Positions 1 to 64,000 of a DNA stretch of 64,000 bases are shown here, one piece after another. The DNA is from Pseudomonas marginalis (lineage in GTDB: Bacteria > Pseudomonadota > Gammaproteobacteria > Pseudomonadales > Pseudomonadaceae), in NCBI RefSeq assembly GCF_008692035.1, contig NZ_VTFG01000001.1, forward strand, positions 2,790,001 through 2,854,000, in the 5' to 3' direction. Positions within the stretch are counted from its first letter, which is position 1, and every line of letters begins with the position of its first letter. The translations under genes and the position numbers were made by a program. The notes below the pieces were generated by a model. It was not told the DNA's origin and searched no databases. It was given only the letters and a program-made list of their open reading frames with translations.

Positions 1-416
1 TGCAGGTCATCACGCTTCTTGCCGGTGACACGAACCTGCTCACCCTGGATGGCAGCCTGGACTTTCAGCTTGGCATCCTTGATATGGGCGACGATCTTCT
101 TCGCCAGCTCCTTGTCGATACCTTCCTTGAGTACGGCTTCCTGCTTCATCAGCTTGCCGGAGGCGTAGGCGTCCTTGATTTCAAGGCACTGCGCGTCGAT
201 CTTGCGCTTGACCAGCGACAACTTGAGTATCTCGATCATCGCTTCCAGCTGGAAATCGGCTTCAGCGGTCAGGTTGACGGTCAGTTCCTTTTCCTTGAAT
301 TCGAAGCTGCCCTTGCCTTTCAAGTCATAGCGGCGGTCCAGCTCCTTGACGGCGTTCTCGACGGCGTTGGTGACTTCGTGTTTGTCCAGTTCAGATACCA
401 CGTCGAACGAAGGCAT
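1..416 (-). CDS. yajQ: YajQ-family nucleotide-binding protein (3' end outside window)
   Basis: The reverse strand reads from ATG at 416 as [20 protein letters not shown] and stays open to base 1. About 138 of the usual ~160 residues are visible and the C-terminus is cut by the window edge. A TTGGAG ribosome-binding site lies 8 bases before the ATG. The sequence fits the DUF520/UPF0234 family, soluble proteins with two ferredoxin-like domains; a Xanthomonas homologue is reported to bind cyclic di-GMP, and the E. coli protein binds nucleotides. It is divergent from panE, as I recall for P. aeruginosa PA4395-PA4397, although no response regulator gene sits between them here. Family assignment is firm; the ligand in this organism is inferred. 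Confidence 0.93.
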
Positions 417-434
417 GTGATTTCTCCAATATAA

Positions 435-1457
<1,023 letters not shown>

Positions 1458-1503
1458 ACCACGCGCTACCCTGCCCGCCTGTCTATCACCTGGGAAAACC
1501 CTG

Positions 1504-3537
1504 ATGCCGCTGCGCCAGCGTCTAGAAAACCTACCGGTCGGGCAGAAACTGCTGGCCGCCCTGCTGGTGCTGCTGACCACCGTCCTGCTGGTGGCTAACC
1601 TGACCTTTATCAGCGCCGCCTACTGGATCTCCCAGGAAAGCATGGCGCCCCAGGCCTTGCAGGCCATCGGCCGGCTGGTGTCCAACCCGGCCCTGGCCGC
1701 CGAAGCCCTTGAATCCCCAGCCAAGGCCGATGCGCTGCTCAATGAACTGACCAGCTATTCTCCCCTGCGCGCCGCCGCCCTGTACGACGGCGAAGGCAAT
1801 CGCCTGGCGCAGATGCAACACGGCGATCGCCTGCACCTCCCGGACAACTACCGGCATATCGAAGCCTGGCGAGTGACCGAATTTCGCAGTAACCAGGTCA
1901 TCACCCTGCCCCGCCCCGGCCAACCGTCCGGCCACCTGCTGCTGGTGGCCAGCAGTGAGCTGCCGGTGGCCTTCTATACCGGCACATTGACGGCGAGCCT
2001 GGGCATCCTGATTTTCAGTGTGCTGCTGTGGTTGATCATCGCCCGGCAAATCAAACGCCTGATCACCCGGCCGATCCATGAGCTCGAAGAGCTGTCACGC
2101 CAGGTCACCCGCGAAGAGAACTACGCCCTGCGCGCCGGCCCAGGCAACCACGACGAAATCGGCAGCCTGGCCGAAGCCTTCAACACCATGCTGTCGCGCA
2201 TCGAAGCCCGGGAGCAGCAGCTCAAGCGCGCGCGGGACGACTCCCAGGCGGCCTACGACCAGGCACAAGGCCTGGCCGAAGAGACGCGCCACACCAACCG
2301 CAAGCTGGAGCTGGAAGTCCAGGTACGCAGCAAGATCGAGAAAAAGCTCACCGGTTTCCAGAACTACCTGAACAGCATCATCGACTCGATGCCTTCGGCA
2401 CTGATCGCCCTGGACGAACAGCTCTACGTCACCCAATGGAATCAGGAAGCCACGGCTCTGTCCGGCACGCGCCTGGATGAAGCGCTGAATCAACCGATCT
2501 ACCTCGCCTTCCAGCCGCTCAAGCCGTACCTGCCGCAGATCAAGGCCACGGTGGAGCAACACACGGTGGAACGCATCGAGCGCGTCACCTGGGTCAAGGA
2601 CGACGAACCCAAGCATTACGCCCTGACCTTCTACCCGCTGATGGGCGGTGCCGGGCGCGGCGTAGTGATCCGTATCGACGACATCACCCAGCGCCTGTCA
2701 CTGGAAGAGATGATGGTGCAGTCGGAAAAAATGCTTTCCGTCGGCGGACTTGCCGCCGGCATGGCCCACGAGATCAACAACCCGCTGGGGGCGATCCTGC
2801 ATAACGTGCAGAACATTCGCCGGCGCCTGTCCCCTGACCTGCCCAAGAACCTGGAACACGCCGAGCAGGTGGGGGTTGAGCTGGACACCGTCAACCGCTA
2901 CCTGCAAAGCCGCGAAGTGCCGCAACTGCTCGACGGTATCCAGCAGGCGGGGGCACGGGCGGCGAAAATCGTCACCCATATGCTCAGCTTCAGCCGCCGC
3001 AGCAACCGGCAGATGGCGCCTTGCGACCTGCCGGCGCTGATCGACCAGGCGGTAGAAATCGCCGGTAACGACTTTGACCTGGCCATTGGCTTCGACTTCA
3101 AGGGCCAGGCGATCATCCGCCAGTTCGACCCGCAACTGGGCCCCGTGCCCGGCACGGCCAACGAACTGGAACAGGTGCTGCTCAACCTGCTGAAAAACGC
3201 CGCCCAGGCCATTCATCTGCGCGAAGACGACAGCGAACCGGGGCGCATCATCCTGCGCACGCGCCTTAACCCGCCGTGGGCGGAAATCCAGGTGGAAGAC
3301 AATGGCATCGGCATGAGCGAAAACGTGCGCAAACGCACCTTCGAGCCGTTCTTTACCACCAAGGAAATCGGCCAGGGCACCGGGCTTGGGCTGTCGGTGT
3401 CGTACTTCATCATCACCAACAACCACAAGGGCCAGATGGAGGTGCATTCCACCCTCGGCCAAGGCACCTGCTTCACCTTGCGCCTGCCCCTCGCGGGCCA
3501 ACTGCCACCTTACGAACTCACCCAACTGGAGCACTGA
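1504..3537 (+). CDS. membrane sensor histidine kinase, HAMP-PAS-HisKA-HATPase (PA4398-like)
   Basis: 677 residues. Two membrane segments (about 15-38 and 155-180) bracket a periplasmic sensor of about 120 residues. A HAMP linker, a coiled coil (about 235-285) and a PAS domain (about 290-400) follow. The phospho-acceptor motif AHEINNP carries His422. The ATPase domain shows its N box near 560, DNGIGMS near 599 and GTGLGLS near 625. The catalytic core is complete and there is no fused receiver. The adenosyltransferase starts two bases after the stop, so they are probably co-transcribed. Neither flank has a response regulator. Position next to panE matches what I recall for P. aeruginosa PA4398, a kinase linked to swarming and biofilm. 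The signal sensed is unknown. Confidence 0.88.
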   Translation: MPLRQRLENLPVGQKLLAALLVLLTTVLLVANLTFISAAYWISQESMAPQALQAIGRLVSNPALAAEALESPAKADALLNELTSYSPLRAAALYDGEGNRLAQMQHGDRLHLPDNYRHIEAWRVTEFRSNQVITLPRPGQPSGHLLLVASSELPVAFYTGTLTASLGILIFSVLLWLIIARQIKRLITRPIHELEELSRQVTREENYALRAGPGNHDEIGSLAEAFNTMLSRIEAREQQLKRARDDSQAAYDQAQGLAEETRHTNRKLELEVQVRSKIEKKLTGFQNYLNSIIDSMPSALIALDEQLYVTQWNQEATALSGTRLDEALNQPIYLAFQPLKPYLPQIKATVEQHTVERIERVTWVKDDEPKHYALTFYPLMGGAGRGVVIRIDDITQRLSLEEMMVQSEKMLSVGGLAAGMAHEINNPLGAILHNVQNIRRRLSPDLPKNLEHAEQVGVELDTVNRYLQSREVPQLLDGIQQAGARAAKIVTHMLSFSRRSNRQMAPCDLPALIDQAVEIAGNDFDLAIGFDFKGQAIIRQFDPQLGPVPGTANELEQVLLNLLKNAAQAIHLREDDSEPGRIILRTRLNPPWAEIQVEDNGIGMSENVRKRTFEPFFTTKEIGQGTGLGLSVSYFIITNNHKGQMEVHSTLGQGTCFTLRLPLAGQLPPYELTQLEH

Positions 3538-3539
3538 CC

Positions 3540-4118
3540 ATGGGCTTTCGCCTGTCGAAGATTTACACCCGCACTGGCGATAAAGGCGAAACAGGCCTCG
3601 GCGACGGCCGCCGCGTGCCCAAGGACCATCCCCGGGTGGAGGCCATCGGCGAGGTCGATACGCTCAATAGCCAGTTGGGGTTACTGCTGGCGTATCTCGA
3701 AGCCCTCGGCGGACAGCATCCAGGCTTACAGGACGTGATCGAGGTGCTTACGCCTTGCCAGCATCGATTGTTCGATCTGGGTGGGGAGTTGGCAATGCCG
3801 GAGTACAAGGCATTGAACGCGGCGGAAGTGGATCGGCTGGAAGCGGCGATCGATCGCTGGAACGAAGAGCTCGGGCCCCTGGAGAATTTCATCTTGCCCG
3901 GTGGTTCAGCGCTGATTGCCCAGGCCCATGTGTGCCGCAGCCTGGCGCGCAGTGCCGAACGGCGCTGTCAGCATTTGAATGCTGTCGAGCCGTTGGAAGG
4001 GGTGGGGTTGGCGTATATCAATCGGCTGTCGGATTTGCTGTTTGTGGCGGCAAGGGTGATTGCCAGGCGCCAGGGTGTTGCAGAAGTGTTGTGGCAGGCG
4101 GCGGCGAAGCCGCACTGA
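3540..4118 (+). CDS. PduO-type ATP:cob(I)alamin adenosyltransferase
   Basis: 192 residues. It transfers adenosyl from ATP to cob(I)alamin or a corrinoid precursor, giving coenzyme B12. The N-terminal ATP-binding motif TRTGDKGETGLGDGRR is intact, and the C-terminal helix holds RSLARSAERRC, the conserved arginine-rich active-site segment of PduO-type enzymes. This is a single-domain enzyme without the DUF336 extension. It begins two bases after the kinase gene's stop, so translation is likely coupled. No other cobalamin gene is nearby, so a link to the adjacent kinase is positional only. The stop is followed by a REPIN element. Confidence 0.9.
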   Translation: MGFRLSKIYTRTGDKGETGLGDGRRVPKDHPRVEAIGEVDTLNSQLGLLLAYLEALGGQHPGLQDVIEVLTPCQHRLFDLGGELAMPEYKALNAAEVDRLEAAIDRWNEELGPLENFILPGGSALIAQAHVCRSLARSAERRCQHLNAVEPLEGVGLAYINRLSDLLFVAARVIARRQGVAEVLWQAAAKPH

Positions 4119-4145
4119 TGATGATTCGGTGACTGATAGGGCCTC

Positions 4146-4228
4146 ATCGGGGGCAAGCCCCCTCCCACACTTTGATCACATTCCAAAGTTGGAACCCGGT
4201 CGAATGTGGGAGGGGGCTTGCTCCCGAT
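4146..4228. repeat. REPIN: two inverted REP copies
   Basis: ATCGGGGGCAAGCCCCCTCC begins at 4146 and its inverted counterpart GTGGGAGGGGGCTTGCTCCC begins at 4206, separated by about 37 bases. This doublet architecture is typical of REPINs in the P. fluorescens group, which are mobilised in trans by RAYT transposases. It sits between the convergent adenosyltransferase and Nudix-ThiE genes and could form a long hairpin in both transcripts. Confidence 0.9.
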
Positions 4229-4247
4229 AGGGCCCTTCAGAACAGCA

Positions 4248-5192
4248 TCAAACCTCAGGCCAGAACGCCCGAATCCCTGCGATACCTTGAGCGCCGGCTT
4301 CCCAAGCCTGTTCCCGCTCAGCAGGCCCTACCCCACCCAATAGAAACACCGGTTTGCTGAACCCACGGATCAACTCTGCCGCCTGCTCCCAGCCCAACGG
4401 CTGCGCATCGGGATGGGTCTGGGTCGGCTGCACCGGCGACAGCGTGACAAAATCCACGTCCATCAACTCCGCCAACGCCAGTTCTTCCGCGTTATGGCAT
4501 GACGCCGCCAACCAGCGGTCCTTCGGCAACGGCCGGCCCTTGCTCGCATACTTGCGCAGTTGGGCCGAAGTCATATGCCAGCCGGCCGCCGGGAAGTCCC
4601 CGAGCCATTCAAACGGACCCTTGAGCATCAACTGCGCCTTACCGGCGCACAGGCCCACCGCATCTACCGCAAGATCGCGGTATTTGGGGTCGTAACCGTT
4701 GGGCGCCCGCAACTGAATCAGCTTGATGCCACCGGCGATAGCCTTCTGGATCCCGCGCAGGAGCGTGGGCGTTTCCAGCTCGCCCGGCGTGATCAAGTAG
4801 TCGGCCGGCAAGCGCGCAGCCGCCACGATTGGCGCATTGGCGGCCGGGAACTCATAGTGGGGCAGATCGCGCGGGGTCACCCATTCCAGCGGTTGTCCCT
4901 CGGCGCCGTGGGGCTCGCCGGTAAAGGCCGAGACTTCCCAGACATCCAGCAACACCTGCTTGTCCGGGTAGTCATGTTGCACCTTGATCAGCGGTCGCGC
5001 CGTGGAGACCTGAATACCCAGCTCTTCCTGCAACTCACGGGACAGGGCCGTGGCGACCGACTCATCGGCCTCCACCTTGCCACCGGGAAACTCCCACAGG
5101 CCGCCCTGATGCTGGGTATCGGCACGGCGCGCCAGCAGGATCCTGCCGTCGACACCGCGGATCACCGCTGCTGCTACATGCACTCGTTTCAC
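4248..5192 (-). CDS. Nudix hydrolase fused to a ThiE/TenI-like domain (MutT family)
   Basis: 314 residues starting at GTG 5192, with GAGGA spaced 8 bases before it. Residues 1-130 are a MutT-type Nudix domain, which in MutT sanitises 8-oxo-dGTP. The box reads GGKVEADESVATALSRELQE followed by ELG and is complete. Residues about 135-314 resemble the thiamine phosphate synthase/TenI barrel: QLRAP where ThiE usually has QLR(A/E)K, a conserved SPVQPTQTHPDA loop and LLGGV near the end. The start lies 18 bases after the argJ stop, so the two genes form an operon. Such fusions are known in pseudomonads next to argJ-secA. Hydrolase activity is well supported; the second domain's activity is uncertain because motif residues are altered. 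Confidence 0.88.
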   Translation of the reverse strand: MKRVHVAAAVIRGVDGRILLARRADTQHQGGLWEFPGGKVEADESVATALSRELQEELGIQVSTARPLIKVQHDYPDKQVLLDVWEVSAFTGEPHGAEGQPLEWVTPRDLPHYEFPAANAPIVAAARLPADYLITPGELETPTLLRGIQKAIAGGIKLIQLRAPNGYDPKYRDLAVDAVGLCAGKAQLMLKGPFEWLGDFPAAGWHMTSAQLRKYASKGRPLPKDRWLAASCHNAEELALAELMDVDFVTLSPVQPTQTHPDAQPLGWEQAAELIRGFSKPVFLLGGVGPAEREQAWEAGAQGIAGIRAFWPEV

Positions 5193-5210
5193 CGCGCTTA
5201 TCCTCTTCTA

Positions 5211-6428
5211 TCAGGTGCGGTATTCCGCATTGATCTTCACGTACTCGTGGGACAGGTCGGTGGTCCAGATGGTTTCGCTGCACTCACCGCGACCGAGCTC
5301 GATGCGGATAGTGATTTCTTCCTGCTGCATCACCGCCGAACCCTGGGCTTCGGTGTAGGTCTCGGCACGGGCGCCACGGCTGGCGATGCATACGTCACCC
5401 AGGAACACGTCGATCTTGCTCACGTCCAGGTCCGGCACGCCGGCACGGCCGACGGCAGCCAGAATGCGGCCCCAGTTCGGGTCGGAGGCGAACAGCGCGG
5501 TCTTGATCAGCGGCGAGTGGGCCACGGTGTAGCCGACATCCAGGCATTCCTGGTGGTTGCCGCCGCCGTTGACTTCAACGGTCACGAACTTGGTCGCGCC
5601 TTCACCGTCACGCACGATGGCCTGGGCCACGTCCATGCACACCTCGAACACCGCCTGCTTCAACGCCGCGAACAGCGGGCCGCTGGCTTCGGTGATTTCC
5701 GGCAGGTTGGCCTGGCCGGTGGCGATCAGCATGCAGCAGTCATTGGTGGACGTATCGCCATCAATGGTGATGCGGTTGAACGACTTGTTGGCGCCGTCCA
5801 GGATCAGGCTGTGCAACACATCGCGGGAAACCTTGGCGTCGGTGGCGATATAGCCAAGCATGGTGGCCATGTTCGGGCGAATCATGCCCGCGCCCTTGCT
5901 GATGCCAGTCACGGTAACCGTCACACCGTCGTGCACGAACTGGCGGCTCGCGCCTTTTGGCAGGGTGTCGGTGGTCATGATGCCGGTGGCGGCTGCCGCC
6001 CAGTTATCCACAGACAGGTCGTCCAGCGCGGCTTGCAGGGCGCCTTCGATTTTTTCGACCGGCAGCGGCTCACCGATGACGCCGGTGGAGTATGGCAGCA
6101 CTTGGCTGGCGTCCACGCCGGCCAGTTGGGCCAGCTTGGCACAGGTACGTGCGGCGGCGACCAGCCCAGGCTCACCGGTACCGGCGTTGGCATTGCCGGT
6201 GTTGGTCAGCAGGTAACGAATCGAGCCGGCAACACGCTGCTTGGCCAGGATCACCGGCGCGGCGCAGAAGGCGTTGAGGGTGAACACGCCCGCAACGGTC
6301 GAGCCTTCGGCACAGCGCATCACCACCACATCCTTGCGCCCTGGACGCTTGATGCCGGCCGAAGCGATACCGAGCTCAAAACCGGCAACCGGGTGCAATG
6401 TGGGCAAAGGACCAAGACCAACAGCCAT
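5211..6428 (-). CDS. argJ: bifunctional ornithine/glutamate N-acetyltransferase ArgJ
   Basis: 405 residues, the usual length. It transfers acetyl from N-acetylornithine to glutamate (and may use acetyl-CoA) in the cyclic arginine pathway. The autocleavage motif is intact within [15 protein letters not shown]: the nucleophile is Thr189, which becomes the N-terminus of the beta chain after cleavage. The alpha-chain signatures TTDTLPKG and NTGNANAGTG are also visible. It lies between secA and the Nudix-ThiE gene on the same strand. A GC hairpin separates it from secA, so argJ probably has its own promoter in the 123-base gap. Confidence 0.96.
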
Positions 6429-6490
6429 GAATGCGCTCCTTAAAAATAGGTGATGTCTGTGCCGTCGTGATCGACGGTGAAGTTAATGGC

Positions 6491-6523
6491 AAAACGCCGC
6501 GACGGCAGGGGCCGGTCGCGGCG
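6491..6523 (-). terminator. intrinsic terminator of secA
   Basis: On the minus strand GTCGCGGCG pairs with CGCCGCGAC across a short GC-rich loop and is followed by TTTTGCC. It lies about 30 bases past the secA stop, so it would end secA transcription ahead of argJ. Confidence 0.65.
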
Positions 6524-6551
6524 CGGGGTGTAGCAGCGTCAGGCAAAAATC

Positions 6552-9287
<2,736 letters not shown>

Positions 9288-9503
9288 ATCGGCAGGTTCT
9301 TCCACACATAGGGATGGAGGGCGCACCGTGAGTGGCCCGAGCAGCCCTCACGGCCGCATGCGAACGCGCATTCTACCCGGAATCGTGGGTGAGGAAAGTG
9401 GCGTTGTTCCCCGAGGCGGGCAAGGGGCTGTGAGAGGGCTTGTTTAAAATAAGGGCTTTTGCGCGAACTTCAACCCGTGGAGCTCATTGATTTTGTGGAT
9501 AAA

Positions 9504-9527
9504 GCCCCGGCAATGCATTGCCCGGGG
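9504..9527. other. palindrome in the secA-dciA intergenic region
   Basis: GGCAATGCATTGCC (9509-9522) is a perfect 14-base palindrome, extended by GCCCC on the left and CGGGGC on the right with one extra C. It lies in the 294-base gap between secA and dciA, 54 bases before the dciA start. No T-run follows, so it is not an obvious terminator; it may be an operator or a leader hairpin of dciA. Confidence 0.5.
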
Positions 9528-9581
9528 CCGCGTAGACGCTTTCTGCTAAGATGGCCGCTCTGTTACTTAAGGTGTCCAATC

Positions 9582-10037
9582 ATGGCATTTCGCCCTCTTA
9601 CAGCCCGCGCGCCCAGCGTGTTGCTTCGCGAAGCCAAGCCGTTGAAAGCCATCTTTGGCCATGCGCAACGCTTGGGCCATTTGCAACGCCTGCTCGAAAG
9701 CCAACTGCAACCGGCGGCCCGTGAGCACTGCCACGTGGCGTCCTGGCGTGAAGGCAACCTGCTGCTGATTGTCACAGATGGCCACTGGGCGACCCGCCTG
9801 CGCTATCAGCAAAAACGCCTGCAGCGTCAATTGATGGCGTTCGATGAGTTCGCCAGCTTGACGCGCATCCAGTTCAAGGTGCAGCCGCCGACCGTGCAGC
9901 AAGGCGCGGCGGGCCACACGATGGACTTGTCGGAGACGGCGGCCGAGACGATTCAGGCCACGGCCGACGGGATCAGCGATCCGGGCCTGCGCGCGGCACT
10001 TGAGCGGCTGGCCGCCCATGGCAAGCCCAAGCCCTGA
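9582..10037 (+). CDS. dciA: DciA-type DUF721 protein, replicative helicase operator
   Basis: 151 residues from ATG 9582, MAFRPLTARAPSVLLREAKP. DUF721 proteins of the DciA type interact with and help load the replicative helicase DnaB in bacteria lacking DnaC. The central WREGNLLLIVTDGHWATRLR followed by YQ is the characteristic KH-like/DUF721 segment. The C-terminal 50 residues are Ala/Glu-rich and probably disordered, as in other DciA proteins. The frame stays open upstream to 9459, but that extension crosses the palindrome and is unlikely to be translated. Its position divergent from secA matches P. aeruginosa PA4405 as I recall. It ends 4 bases from the convergent HerA-like gene. Confidence 0.82.
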   Translation: MAFRPLTARAPSVLLREAKPLKAIFGHAQRLGHLQRLLESQLQPAAREHCHVASWREGNLLLIVTDGHWATRLRYQQKRLQRQLMAFDEFASLTRIQFKVQPPTVQQGAAGHTMDLSETAAETIQATADGISDPGLRAALERLAAHGKPKP

Positions 10038-10041
10038 ACCG

Positions 10042-11520
10042 CTACTTGCGCTTACTGCCGCCCAGCAAAGACCCCAGCAAACCACGCACGAGTTGGCGCC
10101 CCATCTGATTGGCGGCCTGCTGCATCGCGGACTTCAGCGCCTTGCCTGCGGTGGTTCCCAGAAACGCCCCGGCCTTGTCGGTGAAGCTGGGCTCCTCGTC
10201 GGCCTGCCTGGCCTCTTCGGTCGGTCCAAGCGCCTTGCGCGCCATCAATACTTCATAGGCCGACTCGCGATCAATCGGCTTGTCATAGCGCCCCTGCAAG
10301 GGCGAACCGGCCACCAATGCAGCGCGTTCAGCGACGCTGAGCGGCCCGATTCGCGATTGCGGCGGCGCGACCAGTACGCGCTGGACCACTTCAGGCGTAC
10401 CTTTTTCCTGCAAGGTGCCCACCAATGCCTCACCCGTGCCCAACTCGGTCAACACCGATAACGCATCAAACGCCGGGTTCGGCCGGAACCCGTCTGCGAC
10501 CGCCCGCAAGGATTTCTGTTCTTTCGTGGTGAACGCCCGCAGGCCATGCTGGATGCGCAAACCCAGTTGCGCCAGCACGGAGTCCGGCAGGTCGCCCGGC
10601 GATTGGGTGACGAAATACACCCCCACGCCCTTGGAACGGATCAGCCGCACCACTTGCTCCAAGCGCTCCTGCAAAGCCTTGGGCGTGTCGGCAAACAACA
10701 AATGCGCCTCGTCGAAAAACAGCGCCAGCAACGGTTTGTCGGCATCGCCGCGCTCGGGCAGCTGCTCGAACAATTCCGCCAACAGCCACAACAGGAAGGT
10801 CGCGTACACCTTCGGCGCTTCATGCACCAGGCGGCTGGCATCCAGCAGATGGATACGCCCGCGTCCCTCGCGGGTGGGCTGCAAGATGTCTTCAAGCTGC
10901 AGGGCCGGCTCGCCAAACAACGCCTCGGCGCCCTGCTGCTCCAATACTGCCAGACGCCGCAACAGCGCCTGGCTGGAGCCGGTGGTCATCAGCGCCGCAT
11001 CCTCGCCGAGCAACTCCGGGTGATAACGCAGGTGGTTGAGCAGGGCCTTGAGGTCCTTGAGGTCCAGCAGCAACAGGCCTTCGCGATCCGCCACCTTGAA
11101 CGCCGCGTAAAGGGCCGACTGCTGGCTGTCCGTGAGTTCCAGCAAACTGCCGAGCAACAAAGGCCCCATTTCGCTGATGGTGGTGCGCAATGGATGACCG
11201 GACTGCCCGTGGATGTCCCATAGCGTGACCGGATACGCCTTGGCCGTGTAATTAAGGAACGGCATGCCGGCGATGCGCTCTGCGACTTTGCCCTGAGGGT
11301 TGGCGGCGGCACCCAGGCCACAGAGGTCACCTTTGATATCCGCGGCAAATACCGCGACGCCCGCATCACTGAACGCTTCTGCCAGACGTTGCAACGTGAC
11401 CGTCTTGCCTGTGCCCGTGGCGCCGGCGATCAAGCCGTGACGGTTGGCCAGGCGCATGGCCTGGGCAATGGGCTGGCCGTCAAGACCGGCACCGATAAGG
11501 AGTTGCGTGGAGTCAGGCAT
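10042..11520 (-). CDS. HerA-like ATPase, DUF853 helicase family
   Basis: About 492 residues from ATG 11520; an alternative in-frame ATG lies 12 bases upstream, but 11520 has GGTGA four bases before it. It belongs to the FtsK/HerA P-loop ATPases (DUF853, E. coli YjgR-like). Walker A is GATGTGKT near residue 36, Walker B is LLALFFDEAHLLF near residue 265, and a sensor-like VYFVTQSPGDLPDSVL follows. The C-terminal third is charged and basic (LLGSLLGGSKRK). The cellular role is not established; HerA enzymes pump DNA with NurA nucleases, but no nuclease gene is adjacent. It converges on dciA with only 4 bases between stops. Confidence 0.82.
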   Translation of the reverse strand: MPDSTQLLIGAGLDGQPIAQAMRLANRHGLIAGATGTGKTVTLQRLAEAFSDAGVAVFAADIKGDLCGLGAAANPQGKVAERIAGMPFLNYTAKAYPVTLWDIHGQSGHPLRTTISEMGPLLLGSLLELTDSQQSALYAAFKVADREGLLLLDLKDLKALLNHLRYHPELLGEDAALMTTGSSQALLRRLAVLEQQGAEALFGEPALQLEDILQPTREGRGRIHLLDASRLVHEAPKVYATFLLWLLAELFEQLPERGDADKPLLALFFDEAHLLFADTPKALQERLEQVVRLIRSKGVGVYFVTQSPGDLPDSVLAQLGLRIQHGLRAFTTKEQKSLRAVADGFRPNPAFDALSVLTELGTGEALVGTLQEKGTPEVVQRVLVAPPQSRIGPLSVAERAALVAGSPLQGRYDKPIDRESAYEVLMARKALGPTEEARQADEEPSFTDKAGAFLGTTAGKALKSAMQQAANQMGRQLVRGLLGSLLGGSKRK

Positions 11521-11711
11521 TTCGTCACCCATGGTTAATCTTTAATGTCGCCAGGTCGATAAGACAGATGTGAGACCCACAAAGTCTAAAAAACGCTCAG
11601 ATAGTTCCTACAGGGACCAACGGAAATATCAAACTTTTTTTGACGCTACCCTCCCGCGTGTTCCACAAGGACGCGCTTCGGATATTAAGACCTTAGCGGA
11701 CCCTTCAAGCT

Positions 11712-13601
11712 ATGAATAAAAATCTGCGTTTCAGCCATAAAATCCTGCTTGCAGCCTCCCTTATCGTCATCGCGGCATTTACGCTGTTCACCCTTTATAA
11801 CGACTATTTGCAACGTAACGCGATACGCGAAGACCTCAATAGCTACCTGCACGAGATGGGCGACGTCACCGCCAACAGTATCCAGACCTGGCTGACCGGA
11901 CGTATCGCATTGGTGGAAAACGCCGCACAGAACATCGCCATCAACCCTGAACCCGCTGCGGTTGCAAGCCTGCTGGAGCAGAAAACCCTGACGTCATCGT
12001 TCATGGCCACCTACGTGGGTGACAGTCAGGGCGCCTTCACCATCCGTCCCGACACCAAGATGCCGGACGGCTTCGATCCACGCGTTCGCCCCTGGTACAA
12101 AGGTGCCCAGAGCAGCAACGGTTCGACCCTGACCGAGCCCTACATCGACGCAGCCACCGGGCAATTGATCATCTCCATCGCCACCCCCAGCGCCAAGGGC
12201 AGCCAGAGCATCAGCGTGGTCGGCGGCGACCTGAGCCTGCAGACCCTGGTGGACAACATCGGTGCACTGAACTTCGGTGGCATGGGCTATGCGTTCCTGG
12301 TCAGTGCCGACGGCAAGGTGCTGGTACACCCGGACAAAAGCCTGGTGATGAAGTCCCTCTCCGATGTCTACCCAAAACACACGCCCACCATCAGCGGCGA
12401 CTTCAGCGAAGTCGAAGCCAACGGCAAGGACAACATCGTTACTTTCACACGGATCAAGGGGCTGCCCTCGGTGAACTGGTACCTCGGGGTATCGGTGGAC
12501 AAGGACGAAGCCTACGCAATGCTCAGCAAATTCCGCACCTCCGCCGTAATCGCCACCGTGATTGCCGTGGTGATCATCATCGCCCTGCTCGGCATGCTGA
12601 TACGCGTGCTGCTGCAGCCGCTGCACGTGATGACTCGCGCGATGCAGGACATCGCCGACGGCGAAGGTGACCTGACTCGCCGCCTGGCCATCCAGAATCA
12701 CGATGAGTTCGGCACCCTGGGTAACGCATTCAACAGCTTCGTAGAGCGCATTCATACATCGATCCGCGAAGTGTCCTCAGCCACCCAACAGGTGAATGAA
12801 GTCGCACTGCGGGTTGTCAGTGCGTCCAACTCGTCGATGGTCAATTCCGACGAACAGGCCAACCGCACCAACAGCGTTGCCGCCGCGATCAACGAACTGG
12901 GCGCCGCCGCACAGGAAATCGCGCGTAACGCCGCACAGGCCTCCAACCAGGCCAGTGATGCACGGCAATTGGCCGAAGACGGTCAACAGGTGGTCGAACG
13001 CAATATCAAGGCGATGACTCAGCTGTCTGCAATGATCAGTGCCTCAAGCAGCAATATCGAAGCACTTAACAGCAAGACGGTGAATATCGGCCAGATTCTT
13101 GAGGTAATCACCAGTATTTCCCAGCAAACCAACCTGCTGGCACTGAATGCCGCTATCGAAGCCGCACGCGCCGGGGAAGCCGGGCGCGGGTTTGCGGTGG
13201 TCGCCGATGAAGTGCGCAACCTGGCCCATCGCACCCAGGAGTCGGCACAGCAGGTACAAAAGATGATCGAGGAACTGCAAATCGGTGCCCGTGACTCGGT
13301 CAGCACCATGAGCGACAGCCAGCGCCACAGTCATGACAGCGTGGAAATCGCCAACCTGGCCGGCGAACGCTTGAACAGCGTGACCCAGCGCATTGGCGAG
13401 ATCGACGGTATGAACCAGTCGGTGGCCACCGCCACTGAAGAGCAGACCTCGGTCGTGGAGTCGATCAACATGGACATCACCGAGATCAACACCCTCAATC
13501 AGGAAGGCGTGGAAAACCTGCAATCGACGCTGCGCGCCTGCGCCGACCTGGAACAGCAGGCGGCACGGTTGAAACAGCTGGTGGGCAGCTTCCGGATCTG
13601 A
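11712..13601 (+). CDS. methyl-accepting chemotaxis protein, dCache amino-acid receptor (PctA/PctB/PctC-like)
   Basis: 629 residues. Membrane segments at about 10-30 and 275-300 flank a periplasmic dCache_1 domain, followed by HAMP (about 300-355) and the signalling hairpin with tip [20 protein letters not shown] near residue 470. The ligand pocket retains the residues I recall from the amino-acid-binding motif of PctA at the same numbers: Arg126, Trp128, Tyr129, Tyr144, Asp146 and Asp173, with Phe121 in place of Tyr. L-amino acid sensing is therefore likely. It lies upstream of the purU-mvaT block, as the pct genes do in P. aeruginosa (from memory). No C-terminal CheR-binding pentapeptide is visible. 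Confidence 0.9.
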
Positions 13602-13607
13602 ACTACC

Positions 13608-13637
13608 GCAGGAGCCGGTCAGGCTCCTGCACTGTTT
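13608..13637 (+). terminator. intrinsic terminator of the chemoreceptor gene
   Basis: GCAGGAGCC and GGCTCCTGC form a perfect 9-bp stem with a 5-base loop, seven bases after the stop, followed by ACTGTTTTC. Confidence 0.75.
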
Positions 13638-13716
13638 TCACGATGAACGCCAACCGAACATCTATCCTTAGCTCAGGTCCACGTTAGGAGAGCAATGGAT
13701 CGGAGGGATGTTCATC

Positions 13717-14829
13717 GTGCATATCGCTGACATAACCATGTTCTACGCCCCGACAAGCGGCGGCGTGCGCACTTACCTGGACGCCAAGCACCGACGCCTG
13801 AGGCTTAAGCCCGGCATTCGCCATAGCCTGTTGATTCCTGGCGCGCAATGGAGCAACCAGGATGGCATCTTCAAGGTACCGGCTCCCGCGCTGCCCTTCG
13901 GCAAAGGCTACCGCTTCCCCCTTCGCCTCGCCCCTTGGCGAAATGTCCTGCACGATTTACAGCCCGATCTGATCGAGGTAGGTGATCCCTATCTCACCGC
14001 CTGGGCCGCGCTGGATGCCCGGCGCCAGCTGGATGTGCCGGTGATCGGCTTTTACCACTCCGACTTACCGCTACTGGTGAGCAACCGCATGGGGTCTTGG
14101 CTTGCCCCGAACGTTGAAGCCTATGTCAGCAAACTCTATGGAAGTTTCGACCGAGTACTGGCGCCCAGCCAGGTAATGGCCGACAAGCTCATGGGGCTCG
14201 GCGTGAAGAATGTGTTCGTCCAACCACTGGGCGTGGACCTGCAAACCTTTACCCCTGACGCCCGCGACCCAGGCCTGCGCGCCGAGTTGGGGATCGGCGA
14301 AGACACCCGCCTGCTGATCTTTGCCGGGCGCGGCTCCAAGGAAAAAAACCTGCCGATCCTGCTTCGCTGCATGAAACGCCTGGGGGACGGCTATCACTTG
14401 GTGCTGGTGGGCTCCGGCATGCCGACCAGCGTGCCGGCCAATGTCACCGTCATCGAGGGGTTTCGCCCGGCACAGCATGTCGCCCGGCTGATGGCCAGTG
14501 CCGATGCCTTGCTGCATGGCGGCGACCAGGAAACCTTTGGCCTGGTCATCCTCGAAGCCATGGCTTGCGGCATACCGGTAATCGCGGTGGCGGCTGGCGC
14601 GTTCACGGAGATAGTCGACGAACGCTGCGGCCTGCTGTGCGCACCGAACAACCCAAGGGCGATGGCCGATACGGTGCGCGAGCTGTTCAACCTCGGCAGC
14701 AGGCGCCTGGGCGCGCAGGCTCGGCGTCATGTAGAACAACATTACGCCTGGTATACGGTGGTCGACAGCCTGCTCGGCCACTACCACGCGGTACTGGGCA
14801 GTCACAAGCCGATGCCTTCCCATGCATGA
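13717..14829 (+). CDS. GT4-family glycosyltransferase
   Basis: About 370 residues with a GT-B fold. The N-terminus carries FYAPTSGGVRTYL, the glycine-rich acceptor-domain loop; the C-terminal nucleotide-sugar domain has FAGRGSKEKN and the EX7E motif in ETFGLVILEAMACGIPV. I prefer the GTG at 13717 (MHIADITMFYAP) because the strong GGAGG at 13702-13706 is 10 bases away, whereas the in-frame ATG at 13708 is almost on top of it. It overlaps the DUF2334 gene by 8 bases, so the two are translationally coupled. Donor and acceptor are unknown; resemblance is to mannosyl/glucosyltransferases that glycosylate lipids. Confidence 0.85.
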   Translation: MHIADITMFYAPTSGGVRTYLDAKHRRLRLKPGIRHSLLIPGAQWSNQDGIFKVPAPALPFGKGYRFPLRLAPWRNVLHDLQPDLIEVGDPYLTAWAALDARRQLDVPVIGFYHSDLPLLVSNRMGSWLAPNVEAYVSKLYGSFDRVLAPSQVMADKLMGLGVKNVFVQPLGVDLQTFTPDARDPGLRAELGIGEDTRLLIFAGRGSKEKNLPILLRCMKRLGDGYHLVLVGSGMPTSVPANVTVIEGFRPAQHVARLMASADALLHGGDQETFGLVILEAMACGIPVIAVAAGAFTEIVDERCGLLCAPNNPRAMADTVRELFNLGSRRLGAQARRHVEQHYAWYTVVDSLLGHYHAVLGSHKPMPSHA

Positions 14830-15685
14830 GCGCTCGGTATTACTGGTGCTGCACGATGTGGCGCCGCACAACTGGGCCGATTATCGGCCCTTTGTCGAAG
14901 CCGTCGATGCCCTGGGCGCCGTGCCAATCACATGGTTGGTGGTGCCGGACTTCCATCATCGCGACGCCTTGACTGCCCACGGCGATTTTCAACGCCTGCT
15001 GGATCGCCGCGTGACCAAGGGCGATGAACTTGCCTTGCACGGTTACTACCATTGCGATGACCAACCGGCACCGCGCACACCCAAAGACTGGTTCATGCGC
15101 CGCCTCTACACCCATGAGGCTGAGTTCTATCAACTGTCTCAAGCCCAGGCCCTTGATCGTCTTCAGGATGGCATTGAAGTATTCCGGCGTCATGACTGGC
15201 CGTTGCACGGCTTCGTCGCACCCGCCTGGTTAATGAGCCAAGGCACTCGCGAGGCCCTGCGCCAACTACCGCTGAGCTACACCAGCAGCCCGCAGCATCT
15301 GTATCGACTGCCCGATTTCACGCCGATCGAAGCCCCGGGCCTGACCTGGAGTGCGCGCAGTGCATGGCGCCGAGGGGTGTCCAGAGTCATCAGCGATCGT
15401 CGCGAACAGCGCTGGCACGCCGCCCCGGTGATTCGCCTGGGCGTGCACCCGGTAGACATGCGCCACGCATTCTCTCGCGGCTATTGGCTTGAAACCGTAC
15501 AACGCCTACTCGACGCAGGGCGAACACCGCAGACCAAGGCTGCCTGGCTGGCTGAACAGGTGGTCGCTCAAGCACCTCGGCCAGGGGCTCCGGGCAATTC
15601 ATCGGCCTCCTGCAATTGCTCCCACAGCTCGGCGGCTCCCGGAAAGTCCGTACCGTCTTCCGGCTCCAGCGCATCCGGGTCGTAA
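14822..15685 (+). CDS. DUF2334 polysaccharide deacetylase-like protein with unusual C-terminal tail
   Basis: 287 residues, NodB-like TIM-barrel superfamily. Visible motifs include LLVLHDVAPHNW (catalytic Asp/metal strand), GDELALHGYYH (metal-binding His pair), the GFVAPAWL strand and a C-terminal RLGVHPVDM motif. Its ATG lies inside the end of the glycosyltransferase gene. The last ~38 residues are a Ser/Ala/Gly/Cys-rich, low-complexity tail encoded opposite the small minus-strand gene at 15568-15753; the conserved fold appears to end near base 15570. Acting with the glycosyltransferase, it may deacetylate a glycan or glycolipid; the substrate is unknown. The tail may reflect loss of an earlier stop. 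Confidence 0.83.
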   Translation: MHERSVLLVLHDVAPHNWADYRPFVEAVDALGAVPITWLVVPDFHHRDALTAHGDFQRLLDRRVTKGDELALHGYYHCDDQPAPRTPKDWFMRRLYTHEAEFYQLSQAQALDRLQDGIEVFRRHDWPLHGFVAPAWLMSQGTREALRQLPLSYTSSPQHLYRLPDFTPIEAPGLTWSARSAWRRGVSRVISDRREQRWHAAPVIRLGVHPVDMRHAFSRGYWLETVQRLLDAGRTPQTKAAWLAEQVVAQAPRPGAPGNSSASCNCSHSSAAPGKSVPSSGSSASGS

Positions 15686-15753
15686 CGACTCAGGCAGCCC
15701 TCACCCAACGTCGCAGGCGCCTTGGACGTGGCTTTATCAAGTGGGTCGGTCAT
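15568..15753 (-). CDS. small acidic protein of unknown function
   Basis: 61 residues beginning MTDPLDKATSKAPATLGEGC, then a strongly acidic middle (RYDPDALEPEDGTDFPGAAE) and a Pro/Gly tail. Its ATG at 15753 has AGGA at a good distance (TCAGGACCAGGCC). It starts just after the purU terminator and its 3' 118 bases overlap the end of the convergent DUF2334 gene. The acidic composition looks protein-like, unlike the low-complexity product of the opposite frame. No domain is recognised. Confidence 0.62.
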   Translation of the reverse strand: MTDPLDKATSKAPATLGEGCLSRYDPDALEPEDGTDFPGAAELWEQLQEADELPGAPGRGA

Positions 15754-15781
15754 GGCCTGGTCCTGAAAAGTACGGGGAATG

Positions 15782-15817
15782 AAAAAGGGCCTGCAGCGAT
15801 TTAACGCCCAGGCCCTT
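15782..15817 (-). terminator. intrinsic terminator of purU
   Basis: On the minus strand AAGGGCCTG and CAGGCCCTT form a 9-bp stem with a 15-base loop, followed by a U-rich run (TTTTTC at 15786-15781). It lies 25 bases after the purU stop. Confidence 0.8.
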
Positions 15818-15841
15818 CTTTGTTCAACCAAGACGCTTGAA

Positions 15842-16690
15842 TCAGAATACGACCGTCTTGTTGCCGTGCACCAGCACGCGGTCTTCCAGGTGATAGCGCA
15901 GGCCACGGGCCAGCACCATCTTCTCGACATCACGGCCAAACCGCACCATGTCCTCAATGCTGTCACTGTGGCTGACACGCACCACGTCCTGCTCGATGAT
16001 CGGACCGGCATCCAGCTCTTCGGTGACGTAATGGCAGGTTGCGCCAATCAACTTCACGCCACGCAGGGAAGCCTGGTGGTAAGGCTTGGCCCCCACGAAC
16101 GACGGCAGGAAGCTGTGGTGAATGTTGATCACCTTGCCTGCGTATTCGCGGCACAGCTCAGGCGGCAGGATCTGCATGTAGCGCGCCAGCACGACCACAT
16201 CGGCCTCATGCTGCTTGACCAGGCGAGAGACCTCGGCGAACGCCGGCTCCTTGTCCTGCGGGTTGACCGGCACGTGGTAGTAAGGGATGCCATGCCACTC
16301 GACCATGCTGCGCAGGTCGTCATGGTTGGAGATCACGCACGCAATCTCGCAGTCCAGCTCGTCGCTGTGCCAGCGGTGCAACAAATCGGCCAGGCAGTGG
16401 GATTCGCGGCTGGCCATCAACACCACGCGCTTTTTCTGCTCGGTGTCGGTGATGTGCCAGGTCATCGAAAACTCTTCCGCGATGGGCGAAAATGCCTCGC
16501 GGAACGCTTCAAGACCAAAGGGCAGCGTGTCGGCACGGATTTCGTGACGCATGAAGAACCAACCGCTGAGGTTGTCCGAGTGATGGCTCGCCTCGGTGAT
16601 CCAGCCGTTGTGGGAGGCCAGAAAGTTACTGACTTTGGCAACGATGCCGACCCGGTCCGGGCAAGCAATCACCAGCCGAAAAGTGCGCAT
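15842..16690 (-). CDS. purU: formyltetrahydrofolate deformylase
   Basis: 282 residues. It hydrolyses 10-formyl-THF to formate and THF, balancing one-carbon pools and supplying formate to PurT. An N-terminal ACT domain (MRTFRLVIACPDRVGIVAKV onward, residues 1-80) precedes a formyltransferase-fold domain with the catalytic Asn-His-Asp set visible in VINIHHSFLPSF and ELDAGPIIEQD. The ATG at 16690 is chosen over in-frame upstream starts because it begins at the ACT strand and has GGAG upstream. It is divergent from mvaT, as in P. aeruginosa PA4314-PA4315 (from memory). Confidence 0.95.
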   Translation of the reverse strand: MRTFRLVIACPDRVGIVAKVSNFLASHNGWITEASHHSDNLSGWFFMRHEIRADTLPFGLEAFREAFSPIAEEFSMTWHITDTEQKKRVVLMASRESHCLADLLHRWHSDELDCEIACVISNHDDLRSMVEWHGIPYYHVPVNPQDKEPAFAEVSRLVKQHEADVVVLARYMQILPPELCREYAGKVINIHHSFLPSFVGAKPYHQASLRGVKLIGATCHYVTEELDAGPIIEQDVVRVSHSDSIEDMVRFGRDVEKMVLARGLRYHLEDRVLVHGNKTVVF

Positions 16691-17038
16691 TAGGGGGGAA
16701 CTCCAGAACTTCACAAAGGCCGCCATTCTAGCGATTGTGCAGAAAAACTGCAGTATTCGATGAGCCTTATTCTGATCCGTTGCCCTGGCCACATCCCTTA
16801 ATAGCGCATGGTTTTACCATTACTATATGAATGAACAGCGCACGCCGCAGCAATTATGCGAATTTCAAGGAGATTATTTTCGGGGTAGCCCCTACTAATT
16901 AACTCGATTGCATAGCGTCTTCACAAACATTCAAAGTAATTCACCTGAATACGCGCTTAAATGTTTACTTGGGGAAACCGCCTGACTATTATTGGGCCAC
17001 TATCCCTGTCAATCAGCGTTCTACATAAGGTAGTCCAC
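16691..17038. promoter_or_regulatory. AT-rich purU-mvaT intergenic region
   Basis: A 348-base gap without a supported gene. Its right two-thirds (about 16800-17010) is much richer in A/T than the surroundings, with many TpA steps (ATTACTATATGAATGA, CTACTAATTAACTC, CTATTATTGG), the kind of DNA MvaT prefers, so autoregulation of mvaT is plausible. A small hairpin GGGGTAGCCCC is at about 16881-16891. AAGGTAG (about 17028-17034) serves as the mvaT ribosome-binding site. I see no convincing small ORF or RNA. Confidence 0.45.
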
Positions 17039-17413
17039 ATGTCTCTGATCAACGAATACCGTGCCACCGAAGAAGCTATCAAAGAGCTGCAAGCTCGTTT
17101 GAAGAACCTGTCCCAAGATGACAAACTGAAAACCGAGCTGGAATTCGAAGGCAAACTGCGCACCCTCATGGGTGAATACTCCAAATCCCTGCGTGACATC
17201 ATCGCGCTGCTGGATCCAGAGTCGAAAGTTAAAGCACCCCGTGGCGCCGTGAAAACTACCGGTACCAAGCGTGCGCGCAAGGTCAAGCAATACAAAAACC
17301 CGCACAACGGTGAAGTGATTGAAACCAAAGGCGGCAACCACAAGACCCTGAAAGAGTGGAAAGCCAAGTGGGGCGGTGACGTGGTTGAAGGCTGGGCTAC
17401 CCTGCTGGGCTAA
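17039..17413 (+). CDS. mvaT: H-NS-family xenogeneic silencer MvaT
   Basis: 124 residues from ATG 17039 (MSLINEYRATEEAIKELQAR), the canonical N-terminus. It binds AT-rich DNA as higher-order oligomers and silences foreign and virulence genes. The N-terminal half is the coiled-coil dimerisation region; the C-terminal half carries the DNA-binding signature with ETKGGNHKTLKEWKAKWG, where the KGGN loop takes the place of the AT-hook-like motif of H-NS. The length is as in other pseudomonads. It ends at a bidirectional terminator shared with sbcB. Confidence 0.97.
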   Translation: MSLINEYRATEEAIKELQARLKNLSQDDKLKTELEFEGKLRTLMGEYSKSLRDIIALLDPESKVKAPRGAVKTTGTKRARKVKQYKNPHNGEVIETKGGNHKTLKEWKAKWGGDVVEGWATLLG

Positions 17414-17448
17414 GCCTCACCCGGTCTGCGCTTGATACGCAACCCATT

Positions 17449-17477
17449 AAAAACGCCAGCTTGCTGGCGTTTTTTAT
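17449..17477. terminator. bidirectional terminator between mvaT and sbcB
   Basis: AACGCCAGC and GCTGGCGTT pair around a two-base loop, with TTTTTT following on the plus strand and an A-run preceding it (U-run on the minus strand). It lies between the two convergent stops. Confidence 0.9.
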
Positions 17478-17502
17478 TGACCGTCTTTTCTACAAACCGC
17501 TA

Positions 17503-18930
17503 TTACCGATTCACACGAGCGGCTAAAGAGTCGGCATATCTCTGCCATTGCTCCAGCACCTGCTGCTGAAACGGCGTCGCACTAACGGCCAACTCCTGCC
17601 GAGCGTGATTAAATGCCTCCAGGGTATTCGGCGCGCCGAATTCAGGATTTGCCAAACGTTGCTGACAGAAAAGTTTCCAACGTTGTAGCTCCTCGCCGTT
17701 CAGCGTATCGGGGAAGTTACGCGCCCGGTAACGAAACAATAATTCAGGCAAACGGTGATCATCAAAAGGCCACTGCTGGCTGGCTAACTGCGCAGGTTCC
17801 GCCGCCCGGACTTGCTCGCATAACCGTCGATCACGATCCCCGATAAAACCTTCGTAAAGCTGCTGTTCCGGGTCTGCGCTCGGGGCAAAATCTTCCTCGG
17901 CGTAAATAACCGCCAACTTATCGCGCCAAAGTGCCTGTGCGTCAGTTAGCCGCAGGGCTCGCGCCTGGCAAATATCCATATCCAATTGCAGGCGTTCACG
18001 ATCCTCGGCCCGCAGTACGTTCAAGGGCGCGACCACGGGGCAACGGTTGATATGCACCAACTTGAGCGGCACCGGCAGTTCACCTTCGGCAAGGTCCTCG
18101 CGACGGGTATACAGGCGTTGGCGCAAGGCAGCGGCATCCAGGTCCAGCAGCCCCTGGGGATCGAGCCCAAGGTCGCAGACAATCAGTGCATTGCGGTTGC
18201 GCGGGTGCCAGGCCAGGGGCAGCACGACCCCCAGGTAATGACGCTCGGCGGAAAAACGTCCGGAGATATGCACCATGGGTTGCAGCAGGCGCACCTGGTC
18301 CATCACCCGTTGCTTGCTGCGCAGTTGAAACAGCCAGTCGTACAGCTTGGGCTGCTTCTCGCGCACCAGGCGCGCCAGGGCGATGGTGGCACGCACGTCG
18401 GATAACGCATCGTGGGCCTGGCCATGGTCAATCCCGTTGGCGGCGGTCAGGCGCTCGAGCTTGAGGGTCACGCGCCCATCCTGCTGCGGCCACTCGATGC
18501 CTTCCGGGCGCAGGGCGTAGGCAGTGCGAACCACGTCGATCAGGTCCCAGCGGCTGTTACCGCCCTGCCACTCCCGCGCGTAGGGGTCGAAAAAGTTGCG
18601 ATACAGGCTGTAGCGCGTCATTTCGTCGTCAAACCGCAAGGTGTTGTAACCTGCGCCGCACGTCCCCGGGGCCGCCAGTTCGGCATGTACACGGGTCATG
18701 AAATCGGCCTCGGCCAGGCCTTTTTCCGCCAGTATTCCAGGGGTTATACCGGTAATGGCACAGGCGGCGGGATGGGGCAGGATGTCGTCGCTGGGCAGGC
18801 AGTAAAGATTGACCGGCGGGCCGACCTCGTTGAGATCGAGGTCCGTACGAATGCCGGCAACCTGCAGTGGGCGATCGCTGCGCGGGTTGATGCCGGTGGT
18901 TTCATAGTCGTACCAGAAAATGGTGGTCAC
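17503..18930 (-). CDS. sbcB: exodeoxyribonuclease I
   Basis: 475 residues. A 3'-5' single-strand DNA exonuclease of the DEDDh superfamily acting in recombination and mismatch repair. The exonuclease domain shows FWYDYETTG (first Asp-Glu pair), GYNTLRFDDEMTRY (motif II) and HDALSDVRA (His-Asp of motif III). The SH3-like and helical Exo_C domains follow, and the length matches E. coli ExoI. It converges with mvaT and is divergent from the RDD gene. Confidence 0.95.
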   Translation of the reverse strand: MTTIFWYDYETTGINPRSDRPLQVAGIRTDLDLNEVGPPVNLYCLPSDDILPHPAACAITGITPGILAEKGLAEADFMTRVHAELAAPGTCGAGYNTLRFDDEMTRYSLYRNFFDPYAREWQGGNSRWDLIDVVRTAYALRPEGIEWPQQDGRVTLKLERLTAANGIDHGQAHDALSDVRATIALARLVREKQPKLYDWLFQLRSKQRVMDQVRLLQPMVHISGRFSAERHYLGVVLPLAWHPRNRNALIVCDLGLDPQGLLDLDAAALRQRLYTRREDLAEGELPVPLKLVHINRCPVVAPLNVLRAEDRERLQLDMDICQARALRLTDAQALWRDKLAVIYAEEDFAPSADPEQQLYEGFIGDRDRRLCEQVRAAEPAQLASQQWPFDDHRLPELLFRYRARNFPDTLNGEELQRWKLFCQQRLANPEFGAPNTLEAFNHARQELAVSATPFQQQVLEQWQRYADSLAARVNR

Positions 18931-19096
18931 GGGCTATTCCTGTGCTGAAGATCGACAAAGTCTAGGCGTTCAGCCGTGTTCGGGGCCAGCACCAATTCCA
19001 CTGTACAAACATCCAGCAAAACCTTGAGTAGTTGCTTCCATCACGGACACTGTTAGCATCCGTGTCTCCAGCCGCTCTGCACTGCCAAGGATCGCG

Positions 19097-19789
19097 ATGC
19101 CATCAGCCCCATTGGACACCCTCTACCAGATCGAGACCCCGGAGGGCATCGACCTGCCGCTGCGCCCAGCCGGCCTGGTGCCACGGGCGCTGGCATTTGC
19201 CTTCGACCTCGGCGCACGCGCAGTGATCATGGGCGTGCTGCTGGTGCCATTGGCGTTGCTCGGCAATATCGGTATCGGCCTGGGATCGCTTCTGCTGTTC
19301 CTGGTCAGTTGGTGGTACATGGTGCTGTTCGAGGTGCTCAACCAGGGCTGCTCACCGGGCAAACAGGTCATGGGCTTGCGGGTCGTGCAGGACGACGGCA
19401 CCCCCATAGGCTGGTCGGCGTCGCTGATCCGCAACCTCCTGCGGTTTGTCGACATGCTGCCTTTCGGCTACTTTCTCGGCGCCATCAGTTGCCTGCAGCA
19501 TCCTCACTTCAAACGCCTTGGCGACCTGGCCGCTGGCGCCCTGGTGGTTTACCGCGAACAGCCGCTGGCACGTCCCCAGGTGCCCCACGCTGCAGCCCTG
19601 CGCTTGCCGTTTGCCCTGGACCTGAGTGAACAGCGAGCGATTCTTGGCTTCGCCGAACGCCAGGGCGAACTGTCCCCTGAACGGGTACACGAACTCGCCT
19701 CGATCCTTGCGACGCCGCTGCAGGTGTCCCCGGCCCGCGCCGTGGAGCAACTCAACGGTGTGGCCCGCGGCCTGCTGGGGCCGACATGA
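19097..19789 (+). CDS. RDD-family membrane protein, first gene of MoxR operon
   Basis: 230 residues. The RDD domain (about 24-155) has a hydrophobic pair (ARAVIMGVLLVPLALLGNIG and LGSLLLFLVSWWYMVLFEVL), the conserved GCSPGKQVMGLRVV segment and a KRLGDLAAGALVVY loop. The C-terminal ~75 residues are soluble and helical. It opens a six-gene run (RDD, SpoIIM-like, DUF4129, DUF4350, MoxR, DUF58) and overlaps the next gene by 4 bases (ATGA). RDD proteins are inner-membrane proteins of unclear role, some linked to ion transport. Synteny with the P. aeruginosa PA4318-PA4323 region is from memory. Confidence 0.83.
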   Translation: MPSAPLDTLYQIETPEGIDLPLRPAGLVPRALAFAFDLGARAVIMGVLLVPLALLGNIGIGLGSLLLFLVSWWYMVLFEVLNQGCSPGKQVMGLRVVQDDGTPIGWSASLIRNLLRFVDMLPFGYFLGAISCLQHPHFKRLGDLAAGALVVYREQPLARPQVPHAAALRLPFALDLSEQRAILGFAERQGELSPERVHELASILATPLQVSPARAVEQLNGVARGLLGPT

Positions 19790-20766
19790 AGCAGAGTCTT
19801 TTCGAAAGCCGTTACCAACACCAATGGCAAGCGTTTGCCGAACAACTGAAGCAGTTGGAACACGGCAAGGCCAAGGCCAGTGATATGGCCGATTTCCCTC
19901 ATCAATACCGGCGTCTATGCCAGCTCCTGGCCCTCGCCCAGGAGCGCGGCTACAGCAGTTACCTGGTGGATCCCCTGCAACAACTGGCATTGCGCGGCCA
20001 TCAACAACTGTATCGCCACCGCAGCCAATTGGCCGCGAACGTGCTGAGTTTCGTCCTGGCCGATTTTCCGCGTCTGGTGCGAGAACAGTGGCGTTTCGTG
20101 TTGATTGCCAGCCTGCTGTTCTTTGGCAGCCTGCTGGGCATTGCCCTGCTGGTCTACCTGTTTCCCGACCTGATCTACAGCATTGTCAGCCCCCAGCAGG
20201 TGGCAGAGATGCAGGGCATGTATGACCCCGAGGCCAGCCGGCTGGGGCGCGCTGCCGAACGTGCTTCGAGCGAAGACTGGATGATGTTTGGCTACTACGT
20301 GATGCACAACATCGGTATCGCCTTTCAGACATTTGCCGCCGGCTTGCTGTTCGGCCTGGGCAGTGTGTTTTTCCTGATATTCAATGGGCTGATCATCGGC
20401 GCGATTTCCGGGCACCTGACCGAAATCGGCTATGGGCAGACCTTCTGGTCATTTGTCATCGGCCATGGGGCCTTTGAGTTGACGGCCATTGCACTCGCCG
20501 GTGCCGCGGGCCTGCAACTGGGCTGGGCGTTGATCGCCCCGGGGCAACTGACCCGTGGCGAATCCCTGCGGCTCGCCGCTCGCAAGAGTGTGCAACTGCT
20601 GTGCGGTGTCATGGTGTTCCTGCTGATCGCAGCATTTATCGAGGCCTACTGGTCTTCCACCACCCAGATCGCCCCTTGGATCAAATACCTGGTGGGTGCT
20701 GCACTTTGGCTACTGGTGGCGGCTTACCTGACCCTTGCCGGACGGACTCGCCATGCGCCTGAGTAA
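19786..20766 (+). CDS. stage II sporulation protein M-like membrane protein (DUF95)
   Basis: 326 residues. A soluble N-terminal region of about 90 residues with a ladder of helices precedes five or so hydrophobic segments beginning FVLIASLLFFGSLLGIALLV and including a Gly-rich LLFGLGSVFFLIFNGLIIGA stretch. This matches the SpoIIM/DUF95 integral membrane family. In Bacillus, SpoIIM acts with the SpoIID/SpoIIP peptidoglycan machinery, but neither partner is present here and this is a non-sporulating Gram-negative. It overlaps the RDD gene by 4 bases and the DUF4129 gene by 14. Confidence 0.83.
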   Translation: MKQSLFESRYQHQWQAFAEQLKQLEHGKAKASDMADFPHQYRRLCQLLALAQERGYSSYLVDPLQQLALRGHQQLYRHRSQLAANVLSFVLADFPRLVREQWRFVLIASLLFFGSLLGIALLVYLFPDLIYSIVSPQQVAEMQGMYDPEASRLGRAAERASSEDWMMFGYYVMHNIGIAFQTFAAGLLFGLGSVFFLIFNGLIIGAISGHLTEIGYGQTFWSFVIGHGAFELTAIALAGAAGLQLGWALIAPGQLTRGESLRLAARKSVQLLCGVMVFLLIAAFIEAYWSSTTQIAPWIKYLVGAALWLLVAAYLTLAGRTRHAPE

Positions 20767-22273
20767 TGCCAGCGTGGCGATTCGCCCGCGTACCGCATGG
20801 GAGGCCATGGACCTTGGGGTATTAATGGCCCGGGAGCATCGCCTGCTGTTGATGAGCAGTTGGGCGCTGGTGACCCTGCCGGTTTTTGCCCTGCTTACCG
20901 CGTTGCTATGGAAATACCCGTCCACAGCCGTGTTCCTGTTCTGGTGGCTCAAACCGGCGTTCGACCGCTTGCCTTTATATATCCTCTCCAAAGCCCTGTT
21001 CGGCGAAACACCCAGCCTTAAGCAGGCCGTGCGCCAATGGCCAAGACTGCTTAACCACCAACTGCTGGCCAGCCTGACCTGGCGCCGACTTAGCCTCAGC
21101 CGCAGTTTTATAATGCCGGTCAGCCAGCTCGAAGGCCTGGACGGCCAGGCGCGCCAGAAACGCCTGGGCGTGCTGCAGCAGCGCAATGCCGGTGCAGCGC
21201 GCTGGTTGACCACCGTTGGGGTGCACCTGGAAATCGGCTTGTGGTTCGGCTGCATGGCGCTGTTCTATCTATTCATTCCGCAACAGCTTGAACTGGATTG
21301 GGATTGGCAACGGTTGGCGCTGGCGACGGGCTCCGAGGGGGTCTGGCTGGAACACTTGAGCAATGCCTTCTACGCCTTGATCCTGGTGTTTTGGGAGCCC
21401 ATCTATGTCGCCTGTGGTTTCAGCCTTTATCTCAATCGCCGCACCCTGCTGGAGGCGTGGGACCTGGAGCTGGTATTCCGCCGCCTGCGCCAGCGTCTGA
21501 GCAGTGTGGCGCCACTGTTAGTGCTGGTGATCGGGCTGACCTTGCTGCCATTCAAGCCGCCCGCCATGGCGGATGACGCCAAGCCACTGCCCCCCCAGAG
21601 CGCAAGCCAGTCCATCAAGTCGCTGCTGGACAAGCCGCCCTTCAAAAATCCGGAAACCGTCACCCGCTATCGCTTTGGCGAAGAAAAGTCCGTCGTTAAA
21701 AACAAGGCACACAGTGACGGCAAACTTCCGGCGTGGCTGCAGGCACTGCTGGACAACCTCAACAGCAACACGTTCAAGCCTGTCGCCCAAGGCCTGGAAG
21801 TGCTGTTATGGAGCCTGCTGATCGGTGGCGTGGCCCTGATGGCCTGGCGTTATCGGGACTGGTTGCGCACCTTTGTCAGCCTGCGCGGGGCACGTACACC
21901 CAAAGCAGCGAAACCACCACCCGCGCAATTGTTCGGCCTGGAACTGGGCGCCGAGACCCTGCCCGAGGATATCGCCAGCGCCGCCGAGCAACTCTGGTCT
22001 ACCCAGCCACGGGAGGCCCTCGGCCTTTTGTATCGTGGCCTGCTGAGCAGGTTGCTGCATGACTTCAACCTGCCCCTTAGAAGCGCTGACACCGAAGGCG
22101 AGGTCCTGCAACGGGTTCACCAGTTGCAGCAGCCGCAGTTGCTGGCCTTCAGTGATGAATTGACGCGGCACTGGCAAAACCTCGCCTATGGCCATCACCT
22201 GCCCCCGGTCTCAGTCCAGCAGACATTGTGCAACGATTGGCGTGCCCTGTTCAGTGCGGGAGGCGCCCGATGA
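20753..22273 (+). CDS. DUF4129-domain membrane protein
   Basis: 506 residues from ATG 20753. N-terminal hydrophobic segments (MSSWALVTLPVFALLTALLW, and a second group around GLWFGCMALFYLFIPQQL and YALILVFWEPIYVACGFSLY) precede a membrane segment near VAPLLVLVIGLTLLPFKPPA, a Pro/Lys-rich periplasmic part, another membrane segment (LLWSLLIGGVALMAWRY) and a cytosolic C-terminal DUF4129 domain (AAEQLWSTQPREALGLLYRG onward). DUF4129 also occurs as the tail of TgpA-like transglutaminases; the transglutaminase core is absent. The start lies within the preceding gene and the stop overlaps the next start (ATGA). Confidence 0.8.
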   Translation: MRLSNASVAIRPRTAWEAMDLGVLMAREHRLLLMSSWALVTLPVFALLTALLWKYPSTAVFLFWWLKPAFDRLPLYILSKALFGETPSLKQAVRQWPRLLNHQLLASLTWRRLSLSRSFIMPVSQLEGLDGQARQKRLGVLQQRNAGAARWLTTVGVHLEIGLWFGCMALFYLFIPQQLELDWDWQRLALATGSEGVWLEHLSNAFYALILVFWEPIYVACGFSLYLNRRTLLEAWDLELVFRRLRQRLSSVAPLLVLVIGLTLLPFKPPAMADDAKPLPPQSASQSIKSLLDKPPFKNPETVTRYRFGEEKSVVKNKAHSDGKLPAWLQALLDNLNSNTFKPVAQGLEVLLWSLLIGGVALMAWRYRDWLRTFVSLRGARTPKAAKPPPAQLFGLELGAETLPEDIASAAEQLWSTQPREALGLLYRGLLSRLLHDFNLPLRSADTEGEVLQRVHQLQQPQLLAFSDELTRHWQNLAYGHHLPPVSVQQTLCNDWRALFSAGGAR

Positions 22274-23427
22274 ACCGGCCATTACTGTGGGTGGGGCTGC
22301 TGTTGGCGTGCCTGCTTGGAGCGGGCGGTTTTTACGCATGGAGCAAAGCGATCCCCTATGAAGAAGTGGTGGACCGCGGCCCCTCCCCGGAAGCCCTGGC
22401 CAATCCTTACCTGGCAGCCGAACACTTTCTGCGCCTGCAAGGCCTGGCCGTTGAGCGCGCCAATGGCCTGGAACGCCTGGCGAGCCTGCCCGCCAAGGGC
22501 AACAGCCTGCTGTTGCTGGGCGAACGCGGCAACATGTCGCCACGCCAGGCAGGGCAACTCCTGGACTGGGCCAGGTCCGGCGGCCATCTACTGGTGGTCG
22601 CCGAGGCCCTGTGGGACGAAGAAACCGGCAAGAGCGGCGACCTGCTGCTCGATCGCCTGCCTATCCACCAAGTCCTCAGCGATGAACCCGATGCCCCGGC
22701 CCCAGCCCGCAAAAATAAAGCACCGGACCTGACCAAACTGTATGTCGACAACGACACAGCCCCGGTCTATTTCAGTTTCGACACCGACTTCAACCTTATC
22801 GACCCCAAGCACCTGGCACAATTTTCAGCCAATAGCGCCCGGTCGAGCCACTTGATGCAACTCGACCTCGGGCAAGGCCGCGTAACGGTGATCACCGACA
22901 GCGAGCTGTGGAAAACGCCGGACATTGGCAAACACGACAATGCCTGGCTGCTGTGGCATCTGACCCAGGGCACTGCCGTAACCTTGTTGTTCAACGGCGA
23001 TGTAGATGACCTGTTCACCCTGCTGCTGCGTTATTTCCCCCAGGCGTTGGTGGCGCTTATTGCCCTGATTGCCCTGGCACTCTGGCAGGCAGGTATGCGC
23101 CAGGGCCCAATCCAGGCGCCCGCCCCCAAGGCACGCCGGCAATTGCAGGAGCACCTGAAAGCCAGCGCCGACTTCCTGCTGCGTCGCAGCGGCCAAGGCA
23201 CCCTGTTGCAGGCCTTGCAGCGCGACATCCTGCGCGCCGCACGGCGGCGTCACCCCGGCTTTGAACATCTCGACAACACGGAACAGGGGCGAGTACTTGC
23301 CCACCTGACGCGCCAACCCTCCCACGTCATCAGCCAGGCCCTCGGCCCACTCCCGACGAAACGGCTTTCCAGTGCCGATTTCAGCCGGCAGGTGGCGTGC
23401 CTGCAAACTCTCAGGAATGCCCTATGA
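22270..23427 (+). CDS. DUF4350-domain protein
   Basis: 385 residues. An N-terminal membrane anchor (MNRPLLWVGLLLACLLGAGG) leads to a periplasmic DUF4350 domain (about 45-250) with LLLLGERGNMSPRQAGQLLD and WARSGGHLLVVAE, a GATase-like fold that binds no known ligand. A second membrane segment follows (LVALIALIALALWQAGM near 265-285) and then a basic cytosolic tail (KARRQLQEHLKASADFLLRR). The same topology occurs in DUF4350 proteins of actinobacterial MoxR operons. Start and stop both overlap the neighbouring genes by ATGA, showing tight coupling. Confidence 0.8.
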   Translation: MNRPLLWVGLLLACLLGAGGFYAWSKAIPYEEVVDRGPSPEALANPYLAAEHFLRLQGLAVERANGLERLASLPAKGNSLLLLGERGNMSPRQAGQLLDWARSGGHLLVVAEALWDEETGKSGDLLLDRLPIHQVLSDEPDAPAPARKNKAPDLTKLYVDNDTAPVYFSFDTDFNLIDPKHLAQFSANSARSSHLMQLDLGQGRVTVITDSELWKTPDIGKHDNAWLLWHLTQGTAVTLLFNGDVDDLFTLLLRYFPQALVALIALIALALWQAGMRQGPIQAPAPKARRQLQEHLKASADFLLRRSGQGTLLQALQRDILRAARRRHPGFEHLDNTEQGRVLAHLTRQPSHVISQALGPLPTKRLSSADFSRQVACLQTLRNAL

Positions 23428-24419
23428 GCGAATTTCCCAGCGCTACCACCCTGCCCGGCGACTCTCTGCAACGCGCCAGCCAGCAGGCCCAGGCCCTGCG
23501 CATTGAACTGCGCAAGGCAGTGATCGGGCAGGATCAGGTAATCGATGATGTACTCACCGCGCTGATCGCCGGCGGCCACGTATTGCTCGAGGGTGTCCCC
23601 GGGCTGGGCAAGACCTTGCTGGTACGTGCCCTGGCCCGTTGCTTTGACGGCGAATTCGCGCGGATCCAGTTCACCCCGGACCTGATGCCCAGCGATGTCA
23701 CCGGCCACGCGGTGTACGACCTGCACACCGAACAGTTCAAGCTGCGCAAGGGGCCAGTATTCACCCACTTGTTGCTGGCCGACGAAATCAACCGCGCTCC
23801 GGCCAAGACCCAGGCAGCCCTGCTCGAAGCCATGCAGGAACGGCAAGTCACCCTCGAAGGCGAGGCGCTGCCCATTGGCCAGCCGTTCATGGTACTTGCC
23901 ACGCAAAATCCCATCGAACAGGAAGGCACCTACCCCCTGCCGGAAGCCGAACTGGACCGTTTCATGCTCAAGGTACGCATGGACTACCCCGATGCGCAGC
24001 AGGAACTGGATATGGTGCGCGAAGTGACACGCTCATCACGGGCCGACATGCTGGACGTGCACCCGTTGCGCACCGTGCTGAAGGCCGAGGACGTGCTGCA
24101 ACTGCAGCTGGTCGCCAGTGAACTGGCCCTGGATGAACACGTGCTCGACTATGCCGTGCGCCTGGCGCGAGCAACCCGCAGCTGGCCGGGACTGGCCATA
24201 GGCGCCGGCCCGCGAGCCTCCATCGCCCTGGTACGCGGCGCCCGCGCACGGGCCTTGTTACGTGCAGGCGAGTTCGTCACACCGGATGACATCAAGGACT
24301 GTGCCCTGGCGGTACTGCGTCATCGGGTACGTCTTGCGCCAGAACTGGATATAGACGGGCTGGAGGTCGACCAGGTGCTCAAGCAGCTGCTGGACCAGAT
24401 TCCGGCCCCCCGGCAATGA
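23424..24419 (+). CDS. MoxR-family AAA+ ATPase
   Basis: 331 residues. The AAA_3 core shows Walker A GVPGLGKT (about residue 57), Walker B LLADEINRAPAKTQAALLEA, the sensor-like LATQNPIEQEGTYPLPEAEL and a C-terminal lid with the conserved GASPRASI-type motif here as GAGPRASIAL. MoxR ATPases act as chaperones that assemble or activate protein complexes, usually with VWA-containing partners such as the DUF58 protein encoded next. It is therefore the likely energy-using component of this membrane system. Start overlaps the DUF4350 stop (ATGA); DUF58 begins 7 bases after its stop. Confidence 0.93.
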   Translation: MSEFPSATTLPGDSLQRASQQAQALRIELRKAVIGQDQVIDDVLTALIAGGHVLLEGVPGLGKTLLVRALARCFDGEFARIQFTPDLMPSDVTGHAVYDLHTEQFKLRKGPVFTHLLLADEINRAPAKTQAALLEAMQERQVTLEGEALPIGQPFMVLATQNPIEQEGTYPLPEAELDRFMLKVRMDYPDAQQELDMVREVTRSSRADMLDVHPLRTVLKAEDVLQLQLVASELALDEHVLDYAVRLARATRSWPGLAIGAGPRASIALVRGARARALLRAGEFVTPDDIKDCALAVLRHRVRLAPELDIDGLEVDQVLKQLLDQIPAPRQ

Positions 24420-24426
24420 CCCGTCC

Positions 24427-25758
24427 ATGAAACCGACCCGTCTGTTATTAGCCTGGCTCAGCGTACTGCTGGGCTTGAGCATCCTGCTGGGCGCTGCGGC
24501 CGCCTTGCAGCTCAAGGTACCCGAGACCTTGCACTCAATAACATGGGGCTTGCTCCTGGCGCTGTTGCTGCTGGCCATGCTCGACGCGCTGCGACTGCGC
24601 CGCCGACCCTCACCACGCGTGCACCGGCAGATGCCCGGCAGCCTGGCGCTGGGGCGCTGGGGCGAAGTCCGCCTGTCCCTGGAACATGACTACCCACAGG
24701 CGCTGACAGTGCAGGTGTTCGATCACGTCCCCGACGGGCTGAGCGTGGAAAACCTGCCCCAGTCCATCGAACTGCACCCTGGTGAACGCAGTGAGCTGGG
24801 TTATCGCCTGCGCCCCTTGCGGCGTGGGCATTTCGCGTTCAGTCGCTGCGAAGTCCACCTGCCCAGTCCCTTGGGGCTCTGGTCTGCACGGCGCTTTATC
24901 GAAGCCGAGGATGCCACCCGCGTCTACCCGGACTTCGCCCGCCTGTACGGGGCACAACTGCTGGGTGTGGATAACTGGTTGAGCCAACTGGGGGTCCGTC
25001 AACGGCAACGACGAGGATTGGGACTGGAGTTTCATCAGCTGCGCGAGTTTCGTGAGGGCGACAGCCTGCGGCAAATCGATTGGAAAGCGACCGCGCGGCA
25101 ACGTACCCCCATCGCCAGGGAGTATCAGGACGAGCGCGACCAGCAGATCGTGTTCATGCTCGATTGCGGCCGACGCATGCGCAGCCAGGATGACGAGCTG
25201 TCCCATTTCGACCACGCCCTCAATGCCTGCCTGCTGCTTAGCTACGTGGCCCTGCGCCAGGGCGATGCGGTGGGGTTGTGCACCTTTGCCACTGACCAGC
25301 CACGCTACCTGGCACCGGTCAAGGGCAGCAGCCAATTGAACCTGTTGCTCAATACGGTCTATGACCTGGACACCAGCCGCCGAACCGCCGACTACCAGGC
25401 AGCGGCCAGCCAACTGCTGGCCCGGCAAAAACGGCGGGCATTGGTCATTATTGTCAGCAACCTGCGGGATGAGGATGATGAAGCCCTGCTCTCCGCCGTC
25501 AAGCGCATCAGTCGTCAACATCGGGTGCTGGTGGCAAGTATGCGTGAGGAAGTACTCGATCGACTGCGCCAATCCCCCGTACAAACCTTGCCCGAAGCCC
25601 TGGCCTACAGCGGTACTGTCGACTACCTCAATACTCGGGATGAATTGCATGACCGCATGAACGCCCACGGTCTGTCGGCGTTGGATACGTTGCCATCAGA
25701 AATGGGGGCGGCCCTGGTGACACGCTACCTGGGTTGGAAGAAAGCCGGAGTATTCTAA
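24427..25758 (+). CDS. DUF58/VWA-like partner of MoxR
   Basis: 443 residues. Two N-terminal membrane helices (about 5-30 and 38-56) precede an immunoglobulin-like stretch and the DUF58 signature LREFREGDSLRQIDWKATAR. A VWA-like domain follows with IVFMLDCGRRM in the place of the metal-ion-dependent adhesion site: the first Asp is present but the canonical DxSxS serines are replaced. It is the last gene of the six-gene run and the natural client or adaptor of the MoxR ATPase. No clear terminator follows; PilZ converges on it. Confidence 0.88.
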   Translation: MKPTRLLLAWLSVLLGLSILLGAAAALQLKVPETLHSITWGLLLALLLLAMLDALRLRRRPSPRVHRQMPGSLALGRWGEVRLSLEHDYPQALTVQVFDHVPDGLSVENLPQSIELHPGERSELGYRLRPLRRGHFAFSRCEVHLPSPLGLWSARRFIEAEDATRVYPDFARLYGAQLLGVDNWLSQLGVRQRQRRGLGLEFHQLREFREGDSLRQIDWKATARQRTPIAREYQDERDQQIVFMLDCGRRMRSQDDELSHFDHALNACLLLSYVALRQGDAVGLCTFATDQPRYLAPVKGSSQLNLLLNTVYDLDTSRRTADYQAAASQLLARQKRRALVIIVSNLRDEDDEALLSAVKRISRQHRVLVASMREEVLDRLRQSPVQTLPEALAYSGTVDYLNTRDELHDRMNAHGLSALDTLPSEMGAALVTRYLGWKKAGVF

Positions 25759-25818
25759 AAAAGCGCACGACTGCGGCAGGGATGGCAGCACCCCGGCCGC
25801 GTCGACAGCGCGCTGCTT

Positions 25819-26178
25819 CTAGGCCGAAGCCTGCAAGGAATCAAAACTGAAGTACTGCAACAGCACGTTGATCAGTTGCCCATATTCCTCGGGGGCTTCA
25901 AGCACGCTGAACCCGGAATCATAGTGCTGCGGGTTGATATCTTCATGGCTCCACAGGCAGGTCGCCGTGATGTCAATGACATGGAACGTGTCGTCAGCCC
26001 CGGGTATCTTCAAACGCAACTCGAAGTCCACATCGACCATCATGGGTAACTGGCTGACCAACATCAGCCCGTCGTCAGAGACGTTACCCAAAAAACCTAT
26101 GGGTTTGTCGGTGACACGGTTAAACACTTGCAGGAAATACGGTAGTTGATGCCGCTCGATCCGTCGGTCGGTAAACAT
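25819..26178 (-). CDS. PilZ-domain cyclic di-GMP receptor
   Basis: 119 residues from ATG 26178 (MFTDRRIERHQLPYFLQVFN); an in-frame extension upstream to 26289 is not PilZ-like. Both binding motifs are intact: RxxxR as RRIER at the N-terminus and (D/N)xSxxG as NVSDDG. So cyclic di-GMP binding is expected. It is a single-domain protein that must act through a partner. Position between the MoxR-DUF58 operon and pykA matches P. aeruginosa PA4324 (from memory). The ribosome-binding site is weak. Confidence 0.88.
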   Translation of the reverse strand: MFTDRRIERHQLPYFLQVFNRVTDKPIGFLGNVSDDGLMLVSQLPMMVDVDFELRLKIPGADDTFHVIDITATCLWSHEDINPQHYDSGFSVLEAPEEYGQLINVLLQYFSFDSLQASA

Positions 26179-26403
26179 GGTGAGATCGCCATCCAGTGGC
26201 CATGACTCTGGCCGTGCCAGTGATTCGGAACGAGCGCAATTGCTCGCTCTCCCTGGATCTCGGTGTGACAACGGACAACATTTTGTCACTCGACAGCTGC
26301 CGAATCCGGGCCCTGCATCCGTTCGAATAGAAACTTGTACAAACGAACGTTGAAAGAATAGCCCAAGACTGGCAACGGGCCAGTTATTAAATGACGAATG
26401 CCA

Positions 26404-26778
26404 TTACAAAGAGGCGGGCCGCGGCTGTGCCACGCTCGCACCGGGGTAATGGCCCAGTTGCTGCAAGGTATCCACCCTCGCGCGGGCACGGTAGGCGTAC
26501 TCGCTCGACGGGTACTGGTTAATGATGAATTGATAGGTTTGCACGGCGTCGACGAACAGTTTCTGGCGTTCCAGGCATTGCCCGCGCAACATCGAAACTT
26601 CCGGCTGAACATAACGCCGGGTACGGCTCTCGCGGTCGACCTGGGATAGTTCCAAAGTGACACGCTCGCAATCACCGACCTTGTACGCACGGTAGGCATT
26701 GTTCAAATGGTGGTCCATCGACCAACGGGTGCAGCCGACAACACTGACGGCCAGGGCAGCAATGAGCAAAATTCGCAT
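26404..26778 (-). CDS. small lipoprotein with TPR-like helices
   Basis: 124 residues from ATG 26778, preceded by AGGAG. The signal peptide MRILLIAALAVSVVGC ends in a lipobox (VVGC), so the mature protein is a lipid-anchored envelope protein. The rest (HHLNNAYRAYKVGDCERVTL, later VDAVQTYQFIINQYPSSEYA) has the helix-turn-helix spacing of tetratricopeptide repeats, recalling the start of BamD/YfiO-like proteins but much shorter. Two further cysteines are present in the mature part. Function unknown. The next gene in the same direction (PilZ) lies 225 bases away, and pykA is divergent. Confidence 0.75.
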   Translation of the reverse strand: MRILLIAALAVSVVGCTRWSMDHHLNNAYRAYKVGDCERVTLELSQVDRESRTRRYVQPEVSMLRGQCLERQKLFVDAVQTYQFIINQYPSSEYAYRARARVDTLQQLGHYPGASVAQPRPASL

Positions 26779-26953
26779 GAAGGTTCTCCTGTCTTGTGCA
26801 GTGTATCGACCCCTCGTCAAAAATCTTCAAGGATGTTCATCTATTCAACCGGCGCGAAAACAAGCGAATCGTCGATAAGTAGTGCAAACGAACAATGACT
26901 ACAACCAAAGAGCATAGTAGCCTTCCTCAGCGCTTGAACTCAGGAGTCTGTGC

Positions 26954-28405
26954 ATGTCCGTCCGTCGTACCAAAATCGTCGCCACCCTTGGCCCGGCCAG
27001 CAACTCGCCGGAAGTCCTCGAACAGCTGATTCTGGCTGGTTTGGACGTTGCCCGTCTGAACTTCTCCCACGGCACCCCGGACGAGCACAAGGCTCGCGCC
27101 AAGCTGGTGCGTGACCTGGCCGCCAAGCATGGCCGCTTCGTCGCACTGCTGGGTGACCTGCAAGGCCCGAAAATCCGTATCGCCAAATTCGCCAACAAGC
27201 GTATCGAGCTGAAGATCGGTGACAAATTCACCTTCTCCACCAGCCACCCGCTGACCGAAGGCACCCAGGACGTCGTGGGTATCGACTACCCGGACCTGGT
27301 CAAGGATTGCGGCGTCGGTGACGAGCTGCTGCTGGACGACGGTCGCGTGGTGATGCGCGTCGACACCGCGACCCCGACTGAATTGAATTGCACTGTGATC
27401 ATCGGCGGCCCGCTGTCCGATCACAAAGGCATCAACCGTCGCGGCGGTGGCTTGACCGCCCCAGCCCTGACTGAAAAAGACAAGGCCGACATCAAGCTCG
27501 CCGCTGAAATGGAAGTGGACTACCTCGCCGTGTCCTTCCCGCGCGACGCTGCCGACATGGAATACGCCCGTAAACTGCGCGACGAAGCCGGCGGTACCGC
27601 CTGGCTGGTGGCGAAGATCGAACGCGCCGAAGCCGTGGCCGATGACGAAACCCTCGACGGCCTGATCAAGGCGTCCGACGCGGTGATGGTTGCCCGTGGC
27701 GATCTGGGTGTGGAAATCGGCGACGCCGAGCTGATCGGCATCCAGAAAAAGATCATCCTGCACGCGCGCCGCCACAACAAAGCGGTGATCGTCGCGACCC
27801 AGATGATGGAGTCGATGATCCAGAACCCGATGCCGACCCGCGCCGAAGTGTCCGACGTGGCCAACGCCGTGCTCGACTACACCGACGCCGTGATGCTCTC
27901 GGCCGAAAGTGCCGCCGGCCCGTACCCACTGGAAGCCGTGCAGGCCATGGCGCGTATCTGCGTCGGTGCCGAAAAGCACCCGACCAGCAAGACCTCCAGC
28001 CACCGCATCGGCAAAGTGTTCGAAAGCTGCGACCAGAGCATCGCCCTGGCCGCCATGTACACCGCCAACCACTTCCCGGGCGTGAAAGCGATCATTGCCC
28101 TGACCGAAAGTGGCTATACGCCGTTGATCATGTCGCGTATCCGTTCTTCGGTACCGATCTACGCGTTCTCCCCGCACCGCGAAACCCAGGCCCGTGCGGC
28201 CATGTTCCGTGGCGTATACACCGTGCCGTTCGACCCGGCGTCGTTGCCGCCCCATGAAGTCAGCCAGGCGGCCATCGACGAGCTGATCAAGCGCGGCGTA
28301 GTGGAGAAAGGCGACTGGGTCATCCTGACCAAAGGCGACAGCTACCACACCATCGGCGGCACCAACGGCATGAAGATCCTGCACGTTGGCGACCCAATGG
28401 TCTGA
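26954..28405 (+). CDS. pykA: pyruvate kinase (PykA type)
   Basis: 483 residues. Converts phosphoenolpyruvate and ADP to pyruvate and ATP, the last step of the lower Entner-Doudoroff/glycolytic route. Visible are the N-terminal RRTKIVATLGPASNSPEVLE, the substrate/K+ segment LNFSHG, the active-site IERAEAV and MVARGDLGVEIG, and ATQMMESMI; the C-terminal allosteric domain is complete. The length and AMP/sugar-phosphate-type C-terminus fit PykA rather than PykF. It has its own perfect terminator. Other carbon genes of the same pathway lie at 42.7-46.7 kb. Confidence 0.97.
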   Translation: MSVRRTKIVATLGPASNSPEVLEQLILAGLDVARLNFSHGTPDEHKARAKLVRDLAAKHGRFVALLGDLQGPKIRIAKFANKRIELKIGDKFTFSTSHPLTEGTQDVVGIDYPDLVKDCGVGDELLLDDGRVVMRVDTATPTELNCTVIIGGPLSDHKGINRRGGGLTAPALTEKDKADIKLAAEMEVDYLAVSFPRDAADMEYARKLRDEAGGTAWLVAKIERAEAVADDETLDGLIKASDAVMVARGDLGVEIGDAELIGIQKKIILHARRHNKAVIVATQMMESMIQNPMPTRAEVSDVANAVLDYTDAVMLSAESAAGPYPLEAVQAMARICVGAEKHPTSKTSSHRIGKVFESCDQSIALAAMYTANHFPGVKAIIALTESGYTPLIMSRIRSSVPIYAFSPHRETQARAAMFRGVYTVPFDPASLPPHEVSQAAIDELIKRGVVEKGDWVILTKGDSYHTIGGTNGMKILHVGDPMV

Positions 28406-28422
28406 GTGACAGGCTGAAAACC

Positions 28423-28455
28423 AAAAGCCCCGCCATGTGAATGGCGGGGCTTTTT
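28423..28455. terminator. terminator between pykA and the enoyl-CoA hydratase gene
   Basis: AAAAGCCCCGCCAT and ATGGCGGGGCTTTT form a perfect stem with a GTGA loop. The flanking A and T runs make it effective in both directions, between two convergent genes. Confidence 0.93.
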
Positions 28456-28463
28456 GCTTTCCG

Positions 28464-28496
28464 TGTGGCAGGGAGCATGTCGAATCGTCGCACCCA
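28464..28496. repeat. degenerate copy of a TCGAATCGTCGCACC hairpin repeat
   Basis: GTCGAATCGTCGCACC at 28479-28494 is identical to the centre of the intact palindrome at 46693-46734. Its left arm TGTGGCAGGGAGCAT is diverged and the right arm is largely lost. Confidence 0.55.
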
Positions 28497-28503
28497 CATC
28501 GGG

Positions 28504-29253
28504 TTAACGCCTGTCCATAAACCCCGACAGCGCCGCAATCGCTTCCGGCGACTTCAAGCGCTGCACAAACAACGCCCCCTCTTCCTCGATCACTTGCCGC
28601 AACTGCTCACGGTCCACGCTCTTCATCAACTGCTTGCAGACCTGCACCGCTCCCGGCGCCAGGGTTTCAAAGCGCTCGGCCATCTCCCGCGCCTTGGCCA
28701 ACGCCGCCTCGCCACTGCCCAACGCTTCGGTAGCAATCCCCCACGCGGCCGCTTGTTCGCCGCTGAAGCCCTCACCCAGCAACAGCAGTTCAGCCGCCTT
28801 CGCGTGCCCCAATAAACGCGGGAGGATCAGGCTCGACCCAAACTCCGGGCACAGCCCCAAATTGACGAACGGCATGCGTAACCGTGCATCGCGGCTGATG
28901 TACACCAGGTCGCAATGCAGCAGCAGGGTCGTGCCGATCCCCACCGCCGCACCCGCTACGGCTGCGATCACCGGCTTGCGGCAGTTGAGCAGGCTTTTCA
29001 TAAAGTGAAACGGTGGGCTGTCGAGGTCGCCGGGCGGCTGTTCAAGAAAATCGCCGATGTCGTTGCCAGCGGTAAAACACTCGCTGCTGCCCTGGATCAG
29101 CACGGCATTGATCTGCGGGTCCGCATCGGCCTGCTCCAACGCCTCGGCCAATTGGCTGTACATGGCTCGGGTCAGGGCGTTTTTCTTATCCGGGCGATTG
29201 AGCTGCAGGGTCAGCAGCCCGCGCTCGCGTTGCAGCAGGATGGCGTCGGTCAT
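28504..29253 (-). CDS. enoyl-CoA hydratase/isomerase-family protein
   Basis: 249 residues from ATG 29253. Crotonase fold: the oxyanion-hole segments CFTAGNDIGDFL and AVAGAAVGIGTTLLLHCDLV are intact. The catalytic glutamate positions of true hydratases (both Glu) are not both evident; GLCPEFGSSLILPRLLG carries one. It may therefore be an isomerase or another crotonase. It lies 30 bases downstream of the iron-sulfur flavin reductase gene on the same strand, a pair conserved as PA4330-PA4331 in P. aeruginosa as I recall. Substrate unknown. Confidence 0.85.
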   Translation of the reverse strand: MTDAILLQRERGLLTLQLNRPDKKNALTRAMYSQLAEALEQADADPQINAVLIQGSSECFTAGNDIGDFLEQPPGDLDSPPFHFMKSLLNCRKPVIAAVAGAAVGIGTTLLLHCDLVYISRDARLRMPFVNLGLCPEFGSSLILPRLLGHAKAAELLLLGEGFSGEQAAAWGIATEALGSGEAALAKAREMAERFETLAPGAVQVCKQLMKSVDREQLRQVIEEEGALFVQRLKSPEAIAALSGFMDRR

Positions 29254-29283
29254 GGCGAATCTCACGGCAGTGGAATTCAGCAC

Positions 29284-30216
29284 TCAACCACGGGGCAGGA
29301 ACACATCGGCCAGCAGTTGATTGCGCGGCAGCCCCGCCAGGAACAGGCGCTTGGAGAAGGCCTCGACGCTGACAGGATGCCCGCAGAGTAAGGCCAGGGT
29401 TTGCCGGGAAACAAGCCGCAGTTGCGCCAATGCCTGGGCCAACTGCGCCGCAGTCCACAGCTCCACCGTCAGGTTCGGATGACGCGCAGCCAGTTCGGCC
29501 AGGGGCTCGGCCAGGTAATGACCGTCGGCATCATGGGCCAGGTGAATCATACGGATGGCGCCCTGGTGATCCTGGCGCAACGCCTCGCGCAGCACACCCC
29601 ACAGCGGCCCCAGGCCGGTACCGGAAGCCAGCAGCCACAGCGGCCGGGATTGCCAGTCGGGATCGTATTGCAGTGCTCCGCCACGCAGTTCTCCCAGGCG
29701 CAGGCGATCACCCACCGACAACGCGCGCGCGGCATCGCTGAATGCGCCGGGCTGGCGGCAATCGATATGAAACTCCAGGAAGGCATCCTCCTGAGGCAGG
29801 CTGGCCAGGGAATAAGGCCGTGCCACCTGCCCGGCCCACAACACCATGTGCTGCCCGGCGCGATACCGCAGTCCACGCTCCGGTTGCAGCCGCAGGCGCA
29901 GCACCGAGGTATTCAACCAATCGGCCCCCACCACCTGGGCCGGCAGGCCGTCCCGCAGCGGGTCGAACGCCTCGACCTGCAGATCGCCGATCACCTGGCA
30001 CTGGCACGCCAGGCGCCAGCCCTCCTGGCGTTGTGCCGGGCTCAAAGCAGCGGGCTGCCGGTCCTCGACCTCGCCCTGGCACCGCACCAGGCAAGCATGG
30101 CAGCTGCCGGCACGGCAACTGTAAGGCACGGCCACACCCGCCTGGTTCAAGGCATCCAGCAGGTTGCTGCCGGTGGCTACCGACCAATGGTGTTCGCCGA
30201 CGTACAGTTCAGGCAT
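29284..30216 (-). CDS. 2Fe-2S ferredoxin/FAD/NAD(P)H reductase
   Basis: 310 residues. An N-terminal plant-type 2Fe-2S domain has YSCRAGSCHACLV (three ligands, C-X4-C-X2-C) and a fourth Cys at RLACQC. An FNR-like module follows: FAD motif RPYSLAS, then NAD(P)-binding SGTGLGPLWG. It is built like the electron-transfer subunit of ring-hydroxylating oxygenases (BenC/XylZ type), but no oxygenase is nearby. It is the first gene of an apparent operon with the crotonase. It could supply electrons to an unlinked oxygenase or reductase. Divergent from fumarase. Confidence 0.86.
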   Translation of the reverse strand: MPELYVGEHHWSVATGSNLLDALNQAGVAVPYSCRAGSCHACLVRCQGEVEDRQPAALSPAQRQEGWRLACQCQVIGDLQVEAFDPLRDGLPAQVVGADWLNTSVLRLRLQPERGLRYRAGQHMVLWAGQVARPYSLASLPQEDAFLEFHIDCRQPGAFSDAARALSVGDRLRLGELRGGALQYDPDWQSRPLWLLASGTGLGPLWGVLREALRQDHQGAIRMIHLAHDADGHYLAEPLAELAARHPNLTVELWTAAQLAQALAQLRLVSRQTLALLCGHPVSVEAFSKRLFLAGLPRNQLLADVFLPRG

Positions 30217-30433
30217 AGCAGGACTCGATCACAAGGGGCGCGCACAGGGAATCATGCCTGCGACAGTTTGACCATAGTCGGGTGTATCGGCCACCGTGCC
30301 GGGTTATACTGCCGCGCCTTTTTAGCGTCGCGCCTGCACCACTTGGCGTGCCTTGGAAAGGTGGACTCAGCCGACCGATGCACCCCACTGAGCCCACCTT
30401 TATTGAATGTTCCCTTATAGAGGAGCGCGACTC

Positions 30434-31957
30434 ATGACCGTGATCAAGCAAGACGACCTGATTCAGAGCGTTGCCGACGCCCTGCAATTCATTTCCTACT
30501 ACCACCCCGTTGATTTCATCCAGGCGATGCACGAGGCCTACCTGCGCGAAGAATCGCCGGCAGCCCGTGACTCCATCGCGCAGATCCTGATCAACTCGCG
30601 CATGTGCGCCACCGGCCATCGCCCGATCTGCCAGGACACCGGTATCGTCACCGTGTTCGTGCGCGTGGGCATGGACGTACGTTGGGATGGCGCCACCATG
30701 GGCCTGGACGACATGATCAACGAAGGCGTGCGTCGCGCCTACAACCTGCCGGAAAACGTCCTGCGCGCCTCCATCCTGGCCGACCCGGCCGGTGCGCGTA
30801 AAAACACCAAGGACAACACCCCGGCCGTGATCCACTACTCCATCGTTCCGGGTAACACCGTGGAAGTGGATGTGGCGGCCAAGGGCGGCGGTTCCGAGAA
30901 CAAGTCGAAGATGGCCATGCTCAACCCGTCCGACTCGATCGTCGACTGGGTGCTCAAGACCGTTCCGACCATGGGCGCCGGCTGGTGCCCACCGGGCATG
31001 CTCGGCATCGGCATCGGCGGCACCGCCGAGAAAGCCGCGGTGATGGCCAAGGAAGTGTTGATGGAATCCATCGACATCCACGAGCTGAAAAAGCGCGGCC
31101 CGCAGAACCGTATCGAAGAGATGCGCCTGGAGTTGTTCGAGAAGGTCAACCAACTGGGCATCGGCGCCCAGGGCCTGGGTGGCCTGACCACCGTGCTCGA
31201 CGTGAAGATCATGGACTACCCGACCCACGCCGCTTCGCTGCCGGTGTGCATGATCCCCAACTGCGCCGCCACCCGTCACGCGCACTTCGTGCTCGACGGT
31301 TCGGGCCCGGCGTCGCTGGAAGCGCCACCGCTGGACGCCTACCCGGAAATCGTCTGGGAAGCCGGCCCATCGGCCCGCCGTGTCAACCTCGACACCCTGA
31401 CCCCGGAAGAAGTACAGAGCTGGAAGCCGGGCGAAACCGTGCTGCTCAACGGCAAGATGCTCACCGGTCGCGACGCCGCGCACAAGCGCATGGTCGAGAT
31501 GCTGAACAAGGGCGAAAGCCTGCCGGTGGACCTCAAGGGTCGCTTTATCTACTACGTCGGCCCGGTTGATCCGGTGCGCGAAGAAGTGGTTGGCCCTGCC
31601 GGTCCGACCACCGCGACACGGATGGACAAGTTCACCCGTCAGATCCTCGAGCAAACCGGCCTGCTGGGCATGATCGGTAAATCCGAGCGCGGCCCTACCG
31701 CGATCGAAGCGATCAAGGACCACAAGGCCGTGTACCTGATGGCCGTGGGCGGCGCCGCTTACCTGGTGGCCCAAGCCATCAAGAAGTCGCGTGTAGTGGC
31801 CTTCGCCGAACTGGGCATGGAAGCGATCTACGAGTTCGACGTGAAAGACATGCCGGTCACCGTTGCGGTGGACAGCAAGGGCGAATCCGTCCACATCACC
31901 GGTCCTGCCATCTGGCAGAAAAAGATCAGTGAAAGCCTGGCGGTAGAAGTGCAGTAA
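30434..31957 (+). CDS. class I fumarate hydratase, 4Fe-4S
   Basis: 507 residues from ATG 30434, with GAGGAG upstream. Iron-sulfur-dependent, oxygen-sensitive fumarase of the TCA cycle, FumA/FumB type. The alpha part contains CATGHRPICQDTGIVTVFVR (a cluster ligand Cys and substrate loop), PNCAATRHAHFVLDGSGPA another Cys, and GAGWCPPGMLGIGIGG a third. The beta part ends with the usual GPTTATRMDKF and ELGMEAIYEFDVKDMPV segments. It is unlinked to sodA/fumC. Downstream is a strong terminator. Confidence 0.95.
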   Translation: MTVIKQDDLIQSVADALQFISYYHPVDFIQAMHEAYLREESPAARDSIAQILINSRMCATGHRPICQDTGIVTVFVRVGMDVRWDGATMGLDDMINEGVRRAYNLPENVLRASILADPAGARKNTKDNTPAVIHYSIVPGNTVEVDVAAKGGGSENKSKMAMLNPSDSIVDWVLKTVPTMGAGWCPPGMLGIGIGGTAEKAAVMAKEVLMESIDIHELKKRGPQNRIEEMRLELFEKVNQLGIGAQGLGGLTTVLDVKIMDYPTHAASLPVCMIPNCAATRHAHFVLDGSGPASLEAPPLDAYPEIVWEAGPSARRVNLDTLTPEEVQSWKPGETVLLNGKMLTGRDAAHKRMVEMLNKGESLPVDLKGRFIYYVGPVDPVREEVVGPAGPTTATRMDKFTRQILEQTGLLGMIGKSERGPTAIEAIKDHKAVYLMAVGGAAYLVAQAIKKSRVVAFAELGMEAIYEFDVKDMPVTVAVDSKGESVHITGPAIWQKKISESLAVEVQ

Positions 31958-31978
31958 GCACCCTCCCCCAAGACTGAG

Positions 31979-32010
31979 GCGACCGCGGCCCATGGCCCGG
32001 TCGCTTTTTT
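31979..32010 (+). terminator. intrinsic terminator of fumarase
   Basis: GCGACCG pairs with CGGTCGC around a self-complementary GGCCCATGGCC loop and is followed by TTTTTT. Confidence 0.88.
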
Positions 32011-32045
32011 ATTGCCTGCTGATTCACCTATGGCAAGCGGGTTTA

Positions 32046-32078
32046 TTGTGGTGAGCGGGCTTGCCCCGCTCACCACAA
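32046..32078. repeat. REP-like palindrome, GTGGTGAGCGGGCTTGC type
   Basis: TTGTGGTGAGCGGG and CCCGCTCACCACAA are perfect arms around CTTGC. Sequence and the central GCTTGCC resemble pseudomonad REP elements, but of a different subfamily from the GTGGGAGGGGGCTTG copies elsewhere in this window. Confidence 0.8.
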
Positions 32079-32176
32079 GAAGCCCACTCTCCCTTCAGCC
32101 ACGACAGCCCCTCACCACAAGACCCAAGCCGCTCATGCTATGGTGCACTCCCCTTACCGTGCCTGCCCATCACCGT

Positions 32177-33943
32177 ATGATCGTGATCCCTCGCCCGCTG
32201 CGCCTGACCTTCTACTCCCTGCTGATCATCGCCGGTGCGCTGCTGGCCGCGGCCTTGGCCACGCGCCATGCCGAACGCCAGGCTTTGGTGGACGATGCGG
32301 CCCGCGCCAACCAGCAGCTGGCGCTGTACGCCAATTCCCTGCACACCCTGATCGAACGCTACCGCGCCCTGCCCGCCGTGCTGGCGCTGGACTCGGAGAT
32401 GATCAACGCGCTCAAAGGCCCGTTGGACGCCGGCACCCAGGACCTGCTCAACCGCAAGCTCGAACGCATCAATGGAGCGGCGCAGTCCTCCACCCTGGAG
32501 TTAATGGACCGCACCGGCCTGGCCGTGGCCGCCAGCAACTGGAACTTGCCGAGCAGTTATGTCGGGCACAACTACGCGTTTCGGCCGTATTTCAGCCAGA
32601 CCAAGAGCCAGGGCACCGGGCGCTTTTACGCGGTCGGCGTAACCACCGGGATCCCGGGGTATTTCCTCTCCAGCGCCGTGCTGGATGAACACGAGCAGTT
32701 CCTTGGCGCCATGGTGGTGAAACTGGAATTCCCTGAGCTGGAGCGCGAATGGGCCCAGGGCGATGACCTGTTGCTGGTCAGCGACGCACGCGGCATCGTG
32801 TTTATCGCCAACCAACCGGGCTGGCGTTATCGCAACCTGCACCCGTTGTCGGCCAGCGATCTGGTCGAACTCAAGGCCACCCGCCAATACGACAAGAAAC
32901 AACTGCAGCCGCTGGACACCCAGACGTTGCAACGCTTCGACGAAAACAGCCACCTGATGCGCGTCAACGGCCCCGATGGCAACGCCAATTACATCTGGGA
33001 GTCCCTGCCGCTGAAGGCCGAGGGCTGGACCCTGCACCTGTTGCGCAAACCCCAGTTCGCTTTTGAAGACCAGCGCAACGCCGGCCTTGCCGCCGCCGGC
33101 TCCTGGCTGGCGCTGGTGTTCCTGGTGCTGTTCCTCAGCCAACGCTGGCGCCTGGCCCGTTTGCGCCAGCGCAGCCGCGAAGAACTCGAACAGCTTGTGG
33201 AAGAGCGCACCCAGGCCCTGCGCACGGCCCAGGATGGCCTGGTGCAATCGGCGAAATTAGCGGCGTTGGGGCAGATGTCCGCCGCCCTCGCCCATGAGAT
33301 CAACCAGCCGCTGACCGCCCAGCGCATGCAGTTGGCGACCCTGCGGTTGCTGTTGGACCACGGTCGGGTGGACGACGCCTACAAGGCCCTGACCCCACTG
33401 GACGATATGCTCACACGCATGGCCGCGCTGACCGGCCACCTCAAGACCTTTGCGCGCAAAAGCCCCAGCGGCCTGCGCGAACGCCTTGACCTGGCCACCG
33501 TGGTCGACCAGTCCCTGCACCTGCTCGACGCGCGCCTGCGTGATGAAGCCATCGGCACCGTGCTGGACCTGACCCGCCCCGCCTGGGTACGCGGCGACGC
33601 GATCCGCCTCGAACAGGTGCTGATCAACCTGCTGCGCAACGCCCTCGACGCCATGGCCGACAAACCCCGCAAGCGCCTGGAAATCCGCCTGCATGCCGAC
33701 CAGCAACTGTGGCAACTCACGGTCAGCGACAGCGGCGGCGGGATTGCCGAAGAGCACCTCAACAGCGTGTTCGACCCGTTCTTTACCACCAAGCCGGTGG
33801 GCGACGGGCTCGGCTTGGGCCTGGCGGTTTCCTACGCTATCGTGCACGAATTGGGCGGACGCCTGAGCGCCAGTAACCGTGGCGACGGCGCGGTATTTAC
33901 CCTGACCTTGCCTATCGCGCTGGAGACACCCGACTTATGTTGA
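32177..33943 (+). CDS. C4/C5-dicarboxylate sensor histidine kinase, DctB/MifS type
   Basis: 588 residues from ATG 32177. An N-terminal membrane segment (about 8-28), a periplasmic double PDC/Cache sensor of about 260 residues ([30 protein letters not shown]), a second membrane segment ([18 protein letters not shown]), a coiled coil and the kinase core follow. The core shows the phospho-acceptor [15 protein letters not shown], the N box [14 protein letters not shown] and [12 protein letters not shown]. It overlaps the response regulator gene by 7 bases. The downstream kgtP gene and its sigma-54 promoter suggest that the ligand is 2-oxoglutarate, as in P. aeruginosa MifS, rather than succinate. 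Ligand assignment is inference. Confidence 0.9.
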
Positions 33944-35271
33944 ACGCGGTGATTGTGGTCGATGACGAAGCCAGCATTCGGACGGCCGTCGAGCAATGGC
34001 TGAGCTTGTCGGGGTTCGAGGTGCAGTTGTTCAGCCGCGCCGAAGCCTGCCTGGCGCAACTGCCCAAGGACTTTCCCGGGGTGATCCTGAGCGACGTGCG
34101 CATGCCCGGGCTCAGCGGCCTGGAGCTGCTGGCCGAAGTGCAGCGCCGTGACGCCGACCTGCCCGTCATCCTGCTGACCGGACATGGCGATGTACCGATG
34201 GCCGTCGAAGCCATGCGCGACGGCGCCTACGACTTCCTGGAAAAACCCTTCAGCCCCGATGCCTTGCTCAACAGCCTGCGCCGCGCATTGGACAAGCGCG
34301 GGCTGATCCTCGAAAACCGCCGCCTGCACCAACAGGCCGATCATCGGGCACAGTTGGAGTCGAGCCTGCTCGGCGTGTCCCGTGGCTTGCAGAACCTGCG
34401 CCGACAGGTACTCGACCTGGCGACCTTGCCGGTCAACGTGCTGATCCGTGGCGAGACCGGCAGCGGCAAGGAGCTGGTCGCCCGTTGCCTGCATGACTTC
34501 GGCCCCCGTGCGAAAAAACCGTTTGTGGCGCTCAATTGCGCGGCGATTCCCGAGCAACTGTTCGAGGCCGAACTGTTCGGCCACGAAAGCGGCGCCTTCA
34601 CCGGTGCCCAGGGCAAGCGCATCGGCAAACTGGAGTACGCCCATGGCGGCACGCTGTTCCTCGATGAAATCGAAAGCATGCCCCTGGCCCAGCAAGTGAA
34701 GCTGTTGCGGGTGTTGCAGGATCAGAAGCTGGAACGCCTGGGCTCCAATCAAAGCATTCATGTGGATTTACGCATCATTGCCGCCACCAAGCCGGACCTG
34801 CTGGAAGAAGCCCGCGCCGGGCGCTTTCGCGAAGACCTGGCCTATCGGCTGAACGTTGCACAACTGCGCCTGCCGCCCCTGCGCGAGCGCCGCGAAGACA
34901 TCCCGCTGCTGTTCGATCACTTTGCCCAAAGCGCCGCCGAGCGCCTGGGCCGCAGCGCGGAACCGCTGAGCGGCGCGCAGTTGGGCCGCCTGCTCAGCCA
35001 TGACTGGCCGGGCAACGTGCGTGAGCTGGCCAACGTCGCCGAACGCCAGGTGCTGGGCCTTGGCGAGCCGGAGCCGGAAGGGATCGAAGCCGGGCAATCG
35101 CTGGCCGCGCAGCAGGAGGCGTTCGAGGCCCATTGCCTGAAGGCTGCATTGACCCGGTATAAAGGCGATATCAAGGCGGTGCTGGCGGAGTTGCAGTTGC
35201 CACGGCGCACCTTCAACGAAAAGATGCAGCGCCATGGGTTGGCCAGGGACATGTTCCTGAAAGACGAATGA
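33937..35271 (+). CDS. sigma-54 activator, DctD/MifR-type NtrC-family response regulator
   Basis: 444 residues. The receiver domain (1-120) has the phospho-acceptor Asp in VILSDVRMPG. The AAA+ domain shows Walker A GETGSGKE, the sigma-54 contact loop GAFTGA, Walker B GTLFLDEIESM and the arginine finger region. The C-terminal Fis-type helix-turn-helix begins near AALTRYKGDIKAVLAELQLP. All sigma-54 activation motifs are intact. The TGA stop is itself part of an 18-base palindrome that starts a pair of presumed binding sites for this protein. Target: the downstream kgtP gene. Confidence 0.92.
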   Translation: MLNAVIVVDDEASIRTAVEQWLSLSGFEVQLFSRAEACLAQLPKDFPGVILSDVRMPGLSGLELLAEVQRRDADLPVILLTGHGDVPMAVEAMRDGAYDFLEKPFSPDALLNSLRRALDKRGLILENRRLHQQADHRAQLESSLLGVSRGLQNLRRQVLDLATLPVNVLIRGETGSGKELVARCLHDFGPRAKKPFVALNCAAIPEQLFEAELFGHESGAFTGAQGKRIGKLEYAHGGTLFLDEIESMPLAQQVKLLRVLQDQKLERLGSNQSIHVDLRIIAATKPDLLEEARAGRFREDLAYRLNVAQLRLPPLRERREDIPLLFDHFAQSAAERLGRSAEPLSGAQLGRLLSHDWPGNVRELANVAERQVLGLGEPEPEGIEAGQSLAAQQEAFEAHCLKAALTRYKGDIKAVLAELQLPRRTFNEKMQRHGLARDMFLKDE

Positions 35272-35319
35272 GCGGATTTCCGCTCATCACCCTCAAAAAC
35301 ATCAGCGACTTTCCGCCCA
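35269..35319. promoter_or_regulatory. two tandem upstream activator sites for the DctD/MifR-like regulator
   Basis: TGAGCGGATTTCCGCTCA (35269-35286) is a perfect palindrome around TT. TCAGCGACTTTCCGCCCA (35302-35319) matches it at 14 of 18 positions. Centres are 33 bases apart, about three helical turns, and lie about 109 and 76 bases upstream of the start site predicted from the sigma-54 promoter. Confidence 0.7.
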
Positions 35320-35360
35320 AAATAAAACCCAGCCCCTTCTAGACCGGGCCTTCATCTACC

Positions 35361-35376
35361 TGGCACAGCTCCTGCT
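35361..35376 (+). promoter_or_regulatory. sigma-54 promoter of kgtP
   Basis: TGGCACAGCTCCTGCT matches the sigma-54 consensus TGGCACGNNNNTTGCW at 10 of 12 fixed positions, including the GG and GC elements at correct spacing. Transcription would start near 35387, leaving a leader of about 52 bases. Confidence 0.8.
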
Positions 35377-35438
35377 ATAGCCCCAGCCAGGCTGCGCTCG
35401 CGCCGCTCCATAAAAACAACTAGATGAAGGATCCTTCA

Positions 35439-36758
35439 ATGGATAACTCCAACACCTTGCCCCTGGGGTCGGCGGCAGCGCCGGCCAAGGAACGCACCAC
35501 CACCAGCCGCATCAAATCGATCTTCAGCGGATCGGTCGGCAACATGGTCGAGTGGTACGACTGGTATGTCTACGCCGCGTTCTCGCTGTACTTCGCCAAA
35601 GCCTTTTTCCCGAAAGGCGACACCACCGCCCAATTGCTCAACACCGCCGCGATCTTCGCCGTGGGCTTCCTGATGCGCCCCATCGGTGGCTGGCTGATGG
35701 GCCTGTACGCCGACCGTGCGGGTCGCAAAGCAGCACTGATGGCGTCGGTCCTGCTGATGTGCTTCGGCTCGTTGATCATCGCCCTGAGCCCCGGTTACGA
35801 AACCATCGGCGTCGGCGCACCGATCCTGCTGGTGTTCGCCCGCCTGCTGCAAGGCTTGTCGGTCGGTGGCGAATACGGCACCTCGGCCACCTACCTGAGT
35901 GAAATGGCCACCAAGGAACGTCGCGGTTTCTTCTCCAGCTTCCAGTACGTGACCCTGATCTCCGGCCAGCTTATCGCCCTGGCCGTGCTGATCGTGCTGC
36001 AGCAGATCCTTACCACCGAGCAACTGTACGACTGGGGCTGGCGTATCCCGTTCGCCATCGGCGCCCTGTGCGCAGTGGTCGCGCTGTACCTGCGTCGCGG
36101 CATGGAAGAAACCGAGTCGTTCACCAAGAAGGAAAAAGCCAAGGAAAGCGCCATGCGCACCTTGATGCGCCACCCCAAGGAACTGATGACCGTGGTCGGC
36201 CTGACCATGGGCGGCACCCTGGCTTTCTACACCTACACCACCTACATGCAGAAGTACCTGGTGAACACCGTCGGCATGAGCATTTCCGACTCCACCACGA
36301 TCTCGGCGGCAACGCTGTTCCTGTTCATGTGCCTGCAACCGATCGTCGGTGGGCTGTCGGATAAAGTCGGGCGTCGGCCGATCCTGATCGCCTTCGGCAT
36401 CCTCGGCACGCTGTTCACCGTACCGATCCTCACCACCCTGCACACTATCCAGACCTGGTGGGGCGCGTTCTTCCTGATCATGGCCGCGCTGATCATCGTC
36501 AGCGGCTACACCTCGATCAACGCCGTGGTCAAGGCTGAACTGTTCCCAACCGAAATCCGCGCCCTGGGCGTGGGCCTGCCCTATGCACTGACCGTGTCGA
36601 TCTTCGGCGGTACCGCTGAATACATCGCGCTGTGGTTCAAGAGCATCGGCATGGAAACCGGTTACTACTGGTATGTGACTGCGTGTATTGCAGTGTCGCT
36701 GGCGGTCTATGTGACCATGAAGGACACACGCAAGCATTCGCGCATCACCACGGACTAA
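35439..36758 (+). CDS. kgtP: MFS 2-oxoglutarate:proton symporter KgtP
   Basis: 439 residues; ATG 35439 is chosen because AAGGA lies 7 bases before it (the in-frame ATG at 35424 has no such site). Twelve hydrophobic segments, with GNMVEWYDWYVYAAFSLYFA in the first, LMRPIGGWLMGLYADRAGRK in the loop 2-3 signature, and ARLLQGLSVGGEYGTSATYL are nearly the same as in E. coli KgtP. It belongs to the metabolite:H+ symporter branch of the major facilitator superfamily and imports 2-oxoglutarate across the inner membrane. Control by the adjacent two-component system through sigma-54 is strongly suggested by the promoter. Confidence 0.9.
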   Translation: MDNSNTLPLGSAAAPAKERTTTSRIKSIFSGSVGNMVEWYDWYVYAAFSLYFAKAFFPKGDTTAQLLNTAAIFAVGFLMRPIGGWLMGLYADRAGRKAALMASVLLMCFGSLIIALSPGYETIGVGAPILLVFARLLQGLSVGGEYGTSATYLSEMATKERRGFFSSFQYVTLISGQLIALAVLIVLQQILTTEQLYDWGWRIPFAIGALCAVVALYLRRGMEETESFTKKEKAKESAMRTLMRHPKELMTVVGLTMGGTLAFYTYTTYMQKYLVNTVGMSISDSTTISAATLFLFMCLQPIVGGLSDKVGRRPILIAFGILGTLFTVPILTTLHTIQTWWGAFFLIMAALIIVSGYTSINAVVKAELFPTEIRALGVGLPYALTVSIFGGTAEYIALWFKSIGMETGYYWYVTACIAVSLAVYVTMKDTRKHSRITTD

Positions 36759-36778
36759 CGGTTGGATGCAGTAACAAA

Positions 36779-36806
36779 TGTGGGAGCGGGCTTGCCCCCT
36801 CCCACC
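36779..36806. repeat. single REP hairpin
   Basis: GTGGGAGCGGGCTTGCCCCC-type palindrome with TCCCAC on the right arm. It lies between the convergent kgtP and COG4705 genes and may act as their shared terminator; no T-run is attached. Confidence 0.75.
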
Positions 36807-36813
36807 TGTTGAA

Positions 36814-37569
36814 TCAGGACACCTCTGCTACCGGGCTCCGGCCATACCGTCGCTGTGCATACGACGCCCCGACAATCATCACCACCAGCACCGCCGCCAA
36901 TACCGCCGACGATCCAATGGTGCCGAAATCCAATCCGCCCTTTTCATGGGGCTTGGTCAGGAAGTCGCCCAGGGTTGCACCAAACGGCCGGGTCAGTACA
37001 AACGCCACCCAGAACAACAGCACCGACGAGATTTGGGTGAAGTACTTGAGCGCCACTACCGCGGCAATGGTCGAGCCAATCAACAAGGCGCCACCGGCAA
37101 AGCCGAGCCCCGAATCGTCCGCCAGGAAGTCGCCCAACGCAGTGCCCAGGGTGTTGGAGAACAGGATCGCCATCCAGTAGAACAGCTCGCCTCGGAAAGT
37201 CTGCACCTTGTTCACGTTCAGCGAGTCACCACTGAGGTGCCACAAGGCAAAGATGATCATCAGGATCACGATCAGGATCATCGACCCGGTGGCGTAGCCC
37301 AGGCCCAGGGTGCGGTCCATGAAGTCCGACATGGTGGTGCCGGCGGTGCTGGTGGAAAGGATCACGATCCAGTACAGCACCGGGTTGTAGGTTTTCGACC
37401 AGAGTTGTGTCACCAGAGTGACCAGGAACACGCTGATAAGGATCATCGAGCTGATGGCGTAACCGACGTTCAGGGTCATCGACAACAAGTCCCCGGCGGT
37501 TTCGCCCAGGGTGGTTGCGCAGATTTTCATGACCCAGAACGCCAGGGTGATCTGAGGAAGTTTATTCAT
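36814..37569 (-). CDS. COG4705 multi-pass membrane protein with four internal repeats
   Basis: 251 residues from ATG 37569 (MNKLPQITLAFWVMKICATT). Eight hydrophobic stretches. Four copies of a short motif follow each other: ATTLGETAGDLLS, GTTMSDFMDRT, GTALGDFLADD and GATLGDFLTKP, each Gly/Ala-Thr, three residues, acidic, then hydrophobic. The last three are at membrane-segment starts. Such repeated acidic motifs suggest a tandemly duplicated transporter with symmetry-related binding residues. Function is unknown for this family. It converges on kgtP; the flavin reductase gene is divergent. Confidence 0.78.
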   Translation of the reverse strand: MNKLPQITLAFWVMKICATTLGETAGDLLSMTLNVGYAISSMILISVFLVTLVTQLWSKTYNPVLYWIVILSTSTAGTTMSDFMDRTLGLGYATGSMILIVILMIIFALWHLSGDSLNVNKVQTFRGELFYWMAILFSNTLGTALGDFLADDSGLGFAGGALLIGSTIAAVVALKYFTQISSVLLFWVAFVLTRPFGATLGDFLTKPHEKGGLDFGTIGSSAVLAAVLVVMIVGASYAQRRYGRSPVAEVS

Positions 37570-37746
37570 GCGGTAGAAGGCTCCGAGGCTCAGTCTTATA
37601 GGGGGTATCGACCTTGGGCGCAGACTGAACGGGCCGCTGTGAAAAATAGGTGGCCGCTGAATGAAAATTCCATAGGGCCGATGGAAATTCGTCGCCGTGG
37701 ATTGCACTATGACGGCCTCCCAGAACCCCGCAGCAGGAACCCGGCC

Positions 37747-38379
37747 ATGCCTGACGATATCCACTTCTACGAACCGGCCAACGGCCACGGCCTGCCACAC
37801 GACCCGTTCAATGCCATTGTCGGGCCACGGCCGATTGGCTGGATTTCATCCCACGACAATAACGGGCGCCTGAACCTGGCGCCCTACAGTTTTTTCAATG
37901 CGTTCAACTACATTCCACCGATCATTGGGTTTTCCAGCGTCGGGCGCAAAGACAGCCTGAACAACATCGAACAGACCGGCGAGTTTGTGTGGAACCTGGC
38001 CACCCGCCCGCTGGCCGAGCAGATGAACCAGAGCTGCGCGGCCGTCTCGCCGGAGGTGAATGAGTTCGAGTTGTCCGGCCTGACACCGGTGGCGTCGAAA
38101 ATCGTCGGCGTGCCGCGAGTGGGCGAGAGCCCGGTGTCGTTCGAGTGCAAGGTGACGCAGATCATCCAGCTGCAGCGCGCCGACCAGCAGTTGGTGCCCA
38201 GCTGGCTGGTGCTGGGCGAGGTGGTCGCGGTGCACATTGCCAAGTGGCTGCTCAAGGATGGGGTGTACGACACCGCAGCCGCGGAGCCGATTTTGCGTGG
38301 CGGTGGCCCGGCAGACTACTTCCAGCTGGGGCCGGAGGCGTTGTTCAAGATGTATCGCCCAGGCGCCAGCAAACCCTGA
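37747..38379 (+). CDS. flavin reductase-like (FMN-binding split barrel) protein
   Basis: 210 residues from ATG 37747 (MPDDIHFYEPANGHGLPHDP), with AGGA spaced well. Split-barrel fold of the flavin reductase-like family: IVGPRPIGWISSHDNNGRLN, APYSFFNAFNYIPPIIGFSS and the C-terminal VLGEVVAVHI typify FMN-binding members of the DIM6/NTAB type. These bind FMN and often reduce flavin or transfer hydride; the substrate is unknown. The frame is open far upstream only because of composition. A REPIN follows. Confidence 0.85.
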   Translation: MPDDIHFYEPANGHGLPHDPFNAIVGPRPIGWISSHDNNGRLNLAPYSFFNAFNYIPPIIGFSSVGRKDSLNNIEQTGEFVWNLATRPLAEQMNQSCAAVSPEVNEFELSGLTPVASKIVGVPRVGESPVSFECKVTQIIQLQRADQQLVPSWLVLGEVVAVHIAKWLLKDGVYDTAAAEPILRGGGPADYFQLGPEALFKMYRPGASKP

Positions 38380-38397
38380 CTGAAATACACCAAAAAA

Positions 38398-38487
38398 GTG
38401 GGAGGGGGCTTGCCCCCGATGGCAATGGCACATCCAACATCGTTGTTGACTGACACACTGCTATCGGGAGCAAGCCCCCTCCCACAT
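38398..38487. repeat. REPIN: two inverted REP copies
   Basis: Left copy GTGGGAGGGGGCTTGCCCCC begins at 38398 and its inverted mate ATCGGGAGCAAGCCCCCTCC begins at 38463, with about 42 bases between. Same family as at 4146-4228 and 51840-51927. It lies between convergent genes. Confidence 0.9.
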
Positions 38488-38504
38488 TAGAGGGTCGGCG
38501 TTGT

Positions 38505-38750
38505 TCAGCTGGCGGCGCTCGCCCAGGTCAGTTGACCCTCTTCATCCACACCGATCAACCGTTCAAGCTGCACGGTGGCTGCATCATCGGCATCGGAGGC
38601 GGTCTTGAACGTCTGTCCATCCAGGATCTTGTGAAACTGCGGGGCGCCCATGCCATCAAGTGCCTTGACGGCGACGGCGGCGCTGTAGCCCCCTTCACCC
38701 GGTACTACGGCGGAAACGGCTTCGTGGTGGGCAAATTGTTTACGTGCCAT
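38505..38750 (-). CDS. hypothetical protein, 81 residues
   Basis: Starts at ATG 38750 with AGGA six to ten bases upstream; begins MARKQFAHHEAVSAVVPGEG. The sequence is soluble, alternating and mildly acidic at its C-terminus (VQLERLIGVDEEGQLTW). The spacing of beta-like segments suggests a small compact fold, but no family is recognised. It lies 42 bases downstream of the ABM protein gene on the same strand, so it may be co-transcribed. Confidence 0.6.
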   Translation of the reverse strand: MARKQFAHHEAVSAVVPGEGGYSAAVAVKALDGMGAPQFHKILDGQTFKTASDADDAATVQLERLIGVDEEGQLTWASAAS

Positions 38751-38792
38751 GTTGCAGGTCCTGGCCAATGGAAAAGTGGGCCATTCTAACCA

Positions 38793-39134
38793 TTAACCGG
38801 CCAGTTGCAGGTACTCGCCGTAGGCATTGGCGGCAGAGGCATCGGTGAAGGTCTGGAAGTCCATGCTGCGCACGACCATGTCGTTCAACAGCTCGGTGAA
38901 GATCATCAGGGCCGGCGAGTTGAAGTAGGCGCTCATCGCCTGCTCGCTGCTCCAGAAACCCGAGATCAACCAGACATCGGGATCGACCTGGGAATGCTGC
39001 AACGAAAATTGCAGGCAACCCTGAGCCTGGCGGCCCGGTTCGATCAAACTGCTCAAGCGTGCACCCAGTTCGGTGCTGCACCCGGTGCGGGCGCGGATAA
39101 AGGCCATATGGCTCGCGGGAATGGGGGTGGACAT
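38793..39134 (-). CDS. antibiotic biosynthesis monooxygenase (ABM)-fold protein
   Basis: 113 residues from ATG 39134 with GGGAGAG upstream. Dimeric alpha-beta barrel family: the strand CLQFSLQHSQVDPDVWLISG and SGFWSSEQAMSAYFNSPAL match ABM domains, which include quinol monooxygenases and heme-degrading IsdG relatives. The Asn-Phe/Trp-His triads of those enzymes are not obviously complete, so activity is open. Divergent from the AraC-family regulator, which probably controls it. Confidence 0.75.
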   Translation of the reverse strand: MSTPIPASHMAFIRARTGCSTELGARLSSLIEPGRQAQGCLQFSLQHSQVDPDVWLISGFWSSEQAMSAYFNSPALMIFTELLNDMVVRSMDFQTFTDASAANAYGEYLQLAG

Positions 39135-39248
39135 GTTCGACTCTCCCGTTGAGAAGTGATGCTCGGCAAGCACTGTGGGGGCGTGTTGCCACAGGATCAA
39201 AGATAACGGCGCGGGTGCGGGCGCGGTTAGTCAATTCCTGCAGGCTTA

Positions 39249-39264
39249 TTGCACAATCCTGCGA
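39249..39264. promoter_or_regulatory. presumed AraC-regulator half-site, ABM side
   Basis: TTGCACAATCCTGCGA lies in the 328-base gap between the ABM and AraC genes. Read on the opposite strand, TCGCAGGATCAGGCAA at 39365-39380 matches it at 13 of 16 positions; TGCACAATCC also recurs inverted as GGATTGTGCA at 39381-39390. This pattern suggests looping between operator sites. Confidence 0.55.
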
Positions 39265-39344
39265 GAAGCGTAGGAAGGACGGAGGGACCGCCGACTCGAT
39301 TCCACAGGCAAACGCCTTGTTTCAGGGACATGACAGCCCGAGAA

Positions 39345-39381
39345 CTTGCCTGATTCGCGACGCGTCGCAGGATCAGGCAAG
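39345..39381. promoter_or_regulatory. 37-base inverted repeat upstream of the AraC gene
   Basis: CTTGCCTGATTCGCGA is followed, after CGCG, by TCGCAGGATCAGGCAAG. The arms pair with a few mismatches in the middle. It lies about 80 bases before the AraC start and is the strongest candidate operator in the gap; an adjacent GATTGTGCA element extends it. Confidence 0.6.
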
Positions 39382-39462
39382 GATTGTGCAGAATCGACCT
39401 AACACTGCTTGAAAAGCCGCCGCTAAGCTGAGCCCATCAAAAAAGCATGCAGAGGACGCCTT

Positions 39463-40392
39463 ATGCCGTCGCCCGAACATCAGTCCATGCCCCTCGACGC
39501 CGAGACGGAAAAACAGCGCGCCGAGCTGGCGAGCATCGTGCATCGTCATACCTGGGAAGACGGCTCCTATGGCACGGCGATTACGTCACTGTTCCTGAAC
39601 CGCCACAACACACCGCGTGACTTCATGCCGGTGCTGGTGGAGCCGGCGTTGTGCATCCTTGCCAACGGCAGCAAGGAAGTGCGCCTGGCCGACGAAATCT
39701 TTGCCTACGACCCGCTCAATTACCTGGTGTTCTCGGTGGCGATGCCCGTGGCCGGGCGGATCATCGATGCCACGCCGGAAGATCCAAACCTGTCAGTACG
39801 CATCAATATCGACCCGGCGCAGCTCACTGCCTTGATCGCCGAGGCCGGCCCCATGGGCGTGCCCACGCGCCCGACATCGCGCGGGATGTATGTGGACCGC
39901 ATCGATCCCCAGTTGCTCGACGCCGTGCTGCGCCTGGCGCGCCTGCTGGATACGCCCAAAGACATTGCCATGCTGGCGCCGCTGATCAACCGTGAAATCC
40001 TCTACCGCCTGCTGCGCGGTCCCCAGGGTTATCGCCTGTATGAAATTGCCGTGGCCAACAGCCAGAGCCATCGCGTCAGCCAGGCGATCAAGTGGCTCAA
40101 TGGCAACTACGAACAACCGCTGCGCATCGATGACCTGGCCAAGGAAGTGAACCTCAGCGTCTCGACCCTGCATCACCGTTTCAAGGCAATTACCGCCATG
40201 AGTCCGTTGCAGTACCAAAAGCAGCTGCGCTTGCAGGAGGCACGTCGGCTGATGATTGCCGAAGGGCTGGAAGCGTCGGCGGCGGGGTATCGGGTGGGGT
40301 ATGAAAGCCCGTCGCAGTTCAGCCGGGAGTACAGCCGGTTGTTTGGGGCACCGCCGCTGAGGGATTTGGCACGACTGCGCCAAAGCGTCTGA
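39463..40392 (+). CDS. AraC-family transcriptional regulator
   Basis: 309 residues. N-terminal AraC_N domain (PF06719 type: RDFMPVLVEPALCILANGSK, LNYLVFSVAMPVAGRII) for effector sensing and two helix-turn-helix motifs at the C-terminus (DDLAKEVNLSVSTLHHRFKA and VGYESPSQFSREYSRLFG). This domain pairing occurs in regulators of alcohol/aldehyde and other catabolic genes. It is divergent from the ABM gene over a region with inverted repeats, a typical local regulation arrangement. Effector unknown. Confidence 0.9.
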   Translation: MPSPEHQSMPLDAETEKQRAELASIVHRHTWEDGSYGTAITSLFLNRHNTPRDFMPVLVEPALCILANGSKEVRLADEIFAYDPLNYLVFSVAMPVAGRIIDATPEDPNLSVRINIDPAQLTALIAEAGPMGVPTRPTSRGMYVDRIDPQLLDAVLRLARLLDTPKDIAMLAPLINREILYRLLRGPQGYRLYEIAVANSQSHRVSQAIKWLNGNYEQPLRIDDLAKEVNLSVSTLHHRFKAITAMSPLQYQKQLRLQEARRLMIAEGLEASAAGYRVGYESPSQFSREYSRLFGAPPLRDLARLRQSV

Positions 40393-40410
40393 CACACAGA
40401 CGATCAAAAT

Positions 40411-40436
40411 GTGGGAAGGGGTGTGCCCCCTCCCCT
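40411..40436. repeat. degenerate single REP
   Basis: GTGGGAAGGGGTGTGCCCCC then TCCCC: an imperfect copy of the window's REP palindrome, between the convergent AraC gene and gtrS. Confidence 0.6.
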
Positions 40437-40454
40437 ATTTGTCCAATGGTGTTT

Positions 40455-41924
40455 TCAGTCCAGGGTCCTGGGCAGTTGCAGGGTGACCCGCAAGCCGCCC
40501 TCACGCAAATTCTGCAAACTCACTTCACCGCCATGGCTATGGGCAATATTGCGCGCAATACCCAAGCCCAAACCGTAGCCCTGCTGCTGGCCGGCCAGGC
40601 GAAAATGCGGTTCGAAGACCTGTTCCAAACGCTGTTCCGGCACGCCAGGGCCTTCGTCGTCGACGTGCAGGATGAACTCCGCGCCATCGTCCTCAATACG
40701 CAAATGGGCGTTCTGCCCGTACTTCAAGGCATTGTCGATCAGGTTGCCGATGCAGCGCTTGAGCGCCAGCGGCTTGCCCGGGTACGCCGCCACCGCTGCG
40801 CCGTCCAGGGTGACCCGGCCGTTGCCGTTGGGGGCCACATAAGGCTCCACCAGGCATTCGAGCACATGGTTGAGGTCGACCGGCTGGATGTTCTCGTGGA
40901 TATCGGTGTCTTTCACACATTGCAGCGCGCCTTTGACCAGCAACTCCAACTCATCCAGGTCACGGCCGAACTTGGTTTGCAGGTTCTCGTCTTCGAGCAA
41001 TTCCACGCGCAGGCGCAGGCGGGTAATCGGTGTGCGCAGGTCGTGGGAAATCGCGCTGAACAACTGGCTGCGCTCCGTGAGGTAACGGCTGATGCGTTCG
41101 CGCATGGCATTGAACGCGCGGCCCACTTCCACCACTTCACTGCCGCCGCCTTCGGCCACCGGCTCCACATCGGCCCCCAGGGACATGTCTCGCGCCGCCC
41201 GCGCCAGGCGCTTGAGCGGCCGGCTTTGCCAGTGCACCAGCAGGCCGATGAACAGCAGCAAGAAGCCGCTGGTCAGCACGATAAACCACACCTGCTGGGA
41301 CGGCAGGCCCTGTTCTTCCAGGCTGGTGTAGGGCTCGGGCAACAGCGAAGCGATGTACAGCCATTCGCCGGGGGCGAGTTCGATCTGGGTCACCAATACC
41401 GGCGGATTGACCGGTTCCAGGGTCAGCGCGTAATGGGCCCAGGAGCGCGGCAACTCATCCAGTTTCAAGCCGGCGTTGAAGATGCGCAGGTCTTCGGCGC
41501 TGACGAACTCCACCGAGATAGGCACGTCGGCGCCCAGGGTCTGGCGCAGGACTTCATCCACGGCCACCAGCACCGCCTGTTTACGCGGGGTTTGCGGCAA
41601 CACTTGCATGTCGAGGGGCCGATCATTGAGGGTCACGACAAAACGGGTGCCGCCCATACTGCGCAGCTGGTCAAGGACCAACGGCCGATAGGCCACCGGC
41701 AACGAACGGAAATAACTCACGCTGGCGGTCATCGAGTGCGCCAGGCTACGGGCGCTGGTGACCAGGCCTTCTAGCTGGGTGGCGCGCAACTGCGAGACCC
41801 AGATCACGCTGGACAGCGCCTGGGCGAACAGCACTGCAAGCAAGGTCAGCAACAACATGCGCCCCAGCAGCGAGCGCGGTACCGGGAAGCGCCGGCGGCG
41901 TTCGCTCAGCGGCTCAGTGGGCAT
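40455..41924 (-). CDS. gtrS: sensor histidine kinase GtrS of the glucose-responsive GtrS-GltR system
   Basis: 489 residues from ATG 41924, which overlaps the gltR stop by 11 bases (an upstream TTG start is possible). Membrane segments (about 25-45 and 205-225) flank a periplasmic domain of about 160 residues. HAMP, then the phospho-acceptor SAISHDLRTPITRLRLRVEL, N box RCIGNLIDNALKYG and GYGLGLGIARNI follow. In P. aeruginosa GtrS senses 2-ketogluconate and 6-phosphogluconate and, with GltR, controls glucose uptake and edd-linked genes. Gene order gtrS-gltR-glk-edd//gap matches PA3191-PA3195 (from memory). Confidence 0.92.
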   Translation of the reverse strand: MPTEPLSERRRRFPVPRSLLGRMLLLTLLAVLFAQALSSVIWVSQLRATQLEGLVTSARSLAHSMTASVSYFRSLPVAYRPLVLDQLRSMGGTRFVVTLNDRPLDMQVLPQTPRKQAVLVAVDEVLRQTLGADVPISVEFVSAEDLRIFNAGLKLDELPRSWAHYALTLEPVNPPVLVTQIELAPGEWLYIASLLPEPYTSLEEQGLPSQQVWFIVLTSGFLLLFIGLLVHWQSRPLKRLARAARDMSLGADVEPVAEGGGSEVVEVGRAFNAMRERISRYLTERSQLFSAISHDLRTPITRLRLRVELLEDENLQTKFGRDLDELELLVKGALQCVKDTDIHENIQPVDLNHVLECLVEPYVAPNGNGRVTLDGAAVAAYPGKPLALKRCIGNLIDNALKYGQNAHLRIEDDGAEFILHVDDEGPGVPEQRLEQVFEPHFRLAGQQQGYGLGLGIARNIAHSHGGEVSLQNLREGGLRVTLQLPRTLD

Positions 41925-42648
41925 TGCCGGCAACCACGCTGGCTGCCAGTTGATAGCCGCTGCCGCGCACGGTGCGGATCAGCCTCGGGGGTTTTTCGGT
42001 GTCGCGCAGGCGTTGACGCAGGCGGCTGACAGCCATGTCGACGATCCGGTCCAGCGGCATCAGGTCGCGGCCACGGGTGGCATTGCCGATGGTGTCGCGG
42101 TCGAGAATCTGCTGCGGGTGATCGAGAAACAGCTTGAGCAGGGCAAAGTCGGCACCGGAGAGGATCACCTCTTCGCCATCCACGTGGAACAGCCGATGAC
42201 TGATCATATCCAGGCGCCACTCATCGAACACCAGCACATCGCCATTGCCGCTGCGCTCCTGGCCGAACTGGCAGCGGCGCAACAAGGCCTTGATCCGCGC
42301 CTGCAACTCACGGGGGCTGAAGGGCTTGCCGATATAGTCGTCGGCCCCCAGTTCCAGGCCGATCACACGGTCGGCTTCGTCGGAACTGGCGGTGAGCATG
42401 ATGATCGGCACCTGCGCCTGGCGCGGGTGCTGGCGAATCCAGCGGCAAAGGCTGAAACCGTCTTCGTCCGGCAGCATCACATCGAGGATGACCAGATCGC
42501 ACGGCGCCTCGTTCATCGCCTGGCGGAACCCCGCGCCATCCGGCACGCCACGCACCTGGAAACCGGCGCGACTGAGGTAGGTCTGCAGCAATTCGCGGAT
42601 TTCCTGGTCGTCGTCGACGAGGAGAATCGATTTACTGATTACGCTCAC
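41914..42648 (-). CDS. gltR: OmpR-family response regulator GltR
   Basis: 244 residues from GTG 42648, preceded by a near-perfect AAGGAGG. Receiver domain with phospho-acceptor in DLVILDVMLPDEDG and the KPFSPREL beta5-alpha5 region; winged-helix output domain containing RDTIGNATRGRDLMPLDRIV and RLIRTVRGSGYQL. It represses glucose-uptake genes (oprB/gltB locus) and is relieved through GtrS. It is 33 bases downstream of glk, so it can be transcribed from the edd promoter under HexR control. Confidence 0.94.
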   Translation of the reverse strand: MSVISKSILLVDDDQEIRELLQTYLSRAGFQVRGVPDGAGFRQAMNEAPCDLVILDVMLPDEDGFSLCRWIRQHPRQAQVPIIMLTASSDEADRVIGLELGADDYIGKPFSPRELQARIKALLRRCQFGQERSGNGDVLVFDEWRLDMISHRLFHVDGEEVILSGADFALLKLFLDHPQQILDRDTIGNATRGRDLMPLDRIVDMAVSRLRQRLRDTEKPPRLIRTVRGSGYQLAASVVAGNAH

Positions 42649-42681
42649 GGGGTCCTCCTTGTTGTTATTAGGTGGTGCGGG

Positions 42682-43634
42682 TCAGGCAAACGCCTGCTCC
42701 AATGCGACGCCCGCCCCGGTCAACCCGGAATACGGCGCGGTCACCAGCCACACCGGGATGCCCTTGAAGTAGTCGCTCATGCAGCCTTTGTCACTGAAGC
42801 TCCTGGCAAAACCGCTGTGGATGAAGAAGTCGGCAAACCGCGGAATCACCCCACCCACGATATACACACCACCGCGTCCACCGGTGGTCAGCACATTGTT
42901 GCCGGCCACCCGGCCCAGCCAGATGCTGAATTGATCCAACACTTCCATGGCCACCGGGTCGCCCGCCAGGCCCGCCGCCGTGATGGCTTCGGGGGTGTCG
43001 AGCACGGGTGTGTGGCCATCGACCGCGCAAATCGCCCGGTACAGACGCGGCAGACCGCCACCGCTCAAGGCGGTTTCGGCGCTGACGTGGCCGATCTCGG
43101 TGTAGATATGCTGCCACAGCTGGGTTTCCCGTGGGCTGCTCAGGGGCAGGTCGACGTGGCCGCCCTCCCCCGGCAACGCCGCGTAACGGCCTGCGCCGAG
43201 GTCCAGCAGGGTACCGACGCCCAGGCCGGTACCCGGACCGATCACCACCGCCGGGCGCAACGGTTCCGGCGTGCCAGGGCAGACCACGCGGAATTCGTCG
43301 GGTTTAAGACGCGTCATGCCCAGGGCCATGGCCGAGAAGTCATTGACCAGCAGCAGTTCATCCACCTGTAAGGCCTGGCAAAACGCAGTCTTGCTCAAGC
43401 GCCAGTGATTGTTGGTGAATTTGAATTCATCCCCGCTCACCGGCCCGGCGACCGACAGGCACACCGCACCGATGTCGCCGATTTGCAGGCCTTCTTCCTT
43501 GAGGTAGACCTTGATCGCGTCCTCAGGGCTTTGGTGATCAGCCGTGGCATGCACCCGGATCGAATGCAGTGCCTGATCTCGCCACAACGCAAAACGGGCG
43601 TTGGTACCCCCGATGTCACCGACCAGCGCTAGCT

Positions 43635-43638
<4 letters not shown>
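42682..43638 (-). CDS. glk: glucokinase
   Basis: 318 residues from GTG 43638, overlapping the edd stop by GTGA. ROK-unrelated bacterial glucokinase family: phosphate loop [25 protein letters not shown] with catalytic Asp, GPGTGLGVG and a GGEVHVDLP-like segment here as [10 protein letters not shown]. It phosphorylates cytosolic glucose to glucose-6-phosphate for the Entner-Doudoroff route that Edd and Gap serve. The enzyme is complete. Confidence 0.96.
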
Positions 43639-45461
<1,823 letters not shown>

Positions 45462-45581
45462 GTGTAGAACTCCAGGCTAACGGATGTGGCGACCTGAGTG
45501 TCTATGCTGATCAAACGCCCGCAGCTCATGGGATGGCAGAGAGTCGTTTGGATCATCGGACCAGTTGATTCAGGTCACTCG

Positions 45582-45596
45582 TTGTAGATTGAACAA
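45582..45596. promoter_or_regulatory. HexR-type operator, edd side
   Basis: TTGTAGATTGAACAA is a TTGT-N7-ACAA palindrome, the recalled HexR consensus. It lies 121 bases upstream of edd. HexR represses edd and gap until KDPG binds it. Confidence 0.75.
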
Positions 45597-45643
45597 AATA
45601 TTGCCACTAAAAAGGCTTGTTTTCTATTTTTATGCGAATAATC

Positions 45644-45658
45644 TTGTAATTCTTACAA
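45644..45658. promoter_or_regulatory. HexR-type operator, gap side
   Basis: TTGTAATTCTTACAA is a second TTGT-N7-ACAA palindrome, 24 bases upstream of the gap start codon, so within its promoter or leader. Together with the site at 45582-45596 it would let HexR govern both divergent units. Confidence 0.8.
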
Positions 45659-45682
45659 CAAATCGACGACAGGCACTTTCCA

Positions 45683-46684
45683 ATGACTCTTCGTATCGCA
45701 ATCAATGGTTTTGGCCGTATCGGCCGTAATGTCCTGCGCGCACTGTATACCCAAGGCTATCGCCAGGATTTGCAGATCGTCGCCATCAATGATTTGGGCG
45801 ACAGCTCGATCAACGCCCACCTGCTCAAATACGACACCGTGCACGGCACTTTCGATGCAGAGGTCGCCCACGATCAGGAAAGCCTGACCGTCAATGGTGA
45901 CCGGATTGCCGTCAGTGCCATTCGCAACCCGGCCGACCTGCCGTGGGCGGCGCACAAGGTCGACGTGGTGTTCGAATGCACCGGTCTGTTCACCGACCGT
46001 GACAAGGCTGCCGCCCATATTACCGCCGGCGCACGCAAGGTGATCATCTCCGCCCCGGCCAAAGGCGCGGACGCGACCGTGGTCTACGGCGTGAACCACG
46101 ACATCCTGCGTCAATCCCACCAGATCATCTCCAACGCCTCGTGCACCACCAACTGCCTGGCGCCGGTCGCCCAGGTGCTGCATCGCGAATTGGGTATCGA
46201 AAGCGGCTTGATGACCACGATTCATGCCTATACCAACGACCAGAACCTGACGGACGTCTACCACACCGACCCGTACCGCGCGCGTTCGGCCACCCAGAAC
46301 ATGATCCCAAGCAAGACCGGCGCCGCCGAAGCGGTGGGCCTGGTGCTGCCGGAGCTGGCAGGCAAGCTGACCGGCATGGCCGTGCGTGTACCGGTGATCA
46401 ACGTGTCGCTGGTGGACCTCACCGTGCAGTTGAAGAAAGACGCCACTGCCGACGAAGTCAACGCACTGCTCAAGGAAGCCAGCCAACACTCGAAGATCCT
46501 CGGCTATAACACCCTGCCGCTGGTCTCCAGTGACTTCAACCATAACCCGCTGTCGTCGATCTTCGATGCCAACCACACCAAGGTCAGCGGCAAGCTGCTG
46601 AAAGTGCTGGCCTGGTATGACAACGAGTGGGGCTTCTCGAACCGCATGCTGGATAACTGCCTGGCGTTGTGCAACGCCGAGTAA
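45683..46684 (+). CDS. gap: glyceraldehyde-3-phosphate dehydrogenase, type I
   Basis: 333 residues. NAD-dependent oxidation of glyceraldehyde-3-phosphate, lower Entner-Doudoroff pathway. N-terminal NAD loop [15 protein letters not shown], catalytic Cys in [12 protein letters not shown], the [11 protein letters not shown] phosphate loop and [14 protein letters not shown] at the C-terminus are all intact. In pseudomonads the edd-linked gene is the glucose-induced catabolic copy (gap-1/gapA). Divergent from edd, close to a HexR-type site, so it belongs to the glucose regulon. Confidence 0.97.
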
Positions 46685-46692
46685 TGCGGTCC

Positions 46693-46734
46693 TGTGGGAG
46701 GGGCAAGTCGAATCGTCGCACCGCCCTTCCCACA
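46693..46734. repeat. palindromic repeat with TCGAATCGTCGCACC centre
   Basis: TGTGGGAGGGGC and GCCCTTCCCACA arms surround AAGTCGAATCGTCGCACC. The arms resemble the REP family but the centre is different, and the same centre occurs at 28479-28494. It follows the gap stop by 8 bases and may end its transcript. Confidence 0.75.
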
Positions 46735-46778
46735 TTGTTCTATGTAGACACAGAGGAATAGCCACTTGCCATTTGAGT

Positions 46779-46798
46779 TGATGATAAGCATTATCATT
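46779..46798. promoter_or_regulatory. Fur box upstream of the heme-signalling sigma factor gene
   Basis: TTGATGATAAGCATTATCAT contains TGATAA-GCA-TTATCA, a perfect inverted repeat close to the GATAATGATAATCATTATC consensus. It is 25 bases upstream of the GTG start, so Fur would block transcription in iron-replete cells. Confidence 0.82.
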
Positions 46799-46823
46799 AA
46801 CTGCAAATCGGTCTGGTATCACT

Positions 46824-47342
46824 GTGAGCCAATCTCGCTTCAACCAAGTCTTTCTCACCCAACGGGTGATTCTGCTACGCACCTTGCAGCGGATGGTGAA
46901 TAACCACAGCACCGCCGAGGACCTGTTGCAGGAAACCTACCTGCGCGTCACCCGGGCCCTCAGCGAGCGGCCGATCGATCACCTCGAACCCTTCGTCTAC
47001 CAGACCGCGCGTAACCTGGCGCTGGATCATTTGCGTTCGCGCAGGGTTCAGGCGCGCACCCTGCAGGAAGATGTACCGCTGGAGATCCTGCAAAGCGTCG
47101 CCGCCCCCATCAGCACCCCCGAAGACGCAACCCAGGCCGAGCAATTGCTTGAACACCTGAGCATCAGCCTCGGCCAGTTGAGCGCGCGCCAGCAGCAGAT
47201 TTTCATCCTCAGCCGCCTGCACGGTTGCAGCTACCAGGAGATCGCCGATCAGTTGGACGTGTCCTTGAGCACCGTGCAAAAGGAACTGAAATTGATCATG
47301 GCCATTTGTGTAGGTGTGGCCGAAAGACTGGATCGGCCTTAA
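46824..47342 (+). CDS. hxuI: ECF sigma factor, FecI/HxuI-like
   Basis: 172 residues from GTG 46824. Sigma-70 region 2 is visible (HSTAEDLLQETYLRVTRALS, HLEPFVYQTARNLALDHLRS) and region 4 with helix-turn-helix (LSARQQQIFILSRLHGCSYQ, EIADQLDVSLSTVQKELKLI). It would direct transcription of the downstream receptor gene when the heme signal is relayed. Order sigma-anti-sigma-receptor with a heme-type receptor matches P. aeruginosa PA1300-PA1302 (hxuIRA), from memory. A Fur box precedes it. Confidence 0.87.
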   Translation: MSQSRFNQVFLTQRVILLRTLQRMVNNHSTAEDLLQETYLRVTRALSERPIDHLEPFVYQTARNLALDHLRSRRVQARTLQEDVPLEILQSVAAPISTPEDATQAEQLLEHLSISLGQLSARQQQIFILSRLHGCSYQEIADQLDVSLSTVQKELKLIMAICVGVAERLDRP

Positions 47343-47416
47343 GCTTCAGCCGACAGAATTGTCGACCCAAGCTGTAGGAAAGATGAATAGAACGTGGCGA
47401 AGACCCGAGGAACACC

Positions 47417-48385
47417 GTGACGGACCCGAATAAACTGCGCCCCCATGAGCTGGCTCATGAGGTGTTGCAAGATACGGCTATGGACCAGGCCCTCGATTGG
47501 CTGATCGCCTTGCAGTGCCCAGCGCCCGGGCAGCAGGCCGAGTTTGAAGCCTGGCTGGCCCAAGACCCCGCCCACGTCCACGCCTTCGGCAAGGCCCAGG
47601 CCGCCTGGGGTGGCGCGCCGGTGCACAGCGCCGCCGTCGCCCTGGCCGCGCCGCGCAAGCCCAGGGGCTGGCGCCGGATCAAGCCGCACTGGAAACCGCT
47701 GGCCACCGCCGCCGTGCTGTTGATCGGCCTGTTCAGCTTCAGCAACCTGCCGGTACGCCTGCAAGCCGACCATCTCACGGTGGTGGGCGAACGCCAGCGC
47801 CTGCAATTGGACGATGGCTCGAAGGTGTTGCTGAACACCAATTCGGCGTTTTCCAGCAGCATCAAGGACCACCAGCGGATCGTTCGCCTGTACCAGGGCG
47901 AAGCCTTTTTCGAAATCATGCCCGGCCATGGCCTGCCCCTGGAAATCGACGCCGGCCCCGTGCGAGCCAGCGTGCGTGATACCGCCTTCGCCGTGCGCTA
48001 CCTCAACGGCGAAGCCCAGGTGCAGGTGCAGCGCGGCGATGTCGACCTGAGCAACACCTTCGACGATGCCCGCGTGCGCCTGAGTGCCGGCGAAAGCATC
48101 CGCATCGGGCCCAAGGGCTTTGGCCAACCGGCCCGGCTGGATGCCAGCAAGGACCTGGCCTGGGTGCAAGGCCGGCTGATTTTCGAAAACTGCCCGATGA
48201 GCGAAGTGCTCGCCGAACTGCGTCGTTACTACCCCGGCTGGATCGTCAACACCAACGACAAGCTCGCCAGCGTCGCCGTCACCGGCAACTACCGCCTCGA
48301 CCAACCCCTGGATGTGGTGCGCTCCCTGGCCCACATCACCTCAGCGAAGTTGTCGGAATACCCCGCGCTGGTGATTTTGAACTAA
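47417..48385 (+). CDS. hxuR: FecR-family anti-sigma factor, HxuR-like
   Basis: 322 residues from GTG 47417 with GAGG upstream. The cytosolic N-terminus (residues about 20-60) has the FecR_N ALDWLIALQCPAPGQQAEFE-WLAQDPAHVHAFG pattern. A single membrane segment follows (ATAAVLLIGLFSFSNLPV), then the periplasmic FecR domain (RQRLQLDDGSKVLLNTNSAF, SVRDTAFAVRYLNGEAQVQV) and a C-terminal STN-like region (VAVTGNYRLDQPLDVVRSLA). It relays receptor occupancy to the sigma factor, usually through regulated proteolysis. Confidence 0.9.
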   Translation: MTDPNKLRPHELAHEVLQDTAMDQALDWLIALQCPAPGQQAEFEAWLAQDPAHVHAFGKAQAAWGGAPVHSAAVALAAPRKPRGWRRIKPHWKPLATAAVLLIGLFSFSNLPVRLQADHLTVVGERQRLQLDDGSKVLLNTNSAFSSSIKDHQRIVRLYQGEAFFEIMPGHGLPLEIDAGPVRASVRDTAFAVRYLNGEAQVQVQRGDVDLSNTFDDARVRLSAGESIRIGPKGFGQPARLDASKDLAWVQGRLIFENCPMSEVLAELRRYYPGWIVNTNDKLASVAVTGNYRLDQPLDVVRSLAHITSAKLSEYPALVILN

Positions 48386-48401
48386 ATGAGAATTATTTTT
48401 A
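48384..48401. promoter_or_regulatory. Fur-like box upstream of the TonB receptor
   Basis: AAATGAGAATTATTTTTA resembles the AATGAGAAT-type Fur half-site pattern common upstream of TonB receptors. It overlaps the end of the anti-sigma gene, about 100 bases before the receptor start. The right half is imperfect. Confidence 0.6.
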
Positions 48402-48502
48402 CTCGATAGCCTTCGGCGGTACGTCTCGTCTTAGCCAATGCAACTGATTCCTATTTGGTTCGGTTCGCAACTATAAGATTCGTACCTTCCGGAGCGCTCT
48501 CG

Positions 48503-51067
48503 ATGTCCTCTCGTTTCAACCGCCGGTCCTCCTCCCCCGTGCTGTCCTTGCTGACCGCCGCCATCCTGCTGGCCGGTTCGCCAGTGATGGCCGCCACTGC
48601 CGCCGAACCTGCCGCCCACAGCCACGGCAACTACAGCTTCAGCATCGAGCAACAGCCACTGGTTTCGGCGCTGAACGCCTTTACCAGCGTGACCGGCTGG
48701 CAAGTCGGCCTGCCCGCCGAGCTGGGCCAGGGTGTGTCGTCCCCTGGGGTGCGCGGCGCCCTGTCGCCGGAGAAAGCCCTGGACCGGCTGTTGGTGGGGA
48801 CCAACCTGAGCTACCGCAAGCTGGGCAACAACAACATCGTCCTGGAAAAGCGCACGGCGGGCAGCACCCTCAACCTGCAACAGGTGACCATCAGCGCCAC
48901 CCGTAACGCGCAGGATGTGAACAGCGTACCGAGCACCGTCAGCGTGCATGATCGCGAAGAACTGGACCGCCAGAACGTCAACACCATCCGTGAGCTGGTG
49001 CGCTACGAGCCCGGCGTCTCGGTCGGCGGCGCAGGCACCCGCGCCGGCAATGCCGGGTTCAACATCCGCGGGATCGACGGCGACCGCATCCTCACCCAGG
49101 TGGACGGTGTGGAAGTGCCCGACAACTTCTTCAACGGCCCCTACGCCAAGACCCGCCGCAACTACGTCGACCCGGAAATCGTCAAGCGCGTCGAGATCCT
49201 GCGCGGCCCGGCCTCGGCCCTCTACGGCAGCAGCGCCATCGGCGGCGCCGTGAGTTACTTCACCCTCGACCCGGACGACATCATCAAGCCCGGCCAGGAC
49301 GTCGGCGCACGCCTGAAGACCGGCTACAGTTCCGCCGACGAAAGCTGGCTGACCTCCGGCACCGTCGCCGGCAGCGTGCAGGACTTCGATGGCTTGCTGC
49401 ACCTGAGCCAGCGCAATGGCCATGAGACCGAATCCTACGACGGCAACAACGCCACCGGCCTGGCCCGTACCGGCGCCAACCCCGAGGACGCGCGCACCAC
49501 CAATATCCTGGCCAAGCTCGGCTGGAACTATGGCGATGACAACCGCCTGGGCCTGACCTATGAGAAGTACAAGGATGATCGCGACGTCAACCTGAAGAAC
49601 GCGGTGGGCGGCCCGTTCATCGGCGGCCGAGGCTTCAACCTCTACCGTGATCGCCGTGGTAACGACACCATTACCCGCGAACGTTTCGGCCTGGAAAACA
49701 GCTTCGCCCTTGAGTCGCCGATTGCCGACCGGATCAAGACCAGCCTCAACTACCAGATCGCCAAGACCGACCAGACCACTGCCGAGATCTATCAGTCAGG
49801 CCGGCGTGTCCTGCGTACCCGCGACACGCTGTACCAGGAAAAACAGTGGATTTTCGATGCCCAGTTGGACAAAGCGTTCAGCCTCGGTGAAACCGATCAC
49901 CAAGTGACCTACGGCACTACCCTCAAGCAGCAGAAAGTCACCGGCTCGCGCGAGGGCGGCGCGACCTGTGTGGCCGTCGGCAGTGGCTGCACCGCCATCG
50001 GCGCCCCCAGCCCGATGGCCTCCGACAGTGTGAAAAAGTCCAGCGACTTCCCCGACCCGACCATCAACACCTACTCGCTGTTCGCACAGGACCAGATCAG
50101 TTGGGACAAATGGACCTTCCTGCCCGCCGTGCGCTACGACTACACCCAGCTCAAACCCAAGCTGACCCAGGAGTTCCTCAACACCGTCAACCCGACTGGC
50201 GCGGACCCGGTGAGCGATAAGGAAAAAACCTGGCACCGTGTGACGCCCAAGTTCGGCCTGACTTACGCCCTGACGGATCAATACACCTGGTTCGGCCAAT
50301 ATGCCGAAGGTTTCCGTACGCCATCCGCCAAGGCGTTGTACGGCCGCTTTGAAAACCTCAACCTGGGCTACACCGTCGAGCCGAACCCCGACCTCAAGCC
50401 AGAAACCAGCAAGGGCATCGAAACCGGGATTCGCGGCAAATTTGACGAGGGATCCTTTGAAATCGCCGTGTTTTACAACAAGTACCGCGACTTTATCGAT
50501 GAGGACAACGCCGTCGTCGGCGGCACGGTCGAACAGTTCCAGGCCATCAATATCAAGCGCGCCACCATCAAGGGGGCCGAAGCCAAAGGGCGCCTGAACC
50601 TGGATGCATTCGGCGCCCCGCAGGGCCTCTACACCCAGGGTTCGGTGTCCTATGCCTACGGTCGTAACGACGATAACGGCGAGCCGCTGAACAGCGTCAA
50701 CCCGCTCAAGGGCGTATTTGGCCTGGGCTACGATCAGGACAACTACGGTGGTCTGTTGAGCTGGACCCTGGTGAAAAAACAGGATCGCGTCGACAGCAGT
50801 ACCTTCCACGCGCCGGACGGCGACACCAGCGGCCCCTTCAAGACCCCGGGCTTCGGGGTTGTCGACCTGACCGCCTTCTACAAAGTCACCCAGGACGTGA
50901 CCATCAACGGCGGCCTCTACAACCTCACCGACAAGAAATACTGGAACTGGGATGACGTACGCAGCTACGACAGTGTCGGCGAAGCCGCGGTGACCGGACC
51001 GGCCAACCTCGACCGCCTGACCCAGCCGGGCCGCAACGTTGCGATCAACCTGATCTGGGACATCTGA
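48503..51067 (+). CDS. hxuA: TonB-dependent heme receptor with STN signalling domain, HxuA-like
   Basis: 854 residues from ATG 48503 with GGAG upstream. Signal peptide about 1-40 (SPVLSLLTAAILLAGSPVMA). An STN signalling domain (about 50-125: YSFSIEQQPLVSALNAFTSV) contacts the anti-sigma protein. Plug domain near 145-260 with GFNIRGIDGDRILTQVDGVE, then the beta barrel with FRTPSAKALYGRFENLNLGY, a FRAP/NPNL-like segment NPDLKPETSKGIETGIRG (typical of heme/hemoglobin receptors), and C-terminal ending in NVAINLIWDI with an aromatic-rich final strand. Substrate heme is inferred from this family and from the neighbouring heme oxygenase. Confidence 0.9.
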   Translation: MSSRFNRRSSSPVLSLLTAAILLAGSPVMAATAAEPAAHSHGNYSFSIEQQPLVSALNAFTSVTGWQVGLPAELGQGVSSPGVRGALSPEKALDRLLVGTNLSYRKLGNNNIVLEKRTAGSTLNLQQVTISATRNAQDVNSVPSTVSVHDREELDRQNVNTIRELVRYEPGVSVGGAGTRAGNAGFNIRGIDGDRILTQVDGVEVPDNFFNGPYAKTRRNYVDPEIVKRVEILRGPASALYGSSAIGGAVSYFTLDPDDIIKPGQDVGARLKTGYSSADESWLTSGTVAGSVQDFDGLLHLSQRNGHETESYDGNNATGLARTGANPEDARTTNILAKLGWNYGDDNRLGLTYEKYKDDRDVNLKNAVGGPFIGGRGFNLYRDRRGNDTITRERFGLENSFALESPIADRIKTSLNYQIAKTDQTTAEIYQSGRRVLRTRDTLYQEKQWIFDAQLDKAFSLGETDHQVTYGTTLKQQKVTGSREGGATCVAVGSGCTAIGAPSPMASDSVKKSSDFPDPTINTYSLFAQDQISWDKWTFLPAVRYDYTQLKPKLTQEFLNTVNPTGADPVSDKEKTWHRVTPKFGLTYALTDQYTWFGQYAEGFRTPSAKALYGRFENLNLGYTVEPNPDLKPETSKGIETGIRGKFDEGSFEIAVFYNKYRDFIDEDNAVVGGTVEQFQAINIKRATIKGAEAKGRLNLDAFGAPQGLYTQGSVSYAYGRNDDNGEPLNSVNPLKGVFGLGYDQDNYGGLLSWTLVKKQDRVDSSTFHAPDGDTSGPFKTPGFGVVDLTAFYKVTQDVTINGGLYNLTDKKYWNWDDVRSYDSVGEAAVTGPANLDRLTQPGRNVAINLIWDI

Positions 51068-51077
51068 CGACACCCGA

Positions 51078-51118
51078 CTCACCTCGTCGAAATTTCAGCG
51101 GCGAGGTGAGGATTTTTT
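51078..51118 (+). terminator. intrinsic terminator after the heme receptor
   Basis: CTCACCTCG and CGAGGTGAG pair around a 15-base loop and are followed by GATTTTTTAC. It separates the receptor from the heme oxygenase gene. Confidence 0.85.
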
Positions 51119-51203
51119 ACTGTGCCGCGTCTTCTTGTTCGTCTAGTTGATAACAGCTCTCTTTAAGGGCCATAAGGCGCTCCCCCTTCTCAAGGACTTT
51201 TTC

Positions 51204-51812
51204 ATGACCGCTTCTTCTACCGCAGAACGCCCAAGCCTGCGCTCCCAGCGCCTGAACCAGATTACCCACGAGCCACACACCAAGCTGGACGCGTTGGTGA
51301 AGGCCCACGCGCCGTTTGAAACCCAGGCCAACTTCGCGCGTTTCGTAGTGGCGCAGTACCTGTTCCAGTCGGAACTGGTGGCCCTGTACAACGATGCCGA
51401 ACTGATCAAGATCGTGCCTGACCTGGCCGAACGCTGCCGCGCCGAAGCCGCCAGGCTGGACCTGGCTGACCTGGATACCGAAGTGCCTGCCCCGGTCGCG
51501 GGTGCACTGAAGAACCCGAGCAAGGCCGAAGCTCTGGGCTGGTTGTTCGTGTCCGAAGGTTCCAAGCTGGGCGCGGCGTTCCTGATCAAGCGCGCCGTAG
51601 GCCTGGGCCTGAGCGAAACCTTCGGTGCCCGCCACCTGGGTGAGCCGGCCGGTGGTCGCGCCGAAGGCTGGAAAAGCTTCACTCGCACCCTGGATGCGTT
51701 GCAATTGAGCGCCGAGGAAGAAGCCGCAGCGGAAAAAGGCGCGGTGGATGCATTTGTGCGCTTCACCGTGCTGCTGGAACAGGCGTACGCTAGCGCCCCT
51801 GAACTGGCCTGA
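51204..51812 (+). CDS. hemO: biliverdin-forming heme oxygenase, HemO/PigA type
   Basis: 202 residues from ATG 51204 with AAGGA upstream. Bacterial heme oxygenase fold: the proximal ligand His25 is in THEPHTKLDA, and the distal helix carries GWLFVSEGSKLGAAF. Aligned from memory to P. aeruginosa HemO (PigA), the residues that give its rotated heme are mostly kept (Asn18, Lys33, Phe115), while Lys132 corresponds to Arg130. It releases iron from imported heme with CO and biliverdin as products. It has its own leader after a terminator, so it is probably a separate unit. Confidence 0.92.
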   Translation: MTASSTAERPSLRSQRLNQITHEPHTKLDALVKAHAPFETQANFARFVVAQYLFQSELVALYNDAELIKIVPDLAERCRAEAARLDLADLDTEVPAPVAGALKNPSKAEALGWLFVSEGSKLGAAFLIKRAVGLGLSETFGARHLGEPAGGRAEGWKSFTRTLDALQLSAEEEAAAEKGAVDAFVRFTVLLEQAYASAPELA

Positions 51813-51839
51813 TCGCCCACATTGAAATGCGGTTTAAAT

Positions 51840-51927
51840 GTGGGAGGGGGCTTGCTCCCGATAGCGGTGCATCAGTCAACAAATAGGTACCTGACCCTCC
51901 GCCATCGGGGGCAAGCCCCCTCCCACA
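51840..51927. repeat. REPIN: two inverted REP copies
   Basis: Left copy GTGGGAGGGGGCTTGCTCCC begins at 51840, inverted mate ATCGGGGGCAAGCCCCCTCC begins at 51904, separated by about 41 bases. Located between hemO and the DUF454 gene, both on the plus strand. Confidence 0.9.
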
Positions 51928-51980
51928 GTTGATTGCATTTCAATGCCGACTCTTTTGTTATCCCCTACTTTGCACACACC

Positions 51981-52382
51981 ATGACCCGCAAACCCCAATC
52001 CACCTCGAAAATCGCACAGATCCTCTTCGGCCTGCTGGCCTACGTCAGCCTGGGCATCGGGCTGGTGGCGATTGTGGTGCCGGGTTTGCCCACCACCGAG
52101 TTCATCCTCCTGGCCGCCTGGGCCGCGACCAAAAGCTCACCGCGCCTCAGTGCCTGGCTGGAAAACCACCGCCTGTTCGGACCGATCCTGTTCAACTGGC
52201 GCAACGGCAGGATCATCGCGCGCCGGGCCAAAGTCAGTGCCACCGTGAGCATGCTGCTGTGCGCGATCCTGATGCTGGTGATGCTCGACCACGGCTGGCC
52301 GATCTACCTGGCGATTGCCGGGATGAGCCTGGGCAACCTATGGATCTGGTCACGCCCGGAACGGCTCGCACAGCCCGTGTGA
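51981..52382 (+). CDS. DUF454 (YbaN-family) small inner-membrane protein
   Basis: 133 residues from ATG 51981. DUF454 signature: two membrane segments (LLAYVSLGIGLVAIVVPGLP and VSMLLCAILMLVMLDHGWPI) with the conserved VVPGLPTTEFILLAAWAATK-SSP and WLENHRLFGPILFNWRNG loop. Function is unknown, although the family often sits near heme and cytochrome genes, as here after a heme oxygenase. Confidence 0.85.
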   Translation: MTRKPQSTSKIAQILFGLLAYVSLGIGLVAIVVPGLPTTEFILLAAWAATKSSPRLSAWLENHRLFGPILFNWRNGRIIARRAKVSATVSMLLCAILMLVMLDHGWPIYLAIAGMSLGNLWIWSRPERLAQPV

Positions 52383-52521
52383 CGCCGGCTGTAGCCGTTC
52401 TCCTACCGCTCATCGCCTGCCTCTCATGAATTAATTTGTTACGCCGATGTTTCAGACATAGCGCTGAATGGACTTGGCCTGCACTGCGAGCCCTCCAACA
52501 TGCCCATTCGTGAGTGAACCT

Positions 52522-54660
52522 ATGTTCGACACCCTCTCTATCCGCTTGAAAATCGTGCTGCTGTCCGGGCTCTGCCTGTTGGGGGTGATTGCGCTGGTGG
52601 TCGGCATCAACATCTACAACACCAACCAGAACGATCAGTTGGTCAGCGACTCAAGCTCGCGCATGCTTACCGACGGCGTGGAACAACTGCTGCAAGCCAG
52701 GGCGGCCGAACAGGCAGTGCAACTGCAGAAAACCTTCGGCGACAGCCTGCTGGCGCTGACCGCACTGGCCGACCAGGTCAAGGACCTGCGCACCATGGCC
52801 AGCAAGCGTGGCCTGGACGCCGGCGCGCTGCGCGAAGAAATCAACCAGAGCCTGAAAACCACGTTCGATCGCAACAGCAAGGTGCTGGGTTTCTGGCTGT
52901 CGTTCGAACCCAACAGCCTGGATGGCAAGGACAGCGAATTCGTCGATGACAAAGCGCGCGCCTCCAACGAAAAAGGGCGCTTCTCCAGCTATTGGAGCCG
53001 TGCCGGCGGCGAAGGCTTGAACACCGTCATGGTCGAAGAGGACCTGAACAAGACCACCCTCACCCTCAACGGTACGCCCTACAACATCTGGTACACCTGC
53101 CCCCGGGACACCCGCACTACCTGCCTGCTGGACCCATATGAAGATACGGTGGGCGGCAAAAAGGTGCTGATGACCACCATCGCTTCGCCGCTGATCGTCG
53201 ACGGCAAACTCATCGGCGTCATCGGTGTGGACATTGCCCTCACCGCCCTGCAAGCCACCACCGACGCCGCACAGAAAGACCTGTTCAACGGCGCGGCGCA
53301 CCTGGAGATTCTTTCCAGTACCGGCCTGATTGCCGCCTACAGCGGCGAACCGGACAAGGTCGGCAAGAACCTGATCGACACCCTTGGCGCCGAAGGCAAG
53401 GAAATCGTGCAATTGCTGGCCAGTGACAACCGCATGATCCGTGAACAGGGCGACACTATTCGCGCCGTGTACCCGGTCAAGCCACTCGCCGATGCCAAGC
53501 CATGGGGCGTGGTGATCAAACTGCCCAAAAGCGTGATGCTGGCCGATAACGTCAAGCTGCAGGCGGTACTCGACGACGCCCAGGCCAGCGGCACGCTCAA
53601 GGCCTTGCTGGTCGGCGCCGCCGCCGGCCTGCTCGGCTTGCTGCTGATCTGGCTCACCGCCACCGGCGTGACCCGCCCGATCAACAGCGTCGCCGCCATG
53701 CTCAAGGACATCGCCAGCGGCGACGGCGATCTCACCCAGCGCCTGGCCTATGCCAAGAAAGATGAACTGGGCGAGTTGGTGAACTGGTTCAACCGCTTCC
53801 TCGATAAACTGCAACCGACCATCGCGCAGATCAAGCAGAGCATCACCGAAGCCCGTGGCACGGCTGACCAGTCCTCGGCCATCGCACGCCAGACCAGCGA
53901 AGGCATGCAGGTGCAGTTCCGCGAAATCGACCAGGTGGCCACGGCGTCCAACGAAATGAGCGCCACCGCCCATGACGTCGCCAACAGCGCCTCCAATGCC
54001 GCCAGCGCGGCACGCGGCGCCGACCAGTCGGCCCGTGAAGGCATGTCGATCATCGAGCAGAGCACCCGCGACATCACCACCCTCGCCGAAGAAGTCAGCA
54101 AGGCGGTGGGCGAAGTCGAAGCCCTGGCGGTCAACAGCGAACAGATCGGTTCAGTCCTGGAAGTGATCCGCAGCATTGCCGAGCAAACCAACCTGCTGGC
54201 GCTCAACGCGGCGATCGAAGCCGCACGCGCCGGGGAAAGCGGCCGGGGGTTTGCGGTGGTGGCCGACGAAGTGCGCAACCTGGCCAAGCGCACCCAGGAT
54301 TCGGTGGAGGAAATCCGCCAGGTGATCGAACGTATCCAGAGCGGCACCCGTGGCGTGGTGGCAACCATGCACTCGAGCCAGAGCCAGGCCCAGAGTAACG
54401 CAGGGCAGATCCATCAAGCCGCGCAGGCCCTGGGCAAGATCAGTGATGCCGTGACGGTGATCAGCGACATGAACCTGCAAATCGCCAGCGCCGCCGAGCA
54501 GCAAAGCGCCGTGGCCGAAGAGGTCAACCGCAACGTCTCGGCGATCCGCACCGTGACCGAAACCCTCACCGGCCAGGCCACCGAGTCGGCGGCCATCAGC
54601 AGCCAGCTCAATGCGTTGGCCAGCCAGCAGATGAAACTCATGGATCAGTTCAAGGTGTAA
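52522..54660 (+). CDS. methyl-accepting chemotaxis protein with dCache sensor
   Basis: 712 residues from ATG 52522. Membrane segments at about 9-32 and 350-373 flank a large dCache_1 periplasmic domain ([50 protein letters not shown]). HAMP follows, then the signalling hairpin tip [20 protein letters not shown]. Two periplasmic cysteines (Cys193 and Cys201, in [11 protein letters not shown]) could form a disulfide. It lacks the R-x-WY amino-acid motif of the receptor at 11.7 kb. Size and pattern recall the polyamine/histamine receptors TlpQ/McpU, but I cannot assign a ligand. Confidence 0.88.
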
Positions 54661-54671
54661 GACACACCAAC

Positions 54672-54714
54672 GGTCAAATGTGGGAGGGGGCTTGCCCCCT
54701 CCCACATTTTGACC
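54672..54714. repeat. REP hairpin acting between convergent genes
   Basis: GGTCAAATGTGGGAGGGGG and CCCCCTCCCACATTTTGACC form nearly perfect 18-bp arms around CTTGC. The whole lies 11 bases past the chemoreceptor stop and 9 bases before the nitroreductase stop, so it is a likely bidirectional terminator. Confidence 0.85.
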
Positions 54715-54723
54715 GCCTACTGC

Positions 54724-55287
54724 TTAGAGACCCGTCCAGGCCTGCACAAACGCCGCCACATCTTCCTTCGGCACCGTACGCGGCGGGTTCTGCGGTGTAC
54801 CCAAATAAAGGAAGCCAATCACCTCCTCATCCGCCGTCAGCCCCAGGCCTTTGGCGACATGAGCCGAGTAGGACAGTTCACCCGTGCGCCACACCGCACC
54901 AATCCCCTGGGCATAGGCCGCCAGCAGAATACCGTGGGCCGCGCAGGCGGCTGCCAACAGTTGTTCAGACTTGGGCACCTTGAAGTGTTCCTGCAGGCGG
55001 GCAATCACCACCACCACCAGCGGCGCCCGCAGCGGGCCGTTCTGGGCCTTGTCGATGACAGCCTGGGGAGCATCGGCGTCCTGCAGGCGAGCGGCTTCGG
55101 CCAACAGCGTGCCCATCTGCTCACGGGCGGCACCTTCCACGGTGAGGAAACGCCAAGGGCGCAGTTGGCCGTGGTCGGGCGCACGCATGGCTGCGGCGAA
55201 CAGCACATCGCACTGCTCCTGGGTCGGTGCCGGTTCCAGCAAACGCGGCACGGAAACACGGTTGAGCAAAGCGTCGAGAGCCTGCAT
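54724..55287 (-). CDS. NAD(P)H nitroreductase, YdjA-like
   Basis: 187 residues. FMN-dependent nitroreductase fold, small YdjA branch. Visible motifs are the N-terminal RRSV-like phosphate contact here as LLNRVSVPRL, MRAPDHGQLRPWRFLTVEG, and AACAAHGILLAAYAQGIGAV with the conserved WRTG that shapes the FMN site. The enzyme reduces nitro or quinone-type compounds; physiological substrate unknown. Divergent from the DUF1111 operon. Confidence 0.88.
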   Translation of the reverse strand: MQALDALLNRVSVPRLLEPAPTQEQCDVLFAAAMRAPDHGQLRPWRFLTVEGAAREQMGTLLAEAARLQDADAPQAVIDKAQNGPLRAPLVVVVIARLQEHFKVPKSEQLLAAACAAHGILLAAYAQGIGAVWRTGELSYSAHVAKGLGLTADEEVIGFLYLGTPQNPPRTVPKEDVAAFVQAWTGL

Positions 55288-55350
55288 TGGCCACCTCCAG
55301 AAAAAAATGTGCGGTCATTCTAGCGGGAATGAATCGGGATGCCACCAAAC

Positions 55351-55367
55351 GATAATTGCTCTTATTC
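55351..55367. promoter_or_regulatory. weak Fur-like box before the DUF1111 operon
   Basis: GATAATTGCTCTTATTC has an ATAA-N6-TTAT core resembling half of the Fur consensus. It lies about 60 bases before the operon's first start. The match is partial, so this is a suggestion. Confidence 0.35.
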
Positions 55368-55427
55368 AATCCGCCCCGCCCTGTTAGACTTTGCGACCTT
55401 ATTTTCAGCCTTGGTCCGGGAAACTCG

Positions 55428-56867
55428 ATGTTTCGTTCGCTTTTTCGCCTGTGCGCAGCGTTGATGGCCTTGAGCCTGGCCGCCTGCGACGACGCCCCAC
55501 GCTTCACCAAGGCCGAGCCGGGTGAAGCGCGAGCGGGCGGCGCGACGACGGTGAACAAGCGCGACCAGAATGCGTTTTCCCTGCCCTCGGCCAACCTGTC
55601 GCCCACGCGCCGCCTGGATTTCAGCGTGGGCAACAGCTTCTTTCGCAGCCCCTGGGTGATCGCGCCGTCCACCACCACCGCCCGCGATGGCCTGGGCCCG
55701 CTGTTCAATACCAACGCCTGCCAGAACTGCCATATCAAGGACGGCCGTGGCCACCCGCCGCTGCCCGACGCGGCCAATGCGGTGTCGATGCTGGTGCGCC
55801 TGTCGATTCCCCTGTCTACCCAGGACCAGCCGCCCTACGCCAAGCTCATCGAGCAAGCCGGGGTGGTACCCGAGCCCGTCTACGGCGGGCAATTGCAAGA
55901 CATGGCGGTGCCCGGCGTGCCGCCGGAAGGCAAGGTGCGCGTCGACTACACGCCGGTCAACGTCACCTTCAAGGACGGCACCGTCGTCGAGCTGCGCAAG
56001 CCCGACCTGCAAATCACCCAGCTCGGCTATGGCCCGATGCATCCAGATACACGCTTCTCCGCACGCATCGCCCCGCCGATGATCGGCCTGGGCCTGCTCG
56101 AAGCCATCAGCGACGCGGACATCCTGCGCAATACCGACCCGAAGACCGCCGACAAGGACGCCCTCGTCGGCCGCGCGAATCGGGTCTGGGATGACGCCGA
56201 GCAAAAAACCGTACTCGGGCGTTTTGGCTGGAAAGCCGGGCAACCCAACCTCAATCAACAAAATGTTCACGCGTTCTCTGGTGATATGGGCCTCACCACC
56301 TCCCTGAGACCCTTCGATGACTGCACCGACGCCCAAGTCGCCTGCAAACAGGCACCCAACGGCAATGGCCCCGATGGCGAGCCGGAAGTCAGCGACAACA
56401 TCCTGCGCCTGGTGCTGTTCTATACGCGCAACCTGGCAGTGCCCGTGCGCCGCGACGTCGACACGCCGCAGGTGCTGGCCGGGAAAAACCTGTTCTACCA
56501 GGCCGGTTGCCAGGGTTGCCATAAACCGACGTTCACCACCGCTGCGAATGCCGCCGAACCCGAGTTGGCCAACCAGGTGATTCGCCCCTACAGCGACCTG
56601 CTGTTGCACGACATGGGGCCAGGCCTGGCCGACAACCGCACGGAATTCAAGGCCGGTGGCCGCGACTGGCGCACGCCGCCGTTGTGGGGCATCGGCCTGA
56701 CGCAGACCGTCAGTGGCCATACCCAGTTCCTGCATGACGGCCGCGCCCGCAACCTGCTCGAAGCCGTGCTGTGGCACGGCGGCGAAGCACAAGCGGCGCA
56801 GCAGCATGTGTTGTCCTTCAATGCCGAGCAGCGCGCTGCGTTGCTGGCGTTCCTGAATTCTTTATAA
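55428..56867 (+). CDS. DUF1111 di-heme oxidoreductase-family lipoprotein
   Basis: 479 residues from ATG 55428. Signal peptide ends in the lipobox SLAAC, so it is lipid-anchored. Two heme-binding CxxCH motifs: CQNCH near residue 103 and CQGCH near residue 363. The family is related to MauG-like c-type di-heme proteins and is called thiol oxidoreductase in older annotations. It is followed by an imelysin and a DUF1513 gene; the P. aeruginosa PA4371-PA4373 cluster is the same as I recall, though there the imelysin-type icmP gene precedes it. Iron-related function is suspected. Confidence 0.88.
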   Translation: MFRSLFRLCAALMALSLAACDDAPRFTKAEPGEARAGGATTVNKRDQNAFSLPSANLSPTRRLDFSVGNSFFRSPWVIAPSTTTARDGLGPLFNTNACQNCHIKDGRGHPPLPDAANAVSMLVRLSIPLSTQDQPPYAKLIEQAGVVPEPVYGGQLQDMAVPGVPPEGKVRVDYTPVNVTFKDGTVVELRKPDLQITQLGYGPMHPDTRFSARIAPPMIGLGLLEAISDADILRNTDPKTADKDALVGRANRVWDDAEQKTVLGRFGWKAGQPNLNQQNVHAFSGDMGLTTSLRPFDDCTDAQVACKQAPNGNGPDGEPEVSDNILRLVLFYTRNLAVPVRRDVDTPQVLAGKNLFYQAGCQGCHKPTFTTAANAAEPELANQVIRPYSDLLLHDMGPGLADNRTEFKAGGRDWRTPPLWGIGLTQTVSGHTQFLHDGRARNLLEAVLWHGGEAQAAQQHVLSFNAEQRAALLAFLNSL

Positions 56868-56898
56868 GCTTCGCCCCAATTACAGAAGGGAGCTCGAC

Positions 56899-57963
56899 AT
56901 GTTCCGTCCCAAGTTGTTGTTCACCAGCCTGGCCGCCCTCGCCCTGGGCGCCTGCTCGCCACAAGACCCGCAAGCCGTGACCTCGGCGGCGATCGCCAAG
57001 CAGGTGATCCTGCCGACCTACAGCCGCTGGGTCGAAGCCGACCGTCAGTTGGCCGTCAGCGCCCTCGCCTACTGCCAGGGCAAGGAAAGCCTGGACACTG
57101 CCCGCGCCGACTTCCTCCACGCGCAAAAAGCCTGGGCCGAGTTGCAACCGCTGCTGATCGGCCCGCTGGCCGAGGGCAACCGCTCGTGGCAGGTGCAGTT
57201 CTGGCCGGACAAGAAGAACCTGGTGGGCCGCCAGGTCGAGCAACTGGTCGCCGCCCAGCCGCAGATCGACGGTGCCGCACTGGCCAAGTCCAGCGTGGTG
57301 GTGCAGGGCCTGTCGGCCTACGAATACATCCTCTACGACGCCAGGACCGACATCGCCGACGAGGCGCAGAAAGCCCGTTACTGCCCGCTGCTGGTGGCCA
57401 TCGGTGAGCGCCAGAAAGCCCTGGCCGAAGAGATCCTGGCCAGTTGGAACAGCACCGACGGCATGCTCGCGCAGATGAGCAAGTTCCCGAACCAGCGCTA
57501 CGCTGATTCCCACGAAGCCATCGCCGATCTGCTGCGCGTACAAGTGACCGCACTGGACACCCTGAAGAAAAAACTCGGCACGCCCATGGGCCGCCAGACC
57601 AAGGGCATCCCGCAGCCGTTCCAGGCCGATGCATGGCGTAGCCAGTCGTCCCTGCAAAGCCTGGAAGCCAGCCTCGCCGCCGCCCAGACCGTGTGGGTGG
57701 GCGTGGACAACAAGGGCCTGCGTGGTTTGCTGCCGGCGGATCAGAAGCCGTTGGCCGACAAGATCGACGCAGCCTATGCGGCCGCGCTGAAACTGTTCGC
57801 CAGCAACCAGCGTACCCTCAACGAACTGTTGAACGATGACGCCGGGCGCCAGCAGCTCAACGACATCTACGACAGCCTCAACGTCGTCCACCGCCTGCAC
57901 GAAGGCGAGCTGGCCAAGGCGCTGGGGATTCAACTGGGCTTCAATGCCAACGACGGTGACTGA
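56899..57963 (+). CDS. imelysin-family lipoprotein (peptidase M75-like)
   Basis: 354 residues from ATG 56899 with AGAAGGGAG upstream. Lipoprotein signal peptide ends in LALGAC. Helical imelysin fold with SAYEYILYDARTDIADEAQK and RYADSHEAIADLLRVQVTAL. The GxHxxE motif of imelysin metal sites is replaced by GLSAYE, so the metal/peptidase site is probably not conserved. Imelysins of this type are thought to be iron-regulated periplasmic proteins (EfeO relatives). It ends one base into the next gene. Confidence 0.87.
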   Translation: MFRPKLLFTSLAALALGACSPQDPQAVTSAAIAKQVILPTYSRWVEADRQLAVSALAYCQGKESLDTARADFLHAQKAWAELQPLLIGPLAEGNRSWQVQFWPDKKNLVGRQVEQLVAAQPQIDGAALAKSSVVVQGLSAYEYILYDARTDIADEAQKARYCPLLVAIGERQKALAEEILASWNSTDGMLAQMSKFPNQRYADSHEAIADLLRVQVTALDTLKKKLGTPMGRQTKGIPQPFQADAWRSQSSLQSLEASLAAAQTVWVGVDNKGLRGLLPADQKPLADKIDAAYAAALKLFASNQRTLNELLNDDAGRQQLNDIYDSLNVVHRLHEGELAKALGIQLGFNANDGD

Positions 57964-59063
57964 TGATGCTCAGGCGACAGGCTTTGGCGATCGGCAGCGT
58001 GCTGCTCAGCGCACTCACGCTGGGTGGCTGGACGCTGTTCAAAGGGAAAGGCAAGCGCCCGCTGCTGCTGTCGGCCCGCGATGATGCAGACGGCAAGCAC
58101 TATGCCGTGGGCTTTCAGCTGGACGGCAAGCAGGTGTTCGCCACCCAGGTCGGCCAGCGCTGCCACGACATCATCAACCACCCGACGCTGCCGATTGCGC
58201 TGTTTGTTGCCCGCCGCCCGGGCACCGAGAGTTACCTGATCGACCTGCGCGATGGCGCGCTGTTGCAAACCCTCACCTCGAACGCCAACCGCCACTTCTA
58301 TGGCCATGCGGTCATCCACAAGAGCGGCGATTGGCTGTACGCCACCGAGAACGACACGTCCGATCCCGGCCGTGGCCTGCTCGGTGTGTACAAGTTCGAA
58401 GGCGAGCGCCTGGTGCACAGCGGCGAGATCTCCACCCATGGCATCGGCCCGCACCAGGTGTCGTGGATGCCCGACGGCGAAACCCTGGCGGTGGCCAACG
58501 GCGGCATTCGCACCGAAGCCGAAAGCCGCGTGGAGATGAACCTCAACGCGATGGAACCGAGCCTGGTGCTGATGCACCGTGACGGCACGCTGATCAGCAA
58601 GGAAACCCTCGGCCAGCAGATGAACAGCGTGCGCCATATGGGCATCGCCAGCGATGGCACCCTTCTCACCGGCCAGCAGTTCATGGGACCGTCCCAGGAG
58701 CGCTCCGAGTTGCTGGCGATCAAGCGCCCGGGCGAGCCGTTCATGGCGTTCCCGGTGGCCGATGAGCAGTTGCAGGCCATGGGGCATTACACCGCCAGCG
58801 TCGCCGTGCACAGCGAATTGCGCCTGGTGGCGTTGACCGCACCCCGTGGCAACCGCTTCTTTATCTGGGACATGGACACTGCCGAGCTGCGCCTGGATGG
58901 ACCGCTGCCCGACTGCGCAGGCGTCGGTGCAGTGGCAGACGGGTTTGTCGTCACCTCGGGCCAAGGGCGTTGCCGCTACTACGATTGCCGCCAGAAACAG
59001 TTGGTCGCCAAACCGTTGGAATTGCCGGCAGGGCTCTGGGATAACCACCTGCATCTGATCTGA
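57963..59063 (+). CDS. DUF1513 secreted beta-propeller-like protein
   Basis: 366 residues from ATG 57963 (the preceding stop shares one base). N-terminus MMLRRQALAIGSVLLSALTL has an RR followed by a hydrophobic stretch and could be a Tat signal. The body has repeated blade-like strands (HAVIHKSGDWLYATENDTSD, HQVSWMPDGETLAVANGGIR, VAVHSELRLVALTAPRGNRF). Family function unknown; it consistently accompanies DUF1111 and imelysin proteins, suggesting a joint periplasmic role in iron handling. A shared terminator follows. Confidence 0.87.
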   Translation: MMLRRQALAIGSVLLSALTLGGWTLFKGKGKRPLLLSARDDADGKHYAVGFQLDGKQVFATQVGQRCHDIINHPTLPIALFVARRPGTESYLIDLRDGALLQTLTSNANRHFYGHAVIHKSGDWLYATENDTSDPGRGLLGVYKFEGERLVHSGEISTHGIGPHQVSWMPDGETLAVANGGIRTEAESRVEMNLNAMEPSLVLMHRDGTLISKETLGQQMNSVRHMGIASDGTLLTGQQFMGPSQERSELLAIKRPGEPFMAFPVADEQLQAMGHYTASVAVHSELRLVALTAPRGNRFFIWDMDTAELRLDGPLPDCAGVGAVADGFVVTSGQGRCRYYDCRQKQLVAKPLELPAGLWDNHLHLI

Positions 59064-59131
59064 GCTGCGTAGATACCGCCTAGCCAACGCCGCGCCCCCG
59101 TAGCAGCCGCGTTGCGGATAAGGTTTGAAAG

Positions 59132-59164
59132 GCAAAAAAAAGGGCCTCGCATCGCAAGGCCCTT
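59132..59164 (-). terminator. terminator at the end of the minus-strand LPS operon
   Basis: On the minus strand AAGGGCCT and AGGCCCTT pair around a 9-base loop and are followed by eight T. On the plus strand it is weaker but may also end the DUF1513 transcript. Confidence 0.85.
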
Positions 59165-59184
59165 CTTCGGGGGTTTGAATCGTT

Positions 59185-59412
59185 TCAACTCTGCGGCCTC
59201 ATCCCTTGGGACATCCCAAACATGAACAACAGCAACTCATGATCAGGCTTGACCGCCGCACTCGCCTTGGCGACCCGGGGCAGCAGGCATTGCCCGCCGC
59301 CTTGCACCGCACTGAGTACCTGTGTGCGAGGTTGCTCCCATGCGGCCAGGGCCAGGGCGGCAATGCCCATCGCCCCGACCAGGAACAGACCTCGTGCTAT
59401 TTCTAGCTTCAT
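59185..59412 (-). CDS. small membrane protein coupled to inaA
   Basis: 75 residues, MKLEIARGLFLVGAMGIAAL onward: a single N-terminal hydrophobic helix (about 8-24), then a soluble tail with one Cys and basic residues. Its ATG overlaps the inaA stop (ATGA), so it is translated with the LPS kinase and is the last gene before the terminator. No family recognised. It may anchor or regulate the kinase or methyltransferase at the inner membrane. Confidence 0.65.
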   Translation of the reverse strand: MKLEIARGLFLVGAMGIAALALAAWEQPRTQVLSAVQGGGQCLLPRVAKASAAVKPDHELLLFMFGMSQGMRPQS

Positions 59413-60128
59413 CTGGTTAAACCCTTGATAGCGCTGCCAAACGCCGTTTCATAAAAGTAGCTGAGTTTTTCCCAGTCGGTGCTGTTCCACGACGAATGGC
59501 GACGCAGCTGCAACATGTCATGGGAGGCTGCCCGATAAGCGGTCAAGCGCTGGCGGCATTTCTCGAAGTCCAGCAGCGCCACTTCCACCTGGGCCGAGTC
59601 GCCCTCGCCCGTCACCCGCACGAAAATATGCTTGATGTACAGGCAACCGTGCTGCCAGCGTCCCTTGTGCATGCGGGCCAGGGTAGCGGCCAACGCCTTG
59701 AGCAAGCGCTCGTGCACCTGCTCGCCATACTGTTCGCGACCACCGGCGGCGTACCAGTTTTCAATTTCGTCGAAGCCGTCGAGGGCGGCGGTCACCAGCA
59801 GCGCCTTCCAGCGGTGCTCGGGGTCACGACGCGCCTCACAAAAGACCATTTCGGGCACGCGAACATCCAGCAGTCGCAGGCCCCTGAGGGCATCCCGCTC
59901 GCGCAGCACCGTGGGGCGTCCGAACGGGTGCAGCCAACTGCGGTAGATATGGCCCGTCTGGCGCTTGCTGTAGAGCAAACGGCCATTGGCGGTCATGACC
60001 CGCTGTACACCACTTTCACCGCCACGCCGGCGATTGGGCTCTTCGACCCATTCGCCTTGCTGACGCCAGAAATAATCGAAGCGTTCTTCGGGAGCTACGT
60101 GACTGCCTGCTACGCACTCAACTGCCAT
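59409..60128 (-). CDS. inaA: LPS core heptose kinase-like protein, InaA/WapQ family
   Basis: 239 residues from ATG 60128 with AGAGG upstream. Eukaryotic-like kinase fold: ATP-binding LYSKRQTGHIYRSWLHPF, catalytic loop MHKGRWQHGCLYIKHIFV and metal-binding DFEK in VALLDFEKCRQRL. LPS kinases of this family phosphorylate core heptose and stabilise the outer membrane. It follows the methyltransferase gene by 4 bases. In P. fluorescens WCS365 the colRS operon is reported to include orf222 and wapQ in this order, matching here. Confidence 0.9.
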   Translation of the reverse strand: MAVECVAGSHVAPEERFDYFWRQQGEWVEEPNRRRGGESGVQRVMTANGRLLYSKRQTGHIYRSWLHPFGRPTVLRERDALRGLRLLDVRVPEMVFCEARRDPEHRWKALLVTAALDGFDEIENWYAAGGREQYGEQVHERLLKALAATLARMHKGRWQHGCLYIKHIFVRVTGEGDSAQVEVALLDFEKCRQRLTAYRAASHDMLQLRRHSSWNSTDWEKLSYFYETAFGSAIKGLTR

Positions 60129-60132
60129 CCTG

Positions 60133-60813
60133 TTACCTCTTGCGCAATACATACACCCGCCACATGGCGTAGAGCGGTATGAAGTCCAGGGATTCCTGAA
60201 CACGGAATCCGGCTTGCTCGAACTCTGATTCAACAGTAGCAGCCGGTAACACAAATCTGTTCTGGTAACCTTCCTGCTCACCTGTCTTGCGACGCTTTCC
60301 TTCCAGACGCTTGCGTTTCCAGGCTTTGAAATTGCCATCGACCCACAGCGAAATGATCACGCTGTCACGGGTAACCCGCTGAAACTCCCGCAGAATTGCC
60401 TGACGGTGCGCCGGATCACCGATGTGGTGGAGCAGGCGCATACAGAAAATGCTGTCGACCGAGTTATCCGGCAAATCGATATCGAAGGCAGATGTCTGCA
60501 AGGGCCGTACCCGTTTCACCACTTCTGCGGGCTGGGCGGCCATCGCGACCTTCAACATGGAGGCCGAATTGTCGGCGCCGATGATCACACGGTTGGGTTT
60601 TTCCGCCAGCAGCGGCCAGAAGCGCCCGGCGCCACACGGCAGGTCCAGCACCAGGCCTGGCTCGCCGGCCATCGCCAACGCGCCACGGGCCAGTTGCTCG
60701 TCGCGTTTGTGGGACAACCGGCGAGCCAGATTGTCCTGATGCTTGAGCAAATATTCGTGGGCGTGCTGGTCGTCGTACTTTTCGGAAAATTCGAGCTTGA
60801 TCGGGGTAGGCAT
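60133..60813 (-). CDS. class I SAM-dependent methyltransferase (orf222-like)
   Basis: 226 residues from ATG 60813 with GGAG upstream (a TTG one codon earlier also exists). Motif I VLDLPCGAGRFWPLL, motif II GADNSASML and the post-II acidic segment define the Rossmann methyltransferase. Basic region WKRKRLEGKRRKTGEQEG suggests contact with phosphate-rich or membrane substrates. Conserved between colS and inaA; in P. fluorescens the gene is called orf222. Predicted to modify the LPS core or lipid; substrate unproven. Confidence 0.88.
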   Translation of the reverse strand: MPTPIKLEFSEKYDDQHAHEYLLKHQDNLARRLSHKRDEQLARGALAMAGEPGLVLDLPCGAGRFWPLLAEKPNRVIIGADNSASMLKVAMAAQPAEVVKRVRPLQTSAFDIDLPDNSVDSIFCMRLLHHIGDPAHRQAILREFQRVTRDSVIISLWVDGNFKAWKRKRLEGKRRKTGEQEGYQNRFVLPAATVESEFEQAGFRVQESLDFIPLYAMWRVYVLRKR

Positions 60814-60881
60814 CAACGGATCTCCAGTTGCTGATGCCTACAACCTTAAGCAGCGTCCTGTGATCAACAGGTCAACCCCTT

Positions 60882-60897
60882 GTGAAAAACTTGTCCT
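60882..60897 (-). promoter_or_regulatory. possible ColR box before the methyltransferase-inaA genes
   Basis: On the minus strand AGGACAAGTTTTTCAC matches the recalled ColR consensus YYNASNNYTTTTTCAC at 10 of 13 fixed positions. It is 69 bases upstream of the methyltransferase start, in the 188-base gap after colS. Confidence 0.45.
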
Positions 60898-61001
60898 GTC
60901 CAATCCCATACATTTCAAGACTTTACAGACACAAGCAATATCATGGGGCCATCTTCGCCGATTTACGGGGATCTCTGGCAGGATAACGGCAGGGGGAACG
61001 C

Positions 61002-62282
61002 TCAGGCGTTGACCTGACTCAACTGGACGTGAAAGCGACAGCCATTGGGCTCCATGGTGCTGAGGGTAACGCTCCAGCCCTGGTTCTCGCAGATGCGCTG
61101 GACCAGTGACAACCCCAACCCCAGGCCCTCACCGCGCTTCTCACTGCCGCGGACGAACGGCTCGAACATCGCTTCGCGCTTGTCTTCGGGAATGCCGACG
61201 CCGCTGTCTTCCACCACAAACCCGGTCGGCTCCAGGGTCAGCCGGATGAAGCCGCTTTCGGTGTAATGCAGGGCATTGCGCAACAGGTTGCCCATCACGG
61301 CATGCAGGAAGGTCGCGTTGTAGCGCGTATCCAGCGGGTCGCCCGGCTGGTAGATCAACTCCAGGCCCTTGTGCTCGATGGGCTCGCGCCAGATGCCGAG
61401 CAGATCATCAGCGACCTGGGACAGATTGGCCTTGGGTGACATGCTGCCGTCATCATGTTGAGCCCGGGCCAGCATCAGGAAGGTTTGTACCAGTTCGCGC
61501 ATTTCTTCGCAGGCCCGGGCGATTCGCTCGACCTGGTTACGCCCACGCTGATCGATAGCCGGGTTTTCCAGCAACAATTCGCAGGAGCTGGCCAGGACCA
61601 TCAAAGGCGTGCGCAGTTCGTGGCTGACATCGCTGGTGAACAACTGCTCACGGGACAATGCCTGGCGCAGGCGCCCCAGCGTGGCGTCGAAGGCCACCGC
61701 CAGCTCACCCACTTCGTCGGCTGCGTAGTCCGGGGCCAGGGGCGGCGCCAGGCCCAGCAACTGGTCGCGGTGCCGCACCTGGCGGGCCAGGCGCACCACC
61801 GGCGCCATCACTTTACGGGCCAGCACCCAGCCGAGGAATACCGCCAGCGCCAGGCTGAGCACGAAGCCCACCAGCACCACGGCAAACAGCACGCGCTCGC
61901 GCTCTTCGAAATCGCTTTGATCCTGCAGCAGCACATAGCGCCGACCGTCGACCACTTCGACCATGGCGTGGTACGACAGCGCCTCGCGAAACACCTCATG
62001 AAACCCTGGTTCCAGATGCCGCAGGTCCTTGGGCAATTCAAAATCCCCCGGGCCACCGCTGAAGTAAAACAGCTGGTCGGGCTCGGGCCGGTGCCGCCAG
62101 TCCTCGACGGTGTCCATCAGCAGCAGGCGCTGCAGGTCACCGCCCAAGCCTGCCGAGATCAACTTCTCTTCCACCAGGTGCACGGTGGCGACGATGCCCA
62201 TGGCGAAGGCCCCCGCCACCAACGCACTCATCAAGGCAAAGGCGATGATGATCCGCTGGGCAAGGCTTTGCTTAAACTCCAT
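61002..62282 (-). CDS. colS: sensor histidine kinase ColS
   Basis: 426 residues from ATG 62282 (MEFKQSLAQRIIIAFALMSA), overlapping colR by 11 bases. Two membrane segments (about 10-33 and 140-162) flank a ~100-residue periplasmic sensor containing HLVE after the first segment and an ExxE in FEERER before the second, the pattern of metal-binding Glu/His residues reported for P. putida ColS, which senses excess zinc and iron. Kinase core: SHELRTPLMVLASSCELLLE, N box NLLRNALHYTES, and EGLGLGLSLV. Metal sensing is inferred from this. Confidence 0.93.
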   Translation of the reverse strand: MEFKQSLAQRIIIAFALMSALVAGAFAMGIVATVHLVEEKLISAGLGGDLQRLLLMDTVEDWRHRPEPDQLFYFSGGPGDFELPKDLRHLEPGFHEVFREALSYHAMVEVVDGRRYVLLQDQSDFEERERVLFAVVLVGFVLSLALAVFLGWVLARKVMAPVVRLARQVRHRDQLLGLAPPLAPDYAADEVGELAVAFDATLGRLRQALSREQLFTSDVSHELRTPLMVLASSCELLLENPAIDQRGRNQVERIARACEEMRELVQTFLMLARAQHDDGSMSPKANLSQVADDLLGIWREPIEHKGLELIYQPGDPLDTRYNATFLHAVMGNLLRNALHYTESGFIRLTLEPTGFVVEDSGVGIPEDKREAMFEPFVRGSEKRGEGLGLGLSLVQRICENQGWSVTLSTMEPNGCRFHVQLSQVNA

Positions 62283-62955
62283 CACGGCCCTCGGCCAGGC
62301 GGTAACCCACACCATGCACGGTTTGCAGCAACGGCTTGGCGAACGGCTTATCGATCACCTGGCGCAACTGGTGCACGTGGCTGCGCAGGCTGTCGCTGTC
62401 CGGGCAGTCATCGCCCCACAGCGCCTCTTCCAGCACTTCCCGACGCAGTACGTGGGGACTTTTCTGCATCAAGACCGCGAGCAGCTTGAGGCCGACCGGG
62501 TTGAGCTTGAGCAGGCGCCCTTCGCGGGTCACTTCCAGGGTATCGAGGTCGTAATTCAGATCGGCCACTTGCAGGGCACGGCGACCGCCGCCTTGGGCCC
62601 GGCGCAGCACCGCTTCGATGCGCGCGGCCAGTTCCGACAGGGCAAACGGTTTGAGCAAGTAATCGTCGGCACCGGACTTGAAGCCCTGCAGCCGGTCATC
62701 CAACTGGTCGCGGGCGGTCAGCATGATCACTGGCGTGTCGCGGCGCGCGTCTTCACGCAGGCGTTTGCACAGGGTGTAGCCATCGATGCCAGGCAGCATG
62801 ATGTCGAGCACGATCAAGTCATAATGCTCGGTGGCGGCCAGGTGCAGACCCGACAAACCGTCCTGCGCACAGTCCACGGTGTAGCCTTTTAGCCCCAGGT
62901 AGTCGGCCAGGTTGGCCAGAATATCGCGGTTGTCTTCAACCAATAGAATTCGCAT
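62272..62955 (-). CDS. colR: OmpR-family response regulator ColR
   Basis: 227 residues. Receiver domain with VEDNRDI acidic pocket, phospho-acceptor Asp in LIVLDIMLPGIDG and conserved Lys in LLKPFALSEL; winged-helix DNA-binding domain with REVLEEALWGDDCPDSDSLR, RSHVHQLRQVIDKPF and the HGVGYRL wing. ColR activates membrane-stress, LPS-modification and phospholipid genes. It forms an operon with colS and the methyltransferase, and is divergent from the LTA-synthase-family gene across a region with a ColR-like box. Confidence 0.93.
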   Translation of the reverse strand: MRILLVEDNRDILANLADYLGLKGYTVDCAQDGLSGLHLAATEHYDLIVLDIMLPGIDGYTLCKRLREDARRDTPVIMLTARDQLDDRLQGFKSGADDYLLKPFALSELAARIEAVLRRAQGGGRRALQVADLNYDLDTLEVTREGRLLKLNPVGLKLLAVLMQKSPHVLRREVLEEALWGDDCPDSDSLRSHVHQLRQVIDKPFAKPLLQTVHGVGYRLAEGRDGV

Positions 62956-63072
62956 GGGCAGTGTCTCCGTACGCGGTAACGGCCGTGTTGGCTCGCGCAG
63001 CTTAAGGCCAAGTGTGGCTCAGGGATAGAGCGGAAAGGCGTGCCAATAAAGGTTTTCAACCGATTCAGCCTA

Positions 63073-63088
63073 CCAACGAGTTTTTCAC
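63073..63088 (+). promoter_or_regulatory. ColR-like box in the LTA-synthase gene promoter
   Basis: CCAACGAGTTTTTCAC matches the recalled ColR consensus YYNASNNYTTTTTCAC at 12 of 13 fixed positions. A TACAGT hexamer (63108-63113) lies 19 bases downstream, so the box would overlay the -35 region, the usual place for OmpR-type activators. It is 68 bases before the ATG. Confidence 0.65.
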
Positions 63089-63156
63089 TATAGCTTCACA
63101 AACTGACTACAGTGTCAGGCAGAAGATCGCCCCCCATTGATATAAGGAACATGGAC

Positions 63157-64000
63157 ATGGGGTTTCTCAAGACGGCGCCAATGCGCTATCTGCTGTTGGT
63201 AACCGGTGCCTGGCTGGTTATTTTCCTGCTCACTCGCAGCGTGCTGCTCATCACTCATTTGGATGAAGTCGGCGGCAACCTGTTGCCGGTGTTTGGCGTG
63301 GGCCTGCTGTACGACCTGGGTTTCCTGGCCTATGCGGCACTGCCGCTGGGCCTGTATTTGCTGCTGTGCCCACCCGCGCTGTGGCGCCGTCGCGGTCACC
63401 GCTGGTTCCTGCAGGCCGTGCTCACCGTCAGCCTGTTCGCCATGCTGTTTACCTCGGTGGCCGAGTGGCTGTTCTGGGATGAATTCGGCGTGCGCTTCAA
63501 CTTCATTGCCGTCGATTACCTGGTGTACTCCGACGAGGTGTTGAACAACCTGCTCGAGTCCTACCCGATCGGCAAACTGCTGAGCCTGCTCGCCATGCTG
63601 GCGATTGTCTTGAGCCTGGCCTTGCGCAAGCCGTTCAATGCGGCGATGAACGCCCCACTGCCGCCGATGCGTGGTCGTCTGGTGAATGCCCTGGCCCTGT
63701 TGGTGATTGCTGGCCTCAGCCTGCAACTGATCAGCCAGGACAGCCCGCGAGCCCAGGGCGGCAACGCCTACAAGAACGAACTGGCCAGCAATGGTCCGTA
63801 TCAGTTTTTCGCCGCATTCCGTAACAACGAGCTGGATTACTCACAGTTCTACAAAAGCCTGCCGACCGAGGTTATCGCCAAGCAACTGCGTGCAGAACTC
63901 AGCGAACCCAACGCACGCTTTATCGGCCGGGACCCGCTGGATATTCGCCGTGCCATCAGCAACCCGGGCACGCCGCGCAAACCCAATGTCGTGCTGGTGA
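63157..64000 (+). CDS. LTA synthase/alkaline phosphatase-superfamily membrane protein (3' end outside window)
   Basis: 281 residues visible from ATG 63157 (an in-frame ATG at 63151 is too close to AAGGA). Five hydrophobic segments (LLLVTGAWLVIFLLTRSVLL, LLYDLGFLAYAALPLGLYLL, FLQAVLTVSLFAMLFTSVAE, LLSMLAMLAIVLSLAL, LVNALALLVIAGLSLQL) then a periplasmic linker leading to KPNVVLV, the first strand of the sulfatase-like catalytic domain, where the window ends. The YDLGF segment is typical of LtaS-type enzymes. In Gram-negatives such proteins transfer phosphoglycerol or phosphoethanolamine to envelope glycans. Divergent from colR, with a ColR-like box. Confidence 0.88.
   Translation, partial: MGFLKTAPMRYLLLVTGAWLVIFLLTRSVLLITHLDEVGGNLLPVFGVGLLYDLGFLAYAALPLGLYLLLCPPALWRRRGHRWFLQAVLTVSLFAMLFTSVAEWLFWDEFGVRFNFIAVDYLVYSDEVLNNLLESYPIGKLLSLLAMLAIVLSLALRKPFNAAMNAPLPPMRGRLVNALALLVIAGLSLQLISQDSPRAQGGNAYKNELASNGPYQFFAAFRNNELDYSQFYKSLPTEVIAKQLRAELSEPNARFIGRDPLDIRRAISNPGTPRKPNVVLV

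Follow-up and report, generated by a model that had tools for sequence, protein, structure and literature searches.

A conserved pair of predicted MifR-type regulator sites upstream of the sigma-54 promoter of kgtP in Pseudomonas

Between the gene for a response regulator with a sigma-54 activation domain and the gene for a 2-oxoglutarate carrier, a 6.9 Mb Pseudomonas genome carries two similar 18-base sequences, the first of which begins on the regulator's own stop codon. What are these sequences for, and to which of the two genes do they belong? The genes follow one another in the order class I fumarase, sensor kinase, response regulator and MFS carrier, and all positions below refer to the 64,000-nucleotide stretch of this genome that was analysed (the window). 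An initial annotation had read the two sequences as tandem activator sites through which the adjacent regulator controls the carrier gene, kgtP. We consider it very probable that the stretch is a MifR-type tandem enhancer together with the sigma-54 promoter of kgtP, switched by that regulator.

The protein-coding parts are readily assigned. The sensor histidine kinase, of the DctB type, lies on the plus strand in an open frame running from a TTG at 32012 to 33943, although by eye the ATG at 32177 is the likelier start. Its HATPase_c domain scores above the cut-off and its dCache_1 and HisKA domains below, and residues 81-343 resemble the sensor domain of S. meliloti DctB (2zbb, E 2.7e-41) and also V. 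cholerae DctB (3by9). The response regulator, of the MifR type (33937-35271, plus strand), has the Response_reg, Sigma54_activat and HTH_8 families, that is, a sigma-54 activation domain and a Fis-type helix-turn-helix. Downstream, kgtP (35439-36758, plus strand) lies in a frame open from 35424, with the start ATGGATAAC at 35439 assigned from relatives. Its product, an MFS protein, scores 564.5 bits against NF007710 (PRK10406), for which the cut-off is 550, and is thus a KgtP-family 2-oxoglutarate carrier.

The predicted distal enhancer site, site 1, TGAGCGGATTTCCGCTCA, spans 35269-35286 (26.6 bits), its first triplet being the regulator's TGA stop codon (35269-35271). The predicted proximal site, site 2, TCAGCGACTTTCCGCCCA, follows at 35302-35319 (17.9 bits), 33 bases past site 1 from centre to centre and identical to it at 14 of 18 positions. 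The sigma-54 promoter box, TGGCACAGCTCCTGCT (35361-35376, plus strand), is of the -24/-12 kind, GG-N10-GC, and fits TGGCAC-N5-NTGCN with the GG and GC ten bases apart; if transcription starts near 35386, as the box would imply, the two site centres fall at about -109 and -76. On recheck, the coordinates and letters of both sites and of the box, as well as the likeness, spacing, placement and stop-codon overlap described in the initial annotation, all proved correct. Its description of both sites as 18-base palindromes holds for site 1, which is symmetric at eight of nine pairs (16 of 18 positions), but not for site 2, a weak palindrome at four of nine pairs (8 of 18). With site 2 so corrected, the finding is sound and the reading well supported. 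Judged by sequence, the two like, helically phased sites upstream of the sigma-54 box have the layout of a tandem enhancer of the DctD/NtrC class.

How unusual are these two sites? With a symmetric matrix built from 119 different sites of other loci, the window's two sites being left out, sites 1 and 2 rank first and second within the 64 kb. Among 7 Mb generated by a first-order Markov model, the score of site 1 was reached 0 times and that of site 2 three times, and no pair at a spacing of 32 or 33 was as high as site 2's score; 21 Mb of random sequence likewise held no pair at 31-33 attaining 8 bits. In the 6.9 Mb genome the sole zero-mismatch match to TRAGCGGATTTCCGCTCA is site 1. None of 25 other single matches in the genome has a positive-scoring partner 31-34 bases away. 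Further targets in the same genome were sought, and the only match with a downstream box (L037) was rejected, as it sits in a coding sequence that by eye resembles an amino-acid permease.

The comparison with relatives covers 154 kgtP upstream regions: 112 come from genomes of the genus (30 + 82), 20 are loci from two other genera in the same family, and 22 are named loci. From 149 genus genomes, nine without a regulator closer than about E 1e-144, one whose match lay at a contig end (G087), and nine further genomes (G147, examined later, among them) stayed outside the promoter count. This left 130, of which 112 are within the 154 and 18 are not: seven with a distant kgtP, nine linked to a TAXI-TRAP system, G027 with a PcaT-like neighbour, and G035 without a KgtP orthologue. 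Of a second set of 80 loci, 31 were considered for that count and 22 of them were included. The initial annotation had proposed looking for absence of the palindrome upstream of kgtP in relatives; what one finds instead is a pair of sites in 148 of the 154 regions and one strong site in the remaining six, which are six of the seven loci of one genus, counts that do not represent independent events, as the genomes are related and some named loci are apparently the same genomes as other rows. The site starts are 32 bases apart in 107 of the paired regions and 33 apart in 41. These kgtP promoters had also served to train the search matrix, but spacing played no part in it. Which of the two sites scores higher varies by species. 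Outside the 154, kgtP pairs 31 apart are seen in four genomes (G151, G167, G001 and G147), with one or both sites weak, the weak site in G151 and G167 scoring 11.3 bits.

The sigma-54 box is found by a strict pattern in 151 of the 154 regions and by a relaxed one in all 154. The distance from the start of the proximal site to the box falls into classes of 58-60 bases (108 regions), 69-70 (15) and 116-196 (25), so the two sites shift together as a unit; promoters were sorted by this distance into near, -69/-70 and far groups. Between enhancer and box lies a further conserved stretch, CCCCTTCTAGACCGGG (35333-35348, plus strand), which by column information, taken without a control, keeps a constant distance to the box in both the near group and the -69/-70 group and is without conservation in the far group. 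Past the box there is an A-rich leader motif (35412-35420, plus strand), a possible Crc/Hfq target. The loose AANAANAA-like pattern that it fits occurs in 152 of the 154 kgtP leaders, a count made without a control. For PA5530, the P. aeruginosa homologue of kgtP, a Crc signature is named and Crc/Hfq repression proposed (PMC4482717, in excerpt), and the leader seen here would fit such repression.

To which gene the pair belongs can be read from genomes in which the two genes have come apart. In seven genus genomes the regulator and kgtP lie 3.1-11.7 kb apart. The pair and the box stand directly before kgtP in all seven, and the 1.5 kb after the regulator is free of boxes and of sites scoring more than 9 bits. 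A single strong site stands before kgtP both in G265, where some 278 kb separate the gene from the regulator, and in G184, where kgtP is on another contig; in G035, no site is seen within the 1.5 kb that follows the regulator. That the pair stays before a separated kgtP argues against a terminator or any other function tied to the regulator gene. One could otherwise take site 1 for a hairpin terminating or shielding the sensor-regulator transcript, with the likeness of site 2 incidental, since it sits on the stop codon and the RNA of 35255-35330 folds at -15.8 kcal/mol (z -3.53 against shuffles). The plus strand, however, is without a T run downstream, the region's one terminator-like match is on the minus strand (0.5 expected), and a second site lies 32-33 bases away in 148 of 154 regions; together with the seven gene-separated genomes, this makes a hairpin function very improbable. 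A likeness of two short stretches by chance could appeal to the weaker single matches in the genome, which exceed the reversed-pattern control somewhat (12 against 7 and 19 against 10, the window's own included). Conservation at near-fixed spacing refutes this, and, with the window ranks and the lack of any pair in random sequence, it reduces the probability of coincidence to almost nothing.

The regulator's stop is the first triplet of the distal site in 28 of 140 readable loci, with TGA, TAA and TAG all occurring, and the overlap is missing elsewhere; it is therefore recurrent and not required. By group, it is seen in 18 of 21 far and 8 of 90 near promoters (genus genomes), in 2 of 19 named loci, and in 0 of 10 loci of other genera. 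The compact arrangement is perhaps an old one that later insertions of DNA, to either side, have opened up.

Which regulator, then, would occupy the sites, and in answer to which signal? The initial annotation's assignment of the regulator to the DctD class stands as to class, but a tree of 47 chosen regulators places the protein better in the MifR branch than as a DctD: it falls in a MifR-type branch of 36 rows (support 100/99) that also holds regulators, about 70% identical, from the genus of P. aeruginosa, and the genome's two other DctD-class relatives (53-54%) lie outside it. In P. fluorescens SBW25 the gene designated mifR is PFLU4954 (PMC10482368). P. aeruginosa itself has three DctBD-type systems, DctBD, MifSR and AauSR (PMC7962211, in excerpt). 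There, growth on 2-oxoglutarate is lost in mifS, mifR and rpoN mutants and restored by PA5530 supplied in trans, and the 2-oxoglutarate-dependent expression of PA5530 drops in mifS, mifR and mifSR mutants (PMC4482717, in excerpt). A P. aeruginosa genome was sought by way of printed primer sequences, and 0 of 18 genomes of that genus matched; with no such genome among those searched, the link to MifR (PA5511) is drawn from protein family, gene neighbourhood and motif. In our literature search we found no mapped MifR site, though one may exist in publications beyond that search.

The sites might be real and yet serve chiefly another member of the class, DctD or AauR, in which case kgtP would answer C4-dicarboxylates or acidic amino acids. 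The close resemblance of the site to a DctD site speaks for this, as does the presence in the genome of the two class members at 53-54%. On the other hand, the reported AauR site, TTCGG-N4-CCGAA, differs (PMC7962211, in excerpt), and a MifR-type gene adjoins kgtP in most loci examined (82 of 100 and 30 of 30). In P. aeruginosa, moreover, mifSR mutants lose growth on 2-oxoglutarate and keep it on succinate, fumarate and malate (PMC4482717, in excerpt). A DctD-pattern search of the genome gave matches below control (92 against 144), so DctD's own sites were not located by it. We regard a different main activator as unlikely. That the MifR-type regulator controls kgtP in answer to 2-oxoglutarate, as first proposed in the initial annotation, is supported by the conservation of the pair, the linkage to kgtP, the MifR branch and the DctB-like sensor, together with the genetics of P. 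aeruginosa as an analogy. As for the signal, 2-oxoglutarate is the likely one by what is reported for P. aeruginosa, to which two additions must be made: the specificity reported for MifS takes in glutarate beside 2-oxoglutarate, as a second signal (PMC7654740, in excerpt), and L-asparagine is reported as an inducer of PA5530 (PMC7962211, in excerpt). With these additions the preferred reading remains that of a MifR-type switch for kgtP.

Regulators of this class act as phosphorylated dimers on two phased sites, where they oligomerise, loop to the sigma-54 polymerase and drive promoter opening with ATP. The sites, their conservation and spacing, their linkage to kgtP over the regulator gene, the box and the protein families are observed here; regulator binding, phosphorylation, looping and a start near 35386 we infer, and the 2-oxoglutarate signal we carry over from P. 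aeruginosa. On such a scheme, the DctB-like kinase would sense external 2-oxoglutarate, and perhaps glutarate too, and the phosphorylated MifR-type regulator would bind both sites as adjacent dimers, which a spacing of 33 bases, about three turns, would set on the same face of the helix. The bound regulator would then oligomerise and loop to sigma-54 polymerase at 35361-35376, driving kgtP, and the cell would import 2-oxoglutarate.

Is the switch always coupled to KgtP? Nine genus regulators have a TAXI-TRAP solute receptor-like protein downstream instead; two of these nine receptors were profile-scanned and scored 393 and 390 bits, the cut-off being 84. Scored with a matrix from kgtP promoters only, the TAXI promoters show a pair scoring over 9 bits with a spacing of 32 or 33 in eight of nine and a box in all nine, the ninth promoter (G001) having one site at 21 bits and a second at 6.1 bits. 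A KgtP orthologue is missing from eight of the nine genomes (best match 28-36% identity; none in G012), and G001 has both carriers. Five named loci, including P. toyotomiensis, P. composti and P. dryadis, also combine TAXI with the pair. TAXI-TRAP receptor genes behind a MifR-type regulator, a box and kgtP-like sites are found at L203, L205, L206, L208-L213, L101, L102, L218, L222, L223, L231 and L234. Ten TAXI-linked rows of the regulator tree lie on one side of a branch supported at 95/91. In G151 and G167, site pairs precede both the TAXI gene and the distant kgtP. The pair precedes a PcaT-like MFS gene (L200), 57% identical to KgtP, in G027, which is without a KgtP orthologue. Three Stutzerimonas loci (L226, L242 and L247) have the regulator, with no KgtP, TAXI or pair within the stretch examined.

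KgtP-linked and TAXI-linked regulators coexist in G001 and G147. The kgtP-side sites of these two genomes (L342 and L343), which are 31 apart, have altered outer bases: by eye, one end shows CTGGC or TTAGC and the opposite end GCTAG or GCCAG. Outside the Pseudomonadaceae, near related regulators of Telmatospirillum and Oceanospirillum, pairs are also seen (L244, 3976-4024; L285, 7513-7563), with no recognised box nearby.

Similar sites before TAXI-TRAP genes, in genomes mostly without KgtP, suggest an exchanged 2-oxoglutarate importer. Import of 2-oxoglutarate by these TAXI systems is predicted from the shared switch alone, and the description of a 2-oxoglutarate-specific TAXI system in Proteus mirabilis (PMC11574862, in excerpt) makes this substrate plausible. 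The site thus predicts a substrate for TAXI-TRAP systems in Pseudomonas species that lack KgtP. We lean, by a small degree, toward a broader proposal: that the MifR-type pair marks a carrier-neutral switch for 2-oxoglutarate import, behind which KgtP, a TAXI-type TRAP and, in one genome, a PcaT-like MFS protein have been exchanged across the Pseudomonadaceae, the TAXI-TRAP systems accordingly importing 2-oxoglutarate, and that the kgtP-side sites of G001 and G147 have had their outer bases altered as though to hold the two circuits separate.

Among known systems, two-component and RpoN control of a 2-oxoglutarate carrier is also described for KguS-KguR and c5038 of uropathogenic E. coli; inverted repeats are marked for KguR there, the gene cluster is a different one, and E. 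coli kgtP itself is given as not sigma-54 dependent (PMC5318444, in excerpt). In the DctB-DctD system of R. meliloti, tandem sites for a DctD-class activator likewise lie before the sigma-54 promoter of dctA. Taken on the minus strand, site 1 agrees with the printed R. meliloti DctD site at 16 of 18 positions and site 2 at 13, the difference from the DctD site being a symmetric change at positions 3 and 16; the carrier there is DctA and here KgtP (PMC11077940, in excerpt). Closest is MifS-MifR/RpoN/PA5530 of P. aeruginosa, in which sensor, regulator, sigma factor and carrier are of the same kinds. A motif printed for the PA5530 promoter, its role left open there (PMC4482717), matches in its letters 3-15 the first 13 letters of one form of the site, a form exact in 9 of 154 promoters. 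The mifS promoter of P. aeruginosa is said to share this motif (PMC4482717, in excerpt), whereas the sensor gene in the window has no site upstream (best score -4.9). Here, too, unlike in P. aeruginosa, the genes adjoin, and the stop codon of the regulator lies within the distal site. The locus is a member of a control type that is already known, and probably represents the MifSR circuit. Its conserved geometry and the exchange of carriers are what deserves following up, and a known 2-oxoglutarate circuit, with a promoter motif of open role in print, gains a defined site.
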